IMG/VR virus record: IMGVR_UViG_3300037010_001793
Coordinates: 1-32,752 of that record
Length of the DNA stretch: 32,752 nucleotides
Source: a virus
Reading direction: 5' to 3' (one strand)
Under the pieces are notes generated by a model. It was not told the origin of the DNA and did no database searches. It worked only from the letters and a program-made list of their open reading frames with translations. Within the stretch, counting starts at the first letter, position 1. Each line of letters starts with the position of its first letter. The position numbers were made by a program, and so were the translations under genes. Below are positions 1 to 32,752 of this stretch, piece after piece.

Positions 1-807
1 CGGAAGCATGATCTGCGAAAGAGACTCGGCGAGGTTCTGGAGTACGCCAGTAAAGCTCATCGTCGCCGGGTAGATTTTCTCCATGCCCTTGATGAGCAGT
101 TCCATCGCCCTCGGGCCCTGGTACGCGCCGATCGCCTGCGCCGCGCGTGCGCTGGCGAGCTGGTCGGTGCCGAAGTCGCCCAATCCTGCCGCCTTCGCGA
201 CCCGGGCAATGTCAATGCCCTTCGCGGCGAGCGACATAATCGTATCCTGCCCCGCCGGACGGAACGATGAGCCGAGAGCGGCGAGCGTACGCGCCACGTC
301 TCCGACGTCCGCCTCGCCCCAGCCCTGCGCCGAACCGACCGCTGCCAGCGTGCGCAGGGTCGCCACCGCCTTGTCGCCGTCGTGAGTGACCGCCGCAAGT
401 CCCCGCGCATAGCCGATGAGCGCCTCGGTGCGGTACGGCGTCTCTGCGCCCATCTGCCTCAACTCTCTCATGATCTTGTGGGCCGCTTGCGCGGAGCCGA
501 GGATCGACTTGAACCCGATCTCGATGCGCTCGTACTGGGCCGCGAGGCGAACACCAGCGAACGACGCCGCCGCCGCGCCGAGCATGCCGATGCTAGACGC
601 GAGCGTGTTGACGACGCCCATCGCCTGCACGGCAGGAAGTTTGATCGACGTGATCGACGCGCCCAGGTCCTTCGTTGACTGCTCCGCCGGGTCCGCCTGT
701 TTCTTGAGGCGAGCGGACGCCTGCCCGACGTCATCAAGGGCCTTGGTCGTGCCCTCATCCTGTATCGCTACGTTGATGAGCAGTCGCCCTAGTTGCTCGT
801 CGTTCAT
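1..807 (-). CDS. Tape measure protein, N-terminal part (cut by window edge)
   Basis: This is the first 269 codons of a tail tape measure protein. It sets tail length and sits in the tail lumen. The reading frame is open from ATG 807 to the window edge. Residues 1-60 are polar and helical, followed by an Ala/Gly-rich hydrophobic stretch near 65-85. Next comes a segment of the type seen at the start of many tape measures, with YERIEIGFKSILGS and then AETPYRTEALIGYARGLA. The gene lies directly downstream of the tail assembly chaperones, where tape measures are found in HK97-like phages. The ribosome site is weak (GAGTGAG), so translation may be coupled to the chaperone gene that ends 4 bases upstream. 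The C-terminal part, normally several hundred residues, is missing. Confidence 0.85.
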   Translation of the reverse strand, partial: MNDEQLGRLLINVAIQDEGTTKALDDVGQASARLKKQADPAEQSTKDLGASITSIKLPAVQAMGVVNTLASSIGMLGAAAASFAGVRLAAQYERIEIGFKSILGSAQAAHKIMRELRQMGAETPYRTEALIGYARGLAAVTHDGDKAVATLRTLAAVGSAQGWGEADVGDVARTLAALGSSFRPAGQDTIMSLAAKGIDIARVAKAAGLGDFGTDQLASARAAQAIGAYQGPRAMELLIKGMEKIYPATMSFTGVLQNLAESLSQIMLP

Positions 808-811
808 GTTC

Positions 812-1350
812 TCACTCGTCTGGTTGCTCGATCCGCGCCACGGCGGCGAGCGTGATCAGTTCCCGGGCCGGAATGCCCCGCAACTCGCACGGGAGGCGGT
901 GCAGGTAACGTAGGCACAGTATCGTCCAGGCCCCGTCGGTACTGTGCCTCAGCTGTTTACCCGTTCGTCCAGCACGGTCTCGTCGCCTGCCAGGAACGGG
1001 AACGCCTCGCTCCAGGCCTGCCGGAGCCGCAAATAGGCGCGGGGTTTGGCCAACGCCAGGCGCATGAACAGGTCGCCTGCCGTCAGAGGCGACGGGTCGC
1101 CAGTGAACGTAAGCGCGAGCAATGCAACTTCCATGCACCCGCCCTTCGGCATTTGCGGGTAGGCGCGGCGCAGGCGTTTGGCGTCCTCCTGCACCGCCGC
1201 CAACCGCGGTACATCTGGCTCCTGAAACGCGAACACTGCCGGCTGGCCGTCGAAAAACTCGCTCAGATCGACGGAACAGGTCGCCAACGCGTCCGGTTGC
1301 GTAGACTGCAGGAGCGCCCCCAGGCCAGCGGTCGTCGTTGTGTCACTCAT
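812..1350 (-). CDS. Tail assembly chaperone G-T fusion made by -1 frameshift
   Basis: This is the long product (about 179 aa) expected if ribosomes reading the 949-1350 frame slip back one base near 955-961. The -1 frame then stays open to a TGA at 812 and adds about 48 residues containing WTILCLRYLHRLPCELRG and an acidic end, much like T-domain extensions of tail chaperones. In many siphophages a short and a frameshifted long chaperone coat the tape measure during tail assembly. The slip site is G GTA AAC, which is not a textbook heptamer because the P-site codon re-pairs poorly. It is followed after 5 bases by a perfect 10-bp stem. The alternative is a separate downstream ORF, but I see no good start codon for one. 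Confidence 0.72.
912..961 (-). promoter_or_regulatory. -1 programmed frameshift signal (slip site plus stem-loop)
   Basis: On the minus strand the slip site G GTA AAC (961-955) is followed by a 5-base spacer (954-950). A perfect 10-bp inverted repeat follows, with arms AGGCACAGTA (949-940) and TACTGTGCCT (921-912) around an 18-base loop. A stable stem 5-9 bases after a slip site is the usual arrangement for -1 frameshifting. The zero-frame stop lies at the base of the stem. The slip site is non-canonical, which is the main doubt. Confidence 0.72.
949..1350 (-). CDS. Tail assembly chaperone, short form (G-like)
   Basis: This 133-residue protein sits between the tail tube gene and the tape measure, the invariant place of the tail assembly chaperone. 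It is expected to be non-structural and to bind the tape measure while the tube polymerises. It is mixed alpha/beta with no membrane segment. The ATG at 1350 overlaps the stop of the tube gene (TGATG), which suggests translational coupling. A GTG one codon earlier (1353) is possible. The frame ends at 949, inside the frameshift signal, so this is the un-shifted product. The identification rests on gene order and the frameshift arrangement, since the sequence itself is poorly conserved in this family. Confidence 0.75.
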   Translation of the reverse strand: MSDTTTTAGLGALLQSTQPDALATCSVDLSEFFDGQPAVFAFQEPDVPRLAAVQEDAKRLRRAYPQMPKGGCMEVALLALTFTGDPSPLTAGDLFMRLALAKPRAYLRLRQAWSEAFPFLAGDETVLDERVNS

Positions 1351-1781
1351 CACCAGTAGACCCCCGTGTATGTCCAGCCCTCGATGCCCATCTTCACCTC
1401 GATGGTTTCGATCGTCTCGCCGTCCTCGATGGTCTCATTCGCGCGCAGGATCATTCCCACGTACGAGCGGTTCTGTACCATCGAGGAGACTTCCTTCACG
1501 TCGACCCGGATGGCCAGCCCGGCGCACGATGCAAACTGCGGCCCGCTATCACTGACCTGCAGTTTGAGCCTCACGGTCGCGGCGCTGCGCTTGTATCGCG
1601 TTTTCTCCAGAGCGTCACCCAGGCTCGTGACGTCTCCGTCGATCGCCGATTCGTCGAGCTCGATTGACTTCGCGAGCCATTTCTGCGACTGCGCCGCGTT
1701 GAAACTGATGGGCTGCCCGTTGACGACCCCGCCGAGGCTGGTTTGCACCAGGCAGTCCTGCCCGATCAATCTGTACGCCAT
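1350..1781 (-). CDS. Major tail tube protein (putative)
   Basis: This 143-residue protein, rich in beta-strand and without Cys clusters or membrane segments, lies between the tail terminator and the chaperones, where siphophages encode the tail tube protein. Features that fit include the N-terminal SFNAAQSQKW and a charged region ELDESAIDGDVTSLGDALEKTRYKRS, consistent with a tube protein that buries its N-terminus. Its length is close to that of small tail tube proteins. It would form stacked hexameric rings around the tape measure. I do not recognise a specific family by motif, so the call rests mainly on synteny. Confidence 0.65.
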   Translation of the reverse strand: MAYRLIGQDCLVQTSLGGVVNGQPISFNAAQSQKWLAKSIELDESAIDGDVTSLGDALEKTRYKRSAATVRLKLQVSDSGPQFASCAGLAIRVDVKEVSSMVQNRSYVGMILRANETIEDGETIETIEVKMGIEGWTYTGVYW

Positions 1782-1791
1782 GATGACCTCC

Positions 1792-2211
1792 TCACCCGAC
1801 CGGGCGGTACCTGACCCGGTAGATCGCGCCTAACTCCGAATGTCGCGTCGTGCCCAGCAGGACGTCGGCCTGCTCGAACACGCTGTCTGTGGCCACGTTC
1901 AACTTGTAGCCGGTCCCGCTCACGGCCTGCTTGTTGAGCAATGTGTGCACGCGGTCCATGATGGGCTGCAGGGCTGCCGTGCCTCCCCCCTCGCCGATCA
2001 CCGTCACCATGTAGCGCATCTCGACCATTGCCAGCCCATCGTCGATAGCGCGCACCGCCTTCGGCAGTCCCTCCGGCGCGTAGACGATCATCGGCGCAGG
2101 AGCCTCGGGGACAGCCTTCATGCTCCAGACGCCCTGCACCATCGCCATGAGCGTGACGTCGCCCGTGAGCGTCGCATAGAGCCAGGCGTCCACCTCGGCA
2201 GTCGGGCTCAT
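1792..2211 (-). CDS. Tail terminator / tail completion protein (DUF3168-like)
   Basis: This protein of 139 residues opens with the helical segment AEVDAWLYATLTGDVTLMAMV, ends the first third with PAPMIVYAPEG, and continues with alternating strands (EMRYMVTVIGEGGG, then helix LQPIMDRVHTLLNKQ). That layout matches the DUF3168/HK97 gp10-type tail terminator fold, which caps the tail tube as a hexameric ring and joins it to the head connector. It follows the gp10-like gene with a 4-base ATGA overlap and precedes the tail tube gene, as expected. The C-terminus YRVRYRPVG fits a closing strand. Confidence 0.75.
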   Translation of the reverse strand: MSPTAEVDAWLYATLTGDVTLMAMVQGVWSMKAVPEAPAPMIVYAPEGLPKAVRAIDDGLAMVEMRYMVTVIGEGGGTAALQPIMDRVHTLLNKQAVSGTGYKLNVATDSVFEQADVLLGTTRHSELGAIYRVRYRPVG

Positions 2212-2579
2212 TGCTCTAGATGCCTCCGCAGAATGTCAATGATTGTCTGCTGGTTGTTCTCGACGGCCTTCCTCATCCAGGCATATTTGCCGCGAAACTT
2301 CGACGCCAGCTCAAGCGGCGCGGCGTAGTTCATGTCAGCGTGCAGGCAGATCGTGACGAGCTCCTCCGATACGTCGACGACGTCGCCATGAATGGACGCC
2401 TCCAGCATCCCGGTCGGCGTGTAGCCCTCGGAGTACGGGTTACCCCAGCGGTGGTTGGCCTTCGCGTAGGTCTCCAGATAGGCGGCAATCTCCTGCGCGG
2501 CGTCCATTTTCGCCTGCAGAATCTGGCGCTTCTTGGCCTCGATGTTCGCCAGCAGTTCCTCCAGCCCCCGTACGCTCAT
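2208..2579 (-). CDS. Neck/tail component, HK97 gp10-like
   Basis: This 123-residue protein starts with a long amphipathic helix (ANIEAKKRQILQAKMDAAQEIAAYLETYAKAN). It then has GYTPTGMLEASIHGDV, a mixed strand region, YAAPLELASKFRGKYAWMRKAVE and a C-terminal helix. The order helix, ligand-like TGxL segment, YAxxxE, and a late AWMRKAVE helix is typical of the HK97 gp10 family of neck or head-tail joining proteins. It lies between the head closure gene and the tail terminator. Its start overlaps the previous stop by four bases, which suggests coupled translation. Confidence 0.75.
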   Translation of the reverse strand: MSVRGLEELLANIEAKKRQILQAKMDAAQEIAAYLETYAKANHRWGNPYSEGYTPTGMLEASIHGDVVDVSEELVTICLHADMNYAAPLELASKFRGKYAWMRKAVENNQQTIIDILRRHLEQ

Positions 2580-2917
2580 AGCACCCGCTCCACGCTCAGT
2601 TGCACGGTCGTCGCGTACTCATTGCAGTCGATCACCCGGTAGAGATCGCCCGTCTCGTCGACCAGTCGGTAGCGCTCGTAGTCAGCGTCGATACTCGGCG
2701 GCGTTGTCTCGCGACGGTAGAATACCGCCACCTTCGGTATCCTCGCCTGAATGTAGGCCCCGGCATCGTTGAACCGGAGCGGCCTCGGGTTCGGATTCCG
2801 CAGGTAGCCGACGAGCCCTCTCTGCACCGTCGCCCAGTTGTCCACCGGGCCGCCTGTCGCGTCCTGCGTGACGGTGTTGAACATGAGATCGAATGTCGTG
2901 CGGCCCGGATCGCTCAC
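2576..2917 (-). CDS. Head-tail joining / head closure protein
   Basis: This 113-residue protein starts at GTG 2917, which overlaps the previous stop (GTGTGA) and has a GTGAGGG ribosome site. An upstream ATG in the same frame would overlap the connector gene far more and add a basic, non-conserved tail. The sequence DPGRTTFDLMFNTVTQDATGGPVDNWATV, followed by RYRLVDETGDLYRVIDC, resembles the SPP1 gp16 / Phage_H_T_join family, a small beta-barrel that closes the head after packaging. Position between the connector and the gp10-like gene supports this. Confidence 0.75.
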   Translation of the reverse strand: MSDPGRTTFDLMFNTVTQDATGGPVDNWATVQRGLVGYLRNPNPRPLRFNDAGAYIQARIPKVAVFYRRETTPPSIDADYERYRLVDETGDLYRVIDCNEYATTVQLSVERVL

Positions 2918-3609
2918 ACTACCGCCCTCACTCTGTGGAACCTGCCGCCGAACCCTGACTGCCTCTCGAACTCCTCGCGCCAACTGCTAACCTGTGACTG
3001 CAAATACCCCCCGCTCCCGTAGTCGTTCGATACGTCGCCCTCAGTCCATCGCGCCACGCCGTCCCGGATCGCGAGGCTCAGCTGCGGAGCCAGCCGGGAC
3101 GCCGCGCCGCACAGAATCGCCCTCCACGCCGCCTCGGGGACCGACGTCCAGTAGCCCCAACGACCCGCAACTCGAATGCTGTTCGGATACATGGGGCCCA
3201 CGTTCCCGAACATGGCGAACGGGCTCAGGAATGTAACATACGTGAACGGTTTCTGCTTGGCAGGCGCGTTCACCGGGCAGAGAACGTAGTCAGTGTCCTG
3301 CGATAGGTTTGTGCCAGCGTGTCCCGGCGTCTCACCGACGATCAGGTAGGAGACCGAGACGAGCCCTGCGCCGAGCTCCAGCACCGGTTGGTCGTTGGGA
3401 GCAATCGTGATGTCAGTAGGCGAGTAATAGCGCGTCACAGACGGATCGCTCGCAGACATGAAGAACGGCACATACCCGGTCCGCTCCTCCCATTCCTCGA
3501 TGGCCGAGTAAACCGCGCCGTCGAGGTCCAGATAGCCGTTCGGGATCGTGAGGCCTGCCCCCTCGATGAACCTGCTCAGGTCGACGCCAGTAGGTAACGC
3601 CGTCTGCAT
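2914..3609 (-). CDS. Head-tail connector (adaptor) protein, gp6-like
   Basis: This 231-residue protein contains an N-terminal helical region (YLDLDGAVYSAIEEWEERTGYVPF) and then a middle beta-rich insert with RYYSPTDITIAPNDQPVLELGAGLVSV. A helical C-terminal part follows (VPEAAWRAILCGAASRLAPQLS). The pattern of an early helix of roughly 20 residues, a strand pair around 'PVLELGAG' and a late helical bundle is typical of head-tail adaptors that form a dodecameric ring beneath the portal. It is longer than the small HK97 gp6 proteins and closer to adaptors with an inserted beta domain. It sits between capsid-proximal genes and head closure, as expected. Confidence 0.7.
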   Translation of the reverse strand: MQTALPTGVDLSRFIEGAGLTIPNGYLDLDGAVYSAIEEWEERTGYVPFFMSASDPSVTRYYSPTDITIAPNDQPVLELGAGLVSVSYLIVGETPGHAGTNLSQDTDYVLCPVNAPAKQKPFTYVTFLSPFAMFGNVGPMYPNSIRVAGRWGYWTSVPEAAWRAILCGAASRLAPQLSLAIRDGVARWTEGDVSNDYGSGGYLQSQVSSWREEFERQSGFGGRFHRVRAVV

Positions 3610-3610
3610 C

Positions 3611-3823
3611 TCACTTGTCCTCTGCCGGGCCGCTGATTGCCTTGTTCTCGCCCGGCCAGATCGCCTTCGCCGCTACCTGCACCCGCGCGAACCGCTCTGG
3701 CACCGTCACCGTCCGCGCGTCGTCGAGCTGCAGGGTCGCCTCGTAGTCATCGTCGTCCTCGCCGCCCCACCGGATTTCGATCACCTTGCCGGTTACGCTC
3801 ACAATGTCGCCAACGCGTGCCAT
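3611..3823 (-). CDS. Small head-region protein of unknown function
   Basis: This 70-residue protein has a predicted beta-barrel look: VGDIVSVTGKVIEIRWGG, then a DDDD turn, then YEATLQLDDARTVTVPERFARVQV. This resembles small SH3- or KOW-like barrels, but I do not recognise a named family. The ribosome site GGGAGCG precedes ATG 3823. It lies between the decoration-type gene and the connector, so a structural or assembly role is likely. The stop is 2 bases from the connector start. Confidence 0.6.
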   Translation of the reverse strand: MARVGDIVSVTGKVIEIRWGGEDDDDYEATLQLDDARTVTVPERFARVQVAAKAIWPGENKAISGPAEDK

Positions 3824-3845
3824 TCCACGCTCCCTGCCGGGTTGT

Positions 3846-3883
3846 GCCGGGGCCCCTAGACGTCACCGCGAAGAGGCCCCGGC
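3846..3883. terminator. Strong GC hairpin between head genes
   Basis: Perfect 9-bp arms GCCGGGGCC (3846-3854) and GGCCCCGGC (3875-3883) surround a 20-base loop in the gap between the decoration-type gene and the small 70-aa gene. There is no U-tract on either strand, so it may be a weak terminator, an mRNA-stabilising or processing hairpin, or a brake that lowers expression of genes after the capsid block. Confidence 0.5.
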
Positions 3884-3892
3884 TCTACGCCG

Positions 3893-4273
3893 TTACGGCT
3901 GCTTCTTGTACTTCACCACGGCCTCGACGGACAGGAGCATCCCCGTCGTCGCGCCGGAGACGGTGATCACCGGGCGAACGTAGCGCTGAGGCCCGATGTA
4001 GTCCACCCACTGCACCGCCGCGGCAGAGCTCGTCCACGCCGTCAGCGTGCCCACCTGATTTGCGGCAGTGACGTCAGTCCAGTTGCTGTTATCCGGCGAA
4101 TCCTGCAGTTTCGGCGTGTGTGTGCCATCCGTCCAGGTTCCCGGGTTGAAAATGATCGTGTTCGCAGTGACCGCGGACAGGTCCAGCGCCGTGCCGTTCG
4201 TTGTGGACGTCGACGCCTTGGGTTTGATCAGCGGAATAGGATCGACCTCCGCCGAGAGTGCTCGCATACTCAT
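3893..4273 (-). CDS. Capsid decoration-type / head-associated protein
   Basis: This 126-residue, beta-rich, Thr/Ala-rich protein follows the major capsid gene. The central stretch NTIIFNPGTWTDGTHTPKLQDS continues into DNSNWTDVTAANQVGTL and then WVDYIGPQRYVRPVITVSG. This motif type, GTWTDGTH..LQDS.D...W.DV, recurs in phage proteins encoded next to major capsid proteins and is often annotated as a structural or decoration protein. A GGGAGGG ribosome site precedes ATG 4273. Hairpins flank the gene on both sides, which suggests its own mRNA boundaries. The exact role is inferred from position. Confidence 0.6.
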   Translation of the reverse strand: MSMRALSAEVDPIPLIKPKASTSTTNGTALDLSAVTANTIIFNPGTWTDGTHTPKLQDSPDNSNWTDVTAANQVGTLTAWTSSAAAVQWVDYIGPQRYVRPVITVSGATTGMLLSVEAVVKYKKQP

Positions 4274-4329
4274 TGCTCTATCCCTCCCCCGCCTGCGCGG
4301 CGGGTCTGTCGCCTGAACTGGTTGAGAGG

Positions 4330-4360
4330 GCGGGGCCGCGCGTCCTATCTACGGCCCCGC
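4330..4360. terminator. GC hairpin downstream of the capsid gene
   Basis: Perfect 9-bp arms GCGGGGCCG (4330-4338) and CGGCCCCGC (4352-4360) enclose a 13-base loop, 10 bases past the stop of the major capsid gene in the direction of transcription. No U-run follows. It may partly terminate the late transcript or protect the 3' end of capsid mRNA. Confidence 0.5.
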
Positions 4361-4370
4361 GTCAGTCTCG

Positions 4371-5681
4371 CTACGCGTGCATGATGAGCCGGGAGAACGC
4401 CTCGCCGAGAACCGGAAGGGCGTCAGTCTCCCTGCGGAAAATGTAGCCAATCTGATTCGTTTCGGCGTAGCGCTCATAGAGCACCTGCAGGGTCATCGTG
4501 AGCGCATCGGCGATCCAGTATTTGCTGAAATCGCCAAGGACCGCGACATACTGGCTCGCCGAAATCGTGCTCGGCATGAGCTCCGACTCGTAGATCGGGC
4601 GGCCCATCAGCGTGTCCGGGGTCCCGCCGGTCAGGACGGTGCCCTGCGCCACGAACGGGGCCCCAATGAGACCCGGCTGCCAGATGTACTGGGAGTTCGA
4701 GTCCTTCAACTTGCGGATTGCCGCGACAACCGGGCGGGAAATGATCCAGCTCGACCTCTGGCGGTACTGGGCCTTCAGGTTGTAGAAGGTCGACATGATG
4801 TCATCGCCAGCCAATGCAGTCGGGCTCGCGGCAGTGACGTCACGGGTCGTCGGAATGCCCTGCGCGGACGGCGTCATCACGCCTAGCGGCTGGTTGGCAC
4901 CGGTTCCGTTCAGGAACGCATTCTCCTCGGTCAGCGCGACCATGTACGCCAGACGGTCGACCAATACCGTCTCGAAGTTGGGCACCTTGCGGATGAGGGT
5001 CCGGCTCAGCTTGAGCAACTTGGCCATCGGATGCGGGCGCCACTCCCTCTTGCCGACGCTTGCGGTCGTTTCCTCGTTGCCGGTGCCGAGTTCCACCGTC
5101 CAATCCGTGGCCGACGGGTCGGTATCGAGCGCGGGGACGCCGAGGCTATCGGCTGTCGGCACCTCGTAGACAGTGGACAACTGCCTCACGAACATGAGGT
5201 TCTTCATGAGCAGGAGGAAATCTTGGATCATCTCCTGCGGCATCACAGCGAACCCGCCTCCCGTGGGTACGTCTGCCTGGTACGCCTTGGCCTCTGGGCT
5301 GTTCAGCAACTTCGAGTCCGCAAGCTGGGCCGCGGACCCATCGTAGCCGGTGCCGAGCGCCTGGGCCCGGAACAACGCAAGCTTCAACTCCTTCGCGACC
5401 GCCGGTTTCTCGGCTTTCTCCTCTGGCCGCGCGCTGCCGATCACGGGCTGCGCCGCATCTGGAACCTTCTGGCCCCATGCCTCCAGCTCGTCCGCCTTGC
5501 GCAGCCTCTCGATCTGCTTGATGAGGCTGTCGCAGTCGGCCATGCGGCGATCGAACTCGGCCTCTTCGTCTGCCGTGAATGTATCCGGCTTCCCGGCATG
5601 CTTGGCCTGGAGCTCCTGCACCCCTGCGAGGGCGCGGTTGTATCGCTCCGTCAGTGCGTCAATCGTTGCTCTGTTACTCAT
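4371..5681 (-). CDS. Major capsid protein, HK97 family
   Basis: This 436-residue protein forms the icosahedral shell. Residues 1-70 are a charged coiled coil (RATIDALTERYNRALAGVQEL and onward), the usual scaffolding delta domain cut off by the prohead protease. The mature part begins near residue 110-130. Family features seen are PTGGGFAVMPQEM, the FVRQLSTVYEVPTAD segment, LSRTLIRKVPNFETVLVDRLAYMVALTEENAFLNGTG split across strands and helices, GVMTPSAQG, SSWIISRPVVAAIRKLKDS, and the late GDFSKYWIADALTMTLQVLYERYAETNQIGYIFRRETD. The start overlaps the protease stop by 8 bases, linking the pair. Confidence 0.96.
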   Translation of the reverse strand: MSNRATIDALTERYNRALAGVQELQAKHAGKPDTFTADEEAEFDRRMADCDSLIKQIERLRKADELEAWGQKVPDAAQPVIGSARPEEKAEKPAVAKELKLALFRAQALGTGYDGSAAQLADSKLLNSPEAKAYQADVPTGGGFAVMPQEMIQDFLLLMKNLMFVRQLSTVYEVPTADSLGVPALDTDPSATDWTVELGTGNEETTASVGKREWRPHPMAKLLKLSRTLIRKVPNFETVLVDRLAYMVALTEENAFLNGTGANQPLGVMTPSAQGIPTTRDVTAASPTALAGDDIMSTFYNLKAQYRQRSSWIISRPVVAAIRKLKDSNSQYIWQPGLIGAPFVAQGTVLTGGTPDTLMGRPIYESELMPSTISASQYVAVLGDFSKYWIADALTMTLQVLYERYAETNQIGYIFRRETDALPVLGEAFSRLIMHA

Positions 5682-6474
5682 CTAGGTAGGCTCCTCGCGC
5701 GACCGCCAGCGCGATCCTGCCGCGCCGAACGAGATCGCGAAGTCGTTGCTCGCGCGCTAGGGCGAGAGCGGCTGCGTCAGTGTTGTCTGGGTCGTCCTCC
5801 TCGTCAGCCTCTCGCTGCGGGTACCCGTGTAGTGCTATGGCGACCGCCTGTTTCCGGGAGAATCCTGCGTCCCGCAGGAACTCCTCAAACTCGCGGACCG
5901 TCTCTATTGATTTGACCGCCGAGGCCACCGCTTTCGGGTTGGCCGGAACGGGAACGATGCTGAACTCATAGAACTCGGCAATCTTGGAGATTCCGCGGCA
6001 TTGGCCCTTGCACCGCGCGATCCCCACGGTGTCGAACAGGTCCATCGGCGCGCCGAACTGCTCGGCATGGTCCAGCAGGTCCTTGCCGTTCTCGAAATAG
6101 TGCACACCGCTGTCGTAATCCGGCATGAACCCCACAGATAGGCCCACGGAGAGGCCCCGCTGCATCCGCTCCGCGCAGACCTGCCGGGCCGCCTGCCCCT
6201 CAGGCGTGCCGTGAAACTCGGCCTTGCAGAGCAGCTCACCGCCGCGTTCCGCCACCTCTACGGGCATGGCCACTGGCAGACTGCTCCAGTCGTGCCCGAC
6301 CGCCACGAACCCGGAGGACCTGAAGTCCTTCAACGCGCCCCTCCAGCACCCTGGATAGAGCACGTCGCCTTGGCGGTCCATATTCCCCATGACCGCTGCG
6401 GCTCCCGCGATCTGGTTGTCGTCGATCTGAACGTCTTTCAGAACATAGAACTTGTTCAATGGCAGTGGTTGCAT
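5674..6474 (-). CDS. Prohead protease, HK97 family (S78)
   Basis: This 266-residue protein is a serine protease that matures the prohead by cutting the scaffold domain of the capsid protein. Expected features are present: VMGNMDRQGDVLYPGCW at the N-terminus, the histidine in GHDWSSLPVA (His 61), the serine region GLSVGLSVGFMP (about residues 107-117), and EFSIVPVPANP (about 170-180), which precedes the family's C-terminal tail. The C-terminal 70 residues are charged and may act as an assembly tail. A GAGAGGTG ribosome site precedes ATG 6474. The gene is immediately upstream of the major capsid gene. Confidence 0.94.
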   Translation of the reverse strand: MQPLPLNKFYVLKDVQIDDNQIAGAAAVMGNMDRQGDVLYPGCWRGALKDFRSSGFVAVGHDWSSLPVAMPVEVAERGGELLCKAEFHGTPEGQAARQVCAERMQRGLSVGLSVGFMPDYDSGVHYFENGKDLLDHAEQFGAPMDLFDTVGIARCKGQCRGISKIAEFYEFSIVPVPANPKAVASAVKSIETVREFEEFLRDAGFSRKQAVAIALHGYPQREADEEDDPDNTDAAALALAREQRLRDLVRRGRIALAVARGAYLDE

Positions 6475-6508
6475 CCCGCACCTCTCATGTCTGCCAGCAC
6501 CCGGCGCA

Positions 6509-7555
6509 CTACTCCTCTGCCGGTCGTGCGTCCAACGCGGCGCTCGCCGGGCCGTCGCCCTGCCGCGCGTAGTAGTCTAGCTGCGTCGTCGGCACCTCGC
6601 CGACCTGCGGCTCCATCCTCGACGGGTACAGGTTCGGTGCCGCCTTCAGCACCTGGTATGTCGAGCAGATACAGTTCGGGTGACTGATCGGGACGTCATC
6701 AGGTTGGTAGACCCCCGGTCCGAGGCCGCTGTCGTGCGCCGCGTAGACGTCGCAGATATCTGGCTCCGGGTGACCTGCCGACAAGGCCCAACCGATCCCC
6801 AGCAGGTAGGGTTTCAGCTCGCCCGTCTGCCGGTCTACCGCCGCCACGTTCGTCGTCGCCCGGTGCGCCTGAATGAGCTCCGTTCGCGCGATCCGCATCG
6901 CCACCCACCATGGCGAGTCCTCGCCCGCTCCCGTCAACGCGTCGTGCACCCGATCGGCTGTCTGGGCCGCGCTCAACTGCTCCGCCACGCTCTGCAGGAT
7001 CGAGTTCTCAACTGCCCGGTAGCCTAGGTCACTCAGGTTGTGTAGCCTCGTGCTCAACATGATCCCATCCGAGTAATATCGCGCGGCAAGACCCTCGACC
7101 GTCTGTTGCGCGAGCCTCCCGAACCGTACCGTAACGTCCGCGCCATCACTCAGGTGCCACGTCCTGTCCATCTCTGCGACCAACGCCGTGTCGACGTCCC
7201 TGCTCCAGACCATTTCGGCCACCTGCTGCGCTCTATCTGCCGCCGCCTGCGCCAGCTCCAGCATCCCGGCGTCCAGTAGATCGGCATAGTCGCTCGACAG
7301 GTCCTGCAACCGTTGGTCGATCCCGGCGAGTAGCTCCTGCAGTCGCGCATTGTCGATCATCTGCTCGTCGGTAAACCATTGCTCGCCAAGCGCCTCTATG
7401 CGTCGAACGATCTCGCGCGCCGCGGCGTCGTACGTGCCCATCAGCCTGCGCAGGTTGTCACGCGTTAGAACCAGCTGCCTCCGCCGGGCCGCCACGAGCA
7501 ACGCGCGGTACTCCTCCGGCGTCCAATCCCGCGCGGCCCTATGCTCCGACCGCAT
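6509..7555 (-). CDS. Minor head protein, Mu F / SPP1 gp7-like
   Basis: This 348-residue protein is helical in its first two thirds, then carries MRIARTELIQAHRATTNVAAVD and the Cys/His segment ending ISHPNCICSTYQVL. Those two blocks define the Mu F-like minor head protein family, found in few copies inside the prohead and linked to the portal. The ATG at 7555 lies inside the end of the portal gene (17-base overlap). The order portal, Mu-F protein, protease, capsid is common in HK97-like phages. Confidence 0.9.
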   Translation of the reverse strand: MRSEHRAARDWTPEEYRALLVAARRRQLVLTRDNLRRLMGTYDAAAREIVRRIEALGEQWFTDEQMIDNARLQELLAGIDQRLQDLSSDYADLLDAGMLELAQAAADRAQQVAEMVWSRDVDTALVAEMDRTWHLSDGADVTVRFGRLAQQTVEGLAARYYSDGIMLSTRLHNLSDLGYRAVENSILQSVAEQLSAAQTADRVHDALTGAGEDSPWWVAMRIARTELIQAHRATTNVAAVDRQTGELKPYLLGIGWALSAGHPEPDICDVYAAHDSGLGPGVYQPDDVPISHPNCICSTYQVLKAAPNLYPSRMEPQVGEVPTTQLDYYARQGDGPASAALDARPAEE

Positions 7556-8960
7556 CGAGCGCCTCGATCTCGCGGATCACCCGCTCGGCCCAGTCCACGG
7601 GCTCCCTGCGGGACTGATCATTCGACGCATCGCCTGTCACGTCCGACGCCTTGACCGCCTTACTCCGGCCTGCTGCGTCCGCCGCATCTGGGACGCCTCC
7701 GGCAAACTGCGAGAGGTCCGGCCCCTTCGAGCGCAGTTCGTCACCATCCGGCAACGGGTCCAGGTCCAGGTGCAACCGCGCCTCGTTCGGCGTTATGATC
7801 GGGCCGCCGGCGGCAAGGACCAGCCGTTTCGCCCGCGCGTCTTCATCCGGCTGCAGGGCGCGCACGTTCCTCGTGTCGAACCACATCTGCACGTTCGGGT
7901 CTCGCTCGAATTCCGGCAAGAGCTGCAGGTCAAGCTCCTCCGATAGCTCCGCCATCACGGGCAGTATGCCGTTGTACCACGCGCCGGATTCCGCCTGCTC
8001 CCGGTTGTCGTAGTGCGTGTTCGTGTCGCTCGGCAGACCGACTACCATCGGGTCCAGCATGAGCGCCGCGCAAACCCGGCTCGTCCACTGATTGTTCAGG
8101 ACCTGCACCGCCATCTGGTCCGGCGAGAACCCGAGTTTCTCGATCTCGAACGGCTCCGCCATGAAGATGGGCTCGCCGCGTCTGTCGCCTGTCGTCCGCG
8201 CGCGCAGGGCCCGCGTGAACCGTGCCGCCTCGTCGTCGTCGAGGCCGGAGATTGAGCTTTCCCTTGGCCCGATCACGAACGGTGTCATCATGAAGTTCTC
8301 GATCAGTGCCGAGATCACCGTCGAATACTCATTGTCGCTAAAGACCTGCCGTAGCTGTTGCTTGAGCGGGCTCAGGCCTTTGCGCACGCAGTCTGGGTCG
8401 ACGCCAAACCTGAAATGGACCACATCCCCGACCGGGTGCTTGATCCACGAACCGTCGACGTACTGCTCGTAGTGCGTCACCTCCGCCGACCCATCCGAGG
8501 GCCACCGCGGTTCCATCTGGAAGTGTGGCACCCATCGCAACTCGACCGGGCGGCCATTGTTCGCGCGGACCTTGAGCCAGTAAGCGTTTCCATCGCAGAG
8601 ATAGGAGAGCACGGTTGCCTTCCAGAGGCGGCGTCCTCCCCACCGCGGCGCAGGCCGCTGCAGGAGCTGCGCGAGTGGGTGCATCGGGAGCCATTCGACC
8701 GTCTCACCGTCCGGATTCAGCCGCTGCGGCATGCATCGCGCTTCAGGAAATGAGAGCATCCACCAGTTGAGACATATGCCGACGATGCTGTTTTTCCAGA
8801 GATCGCCCGCCTTCTGGACGTAGTCCAACTGCGTGCCGGGCAGGTTCCAATACATGAGGTTTTGGCGTCGCCGAACGTTGTACGACGCCTGGTCCTGCCC
8901 GCCTATGCCCGACCAGCGGAAGGCTTTCAATCCGGCTCGCAATGTGTCGCGCACGCTCAT
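7539..8960 (-). CDS. Portal protein, HK97 family
   Basis: This 473-residue portal forms the dodecameric DNA channel at one vertex of the head. Start ATG 8960 gives MSVRDTLRAGLKAFRW. The frame stays open upstream, but that part is the shadow of the short membrane gene. Typical features are the early QASYNVRRRQNLMYW, NSIVGICLNWWMLSFPEARCMP, HPLAQLLQRPAPRWGG, LSYLCDGNAYWLKVR, GDVVHFRFGVDPDCVRKGLSPL, and a late helical clip/crown with DNREQAESGAWYNGILPVMAEL. Its ATG overlaps the stop of the 39-aa membrane ORF (ATGA). It lies directly after the terminase genes, as in most HK97-like genomes. Confidence 0.95.
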   Translation of the reverse strand: MSVRDTLRAGLKAFRWSGIGGQDQASYNVRRRQNLMYWNLPGTQLDYVQKAGDLWKNSIVGICLNWWMLSFPEARCMPQRLNPDGETVEWLPMHPLAQLLQRPAPRWGGRRLWKATVLSYLCDGNAYWLKVRANNGRPVELRWVPHFQMEPRWPSDGSAEVTHYEQYVDGSWIKHPVGDVVHFRFGVDPDCVRKGLSPLKQQLRQVFSDNEYSTVISALIENFMMTPFVIGPRESSISGLDDDEAARFTRALRARTTGDRRGEPIFMAEPFEIEKLGFSPDQMAVQVLNNQWTSRVCAALMLDPMVVGLPSDTNTHYDNREQAESGAWYNGILPVMAELSEELDLQLLPEFERDPNVQMWFDTRNVRALQPDEDARAKRLVLAAGGPIITPNEARLHLDLDPLPDGDELRSKGPDLSQFAGGVPDAADAAGRSKAVKASDVTGDASNDQSRREPVDWAERVIREIEALDAVGA

Positions 8961-9076
8961 CGGCCTATCCACCCACGCAGCCAGATCGCGGCAATGAGCA
9001 CGAGCAGGCAGGCCGCGCCGATCACGACGAGACCGCCTGCGAACTGCACCATCGCCCATAGGATCGGGGCCTGCAT
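8957..9076 (-). CDS. Tiny single-span membrane protein between terminase and portal
   Basis: This 39-residue ORF reads MQAPILWAMVQFAGGLVVIG and continues AACLLVLIAAIWLRGWIGR. Residues 5-32 form one long hydrophobic helix with a basic C-terminal end. The ATG directly follows the terminase stop (TGAATG) with GGGGGACG as ribosome site, and its own stop overlaps the portal ATG (ATGA). This tight packing in an operon of overlapping genes argues for a real gene. The function is unknown; membrane insertion is inferred from hydrophobicity alone. It could be a holin-like or packaging-site membrane peptide, or simply a coupling ORF. Confidence 0.6.
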   Translation of the reverse strand: MQAPILWAMVQFAGGLVVIGAACLLVLIAAIWLRGWIGR

Positions 9077-10420
9077 TCAGTCGTCCCCCAGTACGCGCAT
9101 CCGTCGCGCCCCGGCCAACTCCGCGAATGCGTCCGCGCTCGCGTCTACCTGGTCATCGCGCAAGCAGCCCTCCCTAAAGGAGCGCAACTCCGACAGGTAC
9201 GCATGGTTCCAAGCGCCGCGGATCGCCCAGACGTTCCCCGCGTTGACCTGCGAGGCGAACCCGGAGGCCCTGACCTCCTTCGCGCCAGTCACGGGAGCCG
9301 ACCGCATGTTGCATCCCGCCAACATTCGCGCCATGTGCAGAACCTGATCTTTGCCGGCTTGACCGGGGTCCTGCGGAATGCGGATCAACGCCGCGCGCCC
9401 GTCGACCTCCGCCGCCCGGCACATCAGCACGCCCACCGTGTAGTCGCCTCCGCCTGCAGTCGCCGCGAAGTCCCACGCTCGGCATAGAGCGACAGGAGCC
9501 GCCGGCGGATCGTCCAGGATTCGAACTCTGTCCGGCTTGAAAATCGAGCCCTCTCTCGGTTGAGGGTTCTGCTGGTAGAGCGCTTCAAAGCTACGTTCGC
9601 CATCGTTCTGGTCCATAACGGCCTTGATACGTAGCAACGCGTCACGATCGTACCGCTCCGGCCACAACGCCTCTCCCGGATTGCGCCCCAGCGGATCGTC
9701 CGCCTTCGCAATGGCAGGCAGGCTCAGCACCCGCCATCTGTCCGGCTCGCTCGCAATCGCCCGCGCGTCCAGCCCGTCCTCGTGCCAAGGCGTCATCACA
9801 ATCACGATCGCGCCGCCCGGGTCCAACCGCGTGAGCAGGTCGTCCGTGTAGTGGTCCCATGCCGCTTCCCGCTTGACGTCACTCTCGGCGTCCTCCCGGC
9901 TCCGGATCGGGTCGTCGATCACGATCAGGCGGAACCCCGTACCCGTCGGCGGACTGCCCATACCGCGGGTCATCATCACGCCGCCCGCCGTCGTATGCCA
10001 TTCGTCCGCCGCCGTGCTGTCCTGCGCAATCGCAATCCGGCCCTGCGCCAAGTTCCTCGCCTTGCGCCCCAGCCGCCGCGCGAACCGCTCGTTGTAGCCA
10101 CTGATCAGCACGTTCGCGGCAGGGTCCATCTCCAACATCCGCACCGCCAGCCGAACCGTCACATTCTCCGTTTTCCCGTGTCTCGGTGGCATCTTCACGG
10201 CGTAGCGGTCGCATCGGCCTTGCAGAACGTCGTCTACGTCCCGCGCCACTCGCCGAATGTGCCTCGGCAGGTACCAGCCATGCGGATAGGTGCGCAGGAG
10301 CCAGTCGGCGTAGCCGGCATTAGTCGTCGTCGTCGTCTTCGCTCGAAGACGTCGGCAGTACTCTTCCCTCAAGCTGCGCGATCTCGCGTCGTAGCTCATC
10401 GTCGGATAGACTAGAGACAT
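9077..10420 (-). CDS. terL: Terminase large subunit (TerL)
   Basis: This is the ATPase-nuclease that packages phage DNA. With ATG 10420 the product is 447 residues. Walker A is MPPRHGKT (about 77-84), Walker B is FRLIVIDDP (about 163-171), and the coupling motif is VIVMTPWH. The RNase H-like nuclease has CRAWDFAA (Asp near 317), GGGDYTVG (Asp near 326) and the late DDQVDASADAFAEL. The gene overlaps the small terminase gene by about 100 bases, which is longer than usual. ATG 10420 has an AGGTG ribosome site 7 bases away; ATG 10399 is an alternative with no clear site. Confidence 0.95.
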   Translation of the reverse strand: MSLVYPTMSYDARSRSLREEYCRRLRAKTTTTTNAGYADWLLRTYPHGWYLPRHIRRVARDVDDVLQGRCDRYAVKMPPRHGKTENVTVRLAVRMLEMDPAANVLISGYNERFARRLGRKARNLAQGRIAIAQDSTAADEWHTTAGGVMMTRGMGSPPTGTGFRLIVIDDPIRSREDAESDVKREAAWDHYTDDLLTRLDPGGAIVIVMTPWHEDGLDARAIASEPDRWRVLSLPAIAKADDPLGRNPGEALWPERYDRDALLRIKAVMDQNDGERSFEALYQQNPQPREGSIFKPDRVRILDDPPAAPVALCRAWDFAATAGGGDYTVGVLMCRAAEVDGRAALIRIPQDPGQAGKDQVLHMARMLAGCNMRSAPVTGAKEVRASGFASQVNAGNVWAIRGAWNHAYLSELRSFREGCLRDDQVDASADAFAELAGARRMRVLGDD

Positions 10421-10739
10421 CCATCTGCACCTGTTGCATGAACGGCGGGTTGTACCGCTCCGGCTTGTTGTGCGTGAGCATGAACTGCAGAAGGCGGTCA
10501 CTGCCCTTGAGTGCGCGCTGCCTGGCCACGTCTTCGAGCATCTCGTTACCGAGCTCCATCGCCTCAGCCCACCGCCGCGCGAACTCCTGCGAGTTTCGCT
10601 TGTACAGGTAGACCGTCTGCCGTGTCACCCGCGCCGCCTTCGCTGCGTGCGTCACGATACCCGTCTCGCCAAGCGTCTGGAAGAACGTCGCCCACCATCG
10701 GCGTTCCTCAAACGTCAGATTGGTAACATCTCTCGCCAT
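10320..10739 (-). CDS. terS: Terminase small subunit (TerS)
   Basis: This 139-residue protein recognises the packaging site and loads the large subunit. Residues about 25-50 form a helix-turn-helix (GIVTHAAKAARVTRQTVYLY), followed by the helical segment FARRWAEAMELGNEMLEDVARQRA, typical of the TerS oligomerisation region. The C-terminus ends in SSSEDDDDD, encoded by a run of GAC codons that is read in another frame by the large subunit as a Thr run. It overlaps both the Mom-like gene upstream and TerL downstream. Confidence 0.85.
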   Translation of the reverse strand: MARDVTNLTFEERRWWATFFQTLGETGIVTHAAKAARVTRQTVYLYKRNSQEFARRWAEAMELGNEMLEDVARQRALKGSDRLLQFMLTHNKPERYNPPFMQQVQMDVSSLSDDELRREIAQLEGRVLPTSSSEDDDDD

Positions 10740-11448
10740 CTACACCCTCAAAATGGAGCGTCCGGGTCGTTTCGCACCGCCCCCTGCTGCTGGACGCAGC
10801 CGTGCCGCTATCTGCACCTCGGACGCGTTCTCGTTTCGGATACGGTTTCCTCATCGGCTCAATGAGCGCGCGCATTTCGTCATCGATCGGGAGCAGGTAT
10901 TTCAGTTTGCCCGCCAAAGGAATCGCCTCACACTGCTCCGGTTTCCAGACTGCCCGATATTCACCGTAAACTTTCATCCGACCAGACACGGAGACCATCC
11001 TATGATGCCAGACCTTGCCATCCGGCGCCAGATACGCCGTGCCAGGTTCTGTCTGTCCAACGTAGACCCATCCGGCTGCCTGATAGATTCCCCCATGGTG
11101 TCCATGATTCGGGTCGGCGAAGCTTACGAGCAATCGTATCCCTGGACACCTGGCCTTCAGAAACTTCACCGCGATAGACAATATCCGACTCACTGGAGTT
11201 GCGTGTTCGCGAAGAGCAATGCGCGTAACCTCGGCGATCTCTGTCGGCCCAAGTCCGAACGCTTTCCCCGCGTCCCTTGCATTGCCCCTGCTGAACCAAA
11301 CGACGCCGATGAACTCTCCATTCTCCCACGCCCCGACTAGCACATACGGCGCTGTCGGCAATGCTCCCGAGTAATGCCAGTGCTCGACGGCGTATCGCGC
11401 GGCCTCATGCGAGCACCAATGCACCTTGAGCTCAGGGCGTGAACTCAT
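10708..11448 (-). CDS. mom: Mom-like DNA adenine modification protein
   Basis: This 246-residue protein resembles the GNAT-fold Mom family. In phage Mu, Mom turns adenine into N6-methylcarbamoyl-adenine so that host restriction enzymes fail to cut. Family blocks present are HWHYSGALPTAPYVLVGAWENG (near 23-44, split here for description), GVVWFSRGNA, EVTRIALREHATPVSRILS and LLVSFADPNHGHHGGIYQAA (near 106-125), then GWVYVGQ. The C-terminal 40 residues are basic and low in complexity. The ATG at 11448 lies inside the end of the ParB-like gene, and the 3' end overlaps TerS by 32 bases, so the modification enzyme is locked into the packaging operon. Cofactor use cannot be read from the sequence. 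Confidence 0.85.
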   Translation of the reverse strand: MSSRPELKVHWCSHEAARYAVEHWHYSGALPTAPYVLVGAWENGEFIGVVWFSRGNARDAGKAFGLGPTEIAEVTRIALREHATPVSRILSIAVKFLKARCPGIRLLVSFADPNHGHHGGIYQAAGWVYVGQTEPGTAYLAPDGKVWHHRMVSVSGRMKVYGEYRAVWKPEQCEAIPLAGKLKYLLPIDDEMRALIEPMRKPYPKRERVRGADSGTAASSSRGRCETTRTLHFEGVDGERCYQSDV

Positions 11449-11929
11449 GGCCACATTCCGGGCATTTGACCGCAGCCTTCTGATCGAGCCTGCCCTGTTC
11501 ATCCGGGCCGACCGGCTCGTACGTCGGCACCTGGTTCAGCACCGCCGTCAGTTCATCCCTGCTCCACAGGTCGTCGAGTTCCACGCCGTCCTCCGCCAGC
11601 GATGCGAGCATCTCTGCATCCCATTCGGCGAGTTCAGCAGTGCGATTGTCGAGCAGTGCGAGCCTGGCCTTCTGCTTCTCGCTCAGGCCGCTCCGGCGCA
11701 CCGCTACGATCGTCTCGCCGTCGGCGTCGACCACCTTGACGCGCTCGATTCCGGCTTCAGCGGCGGCGGCGACAGTTCCATTGCCCGCCAACACGCGGTT
11801 GGTCTCGTCGATCACGATCGACCGCGCCGCGCCAACCTCCTGCAGCGAGGCGACCAGCATCCCTTCCGCCCGAGGGCCGCGTTTGCGCGCGTTCCGTTTG
11901 TCCAACTTGAGATCAGCGATACTCGGCAT
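11432..11929 (-). CDS. ParB/Srx-like domain protein with C-terminal zinc ribbon
   Basis: This 165-residue protein starts with LKLDKRNARKRGPRAEGMLVASLQEVG and goes on to RSIVIDETNRVLAGNGTVAAAAEAGIE, the ParB N-terminal signature including the GNGT loop (nucleotide-binding in CTPase/ParB relatives). It then has ARLALLDNRTAELAEWD, a helical segment usual in phage ParB-like proteins. The last 12 residues hold CPECGHEF, half of a zinc ribbon. It has no central HTH of a true partition protein. Phage proteins of this type are often encoded beside DNA methylases or Mom, and this one overlaps mom. It is the first gene after a strong promoter, with an AGGGGG ribosome site. Confidence 0.85.
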   Translation of the reverse strand: MPSIADLKLDKRNARKRGPRAEGMLVASLQEVGAARSIVIDETNRVLAGNGTVAAAAEAGIERVKVVDADGETIVAVRRSGLSEKQKARLALLDNRTAELAEWDAEMLASLAEDGVELDDLWSRDELTAVLNQVPTYEPVGPDEQGRLDQKAAVKCPECGHEFTP

Positions 11930-12013
11930 AGTCCCCCTACCAAGAAATGACAGAAGCCCCTCCGGGGGCGTCGGCCCTCGGCGAGGCTTCGCAAAGCCGC
12001 CAATGTTTGATTG
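11930..12013 (-). promoter_or_regulatory. Structured 5' leader of the late operon
   Basis: This leader of about 85 bases runs from the predicted start point near 12,013 to the ParB-like ATG. An outer stem GAAGCC (11990-11985) with GGCTTC (11958-11953) can enclose CCCC/GGGG (11968-11957) and GCC/GGC hairpins. A competing hairpin GGCTT-TGCG-AAGCC lies at its 5' side (near 11998-11985). Two exclusive folds are possible, so attenuation or antitermination control is conceivable. No known class was recognised. Confidence 0.45.
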
Positions 12014-12018
12014 TCGTG

Positions 12019-12282
12019 CTATTCTACGCGAACCCTGCCGCGTTTGTCAAGCATGATTTCCAAATCCATCAGACGCATTTGCGAAATGACGGCGCAGACG
12101 AGCATCCGATGGTCCCAGCGGACGTACTGGTTGCAGTGCCCGTCCGGGCACCGGCCCGTTCTGACGCCTGTGTACGGGTCCTCCCGCTCATCATGGACGT
12201 GCAGGGCCAGCATGCCGTTACCCTCCCGCTCGATCAGCGGGCGACCGCAGGCCGGGCAGATGAGGAGCGGGAGACGGTGCAT
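12019..12282 (-). CDS. Small zinc-binding protein of unknown function
   Basis: This 87-residue protein begins at ATG 12282, which overlaps the preceding stop (TGATG). It has LICPACGRPLIE near residues 7-18 and CPDGHCNQYVRWD near 45-57, which together could hold one zinc ion. The spacing CxxC...CxxxxC suggests a zinc ribbon. The C-terminal third is helical (AVISQMRLMDLEIMLDKRG). I do not recognise the family. It is the last gene of the early minus-strand cluster, and the late promoter overlaps its stop codon. Confidence 0.65.
   Translation of the reverse strand: MHRLPLLICPACGRPLIEREGNGMLALHVHDEREDPYTGVRTGRCPDGHCNQYVRWDHRMLVCAVISQMRLMDLEIMLDKRGRVRVE
12021..12050 (-). promoter_or_regulatory. 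Sigma-70-type promoter of the late operon
   Basis: On the minus strand TTGACA (12050-12045) is followed by an 18-base spacer and TAGAAT (12026-12021). It lies at the very end of the upstream zinc-finger gene, whose stop overlaps the -10. It points toward parB-mom-terminase and the head genes. Start of transcription is expected near 12,013. Confidence 0.7.
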
Positions 12283-12959
12283 CACCAGGTCACGTCGAAC
12301 GCAACCTGAATGTGATGGCCATCCTCGGTTACCATCAGCACCCGGTCTGCGTGTCCAATCGCCTGCAGCAGATCGTTTGCCACGAGGTGCGCGGACGGCG
12401 GGATCATCACAGTCGCATACCTCAGGCTCTCCGGGTTTTCCGGCCATTGCCCGGCGTATTCGAAACGCCAGAGCTGCAGTTTGCCGGGGAATGGCGGCGG
12501 CTCGATCCCGAGCGTGTGCCAGGCACCGTTCCAGACCTGAACATGGCACGCCTTCCACGCCGTGTCATCGGCGTAGCACCGGTAGTCCTCTCCCTCGCGC
12601 TGTCCCCACGCGACCTGCCCGCGCATTCTGACTACCCGGACAGTGTAGCTCAGGTGCTGCCCATCCTCGGTGCCGGCCACGACGATAGATGGAGAGGGAG
12701 GGCGCATTGTGTAGACGATCCGATAGATTGGGCCCTGCCGCTCGATGAACAGGCAGGTGCGTCTAGACCTCAGCTCATCGTCCGGTATCGCGTCCTCGAT
12801 CTCGGCGATCGTCGGGCGGCGGTCCTCCGGGGACCAGAATAGTCCGCGCGGAGGCAGCGCCTTGGACAGTTCCCAGACGTCCCGGTATTCGCGCACGATC
12901 CGCAGCGCCGCGTTCGCCATTGCCAGCGGGCATTTCGCCCAGGCCTCCTCCTGGTTCAT
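12282..12959 (-). CDS. Member A of the W-x3-P-x3-A-N-x-A-L-R family
   Basis: This 225-residue protein is of unknown function. Its N-terminus, EEAWAKCPLAMANAALRIVREY, is shared with three other proteins in this window (12956-13636, 24528-24908 and 25832-26509). A further shared block is the C-terminal HTLGIEPPPFPGKLQLWRF region, which matches the 'ALG..PPFPG' block of the plus-strand members, and LRYATVMIPPSAHLV, which matches LRYATVTIWPDAELT of 25832-26509. No catalytic motif or membrane span is visible. Its start overlaps the stop of the next family member, making a tandem pair. Confidence 0.75.
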   Translation of the reverse strand: MNQEEAWAKCPLAMANAALRIVREYRDVWELSKALPPRGLFWSPEDRRPTIAEIEDAIPDDELRSRRTCLFIERQGPIYRIVYTMRPPSPSIVVAGTEDGQHLSYTVRVVRMRGQVAWGQREGEDYRCYADDTAWKACHVQVWNGAWHTLGIEPPPFPGKLQLWRFEYAGQWPENPESLRYATVMIPPSAHLVANDLLQAIGHADRVLMVTEDGHHIQVAFDVTW

Positions 12960-13636
12960 TTGGCCGCCTCCTCGATATCCTCATACGCGGCCACCACGTA
13001 CATCGGCCCGTTCTCGTCATATCTGATTATCGTTTCGGCCAGGACAAGCATCGCGAAGTCCTCCTCATCCGAGGGGGACGATCCAGCAGAGATTGCTATC
13101 GCCGCACCCTCTAGTTCGCGCAGATCATCGGGCCATTCGTCCACGCCATAGACGAATGTCGCTTCCCCGGGCGTAGGGAACCTCGGCGCACGGCCCCCCA
13201 GGAGCTTCCATGCCTGGTTCCATCTAAAACGACACATCTCATCAAGATCAGATTCGCAAGGGTCCGCGCTGTCCGGTCCCTTGGTCTCTCCGCGTATCCT
13301 GCGATACGCGCTATCAGTCCAGACGCAGACGTACCTGCGGATGCGCTCGTCATCTTGCCGAGCGGCGAAGACCCATTCGGTGTGCGGGCAGCAGAATGCC
13401 CCAGAGAGCTTGTACCACCCATTTTGGCTGTCCAGCCCGAAATAGTCCATCTCCGGGTCGATTCCGCGTGGAACCATGCGCCTGATCTTGGCGAGGCTGA
13501 AGCGCGGTTCTCCGTCGCGCCATTCGCCGTCAGGCAGTACCGAGGATTGCGCCCATCCGAGTTCAATCTGCCTAGCCATCCGCAACGCCACGTTCGCAAC
13601 AATCGTCGGGCATTTCGCCCACGCCTTCGCATCCAT
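12956..13636 (-). CDS. Member B of the W-x3-P-x3-A-N-x-A-L-R family
   Basis: This 226-residue protein starts at ATG 13636, overlapping the stop of the nuclease gene upstream. The N-terminus AKAWAKCPTIVANVALRMAR matches its neighbour AWAKCPLAMANAALRIVR. A central region FCCPHTEWVFAARQDDERIRRY and a later NQAWKLLGGRAPRFPTPGEAT block correspond to the same regions in member A. The unrelated middle parts have diverged strongly, so the duplication is old. No function is known. The open frame continues upstream, but that part overlaps the nuclease gene and is not used. Confidence 0.75.
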   Translation of the reverse strand: MDAKAWAKCPTIVANVALRMARQIELGWAQSSVLPDGEWRDGEPRFSLAKIRRMVPRGIDPEMDYFGLDSQNGWYKLSGAFCCPHTEWVFAARQDDERIRRYVCVWTDSAYRRIRGETKGPDSADPCESDLDEMCRFRWNQAWKLLGGRAPRFPTPGEATFVYGVDEWPDDLRELEGAAIAISAGSSPSDEEDFAMLVLAETIIRYDENGPMYVVAAYEDIEEAAK

Positions 13637-14127
13637 CACCTCATCGCCTCCTCGATCTCCGCCTTGATCGGTTCCAGCAGCTCGCGCAGCCGCCGGGCGA
13701 TCCTCACAACGCGCTCCGGGTCGTCGGACACTACGATCTGCCCGAACGATAACATCCGCCTCTGTTCGGGCGTGCACCCGGACGGTTTCGCCTTGCCAGG
13801 CGCCTTTAGCTCGACAAACAACCAGATCGGCCCGGCTATGTGGACGGGAAGATCGACCATGCCGGGGTCTGATCCCGACAGGTCCGCCCGGTTTTGCCCG
13901 ACGCGCAGGGACTCGAACCCGGCATAGGCGAGGGCCTGCTTCGTCGCCGAGACGACCGCGGCTTCCGGGTTCGTGCGCCGGGCCCTTCCGCCGCGCATCA
14001 ACGTTGGTTCGTCCGCAGACTTGCGACCGCAGGCGAGACAGACCCAGCCGACGCGGGTCCGGGCCGCAGTTGGCAGTCGTAGCGGGCGCATCTCGGCCCC
14101 GCAGCACGTCGGCGCGCCGGCGCTCAT
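13636..14127 (-). CDS. VRR-NUC-type nuclease with N-terminal zinc ribbon
   Basis: This 163-residue protein has two parts. Residues 8-34 hold CCG and CLACG pairs, a likely zinc ribbon. Residues 55-140 carry a PD-(D/E)xK-like core: VVSATKQALAYAGFESLRVG, PGMVDLPV (Asp), then WLFVELKAPGKAKPSG (E-x-K near 106-108) and EQRRML (Gln). This order fits the VRR-NUC family, phage enzymes thought to cut branched DNA during replication or recombination. ATG 14127 overlaps the preceding stop. A longer in-frame ORF exists, but its extra part is Arg/Pro/Gly-rich and overlaps the DUF7694-like gene. Confidence 0.78.
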   Translation of the reverse strand: MSAGAPTCCGAEMRPLRLPTAARTRVGWVCLACGRKSADEPTLMRGGRARRTNPEAAVVSATKQALAYAGFESLRVGQNRADLSGSDPGMVDLPVHIAGPIWLFVELKAPGKAKPSGCTPEQRRMLSFGQIVVSDDPERVVRIARRLRELLEPIKAEIEEAMR

Positions 14128-14525
14128 TTCGCCTCCTCCATCGGGACCAGCCCGTACGCCTCGTAGTTCGGCAGCGGCAATGGGCCATCCTGCGGTCGCC
14201 ATAGGTGCAGGCAGTACGGGTTGATTCGCGCCTGATTGTGGGACGGGTGATACTGCAGGACCGTTTCGTCCGGCTCCCAGATCGCGTTCCGCACGACCTC
14301 CATCTCCAGCCATGTCGGCGGTCGGTCCCGGAGGCTTACGCTCACGTGGTCCCAGTTACCGCCCCATGAGACGATGAGACCAAGCACCTCCGGCGTCATG
14401 CCCATGAGGATGCGCTTCTGCGCCGCGAACCCCGAGTCCGTCCGCTGCAGAATGCGCACGCTGCGGGGGTTGCCCATTAGCTCCCTGATCTCGTCGTTCG
14501 TCTTGCACGTCCAGAACGCCTTCAT
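14124..14525 (-). CDS. DUF7694-like phage protein
   Basis: This 133-residue protein contains WDHVSVSLRDRPPTWLEMEVV, then IWEPDETVLQYHPSHNQARIN and YCLHLWRPQDGPLP. That ordered set of an H-V-S-V-S strand, a W-x-E-M helix, an E-x-V-x-Q-Y-H-P segment and a C-L-H-L-W-R motif is seen in a phage family annotated DUF7694, with no assigned function. A GGAGGAG ribosome site precedes ATG 14525. The 119 bases upstream hold no gene that I can support. Confidence 0.72.
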   Translation of the reverse strand: MKAFWTCKTNDEIRELMGNPRSVRILQRTDSGFAAQKRILMGMTPEVLGLIVSWGGNWDHVSVSLRDRPPTWLEMEVVRNAIWEPDETVLQYHPSHNQARINPYCLHLWRPQDGPLPLPNYEAYGLVPMEEAK

Positions 14526-14644
14526 CGTTCATCTCCTCCTCCAGCAGAATCGCTCCACAATGCCCGCAGAGCATCGCAAACCGCCTACCCTGCGTCCTTA
14601 CTACCCGTCGCCCATATATCTTCTCTCCACATCACGTAGCGCGA

Positions 14645-14857
14645 TTATGGGGCATTCGCGCTTGAAGTCTCGCCCGCGGCCTCGGTCTCTGCGTCGTTCT
14701 CGATGCTCACGGTCTCGACGTTGTGCACCCATGCCTCCCAGCCCTCCGCCTCGCTTGAATGGATCACAGGCGGAACGTGCTCCATGAGACGTATCGCGAC
14801 CTTGAATGGGTCAACGTCTCCCAAAACGCGGCAATGGGCCTTGAAGGTGATTATCAT
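14645..14857 (-). CDS. Small protein of unknown function
   Basis: This 70-residue protein begins MIITFKAHCRVLGDVDPFKV, then has AIRLMEHVPPVI and WVHNVETVSIEND, a compact alpha/beta layout. The C-terminal 15 residues are low-complexity Glu/Ala/Ser. A GAGGTAGG ribosome site lies at good distance from ATG 14857. It is the first gene after the AT-rich inverted-repeat region downstream of the primase-helicase. I do not recognise it. Confidence 0.55.
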   Translation of the reverse strand: MIITFKAHCRVLGDVDPFKVAIRLMEHVPPVIHSSEAEGWEAWVHNVETVSIENDAETEAAGETSSANAP

Positions 14858-14898
14858 CGTTACCTACCTCGAATGATTTGCAACGCACGCTACTCAGC

Positions 14899-14920
14899 AA
14901 CCTTAAGAAATCTTAAGGTT
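14899..14920. repeat. 22-bp near-perfect palindrome (operator-like)
   Basis: Arms AACCTTAAGA (14899-14908) and TCTTAAGGTT (14911-14920) are perfect inverted copies around a 2-base AA centre. It sits about 40 bases upstream of the small gene that starts at 14857. Its AT-richness stands out in a GC-rich genome. It could be a repressor operator or a replication-protein site; it could also form a hairpin in RNA. Confidence 0.6.
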
Positions 14921-14988
14921 CTGCCATGCATCGAATCGGCGAAAGCCTCTCGAAGGCCGTTATCGTCGCTAGCTGATCTCAAATACCC

Positions 14989-15094
14989 TATGTAGCATGT
15001 ATGAAGCATGTACCTTTTTTTGACCTTTTCACTAAGTTCTGACTCATATAGAGAATAACCCGAAAAAAGGTACATACATCCTACATGCTACATA
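14989..15094. repeat. AT-rich 32-bp inverted repeat with iterons (possible replication origin)
   Basis: Arms 14989-15020 and 15063-15094 are inverted copies that match at 29 of 32 positions, with 13 identical bases at each end. They surround a 42-base AT-rich loop. Each arm carries repeated GCATGTA-like units (TAGCATGTA and AAGCATGTA in the first; two related units in the second). The far arm runs into the end of the primase-helicase gene, whose stop is at 15088. Location beside the replicative helicase, low GC, and repeats together suggest an origin; a large transcript-end hairpin is the main alternative. Confidence 0.5.
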
Positions 15095-17286
15095 AGCCCC
15101 GGATTGTCCTTGTCGAGCAATCCGATCCCATGCCACCGCATGCCTCGCATTCCTCTCATGGAGGAGAAACCGCGCTCGGCGACGTGGCGGCTGAACTCCC
15201 TGTGGGTCATCGCGCGTTCGCCACAGATGCGGGCCCATTCGGCGTACGCCGTGTAGAGCTCCGTCGAGCCGCAAGTGTACTCGCCCGAGATCACGCACCG
15301 ATCGTCGAGAAACTCCTTGATCGGGTCCATGTCCTCGCGATAGGCGGACGTCGCCTCGCGGACCTGTGGCGGTGCGCCGAGTCCCTCCCGCTGCCAACGC
15401 AGGCACCCCTCGACCGCCCATGACAGAATGCCGCGCGCCTCGACCTCGAAACGCCGGTCGATCTCGCGCCGGGGAATCAACGCGTCGTCCGGGATGCGCA
15501 CGATGAACGGAATCAGCGGCAGGCGGTCCCATATCGCCTGGTCGGTGCCGCGGACCCTGGGTTTGTGGTTCGTCGCCAGCCAGATTTTGAAAACCGGCTT
15601 GAAATCGAACCACTCGCCATGTAGAAACCGGGCGGAGATCGTGTCGCCCCCTGTCAGGCTCTTTACCATGCTCTCGGCGAGACGTTGACCGTCCTCGGCC
15701 TCAGACGCGTAGACGTACCGGGCCCCGGCGAGCCGAGCAATGTCGTTGGGAATCGTTCCCTGCTGTTTGACCATCAGCGTCGAGGTCGGCGTACGGACCG
15801 CGTAGGTCCCGACTAGGTTGGCGACGGTTTCGATGAACGTGGTCTTGCCGTTCCTGCCTATGCCGTGCAGGATGAACATCACGCGCTCGTCTGTCAGGCC
15901 CGTCAACGAGTAGCCAACGGCGCGTTGAACGTAGGCGCGGGTCTCGGCGTCGGGAATGATCGTCGCGAGGAACTGCTCCCAGTACGGGCACTCCTCGCAT
16001 GGGTCATACTCGATCCGACAGAGGCGCGTCAGAAGCCGCTCCGGCTTGTGCGTCAGCAGCTCACCCGTGCGCAGGTTTACAACGCCGTTGGCGCAGTTGA
16101 GGAGCCACGGGTCAGTGTCGAAATCCTGCATCCGCACGGGTATGCCCGGCTCCGACTGCGCAAGTGCCAGCATCGCGTTCCGCTTGGCATTCGACTCGGA
16201 GGCAATCGCATGTTTGGCCAACTCCTCGCGCTCCGACTTGGTCTTGCAGGCCGACACCTCATCATGAATGGCCATCACGGTCGCCTTTGCGATCTGCTGA
16301 ACCCGCGCGTCGTCCTGCTCCCAATGCGTGCCGGTCCAGACGTACCATGCCTGCCGGTCGTAGGAGTACCGTAGCTCGTGCCCGTGCCATGCCGCGAGGC
16401 GTTCTGCATTGCCCGTGTCCGTCGCCCGGCGCACCTCGGTCTCCTCCGTCTGAACCGGGACCCACGCGGGCGTTTCTTTAGCCAGCCGAACGAGCTCGGC
16501 AAGTGTCCCACCGGCCTCGATCCAATCGCTCACGTCGCCTTTGGGGAGCAGGTTGGGCAGGTGCACGACGCGCGCCACTCGCGCCACTCCGTACAAGGAC
16601 CGCGCCACCTCCTGCGCGTGCTCCTCGCCCGGCTCGTCATTGTCCGGCAAAATGATCACCGAGGCCCCGCGCAGGTACTGCGAGTAACTGTCGTCCCACT
16701 TGCCCGCGCCGCCCGAGTTACAGGTCGCCACGCAGCCCAACCGGCGCAGGTTATCGGCGTCCTTCTCGCCCTCCACGATGAGAACGGTTTTGCCCTCGCG
16801 CGCCCGCGCCACGACCTCTGGCAGGCGGTAGGGGACGCGCTCCACGCCGGTCAGGTTCCATGTCCATCCGCCGTTCGCTGCGGGGCGGCGCTGTTTGAAA
16901 ACCTTCTTGCCGTTGGGCAGTGGAGGGTATCGGAGGACCTGGTAGAGGAGCTGCCCGTGTGCGTCGGTGTAGTCGTAGACGACCTGCGGGGGAACGTCGT
17001 GGCCGTAGTCGTGCTGGGGCGGTTTGTGCCCATTCGTGCTGGGCCGATCTGCCGGTTTCTCCGGCCAGAGCCCGCGGGCCTGGAGCGCGGCCACCACCGC
17101 CTCCTGCGAGCATCCTGCATGGCAATGGACGAGTATTTTTCCATCGCGCTCAGTGACGCTCAGGCTGGGGGAACCGTCATCGTGCGCCGGACAATGAACG
17201 GACCCGCGGGGGGATCGGCAACTGCATCCGGGCCGGTCGCAACGGAGAGCATCGCGAATACGGTCCACCTGAACTACCGAGGGCAT
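15088..17286 (-). CDS. Primase-helicase (TOPRIM primase plus SF3/D5 helicase)
   Basis: This 732-residue replication protein joins a primase to a hexameric helicase. Residues 16-60 form a zinc-binding region (CDRPGCSC, HCPAH, HCHAGC). The TOPRIM core has VEGEKDADNL (near 171) and LPDNDEPGEEHA (near 213). A D5-N linker follows (about 380-460). The SF3 ATPase has Walker A GIGRNGKT (475-482), an acidic YASEAEDGQ segment (Walker B region, 526-533) and sensor motif WLATNHKPRV (569-578). ATG 17286 has an AGGGAGGAA ribosome site; the in-frame extension upstream is Arg/Pro-rich and follows a promoter. It is probably the main replisome gene. Confidence 0.95.
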   Translation of the reverse strand: MPSVVQVDRIRDALRCDRPGCSCRSPRGSVHCPAHDDGSPSLSVTERDGKILVHCHAGCSQEAVVAALQARGLWPEKPADRPSTNGHKPPQHDYGHDVPPQVVYDYTDAHGQLLYQVLRYPPLPNGKKVFKQRRPAANGGWTWNLTGVERVPYRLPEVVARAREGKTVLIVEGEKDADNLRRLGCVATCNSGGAGKWDDSYSQYLRGASVIILPDNDEPGEEHAQEVARSLYGVARVARVVHLPNLLPKGDVSDWIEAGGTLAELVRLAKETPAWVPVQTEETEVRRATDTGNAERLAAWHGHELRYSYDRQAWYVWTGTHWEQDDARVQQIAKATVMAIHDEVSACKTKSEREELAKHAIASESNAKRNAMLALAQSEPGIPVRMQDFDTDPWLLNCANGVVNLRTGELLTHKPERLLTRLCRIEYDPCEECPYWEQFLATIIPDAETRAYVQRAVGYSLTGLTDERVMFILHGIGRNGKTTFIETVANLVGTYAVRTPTSTLMVKQQGTIPNDIARLAGARYVYASEAEDGQRLAESMVKSLTGGDTISARFLHGEWFDFKPVFKIWLATNHKPRVRGTDQAIWDRLPLIPFIVRIPDDALIPRREIDRRFEVEARGILSWAVEGCLRWQREGLGAPPQVREATSAYREDMDPIKEFLDDRCVISGEYTCGSTELYTAYAEWARICGERAMTHREFSRHVAERGFSSMRGMRGMRWHGIGLLDKDNPGLM

Positions 17287-17309
17287 CTGTTCCTCCCTGA
17301 AACGCAAAA

Positions 17310-17394
17310 CTGGCCCTGGAGAGAACCTGGTACGCCTGGTTGGCAGTCCCCGCACAGGTCGAGGTCGGCGAATCCAGGCCCTCTCTAGGGCCAG
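17310..17394 (-). promoter_or_regulatory. Structured leader of the primase-helicase mRNA
   Basis: The 5' untranslated region of about 150 bases has a long-range pairing between 17381-17394 and 17310-17323 (8 bp, one mismatch, then 5 bp). Inside it, GCCTGG (17379-17374) pairs with CCAGGC (17339-17334). The first arm can instead fold locally as GGCCCT-AGAG-AGGGCC (17392-17377). The two folds are exclusive. A switch of some kind is possible, but no known riboswitch was recognised. Confidence 0.4.
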
Positions 17395-17441
17395 CAATCC
17401 TGTGTGTCCTAGCGCTGCCAACGCCTCTGATTGTCTGTCAC

Positions 17442-17470
17442 ATTGTAACGCATGGTGGGCCGAATGTCAA
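17442..17470 (-). promoter_or_regulatory. Sigma-70-type promoter for the primase-helicase
   Basis: On the minus strand TTGACA (17470-17465), a 17-base spacer and TACAAT (17447-17442) give a near-consensus promoter. It lies just past the stop of the recombinase gene, so the primase-helicase can be expressed separately from the upstream early genes. Confidence 0.75.
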
Positions 17471-17477
17471 CGCCTAT

Positions 17478-18140
17478 CTACGCCTCTCCGTCCCACGGCT
17501 CCGGCTGCTCCGCCCACGCCAGCACGCGCGCGGTCAGAGGCTCGAACCCGTCGAGGTACCACTGGCCACTGATGTACGCCGCCATCGCCGTGAAGCGCTG
17601 CCCACGCCGCTCGATGGTCACCAGCACGCGCCCACGGGTCTCTGGCAGGCATTCGCTGCAGGGGTGCCAGACTAGATCAGGCAGGCCGCAGTCGCCGGAT
17701 TCAGCGACTATATCGCGCGCCATCTTGGAAATCTCCGACACTACCCGTATCATGAAACGCCCCATTGCGGTTGTGGTGTCGTAGTTCCCCTCAACTATAG
17801 ACCACTCGCCGCCAGTAGCATGAATGCGGGCGAGCAACTCGTCCAGGTCACGGGCGGTGCGCGTCAGCCGATCCAGTCCCAAAGCCACTAGCGCACGGCC
17901 AGGGCGCAGAGCTGCAATCGCGGCGGCCAGGGCCGGCCTGTCCAAAGTCTTCGCCGATACTCCGGAGTCGGTGTAGGTCTCGACCAACTTCCAACCCCGC
18001 CCCTTGCAGTGGGCATCAATGCGCGTCCTTTGCGCTTCGAGGCCAAGGCCGCTGGCGGCTTGCTTGGCGGTCGAAACGCGCAGGTATGCAATCGCCTCGG
18101 TCACCGGAACCGACTCACTCGCCTTCGTCCGTCGCGCCAT
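17478..18140 (-). CDS. Serine recombinase catalytic domain fused to a DUF551-like domain
   Basis: This 220-residue protein has an N-terminal resolvase/invertase domain: AIAYLRVSTAKQ (catalytic Ser 23, Arg 21), DSGVSAKTLDRPAL, VALGLDRLTRTARDL (Arg 91/94) and AMGRFMIRVVSEISKM, the start of the long E helix. Instead of the usual C-terminal HTH, residues 157-215 read VWHPCSECLPETRGRVLVTI, then AYISGQWYLDGFEP and RVLAWAEQPEPW, resembling the DUF551 family (W-x3-E-x-LP...VLV...W...P-x-P). It therefore lacks a visible DNA-binding domain. GGAGGAG precedes ATG 18140. It may be a recombinase with a new targeting domain or a remnant reused as a regulator. Confidence 0.82.
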   Translation of the reverse strand: MARRTKASESVPVTEAIAYLRVSTAKQAASGLGLEAQRTRIDAHCKGRGWKLVETYTDSGVSAKTLDRPALAAAIAALRPGRALVALGLDRLTRTARDLDELLARIHATGGEWSIVEGNYDTTTAMGRFMIRVVSEISKMARDIVAESGDCGLPDLVWHPCSECLPETRGRVLVTIERRGQRFTAMAAYISGQWYLDGFEPLTARVLAWAEQPEPWDGEA

Positions 18141-18155
18141 CGCCTATCTCCTCCC

Positions 18156-18479
18156 CTACGACGCCCATCTAGGCGTTCTGATCTGCCGCCTGATCTCATC
18201 CGCGGATTCCCGGCTGCTGTGCCCATAGGTCTCGTCTGGAGCGTCGACAATCGCGTAGCAGGCACCGTCCGTTTCGCCGTATACCTGACCGATCGTCGCG
18301 ATCTCCTCGGCAGTCGCCGGCTCAACCTGCGGGTGAATCGTATGCCAGACAGATGTTATGCCGTCGGCCAGTCTGACGCTAATGCCGCGGCGGCATATGC
18401 CACCATATAGATGCACCGCCTCAACCGTGCCCGGCATATTCCAATGGCGCACCCAGACGCGCGAATACAGATCAAGCAT
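18156..18479 (-). CDS. Unknown protein, intact member of a tandem pair
   Basis: This 107-residue protein starts at ATG 18479, chosen because its first 17 residues line up with the neighbouring paralog (LYSRVWVRHWNMPG versus LGDLVWVHYWNMPG) and a GGAGGAG site lies upstream. Also shared are SVWHTIHPQVEPAT and the C-terminal YAIVDAPDETYGHSSRESAD. No function is recognised. An in-frame upstream ATG at 18506 would add nine residues with no paralog match. It lies between the recombinase and the amber-interrupted copy. Confidence 0.65.
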   Translation of the reverse strand: MLDLYSRVWVRHWNMPGTVEAVHLYGGICRRGISVRLADGITSVWHTIHPQVEPATAEEIATIGQVYGETDGACYAIVDAPDETYGHSSRESADEIRRQIRTPRWAS

Positions 18480-18527
18480 CATTGCCGCCATCTCCTCCGT
18501 TCTCATCGGCGTCGCAGTTCTCCTCGC

Positions 18528-18851
18528 TTAGGGCACCCAGCCTAGCTCTTTCGAGCACCTGTGGATGTAGGCCGCGATATCCGCGCCTGACGTCCCGTAC
18601 GTGCTGTCTGGCGTGTCCATGATCACGTACGTGGGCCGCTCACCGTCGCCGAAAACGTGCCGAATCCACTCCTCCTGGTGTGGCGTCGTCGGCTCGGTAG
18701 TCGGATTGTGAGTATGCCACACGGACGTCCGGCCATTGGAGAGTTTGACCTCGAACCGATTCGCCCCCTTGCCGCGGCCCGAATGCCACTACACGATCCT
18801 ACCTGGCATGTTCCAATAATGCACCCAGACCAGATCACCCAGCTCAACCAT
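18528..18851 (-). pseudogene. Unknown protein, paralog of 18156-18479 with internal amber stop
   Basis: The frame from ATG 18851 (ribosome site AGGGGAG, 6 bases away) to the stop at 18528 is 324 bases, exactly the length of the intact paralog. Codon 21 (18791-18789) is TAG. Before it the frame encodes VELGDLVWVHYWNMPGRIV; after it WHSGRGKGANRFEVKLSNG and onward to the end, all aligning with the intact copy. The aligned residue there is Ala 21. No good restart codon lies soon after. It may be a recent pseudogene, an amber mutation, or a readthrough gene. Codon use after the stop still looks coding, so decay is recent if it is decay. Confidence 0.7.
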
Positions 18852-18874
18852 CGCAATCTCCCCTGCCCATCGGT

Positions 18875-19270
18875 TCATGCGTCGATCTCGCTGTCCCACC
18901 AGACCGCGTGTTGCCCGGGTTCGAGCGCGACAGAGAACACTCGGTATGTCTCCGTCCCGGCGGCGGTCTCACACGTCCTAACTGCTACGGACTCAATCCT
19001 GCCGAGGAGCCCGGTCGCCCTATGCCGGATAACGCCGTCTACCAGCCTACTGCCAGTCACCTCGTCTGTGCCGGGAGTCCCAGGTTCCACGAGCTCCAGG
19101 TTCTCCTCCCAGTAGGACCAGTGAGCGCCCCACGGCATCTCACAGACCACGATCGTCGCGCGGCGCGGGATCAGTTCGGAGTCACTGCTCCTGCGCGGCG
19201 CGCTGCTCACCCGCACGACGCGCGCTCGAACGCGGTCCGGCCCGCAGAGCACCATATCGCCCGGTTTCAT
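18875..19270 (-). CDS. Unknown protein, second of a tandem MKPGD pair
   Basis: This 131-residue protein starts MKPGDMVLCGPDRVRARVVRV and resembles its upstream neighbour throughout: CEMPWGAHWSYWEENLELVEP versus GMPWRGEWDVWADDLEPAD, then RHRATGLLGRIESVAVRT versus KHVATGLLGRVTGAMRTT, and VFSVALEPGQHAVWWDSEI versus LAVQLLPNQTTLWWTDEV. Each looks like two small barrel-like repeats. No function is recognised. ATG 19270 overlaps the stop of the neighbour by four bases. Confidence 0.7.
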   Translation of the reverse strand: MKPGDMVLCGPDRVRARVVRVSSAPRRSSDSELIPRRATIVVCEMPWGAHWSYWEENLELVEPGTPGTDEVTGSRLVDGVIRHRATGLLGRIESVAVRTCETAAGTETYRVFSVALEPGQHAVWWDSEIDA

Positions 19271-19686
19271 CCTTTGCCTCCCGGTTTGTCCTGCACCTCA
19301 ACCTCGTCCGTCCACCAGAGCGTCGTCTGGTTTGGTAGGAGTTGCACCGCGAGCGTCTCAAACGGCAAGTCCTTCTCGCCGATCCTACGCGTCGTCCGCA
19401 TCGCACCGGTCACGCGCCCTAGCAGACCAGTCGCGACATGTTTCACGGTGCTCCCAACGCGCGCCATCGTCGGCGTGCTCTCGACGTCCCACGTCGCAGT
19501 ATCGGCGGGCTCCAGATCATCGGCCCAGACGTCCCACTCACCGCGCCAGGGCATCCCAACGGTCACCATCGTCGCGTCCTCGACCTGCATTGTGATCGTA
19601 TTCGTCACGCGCGGCTCCGTGCGGACTGCCACGACCCTGCCGCGCAGACCGAGGCGCGTGTGGACCACCAGATCGCCGGGTTTCAT
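19267..19686 (-). CDS. Unknown protein, first of a tandem MKPGD pair
   Basis: This 139-residue protein has ATG 19686 just after a run of GGAGG units, giving a very strong ribosome site. It opens MKPGDLVVHTRLGLRGRVVA and has two KOW/SH3-like segments, each with a 'G-D-x-V ... G-x-V' start. It is the paralog of 18875-19270. The open frame reaches further upstream, but that part is Arg-rich and overlaps the ribosome site. The function is unknown. The 193 bases upstream hold an inverted repeat and no gene that I can support. Confidence 0.7.
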   Translation of the reverse strand: MKPGDLVVHTRLGLRGRVVAVRTEPRVTNTITMQVEDATMVTVGMPWRGEWDVWADDLEPADTATWDVESTPTMARVGSTVKHVATGLLGRVTGAMRTTRRIGEKDLPFETLAVQLLPNQTTLWWTDEVEVQDKPGGKG

Positions 19687-19771
19687 CGTCTCCTCCTCCT
19701 CCAGCTCGCGCCTCACAGTGCCCCGTCGAGGTCGGTTGACACGTCGGCACATGGGCGGCCTGTCCTCGTCA

Positions 19772-19814
19772 CCAGCGCAGCTTTTGCCGCTTCCCCCGGA
19801 CGACACTGCGCTGG
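19772..19814. repeat. 9-bp inverted repeat in a gene-free gap
   Basis: CCAGCGCAG (19772-19780) and CTGCGCTGG (19806-19814) form a perfect 9-bp stem around a 25-base loop, between the small membrane protein gene and the MKPGD genes. It may act as a transcript-end or processing hairpin on the minus-strand mRNA. No U-run follows. Confidence 0.4.
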
Positions 19815-19879
19815 CTGCCTACTGCTCTAGGATGGTCGGTTTCAGTCCCTCCTCTCCCCGCGAATCCGTTCGCGGCCTG

Positions 19880-20083
19880 TTATCTCGCCACCTCAAGCGG
19901 CGGAAGCAGCTGTTTCAACGTCGGCCCAACGTCCTGTGGGCGCGTCACGGTCACCGTCACGACCTGTGGGCCGGCGTCTGGTTTGCGCGCGAACGCGGTC
20001 AGCACCCAGGCGAGGCAGATCATCCCCACGCAGGCACACAACGCCCGCATGTAGATACCCGCGACTCGGTATCGGTCGGTCAT
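19880..20083 (-). CDS. Small single-span membrane protein
   Basis: This 67-residue protein has an N-terminal basic segment (MTDRYRVAGIYMR) followed by a hydrophobic helix ALCACVGMICLAWVLTAFA (about 14-32), then a polar tail with VVTVTVTRPQDVGPTLKQLL. The topology suggests a membrane anchor with a small exposed domain. Its ATG overlaps the stop of recT (ATGA), so translation is coupled. The function is unknown; its place after recombination genes is not a known association for me. Confidence 0.65.
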   Translation of the reverse strand: MTDRYRVAGIYMRALCACVGMICLAWVLTAFARKPDAGPQVVTVTVTRPQDVGPTLKQLLPPLEVAR

Positions 20084-20886
20084 CGCGCGGGCTCCTTGCC
20101 GTTGGCCTCCGGCGCGGCCTCGATCACCTCGCCAGTCGCGGGATCGACGTCGCCCTCCAGCACCGCCGGCGTGTAGGCCTCGCCCTCGCTGGCGTCGAGT
20201 GAGACTGCCTTGGCCATCTCCACGCTCATCGGGAGATATTTAGCTAGGCGGCGTACCACAGTCTTACGCGCCATCTCGGCCCAGTCCGTCTCCCAGGGTC
20301 CCGCCGCGCCCGACTTGCTCCGCCGCCGAACCGCCTCGACCTCCGATCGGGTCATCACGTCGAACATCGGCGTATCGGTCCCGCGCAGTTTGGCCACGGC
20401 GTAGACGTAGCGCACCTTAGACGGGTCGCGGTCTCCGTCGTAACGAGGATTGTGTATGATCTCGGGGCGTGTGCCCAACTTGACCTCGAAATCGTCCCCC
20501 TCGTAGACGACCCACGCCTGCACGGTCTCGACCTCGCCGCTCCGGCGCGCGAGGGTGATCAGCCCGCGGTAGCCGACGATCAACTGGCATTGATCCTTGT
20601 ATGGTAGCAGGTAGCATTCGCCTAGGGCGCTCCCGGGGTCCAGCCCGAGCTCGGCGGCCATCATCGCCGACCTGTAGATTGAGACCATCGTGCAGTTGCG
20701 CAGTGCCGGCGTTCGCGCCACGCAGTTCAGCACGACCCGGGCCAGGCGGTCAGCGGAGACGTGCCGGGCCGCCGCCTGCGCAATGTCGGCCTTGCGCGCC
20801 TCCAGATACTGCGCGAGGGTCCTCAGGTCGTTTCCGACTGGCTTGTTGACGTTCACCGTCGCCACCGTCGTGTTCGTCGCTGTCAT
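20080..20886 (-). CDS. recT: RecT family single-strand annealing protein
   Basis: This 268-residue recombinase anneals complementary single strands and works with the exonuclease encoded just upstream. Family features are RLARVVLNCVARTPALRNCTMVSIY, AAELGLDPGSALGECYLLPYKDQCQLIVGYRGLITLARRSG (blocks in order), the EGDDFEVKLGTRPEIIHNPR strand region and DWAEMARKTVVRRLAKYLP. The acidic C-terminus (DVDPATGEVIEAAPEANG) is typical. Two adjacent ATGs (20889, 20886) follow GGAGAGG; 20886 has the better spacing. It forms a unit with the YqaJ-type nuclease. Confidence 0.94.
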   Translation of the reverse strand: MTATNTTVATVNVNKPVGNDLRTLAQYLEARKADIAQAAARHVSADRLARVVLNCVARTPALRNCTMVSIYRSAMMAAELGLDPGSALGECYLLPYKDQCQLIVGYRGLITLARRSGEVETVQAWVVYEGDDFEVKLGTRPEIIHNPRYDGDRDPSKVRYVYAVAKLRGTDTPMFDVMTRSEVEAVRRRSKSGAAGPWETDWAEMARKTVVRRLAKYLPMSVEMAKAVSLDASEGEAYTPAVLEGDVDPATGEVIEAAPEANGKEPAR

Positions 20887-21824
20887 CATCCTCTCCTCTC
20901 CGTTTTGAATGGCATCAGAAACACTCTCGGGCCATGCTCTGGCGTGTGCTTGCGAATGAGCTCCTCGCTCGGGTTCAGCTCCTGCGCGATCGCCTTCCAC
21001 GCGGGCGCGCCCTTGCGGTTCCTCCACGTGAACACCCCGCGAGAGGTGCGCAGCGCCTTAGCAAAGCCCATCGCGGCCTTGAGACGGGCCACGCATCGTT
21101 CCTCGGCCTGCTCCGCGCCCTCTCGCGCCGCTCGCGCGGCCTCTAGCCGAGCAACGATCTCCTCCAGCTCATCGTCGGAGTCGACCGTGCGCGCCGTGTG
21201 CTGTGGGTACAGACTCGCCAGCAGTTCACCATCGTTCTCCGTCGGATCAGGTGCCACGCGACCCCGAACGTTGTAGTCCCAGAACTCGATGGCAGCCGCT
21301 TCCATTTTCCGGGAGACGCCAATGTCGTATTCGACCTCGTAGATGCGAACGTCGTCGACCCCGAACAGAGCGATCAGGTAGGCCACAGGCCCGCGCCCGG
21401 TGACGTGCATCTGCCAGACGGCCTGTAGCCGCTCATGGAGCGGGATAATGTCACTGCCCGACGGTCCGTACTCGTTCGCGATGTGCGGCGAGTGCGTCTT
21501 GATCTCCACCAGTCGATGGTCGCGAATGCGCTCATAGTCGGGCGAGGCGGCAATGAACCGGGCCGGCTCCGGCCATCGGCAGAACGAGGCCTTCCGCAGC
21601 ACCTCGCCGGTCTCGTCCGTGTAGATGCGCGCGACGTACGGCTCCATCCGCAGGCCGCGCAGCATTTGCGCGTTTGGCGGTTCAGGCTCGACCTCGCCCG
21701 TCTTTTCGAGATAAACCGCCAAAGGCGTCTTCCAGGGGCTCGCGCCCATGATCGCCACGATGTCCGTCGCGCCGAGGTACGTGCGGCGCTCGCGTAGCCA
21801 TTCGGCGCGCTGTTCGTCGGTCAC
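20886..21824 (-). CDS. YqaJ-type viral exonuclease (RecE/lambda Exo-like role)
   Basis: This 312-residue nuclease likely makes single-stranded ends for RecT. Start is GTG 21824, overlapping the previous stop (GTGA), with a GGGAGG site. Motifs include LRERRTYLGATDIVAIMGASPW, LRGLRMEPYVARIYTDETGE (Glu), FIAASPDYERI (Asp) and VEIKTHSP (E-x-K), then the Q-helix LHERLQAVWQMHVTG. This is the PD-(D/E)xK core of the YqaJ family. The C-terminal third carries a coiled-coil stretch (DELEEIVARLEAARAAREGAEQ) and a small domain ending in FTWRNRKGAPAWKAIA. Confidence 0.93.
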   Translation of the reverse strand: MTDEQRAEWLRERRTYLGATDIVAIMGASPWKTPLAVYLEKTGEVEPEPPNAQMLRGLRMEPYVARIYTDETGEVLRKASFCRWPEPARFIAASPDYERIRDHRLVEIKTHSPHIANEYGPSGSDIIPLHERLQAVWQMHVTGRGPVAYLIALFGVDDVRIYEVEYDIGVSRKMEAAAIEFWDYNVRGRVAPDPTENDGELLASLYPQHTARTVDSDDELEEIVARLEAARAAREGAEQAEERCVARLKAAMGFAKALRTSRGVFTWRNRKGAPAWKAIAQELNPSEELIRKHTPEHGPRVFLMPFKTERRG

Positions 21825-22054
21825 CGCTCGCCTCCCTCTCGCGCGTGCATCTCGGCGATCATGTGCAGCCGCATGGCCTCTGCTGGGGCGAGAACGTGAA
21901 CGCCGCGATGGCAATGCGCGCAGCGATACTCATAGAGGCCGATGCGCGGGAATGCCTCGACGTAGCGGCACAGTTTGCCCGGCATGTCGGCCCAAAGCGG
22001 GCATTGAACCTCGCGCGGCGGCTCGGGCAACCACGCATTGTCTGGAGCGCTCAT
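21821..22054 (-). CDS. Small zinc-finger protein
   Basis: This 77-residue protein has Cys18, Cys29 and then YRCAHCHRGVHVL (Cys45, Cys48, His49), which could hold a zinc ion. The C-terminal helix is AEAMRLHMIAEMHAREGGER. Its ATG overlaps the previous stop and its stop overlaps the exonuclease GTG. The upstream extension of the frame is Arg/Gly/Ala-rich and is rejected. The function is unknown. Confidence 0.65.
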   Translation of the reverse strand: MSAPDNAWLPEPPREVQCPLWADMPGKLCRYVEAFPRIGLYEYRCAHCHRGVHVLAPAEAMRLHMIAEMHAREGGER

Positions 22055-22494
22055 ACCAGTCCCTCCCGCTCCGCGGCCTCGCGCAGGGCCAGGCGCACGG
22101 CCTCCGCGACACTCACGCCCAGCCGCTCGGCCTGCTCCCGCGCAAGCCTGCGCGCCTCGGGGTCCAGGTTGTCGAGGAGTCTCATCTCGTTGGGGCGACG
22201 TGGCCGGGTGGTCAATGCGTTGAACGTCCTCCACTCCTCCGGGCGGCAGTTCGGGCAGGGGACCGGGTCACCCCAGGCGTTGTCGACGCCATGTCCAGCA
22301 CAGATAGCGCAGGCCTTCGACCCTCCAAGCAACTGCGAGTTCCGCGCGATCTGCTCCGGCGTCGCCCCGGCGGCGTCGGCCTCTGCAATGAGGCGGCAGG
22401 TATAGCAGATACCGTCTGGCTCCAACGCCATTTCGAACCCGCAGCCGACGCATTTGTAGCGCTTCGCGTCCTGTGGTACACTGTTTCTGTCCAT
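22051..22494 (-). CDS. Zinc-finger protein with ribbon-helix-helix-like C-terminus
   Basis: This 147-residue protein carries four CxxC pairs in order: CVGCGFEM, CYTCRLI, CAICAGHG and CPNCRPEEW, enough for two zinc sites. Residues about 110-147 (RLLDNLDPEARRLAREQAER and LGVSVAEAVRLALREA) resemble ribbon-helix-helix or CopG-type proteins, which bind DNA as dimers. It lies directly after the XRE regulator. ATG 22494 was chosen; ATG 22503 is too near the GGAGGAG site. A regulatory role in early expression is likely. Confidence 0.65.
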   Translation of the reverse strand: MDRNSVPQDAKRYKCVGCGFEMALEPDGICYTCRLIAEADAAGATPEQIARNSQLLGGSKACAICAGHGVDNAWGDPVPCPNCRPEEWRTFNALTTRPRRPNEMRLLDNLDPEARRLAREQAERLGVSVAEAVRLALREAAEREGLV

Positions 22495-22546
22495 CCGTTC
22501 CATCTCCTCCGGGGCTCGCTCGGCTCGATCCGGGCGGGCCCTCCTC

Positions 22547-22789
22547 TCATTGGGCAGCGGCGGCAGCCGTTTGCTCCTGCTCGTCGATCTCGGCAAGCGT
22601 TCGGCCCAGTTTGTCTAGCGCGATCTCCTTGCACATCCGGGCGAGTTCGTCGCAGGACGGCGTCTCTGGTATGACGGCCTCCCTCTCAATCGCCGACAGC
22701 AGGCTCCATCGAACGCCTGCCCTCCGGCAGAGCTCGGCCTGCGTTACCTCCAGGGCCCTCCGCCTCGCCTTCAGCTCCCGTCCCGTCAT
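22547..22789 (-). CDS. XRE-family helix-turn-helix regulator
   Basis: This 80-residue protein has a Cro/CI-type HTH at residues 5-60: LKARRRALEVTQAELCRRAGV is the first two helices, and RWSLLSAIEREAVIPE is the recognition region. An Ala/Gln-rich tail follows. A near-perfect ribosome site GGAGGTGA precedes ATG 22789, and a consensus promoter is upstream. Its position at the divergent promoter pair suggests that it regulates both arms. It is the first gene of the minus-strand early cluster. Confidence 0.88.
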   Translation of the reverse strand: MTGRELKARRRALEVTQAELCRRAGVRWSLLSAIEREAVIPETPSCDELARMCKEIALDKLGRTLAEIDEQEQTAAAAAQ

Positions 22790-22809
22790 AGTTCATCACC
22801 TCCACGCCT

Positions 22810-22838
22810 ATCATATCGGAATGACGCGCAGTTGTCAA
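22810..22838 (-). promoter_or_regulatory. Minus-strand early promoter (to the XRE gene)
   Basis: TTGACA (22838-22833), a 17-base spacer and TATGAT (22815-22810) form a strong sigma-70-type promoter. Its -35 is 8 bases from the -35 of the opposing plus-strand promoter, so polymerases compete for the same site. Confidence 0.78.
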
Positions 22839-22846
22839 TAGGTTAC

Positions 22847-22875
22847 TTGACATTTTTTGGGGAATCTGATACACT
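22847..22875 (+). promoter_or_regulatory. Plus-strand promoter (to the adenine methylase)
   Basis: TTGACA (22847-22852), a 17-base spacer and TACACT (22870-22875) precede the methylase by about 33 bases. TGTCAA (22833-22838) and TTGACA (22847-22852) also form an inverted repeat, possibly an operator for the XRE protein. Confidence 0.75.
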
Positions 22876-22907
22876 GCTTCTAACATGCTCGATAGGAGAG
22901 TTGCAGC

Positions 22908-24065
22908 ATGAACTACCAGAAGGCTCCATTTCCATGGTTCGGCGGGAAGGCCGACGCAGCGCCTACGGTTTGGGCCGCGCTCGGTGACGTGCCGCGCTAC
23001 GTCGAACCGTTCGCCGGGTCCCTCGCCGTGCTACTGCGCCGCCCGCATCCGGCCAACCGTCCATACTACTCCGAGACCGTGGCCGACATTGACGCGCTAC
23101 TGACCAACTTCTGGCGGTCGGTTCAGCTCAGGCCGCAGGAAACAGCGGAGGCGGCGAGCTACCCCGTCTCGGAGCTCGACAAACACGCGCGCGGGTGCTT
23201 CCTCCTAAAATGGCGGCAGAGCGAGGCGACGGCGCATCTGGCGGGCGATCCTACATTCTGCGATCCGGTAGTTGCCGGGTGGTGGGCATGGTGCGGGAGT
23301 TGCTCGATAGGGCCCTGGGGCACCGGCGGCCCGTGGTGGCCAGACGAAAACGGCATACTGCGCAAGATAAAGCGCGGGACGGGCGTGGTCGGCAGACTGC
23401 CTCATATCAGCGACAACGGACGGGGCGTTTACCCGTCCGGCGCGCGCGAGCCGGGGGTGGTTGGGAACCCCATCGACCCGTCGAATGACGTAGAGGCCGC
23501 AATCGCCAGCGACTACGAGGAAACTGGCGGCTACCATCCGATGACGATGCCGGAGGTACGCCGCTGGTTCGCGTTCCTGTCGGCCAGGCTCCGCCATGTC
23601 CGCATAATCAACGGCGATTGGTCCGGTGCGGTCAACGGGAGCTACGAGCGCGTCCTAACCTCCGGCGCGACGCTCACGCTCGCCGTGCGGCAGGATAAAG
23701 GGCCGTGTGGAGTGTTCCTCGACCCGCCTTATGGGGTAGATGACCGCTGCGACTATATCTACGGCGACAACGACAGTCTGCAGGTGGCCGCGCGCGTGCG
23801 CGAGTGGTGCCTAGAGCATGGCGACGACCCCCGCTATCGGATCGTCTACGCTGGGTTCGATCAGGAGGGGGGAGCGCTTGTCGCTGCCGGTTGGCGCGAG
23901 GTCGAATGGTTTCGAGACGGTCTCTTCAAGGGTGGCATGGGCAAGCAAAGGCAAAACAAGGGCGACGGCCCCGGCCATCAGCAGCACCGCGAGCGCCTCT
24001 GGCTATCGCCGCACTGCCTGCAGCCGGAGACAGACGCGCAGGACCAGACTACCCTCGCGCTCTAG
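22908..24065 (+). CDS. DNA adenine-N6 methyltransferase (Dam / D12 class)
   Basis: This 385-residue methylase has the class signature PFPWFGGK (near 7-14), the SAM-binding RYVEPFAGSLAVLL (near 30-43) and the catalytic DPPYGV (near 272-277). The late HRERLWLSP matches the family's C-terminal block. A Trp/Gly-rich insert of about 100 residues (about 120-220) separates SAM and catalytic motifs and may be the DNA-recognition part. No restriction endonuclease is beside it, so it is probably a solitary phage methylase that protects DNA or regulates expression. The ribosome site AGGAGAG is 7 bases from ATG 22908. It is the first gene of the plus-strand arm. Confidence 0.92.
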   Translation: MNYQKAPFPWFGGKADAAPTVWAALGDVPRYVEPFAGSLAVLLRRPHPANRPYYSETVADIDALLTNFWRSVQLRPQETAEAASYPVSELDKHARGCFLLKWRQSEATAHLAGDPTFCDPVVAGWWAWCGSCSIGPWGTGGPWWPDENGILRKIKRGTGVVGRLPHISDNGRGVYPSGAREPGVVGNPIDPSNDVEAAIASDYEETGGYHPMTMPEVRRWFAFLSARLRHVRIINGDWSGAVNGSYERVLTSGATLTLAVRQDKGPCGVFLDPPYGVDDRCDYIYGDNDSLQVAARVREWCLEHGDDPRYRIVYAGFDQEGGALVAAGWREVEWFRDGLFKGGMGKQRQNKGDGPGHQQHRERLWLSPHCLQPETDAQDQTTLAL

Positions 24066-24070
24066 CCGGG

Positions 24071-24093
24071 CCGAAAAAAACTCGGGATTTTTT
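24071..24093 (+). terminator. Intrinsic terminator after the methylase
   Basis: CCGA (24071-24074) and TCGG (24082-24085) close a short A-rich hairpin followed by TTTTTT (24088-24093). The stem is short. It matches the second hairpin at 24964-24987, so the two belong to a duplicated unit. Confidence 0.6.
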
Positions 24094-24104
24094 GCCGCTC
24101 CCTA

Positions 24105-24133
24105 TTGACAGTGTACCTACAACGTGGTATAGT
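24105..24133 (+). promoter_or_regulatory. Promoter of cassette 1
   Basis: TTGACA (24105-24110), a 17-base spacer and TATAGT (24128-24133). The spacer is nearly identical to that of the promoter at 24999-25027 (GTGTA, two bases differing, then TACAACGTGG), which points to a duplicated unit or a shared operator in the spacer. Confidence 0.85.
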
Positions 24134-24151
24134 ATACATGTAAGAACAAAC

Positions 24152-24190
24152 CCGTAAGCCGCTACCCGATCGGGGGCGCAGGGCCCGGAG
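24152..24190 (+). ncRNA. Leader RNA element, copy 1
   Basis: P1 is CCG (24152-24154) with CGG (24186-24188). P2 is CGCU, bulged A, CCC (24160-24167) with GGG-GGCG (24172-24178) around a GAUC loop. The ribosome site GGAG follows P1 directly and would be blocked when P1 forms. It begins about 12 bases after the expected start of transcription. Confidence 0.6.
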
Positions 24191-24196
24191 AATACA

Positions 24197-24412
24197 ATGT
24201 CCGCAACGTCCACGCAGTACACCCTCGGTACCCTTGCCCTTTACAATCGCTTTGACCTCTACCACCTCCTTGAGGACACGGCCCAGGGGCAGACGCTGCC
24301 CGAAACAATCAAGACCCTCCTGAGCCGTGCCGCCGACTTCGAGTACGAGGACCCTGCCACGGCCAGGGACCTCAAGGACCTAGCGAACAATCTCTGCTTC
24401 TACCTGCACTAA
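24197..24412 (+). CDS. Small unknown protein, cassette 1 gene 1
   Basis: This 71-residue protein (MSATSTQYTLGTLALYNRFD at the start) is helical, with LYHLLEDTAQGQTLPETIKT and TARDLKDLANNLCFYLH. No motif or membrane span is seen. It is the first gene after the cassette 1 promoter and leader element, with GGAG 7 bases before the ATG. Its stop is directly followed by a hammerhead-type ribozyme. The function is unknown; position suggests an early or anti-host role, but nothing in the sequence proves this. Confidence 0.65.
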   Translation: MSATSTQYTLGTLALYNRFDLYHLLEDTAQGQTLPETIKTLLSRAADFEYEDPATARDLKDLANNLCFYLH

Positions 24413-24471
24413 GCCGAAACCGGCCCTATGGCCGGTCTGCGATGGGGTGGCTCCCCGCGCACCGATGAGGC
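24413..24471 (+). ncRNA. Hammerhead ribozyme type II, core variant
   Basis: Stem II is GCC (24413-24415) with GGC (24469-24471). GAAA follows (24416-24419). Stem III is ACCGGCC with GGCCGGT (24419-24425, 24430-24436). The cleavage triplet GUC ends at 24437. Stem I is TGCG (24438-24441) with CGCA (24458-24461), with an inner GGGG/CCCC hairpin. The core reads CCGATGA (24462-24468) instead of CTGATGA, a change at U4 that may reduce activity. It starts on the base after the stop codon of the first cassette gene. Confidence 0.72.
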
Positions 24472-24483
24472 AAGCCAAACGAC

Positions 24484-24520
24484 CCGTAAGCCGCCACCCG
24501 AGAGGGGCGCAGGGACGGAG
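24484..24520 (+). ncRNA. Leader RNA element, copy 2
   Basis: P1 is CCG (24484-24486) with CGG (24516-24518). P2 is CGCC, bulged A, CC (24492-24498) with GG-GGCG (24504-24509). The fourth P2 pair is C-G where copy 1 has U-G and copy 4 has U-A. CGGAG again joins P1 to the ribosome site of the next gene. Confidence 0.6.
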
Positions 24521-24527
24521 TAGAACG

Positions 24528-24908
24528 ATGAACACTGAGCAGGTCTGGGAATCGCTCCCCGCGAGAATGCAGTTTGCGGCCACACGGATTGCGGACGAGT
24601 ACCATCTGCCGGGCTCCGTCGCTGAGAGGTCATTCGAATCCTGTGGCGAGTACTGCTGGTCCTGCCGCGCAAAGAACGGGCTTTCAACAATCATTCTGCG
24701 ATGGACCCCTGAGCGAGGGCTGCAGTATGTAGTCACTGTGCACTGCTTCAATGGAGCCCTCGCTCAGGCAACATTCTCCGGGCACGATGGCCTGACTGAT
24801 TGCCATGCACAAGTTGCTCCGTGGGGAGAGCACCACGTCGAGGCGTGGCGGCGCGCATGCAAGGCGATCGGGTCTGCCTCGGTTCCGTTCCCGGGGCGCA
24901 TCCCCTAG
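24528..24908 (+). CDS. Member C of the W-x3-P-x3-A-N-x-A-L-R family (short)
   Basis: This 126-residue protein starts MNTEQVWESLPARMQFAATR, a version of the family N-terminus (compare NAEQVWQSLPIDLANAALR at 25832). It ends with HHVEAWRRACKAIGSASVPF, matching the EAWNRAWEALGVTRPPFPG block of that protein, and then stops where the others continue with about 60 more residues. Its middle contains SCRAKNGLSTIILRWTPERG. The C-terminal domain is missing, by truncation or by design. A GGAG site lies 9 bases before ATG 24528. It follows the cassette 1 ribozyme and leader copy 2. Confidence 0.72.
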   Translation: MNTEQVWESLPARMQFAATRIADEYHLPGSVAERSFESCGEYCWSCRAKNGLSTIILRWTPERGLQYVVTVHCFNGALAQATFSGHDGLTDCHAQVAPWGEHHVEAWRRACKAIGSASVPFPGRIP

Positions 24909-24920
24909 CGCGGAGGCAAT

Positions 24921-24987
24921 GGCCTGGGCCGGGCAGAACGGTCCTCTCCCGGCCCAGGCCAAGCCGAAAAAAAACTTCGGGTTTTTT
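24921..24987 (+). terminator. Two-hairpin intrinsic terminator of cassette 1
   Basis: A perfect 13-bp stem, GGCCTGGGCCGGG (24921-24933) with CCCGGCCCAGGCC (24948-24960), is followed by a second hairpin CCGAA (24964-24968) / TTCGG (24976-24980) and TTTTTT (24982-24987). The second part resembles the terminator at 24071-24093. Confidence 0.85.
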
Positions 24988-24998
24988 CACTGCAGGGG

Positions 24999-25027
24999 TT
25001 GACAGTGTAGGTACAACGTGGTATAGT
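24999..25027 (+). promoter_or_regulatory. Promoter of cassette 2
   Basis: TTGACA (24999-25004), a 17-base spacer and TATAGT (25022-25027). It is almost the same sequence as the cassette 1 promoter and follows the same type of terminator, so terminator and promoter were duplicated together. Confidence 0.85.
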
Positions 25028-25044
25028 ATAGGTGTAGTGAGGAA

Positions 25045-25085
25045 CCGATAAGCCGCCACCCACCAAGGGGCGCACGGAACCGGAG
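25045..25085 (+). ncRNA. Leader RNA element, copy 3
   Basis: P1 is CCG (25045-25047) with CGG (25080-25082). P2 is CGCC, bulged A, CC (25054-25060) with GG-GGCG (25067-25072) and a CACCAA loop. The GGAG ribosome site of the next gene adjoins P1. The element begins about 11 bases after the expected transcription start. Confidence 0.6.
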
Positions 25086-25092
25086 AGATGAG

Positions 25093-25380
25093 ATGACTAA
25101 CAACAATCGCGGATGGATCGCCAACACCACCAAGGAGCAGCGGCTCGCGGAGCTCATCGACATGATGAACCGGTTCGCCGCCGGGTACGCGCAGGATGCC
25201 GAGCGGGCGGCTCACCTCGCGGAGGGTTATGACGTCGACCGCGAGGACGAGAACCTCGATGAGCGCGAGCGGCGAGCCTGCGCATACGAGGCCGGCCAGC
25301 AGTGGCAGTTGGCGTCCGACCTCCGCCGCCGATCGGAGGAGCTCAGCCACTTCGCGGAGATGCTCACTACCTGCCAGTAG
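25093..25380 (+). CDS. Small unknown protein, cassette 2 gene 1
   Basis: This 95-residue protein is almost wholly helical and very charged: AELIDMMNRFAAGYAQDAER, then YDVDREDENLDERERRACAY and LASDLRRRSEELSHFAEML. A long coiled coil is likely. It has no homology that I can see to the first gene of cassette 1, although both occupy the same place. GGAG precedes ATG 25093. The stop codon is followed one base later by a hammerhead ribozyme. The function is unknown. Confidence 0.68.
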   Translation: MTNNNRGWIANTTKEQRLAELIDMMNRFAAGYAQDAERAAHLAEGYDVDREDENLDERERRACAYEAGQQWQLASDLRRRSEELSHFAEMLTTCQ

Positions 25381-25381
25381 A

Positions 25382-25442
25382 TGCCGAAACCGGCCTCCTG
25401 GCCGGTCCACGGAGAGGCGGTTCCCCCCGTGCTGATGAGGCA
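25382..25442 (+). ncRNA. Hammerhead ribozyme type II, complete core
   Basis: Stem II is TGCC (25382-25385) with GGCA (25439-25442) and is the open stem. GAAA (25386-25389) leads into stem III, ACCGGCC (25389-25395) with GGCCGGT (25400-25406) and a TCCT loop. The cleavage triplet GUC ends at 25407, with predicted cutting after that base. Stem I is CACGG (25408-25412) with CCGTG (25427-25431). The core CTGATGA is at 25432-25438. All invariant core bases are present. It starts 2 bases after the stop codon of the upstream gene, so cutting would separate the two coding regions. Confidence 0.9.
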
Positions 25443-25445
25443 AAC

Positions 25446-25482
25446 CCGCGCAAGACGCTACCATGACCGGAGCGCAGCGGAG
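25446..25482 (+). ncRNA. Leader RNA element, copy 4
   Basis: P1 is CCG (25446-25448) with CGG (25478-25480). P2 is CGCU, bulged A, CC (25456-25462) with GG-AGCG (25469-25474). The fourth pair is U-A here, a compensated change relative to copies 2 and 3. It starts four bases after the ribozyme and carries the GGAGGAG site of the next gene. Confidence 0.6.
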
Positions 25483-25492
25483 GAGTAGGACG

Positions 25493-25744
25493 ATGCGATA
25501 CACGGTTGAGAACACGTTCCACCACACGCAGGCGACGTTTGTGGAGCGCCCAGACGGTACGATCAGCGCGCGCACGATGCGTCGGGTCCTGCGCGCTCTC
25601 TGCGGTAGCCCGACCTGCCTCTGCGACACGTCCCCGGCGAGCGGCTATGATGTGGAGTGGTTGAGCGGCTTCGAACCGGTGTACGACGGCCCTCGGATCG
25701 CGGCATACACGGTCTGGCATGGCGACCCCAACTACATCGACTGA
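25493..25744 (+). CDS. Small unknown protein, cassette 2 gene 2
   Basis: This 83-residue protein starts MRYTVENTFHHTQATFVERP and has RRVLRALCGSPTCLCD, where three Cys residues could bind a metal, then SGYDVEWLSGFEPVYDGPRI. It appears as a compact alpha/beta fold. ATG 25493 has a GGAGGAG site 8 bases upstream; an earlier ATG at 25463 lies inside the leader element and is rejected. The function is unknown. Confidence 0.65.
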   Translation: MRYTVENTFHHTQATFVERPDGTISARTMRRVLRALCGSPTCLCDTSPASGYDVEWLSGFEPVYDGPRIAAYTVWHGDPNYID

Positions 25745-25785
25745 CGTACAAGCCGCGCCAGCCAGGCAATAGGCGGGCCACGACA

Positions 25786-25822
25786 CCGCGCAATCCGTCA
25801 CCGACCCGGGACGCAGCGGAGG
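25786..25822 (+). ncRNA. Leader RNA element, copy 5
   Basis: P1 is CCG (25786-25788) with CGG (25817-25819). P2 is CGUC, bulged A, CC (25796-25802) with GG-GACG (25808-25813). Relative to the other copies, the third pair changed from C-G to U-A with both sides altered, keeping the helix. The GGAGGAG site of the next gene adjoins. No ribozyme precedes this copy. Confidence 0.58.
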
Positions 25823-25831
25823 AGATACGAG

Positions 25832-26509
25832 ATGAATGCTGAGCAGGTCTGGCAGTCATTGCCCATCGACCTCGCCAACGCGGCCCTGCGCATTGCCCGC
25901 GCCTACGAGCATGGATGGGCAAGGTCGCGGGTGGTGCCGCATGGCGAGGAGTTCTGGGAGGCCGACGACCTGCGCCCCACGCTTGAGGAGATCGCGTGCG
26001 AGACGCCCGAGGGCCCGATGGGGCCTGGAATCACGGGGCCGACTGTCTCATTCGTCCACGGCAGGTACCACGTGAGCCATACGACGATGACCGGTCGCGT
26101 TAGGATAGACGTCTGTCAGGGACCGGATGACGACTACGCCAGCTACACCGTTACAATATCGCGTCCTAATGGGGCGGAGGCGTACTCAACGGTCGAGGGC
26201 AGGCAGGAGTATGAGTTCGGCGCGATACAAACCGCCTGGGGAAACCGTCATATAGAGGCCTGGAACCGCGCCTGGGAAGCGCTGGGGGTCACTCGGCCTC
26301 CGTTCCCGGGCCTCGTGCGCGAGTGGTTCCTGGACCTGCACAAGGGCGACAGTGTCGACGTCAACGGGGACCTCCGCTACGCGACGGTGACGATCTGGCC
26401 GGACGCGGAGCTCACCGGGGACCTGTTCTACGACCTCGTCCGGATCGCAGATGCTGTCTATGTTCGCTGCTGTTCGGGGGCCACGATCAAGATCGTCGAG
26501 CAGAACTGA
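25832..26509 (+). CDS. Member D of the W-x3-P-x3-A-N-x-A-L-R family (full length)
   Basis: This 225-residue protein has the same length as member A at 12282-12959. N-terminus EQVWQSLPIDLANAALRIAR, then LRPTLEEIACETPEG (compare RRPTIAEIEDAIPDD in member A), EAWNRAWEALGVTRPPFPG, and LRYATVTIWPDAELTGDLFY with the end ADAVYVRCCSGATIKIVE (compare HADRVLMVTEDGHHIQV). So members on opposite arms are more alike than members of the tandem pair. The function is unknown. A GGAGGAG site precedes ATG 25832. Confidence 0.78.
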   Translation: MNAEQVWQSLPIDLANAALRIARAYEHGWARSRVVPHGEEFWEADDLRPTLEEIACETPEGPMGPGITGPTVSFVHGRYHVSHTTMTGRVRIDVCQGPDDDYASYTVTISRPNGAEAYSTVEGRQEYEFGAIQTAWGNRHIEAWNRAWEALGVTRPPFPGLVREWFLDLHKGDSVDVNGDLRYATVTIWPDAELTGDLFYDLVRIADAVYVRCCSGATIKIVEQN

Positions 26510-26529
26510 AACCGGGGCGGGCCGGTTTC
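26508..26529 (+). terminator. Intergenic hairpin after member D
   Basis: GAAACCGG (26508-26515) and CCGGTTTC (26522-26529) make an 8-bp stem that begins in the stop codon. An alternative stem GGGGCGG (26514-26520) with CCGCCCC (26529-26535) is also possible. No U-run follows, so this is likely partial termination or mRNA processing. Confidence 0.45.
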
Positions 26530-26559
26530 CGCCCCACTCACTCAAGGGAGGAGATGGCA

Positions 26560-26898
26560 ATGAAGGCAGTGATTGACGGAGTTCGGTACGACACGATGCG
26601 CGCTATCGCGGTGGTTCGGGTGTCCGGAGGCACCGACCCCCACTCCCGGTACCGCGGGCAGCTCTACGTGACGCCACGCTCACGGCGATGGTTCGTCGTC
26701 GGAGACGGTGGACCACTGAGTATGTTCGGGAAGACCGTGGGCAATGTGTCCACGAGCGGTTCCGGTCTGGTTCCCCTGTCGCCAGAGCGTGTCCGGGAAA
26801 TCCTCGAACGCGGCGACGACGAGTGCCAGCGCGCGCTCGATGCCTACGCCGAGGAACTGGGCGTCATCGACGCCGACAGTCTCCCGGTCGCGGTATGA
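26560..26898 (+). CDS. IDGVxYDT-family phage protein, first copy
   Basis: This 112-residue protein starts MKAVIDGVRYDTMRAIAVVR and has RGQLYVTPRSRRWFVVGDGG, then SGSGLVPLSPERVREILERG. The layout of a 'xIDGxxYDT' strand start, a 'LYxxxxxxWFxxGxGG' hairpin and a 'G-x-G-x-x-P-L-S' helix cap is known from many uncharacterised phage and mobile-element proteins. ATG 26560 gives 8 bases to GGAGG; ATG 26554 is too close. The function is unknown. It overlaps the next frame's first possible ATG (26895). Confidence 0.75.
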   Translation: MKAVIDGVRYDTMRAIAVVRVSGGTDPHSRYRGQLYVTPRSRRWFVVGDGGPLSMFGKTVGNVSTSGSGLVPLSPERVREILERGDDECQRALDAYAEELGVIDADSLPVAV

Positions 26899-26915
26899 GG
26901 GAGGATCAAACAGAG

Positions 26916-27356
26916 ATGCGACAAGCCATTGACGGCGTGACCTACGATACTCGGCGCGCGATTCCGGTCGCGCAACTATCCAACAACCCACTCGACCAGG
27001 ACATCGGATGGATGGCAACGCTGTACTATGCCCCTCGCGGCGGGAGGTGGTTCCTGGCGGGTGAGGGAGGCGCGGCGACGGAGTTCGGCACACAACGCGA
27101 TGACGGCAGGATGATGTCGGGCTCAGGCATCATACCGATCACCCCAGCACGCGCCCGCCAGTTGCTGGAGGATGGCAGGCAGAAGGAGGCGCTTGAGGAG
27201 TTTGGCGAGGTACTCGGGATCGTAGATGTCGAGGAGCCTCGGGATCGCGTGATCAGGTTCCGCCTCTCAGGGGCGGAGTTGGCGAACATTCGCCGGCGCG
27301 CGGAGGAGGAGTGTTTGACCATGAGCCAGTTCATCAGGAAGTGCGTCAACCGCTGA
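26916..27356 (+). CDS. IDGVxYDT-family phage protein with ribbon-helix-helix tail, second copy
   Basis: This 146-residue protein matches the previous one over its first 110 residues: MRQAIDGVTYDTRRAIPVAQ, LYYAPRGGRWFLAGEGGAAT and SGSGIIPITPARARQLLEDG. It then adds about 35 residues, DRVIRFRLSGAELANIRRRA with EEECLTMSQFIRKCVNR, a likely ribbon-helix-helix DNA-binding unit of the CopG/mobilisation type. ATG 26916 is set by alignment to its neighbour; ATG 26895 is an alternative coupled to the previous stop. A DNA-binding role is inferred from the tail. It is the last gene of the plus-strand arm. Confidence 0.75.
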   Translation: MRQAIDGVTYDTRRAIPVAQLSNNPLDQDIGWMATLYYAPRGGRWFLAGEGGAATEFGTQRDDGRMMSGSGIIPITPARARQLLEDGRQKEALEEFGEVLGIVDVEEPRDRVIRFRLSGAELANIRRRAEEECLTMSQFIRKCVNR

Positions 27357-27380
27357 GACGCAGCAGGAGGTTGAGCATTC

Positions 27381-27417
27381 GGAGGCCCCGGTAGCCACTC
27401 ACGCCGCCGGGGCCTCC
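27381..27417. terminator. Bidirectional terminator at convergent operon ends
   Basis: A perfect 11-bp stem, GGAGGCCCCGG (27381-27391) with CCGGGGCCTCC (27407-27417), lies between the last plus-strand gene and the last gene of the right minus-strand block. No U-tract is present on either side, but location and strength suit a shared terminator. Confidence 0.7.
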
Positions 27418-27449
27418 TCCGCCGCTCAATGGCGTCCCCACGCCTAGCC

Positions 27450-27779
27450 CTACGGCCACGGCGGACGGTCTGAAATCTGCACGCGGCAGGTTGGCGTCTC
27501 GGTGCGCGTCAGGTTGTCGGAGCCGAGTAGATGGATGGTCGCCGTGAGGTCGTATTGACCCGCCGGGATCGCGGTCGTGTCGATGGCCACGTAGGCGGTC
27601 GGGGTCTGTTTCGCGGCGACGTCATAGCTCGTGCAGGTGCCAGAGGCGGCCTGCAGCCCGTCTCGGCTGGTCAATGCCCAGATAGGTGCCTGCGTGATCT
27701 GGAGCGTGTTCCCGGCGGTCGTTTGGACCGTGAAACCGATGATCGCGACTGTCCCCTGCTCGTACTCATAGCGGTCCAC
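27450..27779 (-). CDS. Small beta-sandwich-like structural protein (putative)
   Basis: This 109-residue protein, MDRYEYEQGTVAIIGFTVQT at the start, has alternating strands with TPTAYVAIDTTAIPAGQYDLTATIHLLGS and RTETPTCRVQIS. This is an Ig-like or BppU N-terminal-like sandwich, found in baseplate or appendage proteins. It lies last in the block with the appendage genes. The function is inferred from fold and position only. Confidence 0.55.
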   Translation of the reverse strand: MDRYEYEQGTVAIIGFTVQTTAGNTLQITQAPIWALTSRDGLQAASGTCTSYDVAAKQTPTAYVAIDTTAIPAGQYDLTATIHLLGSDNLTRTETPTCRVQISDRPPWP

Positions 27780-27792
27780 GTTCTACCCCTTC

Positions 27793-28008
27793 CTATTCAA
27801 TGCGCTTTGTGCCCGGCTCCACGCTCGCGGACGTGCTAGAACGGACGGCGGACTGAGTGATCGACTGAATGACGTCTCGGGCCGTGCGCGAGACCACCGG
27901 GATAGGAGTCTTGGGCACGATGATTGCACCCTCGGTGCCGTAGACGACGCGCTCCAGCCCAGTCTCGATGTACGCCTGCGCTTGCCGCCGCCTCCAGGTC
28001 AGTATCAT
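27793..28008 (-). CDS. Small unknown protein in the appendage block
   Basis: This 71-residue protein starts MILTWRRRQAQAYIETGLER and continues with VVYGTEGAIIVPKTPIPVVS and TARDVIQSITQSAVRSSTSA. No domain or membrane segment is evident. It lies between the 387-aa and 109-aa genes with short gaps, in an operon of probable appendage proteins. It has a plausible but weak ribosome site. The function is unknown. Confidence 0.5.
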   Translation of the reverse strand: MILTWRRRQAQAYIETGLERVVYGTEGAIIVPKTPIPVVSRTARDVIQSITQSAVRSSTSASVEPGTKRIE

Positions 28009-28012
28009 GGCC

Positions 28013-29176
28013 CTATGCCTGCGTCAGGATCGTGATCTGCAGCGGATCTGCCCCACTCGCCGTGAACGAGAGCGTCACCACTGCGCCGTTGAGGTCCGCC
28101 GCGGCCAGGTCGATCATGTAGGTCGGAATGGGAGCCGTAGCATCGAGGTAGACCGCGTTCGTGCACAACGCCCAGGCTCCTGTGTCCAGTTTGCGCCGCG
28201 CAGTCACCGTCAGGCCGGCCTTGGGCGTGACGTGATCTGCCGAGTCGAGCATAACGAACGTGAACGCCGACACCGGCTGGTTGCGTTTGACCGCCATTGG
28301 CAGGTGAGCATCGAGGCTTGACTGGAGGGCGTAGCTCGCGGTTGGCAGCGTCCGGCTGTTGAGCACAGTGGTCGTCGGTAGTGCCGCCAATTGCGTGTCG
28401 AGATTCGCCGAAGCGAGGCCGACTGCTCCGCGCACCCCAGCAGCATCGAGCGCCGTACCTGTTCCACGAGAGGATACTGCCACGTCGAGATAGTCCGAGA
28501 TGCGCTTGCCTACACTCCCCACCGTAGCCATGCCAGACGTCAGAGCATTCCAGATGGCCGAGACAATCCCGTTGAGCGTGTCGAGATAGCCCGCCCGCGT
28601 CGTTGTGTAGCCCTGCGCAGTTAGGCCGGCAGGAACGTCGGTGCCAGAGATCAGCGAATGCTCGGTGGAGGTAAGCGCAAAGCCTGTTTTATCTGTGACG
28701 GTTGCCGAGATCGTCTGCCCGGCTGTCAGGTCAGCGGTCTGGAGGAGCTTCGCGCCATTCGTAGTGGGCAGCCCTCCGCTCGCGCCGGGAGCCGCGGCAG
28801 GGAGTGCGTTCCCCAGGTCCCGCGCGGTCTGCGCCGTACCAGCTACCAGCGTCGTGTTGACCTTCGCCCCGACCTGGAACGTTCGGACGCAAGCGCCGGT
28901 CACCCCTGAGACTGTCGCGGCGATCCGGATCGTGTACGTTTTCCCGACCTCGAAACCGCTCGCCGCGCTCAGCGTTATCTGCGCGACGTACTGGCCGACG
29001 GCGTTCGCGCTGTCGAACGCGGTCATCGTGCCGGTAAGGATCGGCGTGGCCGCGTTATCCTCGTAAACGCGATAGGTAGGCGCGGTGTCTGCGTTCGTGG
29101 CGACGCCCGTTGAGAACGAGTGCGTGTTCACGCTGAACGTCAGAACGTCGTTGATCGCCCACGAGCCGAGGTACAT
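28013..29176 (-). CDS. Phage appendage protein, Ala/Thr-rich (387 aa)
   Basis: This 387-residue protein appears to have an N-terminal beta domain (WAINDVLTFSVNTHSFSTG, ATPILTGTMTAFDSANAVGQ) and an Ig-like strand set (VAQITLSAASGFEVGKTYTI). A low-complexity Ala/Thr/Gly middle follows (about 115-290), then a C-terminal domain with VSAFTFVMLDSADHVTPKAG and ITILTQA. Similar three-part proteins with 'R-x-Y-x-D-N-A-A-T-P-I' segments are often seen in the tail appendage regions of siphophages. GAGGTAGGG precedes ATG 29176 and overlaps the end of the beta-helix gene. Confidence 0.6.
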   Translation of the reverse strand: MYLGSWAINDVLTFSVNTHSFSTGVATNADTAPTYRVYEDNAATPILTGTMTAFDSANAVGQYVAQITLSAASGFEVGKTYTIRIAATVSGVTGACVRTFQVGAKVNTTLVAGTAQTARDLGNALPAAAPGASGGLPTTNGAKLLQTADLTAGQTISATVTDKTGFALTSTEHSLISGTDVPAGLTAQGYTTTRAGYLDTLNGIVSAIWNALTSGMATVGSVGKRISDYLDVAVSSRGTGTALDAAGVRGAVGLASANLDTQLAALPTTTVLNSRTLPTASYALQSSLDAHLPMAVKRNQPVSAFTFVMLDSADHVTPKAGLTVTARRKLDTGAWALCTNAVYLDATAPIPTYMIDLAAADLNGAVVTLSFTASGADPLQITILTQA

Positions 29177-29180
29177 GGCC

Positions 29181-30905
29181 CTACCTCACAATCGTTTCAA
29201 ATATGCCGCCCATGCCGCCGCCGGTGAGGCTCCCGGTAACGTCGTCCACGACGTGCCCGGAGCCTAGGATCGACGCGGAGAGGTTCTCCCCGCCATTCGC
29301 GGCATCTGGGCCGGAGATATTCGACGCGTGCAGGGTGCCCGTGACTTTCGTGACGCCGTCGATCGTGCCGATTTTGCCCGCGTAGATCGAGCCCGCGGCG
29401 GGGAACACCACGGTCGGGTCGGGGTGCTGGACCGCGCCGGCGTCGGAGTAGATATGGGTGTTCGGCAAGCCGATGAACTGGTCGGTCAGCGCAGCCCGGC
29501 AGAGCGCACCGCCGTTAGGATCGGTGTTGAGGCCGAAGTTTCCGTTTGGCGCATCAACGAACGGGGACGCGGAGAGGGTCGTGACCGTCGAGCCTCCATA
29601 CATGACGGTCCCGGCAGGTACAGAGCCTCCCGTGCAGGCGTAAGCGAAGCAGTTGATATACGCTAGGGTCGCCGTGGTGTTATTCGGCGGGGCGAACCCC
29701 ACGCCTCCACATCCCGCAGCGATGCATCCTATGCAGCGCAGGTTCGTCGCATTATTGGCGAATCCAGTGCCAGACTGGCCATACGCTACGCAACGATAGG
29801 CTACATCTAATTGGCCGCCCACAAAGGCATTCGTCCCACCGATAGCGATACAATCTACCCAAACAGCCCAACCTGCGAACCCAGTTGCACAGTTATAGGC
29901 GACGCACTGATCTGCGCTGCAATTGAAACCCGTGGTACATGTCTCCGCGCGGCATTTGCACGCTACGTTGCCTGATATCCCAGTGGCGCAGGAAATAGCA
30001 ATGCAGTCAGCAAACTGTGGATACGTTCCCGAGCAGCCAGTGATCGATGCATGACCATTGCCATTCACCACTATATGGGCTACGGTCGAATAATATGCTG
30101 AGCCAGTAGAAAGCGCCGTTATCGAATCGGCTCCGGCATTCACAGTAGCGCGCATTCCGTCCCCTCGAATAGTGCCATATCCTATGATGTTCGTGTAATA
30201 TTGCGTGAAGGATGGAGTCGCCGAAACGGTGTACGCCCCGGTCATAAATACGCGCGAATATTGGAACGTTGTGACAGTAGCCGCCTGACTCGGCGATGCC
30301 AACGCGCCACCTAACGTTCCCGTTCCCCCACTCGAGTCCGCCGTAGCACACGCGCGATCGACCGCGAATGAGGTCCCAGCGGTCACAGACGTGATGCAGT
30401 ACCATCCGGACGTGAAACTGCCCACGGCATCGAGGTGTATGAAATTCCCCACCCACGCCTTTGTCGCGGCGGCGCACGTTACCGTCGTCCACGGGCTGAC
30501 AGCCGCGAGAGAGGAGAGCGCGATACCCGCATCGCCCTGCGAATAGTCTACCGTCCACGTAACGCTGGTTAGCGTCGCGGCAGTCCCGCATCCGACCGCG
30601 GTGCTAGGCACCCCCGCGAACACGACCGCGTGCCCGATAGCAGCATCAAGCGTAGCCGCGCCACTTGCGACAGACGCGATTTTGTACCAACCCTTGACGG
30701 CGTTCGTGCCTGCAGAGATGAATAGCCACGCTCCGACGTCGCTCGCCTGAAACGAGTAGGAGGCGGACGAAAACACCGGCGCGGCGGTATTCGCGTTAGT
30801 GACCGCACCATCGGTCGCCATTGCGCGGTCGACAGAGAAGCCTCCGCCGTTCGCGTCCGACCCTGTCGGGTGCACCTCAACTACGCTATAGTTAGGCAAT
30901 GCCAT
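29181..30905 (-). CDS. Cys-rich right-handed beta-helix appendage protein
   Basis: This 574-residue protein has an N-terminal domain of about 190 residues with repeated 'GxWYxIxSVxxGxxxxxDxA' units, VKGWYKIASVASGAATLDAA and SGWYCITSVTAGTSFAVDRA. From about 240 to 430 there are short repeats of the right-handed beta-helix kind, with Cys spaced as CIAISCATG, ACKCRAETCTTGF, CVAYNCATGF, CIGCIAAGCGGVGF. A C-terminal part follows, with PTVVFPAAGSIYAGKIGTID and a Gly-rich end. It is probably a trimeric tail spike or fibre, possibly sugar-degrading. The beta-helix part has lower GC than its surroundings. Confidence 0.75.
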   Translation of the reverse strand: MALPNYSVVEVHPTGSDANGGGFSVDRAMATDGAVTNANTAAPVFSSASYSFQASDVGAWLFISAGTNAVKGWYKIASVASGAATLDAAIGHAVVFAGVPSTAVGCGTAATLTSVTWTVDYSQGDAGIALSSLAAVSPWTTVTCAAATKAWVGNFIHLDAVGSFTSGWYCITSVTAGTSFAVDRACATADSSGGTGTLGGALASPSQAATVTTFQYSRVFMTGAYTVSATPSFTQYYTNIIGYGTIRGDGMRATVNAGADSITALSTGSAYYSTVAHIVVNGNGHASITGCSGTYPQFADCIAISCATGISGNVACKCRAETCTTGFNCSADQCVAYNCATGFAGWAVWVDCIAIGGTNAFVGGQLDVAYRCVAYGQSGTGFANNATNLRCIGCIAAGCGGVGFAPPNNTTATLAYINCFAYACTGGSVPAGTVMYGGSTVTTLSASPFVDAPNGNFGLNTDPNGGALCRAALTDQFIGLPNTHIYSDAGAVQHPDPTVVFPAAGSIYAGKIGTIDGVTKVTGTLHASNISGPDAANGGENLSASILGSGHVVDDVTGSLTGGGMGGIFETIVR

Positions 30906-31145
30906 CTATTCGGCCCTCTGCACTATCTCTGCGCGCCGAACTCGCAACCGGCCTCCGTCGTCTAGACGCACGCGCACCCAGCCCCGTGCGATCCTGTCCG
31001 ACCAATACGTCTCCATCGGCACAACCTCACCGCCATAGTAGACGCCGCCGCGCGCTACGACCACCCTATCACCTGGAGCATATGCAGCCTCCGCGTCAGG
31101 AGAGCCGTCCGGCGGCTCCGGGGGCACCTGCGGCTCGGTTTCCAT
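30906..31145 (-). CDS. Small unknown protein with KOW/SH3-like segment
   Basis: This 79-residue protein starts METEPQVPPEPPDGSPDAEA, a Pro/Glu-rich arm, and then has YAPGDRVVVARGGVYYGGEV and VRVRLDDGGRLRVRRAEIV, a compact barrel. The stop is directly before the ATG of the beta-helix gene. The upstream part of the open frame is basic and was not used; ATG 31145 has a weak site. The function is unknown. Confidence 0.55.
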   Translation of the reverse strand: METEPQVPPEPPDGSPDAEAAYAPGDRVVVARGGVYYGGEVVPMETYWSDRIARGWVRVRLDDGGRLRVRRAEIVQRAE

Positions 31146-31150
31146 CTCGC

Positions 31151-31462
31151 CTAGGTTCCGAACCCAACGGGCCTCACGCAGGCTTTGTACACGACGGGCC
31201 ACTGCGCATCGTTCTGGATCGCCGCGACCAGATCCATGATGAACGTATTGTAAGACAATATGTCGCTGCTAACCAGCAGATGCGGCGGCCCGTCTGTCCG
31301 CGCGTCTGCCCAGGGCGAGTTAGCGTCACTCGCGCGGGCGTAGACGTCGTCAATCGCCGCCTTATCGTCCTGCATCGCAGCCAAGAGCGCGCGGATCTGT
31401 TCGGCACGAACGCGAATGCGCTGGTCACAGTATTCCTGCATCTGTGTGTCTGTCGCGGACAT
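31151..31462 (-). CDS. Unknown small protein in the lysis/appendage block
   Basis: This 103-residue protein is helical at its start (YCDQRIRVRAEQIRALLAAM, KAAIDDVYARASD) and ends in a strand-rich section with QWPVVYKACVRPVGFGT. An AGGAGGG site precedes ATG 31462. It follows the membrane protein gene within the lysis block but has no membrane segment of its own. It is not recognised. Confidence 0.6.
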   Translation of the reverse strand: MSATDTQMQEYCDQRIRVRAEQIRALLAAMQDDKAAIDDVYARASDANSPWADARTDGPPHLLVSSDILSYNTFIMDLVAAIQNDAQWPVVYKACVRPVGFGT

Positions 31463-31642
31463 TTAGCCCTCCTTGCCGGGCGAACCCGGCTGCTCTTCGA
31501 GTTTCCCCTTGAGGTACGTCGCAGCCCCGAGAACGCCACCCCAGAGCGCCGTCCTCCAGTTAGGCGTTACGGCCCACGTCGCCCCCGCGGCCAGAACGCC
31601 GTAGCAGATTGTAAGTATCGCTACTTTCGCTATTGTGCTCAT
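31463..31642 (-). CDS. Small membrane protein, holin candidate
   Basis: This 59-residue protein has two hydrophobic segments: about 5-25 (AKVAILTICYGVLAAGATWA) and about 30-43 (TALWGGVLGAATYL). They are separated by a short polar turn (TPNWR) and followed by a polar tail (GKLEEQPGSPGKEG). Its ATG overlaps the stop of the amidase (ATGA). A two-span small protein coupled to an endolysin is the typical picture of a holin. The evidence is positional and physical only. Confidence 0.7.
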   Translation of the reverse strand: MSTIAKVAILTICYGVLAAGATWAVTPNWRTALWGGVLGAATYLKGKLEEQPGSPGKEG

Positions 31643-32142
31643 TTTGCGTCCCCTACCGGCACCAGCCACCACGACCGGCCCTTCTCTGCCTCTACCGCCG
31701 CGCTGAGCAGGAGCCACGGGTACCCCTGAGGGTCGACCTTGCGGCCCGGAGGTACGGCCACCGCGGCGTGTGAGAGGACGGGTAGATAGTTGTGTTTCAG
31801 ACGCAGGGCGGCGACAAGTCGGGCGACGGTCGTGAGCTGGGCCTCCGGCCAATCGTCCTGCCCGTCTATGTGCTCCTGCTCGATCCCGATCGTTCTGCTG
31901 TTGCCATGCTCGGGCCGATCCGCCGCGCCGACGTGGTAGGCCGTGTCGCTATCCTGCACGAGGTGATAGAGCGTACCGGTGCGCGTAACGTAGTAATGCG
32001 CCGAGACCTCCGGCCCGGTGAGGGTCTCCAGATCACCCTGCTTACGCCCATCGGAGGAGTGCAGGATGATTGCCTTGATCGGCCCCGGCCTACCCGGCTT
32101 GAACGCGCGCGCAGACCGCCAGATGTAGGGCAGGTCCGGCAT
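31639..32142 (-). CDS. N-acetylmuramoyl-L-alanine amidase endolysin (amidase_2)
   Basis: This 167-residue enzyme cuts the bond between MurNAc and L-Ala in peptidoglycan at lysis. The fold and motifs fit amidase_2: KAIILHSSDG (zinc His 28), SAHYYVTRTGTLYHLVQDSD (near 47-66), NSRTIGIEQEH (near 81-91), LSHAAVAVPPGRKVDPQGYPW (His 125 as second zinc ligand, Asp 137 as the third). No signal peptide or wall-binding domain is visible, so it needs a holin. It overlaps the holin candidate downstream. Confidence 0.93.
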   Translation of the reverse strand: MPDLPYIWRSARAFKPGRPGPIKAIILHSSDGRKQGDLETLTGPEVSAHYYVTRTGTLYHLVQDSDTAYHVGAADRPEHGNSRTIGIEQEHIDGQDDWPEAQLTTVARLVAALRLKHNYLPVLSHAAVAVPPGRKVDPQGYPWLLLSAAVEAEKGRSWWLVPVGDAK

Positions 32143-32573
32143 TAGAGGTCTCCGTCGAATCGGTAGTGCACCGGCGCGCCGGTCGGCAGTATGCCGCGGA
32201 ACTCGCAGACGATACGCGCGTACCAGTGAAAGCCCTCCAGCCCCTCGCGGTGCCCGATCACGCAGTCTGCGCCAGAGAGCTGCACGCCGTCAACGGTCAC
32301 GACGTCCGCGCCCCCTCGAACGCCGATCTGATCCCAGCGCATGGTCGCCGCCACCTCGTGCGGGGCCCCGCCGTCCGTGAACCGGAAACGGAGGGTCACG
32401 GTCTTCGCGGCGACGTCTGCCGACGCGTCGGCCTGAATGCTCCCGGCGTCGAAATGGTGCGCGTCCGGCGGACAGTTGCCCTTCCAGTGCCGCGGTGCAA
32501 TGGTCGCGAGCTGCTTGATCAACTGATCGACTTTCGCCGCGAGCTGAGTGATGTCGAGCTGAGTGGTGCCCAT
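32142..32573 (-). CDS. Unknown protein between the XhlA-like and amidase genes
   Basis: This 143-residue protein begins with a short coiled coil (TQLDITQLAAKVDQLIKQLA). It then has a beta-rich domain: GSIQADASADVAAKTVTLRF, MRWDQIGVRGGADVVTVDGV, WYARIVCEFRGIL and a final PVHYRFDGDL. ATG 32573 is preferred over the adjacent ATG 32576 because of GGAGG spacing and the overlap with the XhlA-like stop. It may be an appendage or lysis accessory protein; I cannot assign it further. Confidence 0.6.
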   Translation of the reverse strand: MGTTQLDITQLAAKVDQLIKQLATIAPRHWKGNCPPDAHHFDAGSIQADASADVAAKTVTLRFRFTDGGAPHEVAATMRWDQIGVRGGADVVTVDGVQLSGADCVIGHREGLEGFHWYARIVCEFRGILPTGAPVHYRFDGDL

Positions 32574-32752
32574 CATTTGCCTCCTGTCGCGAGCCAATGG
32601 CTCTCGCGCATGGCCAAACCGAGTATCCCCGTCACGAACCCCATGACGGCGGCAAACATGGCCGAGATGAGGAACCGGCGGGAATCCTCCTGTTGTTTCT
32701 CCAGCGAGCTGATGCGCGCCTCGGCCGCGCGCAGGTGCTCCTCTAGCGCGGC
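32573..32752 (-). CDS. XhlA-like lysis protein, C-terminal part (cut by window edge)
   Basis: The frame is open from the window edge to a TGA at 32573 (59 residues). It reads EEHLRAAEARISSLEKQQED, a coiled coil, then RRFLISAMFAAVMGFVTGIL, one membrane span, and a short polar end. A coiled coil followed by a single membrane segment is the pattern of XhlA (hemolysin-type) proteins of PBSX-like phages, which act with holins and amidases. Its stop overlaps the next gene's ATG (TGATG). Confidence 0.62.
   Translation of the reverse strand, partial: AALEEHLRAAEARISSLEKQQEDSRRFLISAMFAAVMGFVTGILGLAMRESHWLATGGK

Follow-up and report, generated by a model that had tools for sequence, protein, structure and literature searches.

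Judged by its sequence, fold and covariance score, the element at 25382-25449 on the + strand of the window (the entire 32,752-nt stretch of DNA analysed here, from an uncultured phage) is a complete type II hammerhead ribozyme. It probably cuts a two-gene mRNA between the stop codon of one gene and the ribosome site of the next. We refer to it as copy 2, since a further type II hammerhead, copy 1, lies ~970 nt upstream on the same strand and was absent from an earlier, sequence-only reading of this DNA. Sequence, fold, pseudoknot pairing, placement and conservation were observed directly and support the processing role; from them we infer the cleavage, the ends that it would leave and its purpose.

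Sequence and fold of the two ribozymes

The whole 32.7-kb window was compared with 4227 Rfam families (cmscan), which is the covariance check that the sequence-only reading had proposed. Only two matches reached the curated cut-off, both to Hammerhead_II (RF02276) and both on the + strand. The match at 25382-25449 scores 44.2 bits (E 4.6e-6, gathering cut-off 37). On re-reading the sequence, the elements of a complete type II fold were found at 25382-25442 in the order originally described, and the GUC triplet with its predicted cut after 25407 agrees with the Rfam model, the pseudoknot test and conservation in relatives. The ribozyme features, all on the + strand, are:

24412-24480, +, type II hammerhead ribozyme, copy 1 (Rfam RF02276 43.6 bits and structural descriptor)
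24437, +, copy 1 expected cleavage, predicted after C24437
24448-24452 (UGGCU) and 24473-24477 (AGCCA), +, copy 1 pseudoknot contact (descriptor)
24462-24468, +, copy 1 core CCGAUGA, carrying U4C (descriptor)
25382-25449, +, type II hammerhead ribozyme, copy 2 (Rfam RF02276 44.2 bits and structural descriptor)
25382-25385 (UGCC) and 25439-25442 (GGCA), +, copy 2 stem II (read from sequence)
25386-25389, +, copy 2 GAAA (read from sequence)
25389-25395 (A-CCGGCC) and 25400-25406 (GGCCGG-U), +, copy 2 stem III, 7 bp including the A15.1-U16.1 pair
25405-25407, +, copy 2 GUC cleavage site, predicted cut after C25407
25408-25412 (CACGG) and 25427-25431 (CCGUG), +, copy 2 stem I (sequence)
25418-25422, +, 5-nt loop of the copy 2 stem I inner helix (sequence)
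25419-25422 (GGUU, loop I) and 25443-25446 (AACC, 3' tail), +, copy 2 pseudoknot contact (sequence)
25432-25438, +, copy 2 core CUGAUGA (sequence)

The Rfam match and the descriptor both place copy 2 in the permuted order, with stems I and III closed and stem II open. Its core contains CUGANGA, GAAA, the A15.1-U16.1 pair and a UH site, here as CUGAUGA, GAAA and GUC. Stem II is only 3-4 bp long and no T run lies 3' of stem III. The folding energy of copy 2 is ordinary (z -1.05) and uninformative as evidence, as can be expected of a short motif recognised by its core.

The pseudoknot between loop I and the 3' tail, typical for natural type II hammerheads, was not mentioned in the earlier reading. 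It comprises four uninterrupted pairs in copy 2 and five in copy 1; the letters differ and the pairing is kept. Among phage ribozymes, at least five Watson-Crick pairs were found in 39% of 167 distinct loop/tail pairs, as against 3.9% when tails were exchanged among ribozymes. This agrees with the published frequency, according to which a majority of type II hammerheads, not all, have a potential pseudoknot of at least four pairs (PMC3088659). In one construct, a shortened pseudoknot reduced the cleavage rate by a factor of about 20 to more than 100 (PMC3088659).

Copy 1 departs from the canonical core by one substitution (U4C) and still passes the Rfam cut-off of 37. It is described here as a core variant rather than a canonical member. 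It was probably overlooked in the first reading because its core is CCGAUGA rather than CUGAUGA. The substitution may also be a sequence error in this single contig.

Gene neighbourhood and close relatives

Both ribozymes lie in a + strand gene cluster (22908-27356) opposing genes on the other strand, which include one for a terminase-like protein (9077-10501). At the head of the cluster, 22908-24065 has an N-terminal match to D12-class adenine methyltransferases (PF02086, PHROG 56). The features that surround the ribozymes form two transcription units:

24105-24133, +, sigma-70-type promoter of unit 1, TTGACA-17-TATAGT (11/12 matches)
24197-24412, +, 71-aa ORF opening unit 1; its TAA stop codon reaches to 24412 and abuts copy 1 stem II
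24528-24908, +, 126-aa ORF 3' of copy 1; blastp against its paralogue, the 225-aa ORF, gives 30% identity (E 3.7e-12)
24964-24988, +, terminator-like hairpin and T run between the units
24999-25027, +, sigma-70-type promoter of unit 2, TTGACA-17-TATAGT (11/12 matches)
25093-25380, +, 95-aa ORF 5' of copy 2, closed by the TAG at 25378-25380
25450-25480, +, leader hairpin (AAGACGCUACC...GGAGCGCAG) before the gene 3' of copy 2
25493-25744, +, 83-aa ORF 3' of copy 2, behind GGAGGAG; 95% identical in L123/L124
25832-26509, +, 225-aa ORF, next gene of unit 2; its counterpart in L023 lies directly behind the copy-2 ribozyme

Unit 1 thus runs from the promoter at 24105 through the 71-aa ORF, copy 1 and the 126-aa ORF to the terminator-like hairpin, and unit 2 from the promoter at 24999 through the 95-aa ORF, copy 2, the 83-aa ORF and the 225-aa ORF to further genes. 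In each unit the first gene directly precedes its ribozyme. The location of copy 2 between a stop codon (TAG, 25378-25380) and the leader of the next gene, as first proposed, was confirmed. The genes adjoining the ribozymes have no Pfam or PHROG match that would give a function, and the 71-aa ORF has no match of either kind. No family is common to 75 downstream proteins from other phages.

Versions of the leader hairpin (AAGCCGC-ACCC...GGGGCGCAG) occur at 24156, 24488, 25050 and 25452, with a partial one near 25751. They lie behind promoters and ribozymes alike, ahead of several + strand genes, and may provide a stabilising or regulatory 5' element. Since the leader is common to promoters and ribozymes, the 5' region of a cut inner gene would resemble that of a primary transcript.

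Other repeated arrangements were observed in the window. A terminator-like hairpin with A and T tracts is followed at once by a near-consensus promoter at 24073-24133 and again at 24966-25027. The cluster includes a second pair of small paralogous genes (26554-26898 and 26916-27356, 39% identity), and the starts of two - strand ORFs near 12959 and 13650 resemble, by eye, those of the 126-aa/225-aa pair.

The closest contigs found (L023, L101, L123/L050, L124/L185 and L184, where each pair of labels denotes one contig) share mostly ~79-95% DNA identity with the window along long stretches. Copy 2 is retained in all of them, and Rfam confirms the ribozymes of L023 (two), L101 and L123. The neighbouring genes vary. 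Upstream of copy 2, the window and L023 have the 95-aa ORF, and L101 and L123 an unrelated 69-aa ORF with the same type of promoter and leader. Downstream, the window and L123 carry the 83-aa ORF, whereas in L023 the ribozyme is followed directly by the 225-aa ORF. L023 also has copy 1; what separates the two ribozymes in the window, namely the 126-aa gene, the terminator and the promoter, is absent there. Close relatives therefore share the ribozyme but differ in the gene on one side of it or the other, and such contigs constitute natural controls.

A possible switch was considered and rejected as chance. The motif CUACCUGC stands just before both stop codons in the window and could mask the next ribosome site through a GCAG-SD-GUAG arrangement freed by cutting, with a predicted change in site accessibility at both copies. 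It is absent before the ribozymes of L101 and L123 and before copy 2 of L023, which led to its rejection.

Abundance, placement and core variation in phages

Type II hammerheads are common in phages. A strict pattern (GCC-GAAAC...GGTC...CTGATGAGGC) matches at least 120 stretches in IMG/VR, and a narrower pattern counted nine canonical stretches, five of them among the 120 listed strict-pattern matches; as a rough estimate, the IMG/VR total for the strict pattern is near 200. These numbers, together with the 2011 study of Perreault et al. (PMC3088659), contradict the earlier statement that few hammerheads are known as sites of mRNA processing between phage genes. The GTDB genomes, with 257 billion bases, contain 22 matching stretches, of which about a dozen are estimated to match by chance, so that the bacterial matches are weak evidence of frequency. 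A descriptor requiring all three stems found 254 motifs in the collected loci and the window, with up to ten type II hammerheads per locus; where a locus has several, they are all on one strand (48/48). The window conforms to the prophage arrays, in which several ribozymes flank single genes or short blocks, with its two copies 970 nt apart. In loci L118, L116, L005, L082 and L085, successive phage genes are punctuated by arrays of 7 to 10 type II hammerheads, all on the same strand. In a named phage, Dulem virus 39, a similar sequence separates two annotated genes, the match starting 12 bases past the end of the first.

Phage type II hammerheads usually begin at the end of one gene and reach nearly to the next ribosome site. 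In 154 of 195 (79%) distinct canonical ribozymes from viral contigs, the distance between a stop codon and stem II is -1 to +10 nt, compared with ~8% of random positions from the same loci; for this count the stop had to end a frame of at least 40 codons, and no gene caller was used. The same holds for 16 of 17 ribozymes in bacterial genomes. With a simple gene caller, the ribozyme starts a median of 1 nt past the upstream stop, and the next start codon is a median of 20 nt behind its tail. Measured from the stop, the most frequent distances are 2-4 nt to GAAA and 23-31 nt to the cleavage site. The upstream proteins fall into 187 clusters, which argues against one lineage having been counted repeatedly. 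Stop-codon adjacency may in part be a product of compact phage gene spacing: where the slack is 30 nt or more, 25 of 35 ribozymes are nearer the stop, but at 60 nt or more only 8 of 13 are, and some ribozymes in roomy spaces lie on the start side.

U4C is found well beyond copy 1. A pattern allowing A, C or G at position 4 matched 33 stretches in IMG/VR. The complete folds among them comprise 28 with C, of which 21 are distinct, and a single one with A; G occurs in none. Eighteen of the 21 distinct U4C ribozymes lie beside a stop codon. Among control patterns for other transitions, A6G gave no match, and G5A and A9G gave one match each in viral contigs, both without stems and gene context; one further G5A motif is present in a bacterial genome (locus L143). 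The two U4G stretches, one of the two U4A stretches and the single viral G5A and A9G matches were taken as chance in view of incomplete stems or gene context. U4C thus looks like a specifically tolerated core variant in phages, since the other core changes gave at most one real case.

In the relative L023 the counterpart of copy 1 has the canonical U4, so one of the two lines has changed recently at this position. Decay of copy 1 is not our default reading despite this canonical counterpart, since U4C recurs in so many distinct complete folds, most of them beside a stop codon. The same substitution is carried by a viroid hammerhead, from a plant RNA pathogen in which the ribozyme has a replication role; as cited in PMC3088659, its activity is considerably lowered in vitro, yet sufficient in vivo.

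Proposed mRNA processing and competing explanations

We propose that a transcript would start at the promoter at 24999 and be translated through the 95-aa gene, and that the hammerhead would fold just past the stop codon. By the established hammerhead reaction, transesterification after C25407 would leave an upstream message ending ~27 nt past the stop with the stem III hairpin and a 2',3'-cyclic phosphate. The downstream message would have a 5'-hydroxyl end, with stem I and the leader hairpin ahead of the 83-aa and following genes. Judging from ribosome footprints, the position of the new 3' end would leave room for normal termination. Copy 1 would have the same role in the preceding unit, probably acting more slowly because of its U4C core. 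The purpose would be to uncouple the first gene, in its stability and expression, from the genes behind it.

Many of these elements have been known since 2011: type II hammerheads in prophage clusters, the pseudoknot, activity and the processing hypothesis (PMC3088659). Perreault et al. reported that hammerheads, type II among them, flank single prophage genes; they assayed polycistronic transcripts of ~2 kb, with three tandem arrangements, for cleavage, found that one array cleaves in E. coli, and proposed processing into gene-length mRNAs (PMC3088659). The copies described here resemble those prophage and metagenome hammerheads (RF02276; PMC3088659) in their permuted order, open stem II, pseudoknot and clustering around single phage genes. 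Copy 2 has all the core nucleotides and differs in nothing essential, whereas copy 1 carries U4C. Docking at stop codons was measured in the present work, and the words "stop codon" are absent from the main text of PMC3088659. Among the open-access papers searched, which leave out most subscription journals, we found none with a measurement of such docking or with U4C described as a recurrent phage variant; for that reason we claim no priority. A 2017 review regards the role of natural hammerheads in prokaryotes and phages as an open question (PMC6155905).

Two further systems are comparable. As summarised in PMC3088659, the HHphage hammerhead of haloviruses HF1/HF2 lies 13 nt before a start codon, and the 5' end of its transcript maps within 3 nt of the cut site; it has core insertions and precedes the first gene of a polycistronic transcript, whereas copy 2 has a canonical core and a gene on each side. 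The other is a hammerhead with a pseudoknot whose crystal structure has been solved; its cleavage rate is 16 per min in 2 M NaCl and 1 mM Mg, with G12 as the base and the G8 2'-OH as the acid (PMC11300833). Like the window ribozyme it combines a hammerhead core with a loop pseudoknot; it differs in being a construct made to cut a separate substrate strand and in a six-pair pseudoknot, that of the window being shorter.

Cutting might also be gated by ribosomes, occurring only on poorly translated or fully traversed RNA so that the ribozyme acts as a translation sensor. We regard this as possible though rather doubtful. Stem II, GAAA and some of stem III would be hidden under a terminating ribosome and the pseudoknot tail under a loading one, a geometry with which the distances from stop codon to GAAA and to cleavage site and from ribozyme tail to next start codon are consistent; the placement is moreover alike for canonical, U4C and bacterial-genome ribozymes. 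However, compact gene spacing alone predicts much of this placement, a pseudoknot hammerhead can cut within seconds, possibly ahead of ribosomes, and the start codon in the window is 44 nt from the copy 2 match with a hairpin between. A wider proposal, which we offer tentatively, is that phage type II hammerheads are general stop-codon punctuation, with the passage of ribosomes controlling when they cut and the recurrent, slower U4C core tuning the cutting. If true, a phage could fix the speed of message separation gene by gene, and the window holds both cores. The position between stop codon and ribosome site beside unrelated genes and the recurrence of U4C lead to testable predictions on translation-coupled mRNA processing.

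Two other explanations are less likely than mRNA processing. The ribozyme, promoter and leader could be neutral relics or a recombination seam that offers homology for swaps of small genes, cleavage being incidental. The exchange of neighbours among relatives, in which ribozyme and leader stay alike, is in keeping with this idea, which nevertheless appears improbable: core, stems and pseudoknot are preserved despite letter changes, and U4C alone recurs among the core substitutions tested, where neutral drift would spread over the core. Very improbable is that the 5'-OH and cyclic-phosphate ends serve as ligation substrates for an RtcB-like host ligase, giving circular or spliced RNA such as the ~970-nt piece between the copies. 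Two same-strand copies at this distance and the gene-sized spacing common in arrays would suit such products, but a terminator-like hairpin and a promoter separate the copies, many loci have only one ribozyme in the stretch read, and Perreault et al. sought spliced or circular products and found none (PMC3088659).

Finally, a chance match or plain hairpin such as a terminator, for which the ordinary folding energy might speak, is almost certainly not the explanation, being at odds with the covariance score as well as the pseudoknot test: the curated cut-off is exceeded twice in 32.7 kb, stem III has no T run behind it, mononucleotide-shuffled loci yielded no motif with the structural descriptor, and the Rfam scan of 14 control genomes returned no Hammerhead_II match.
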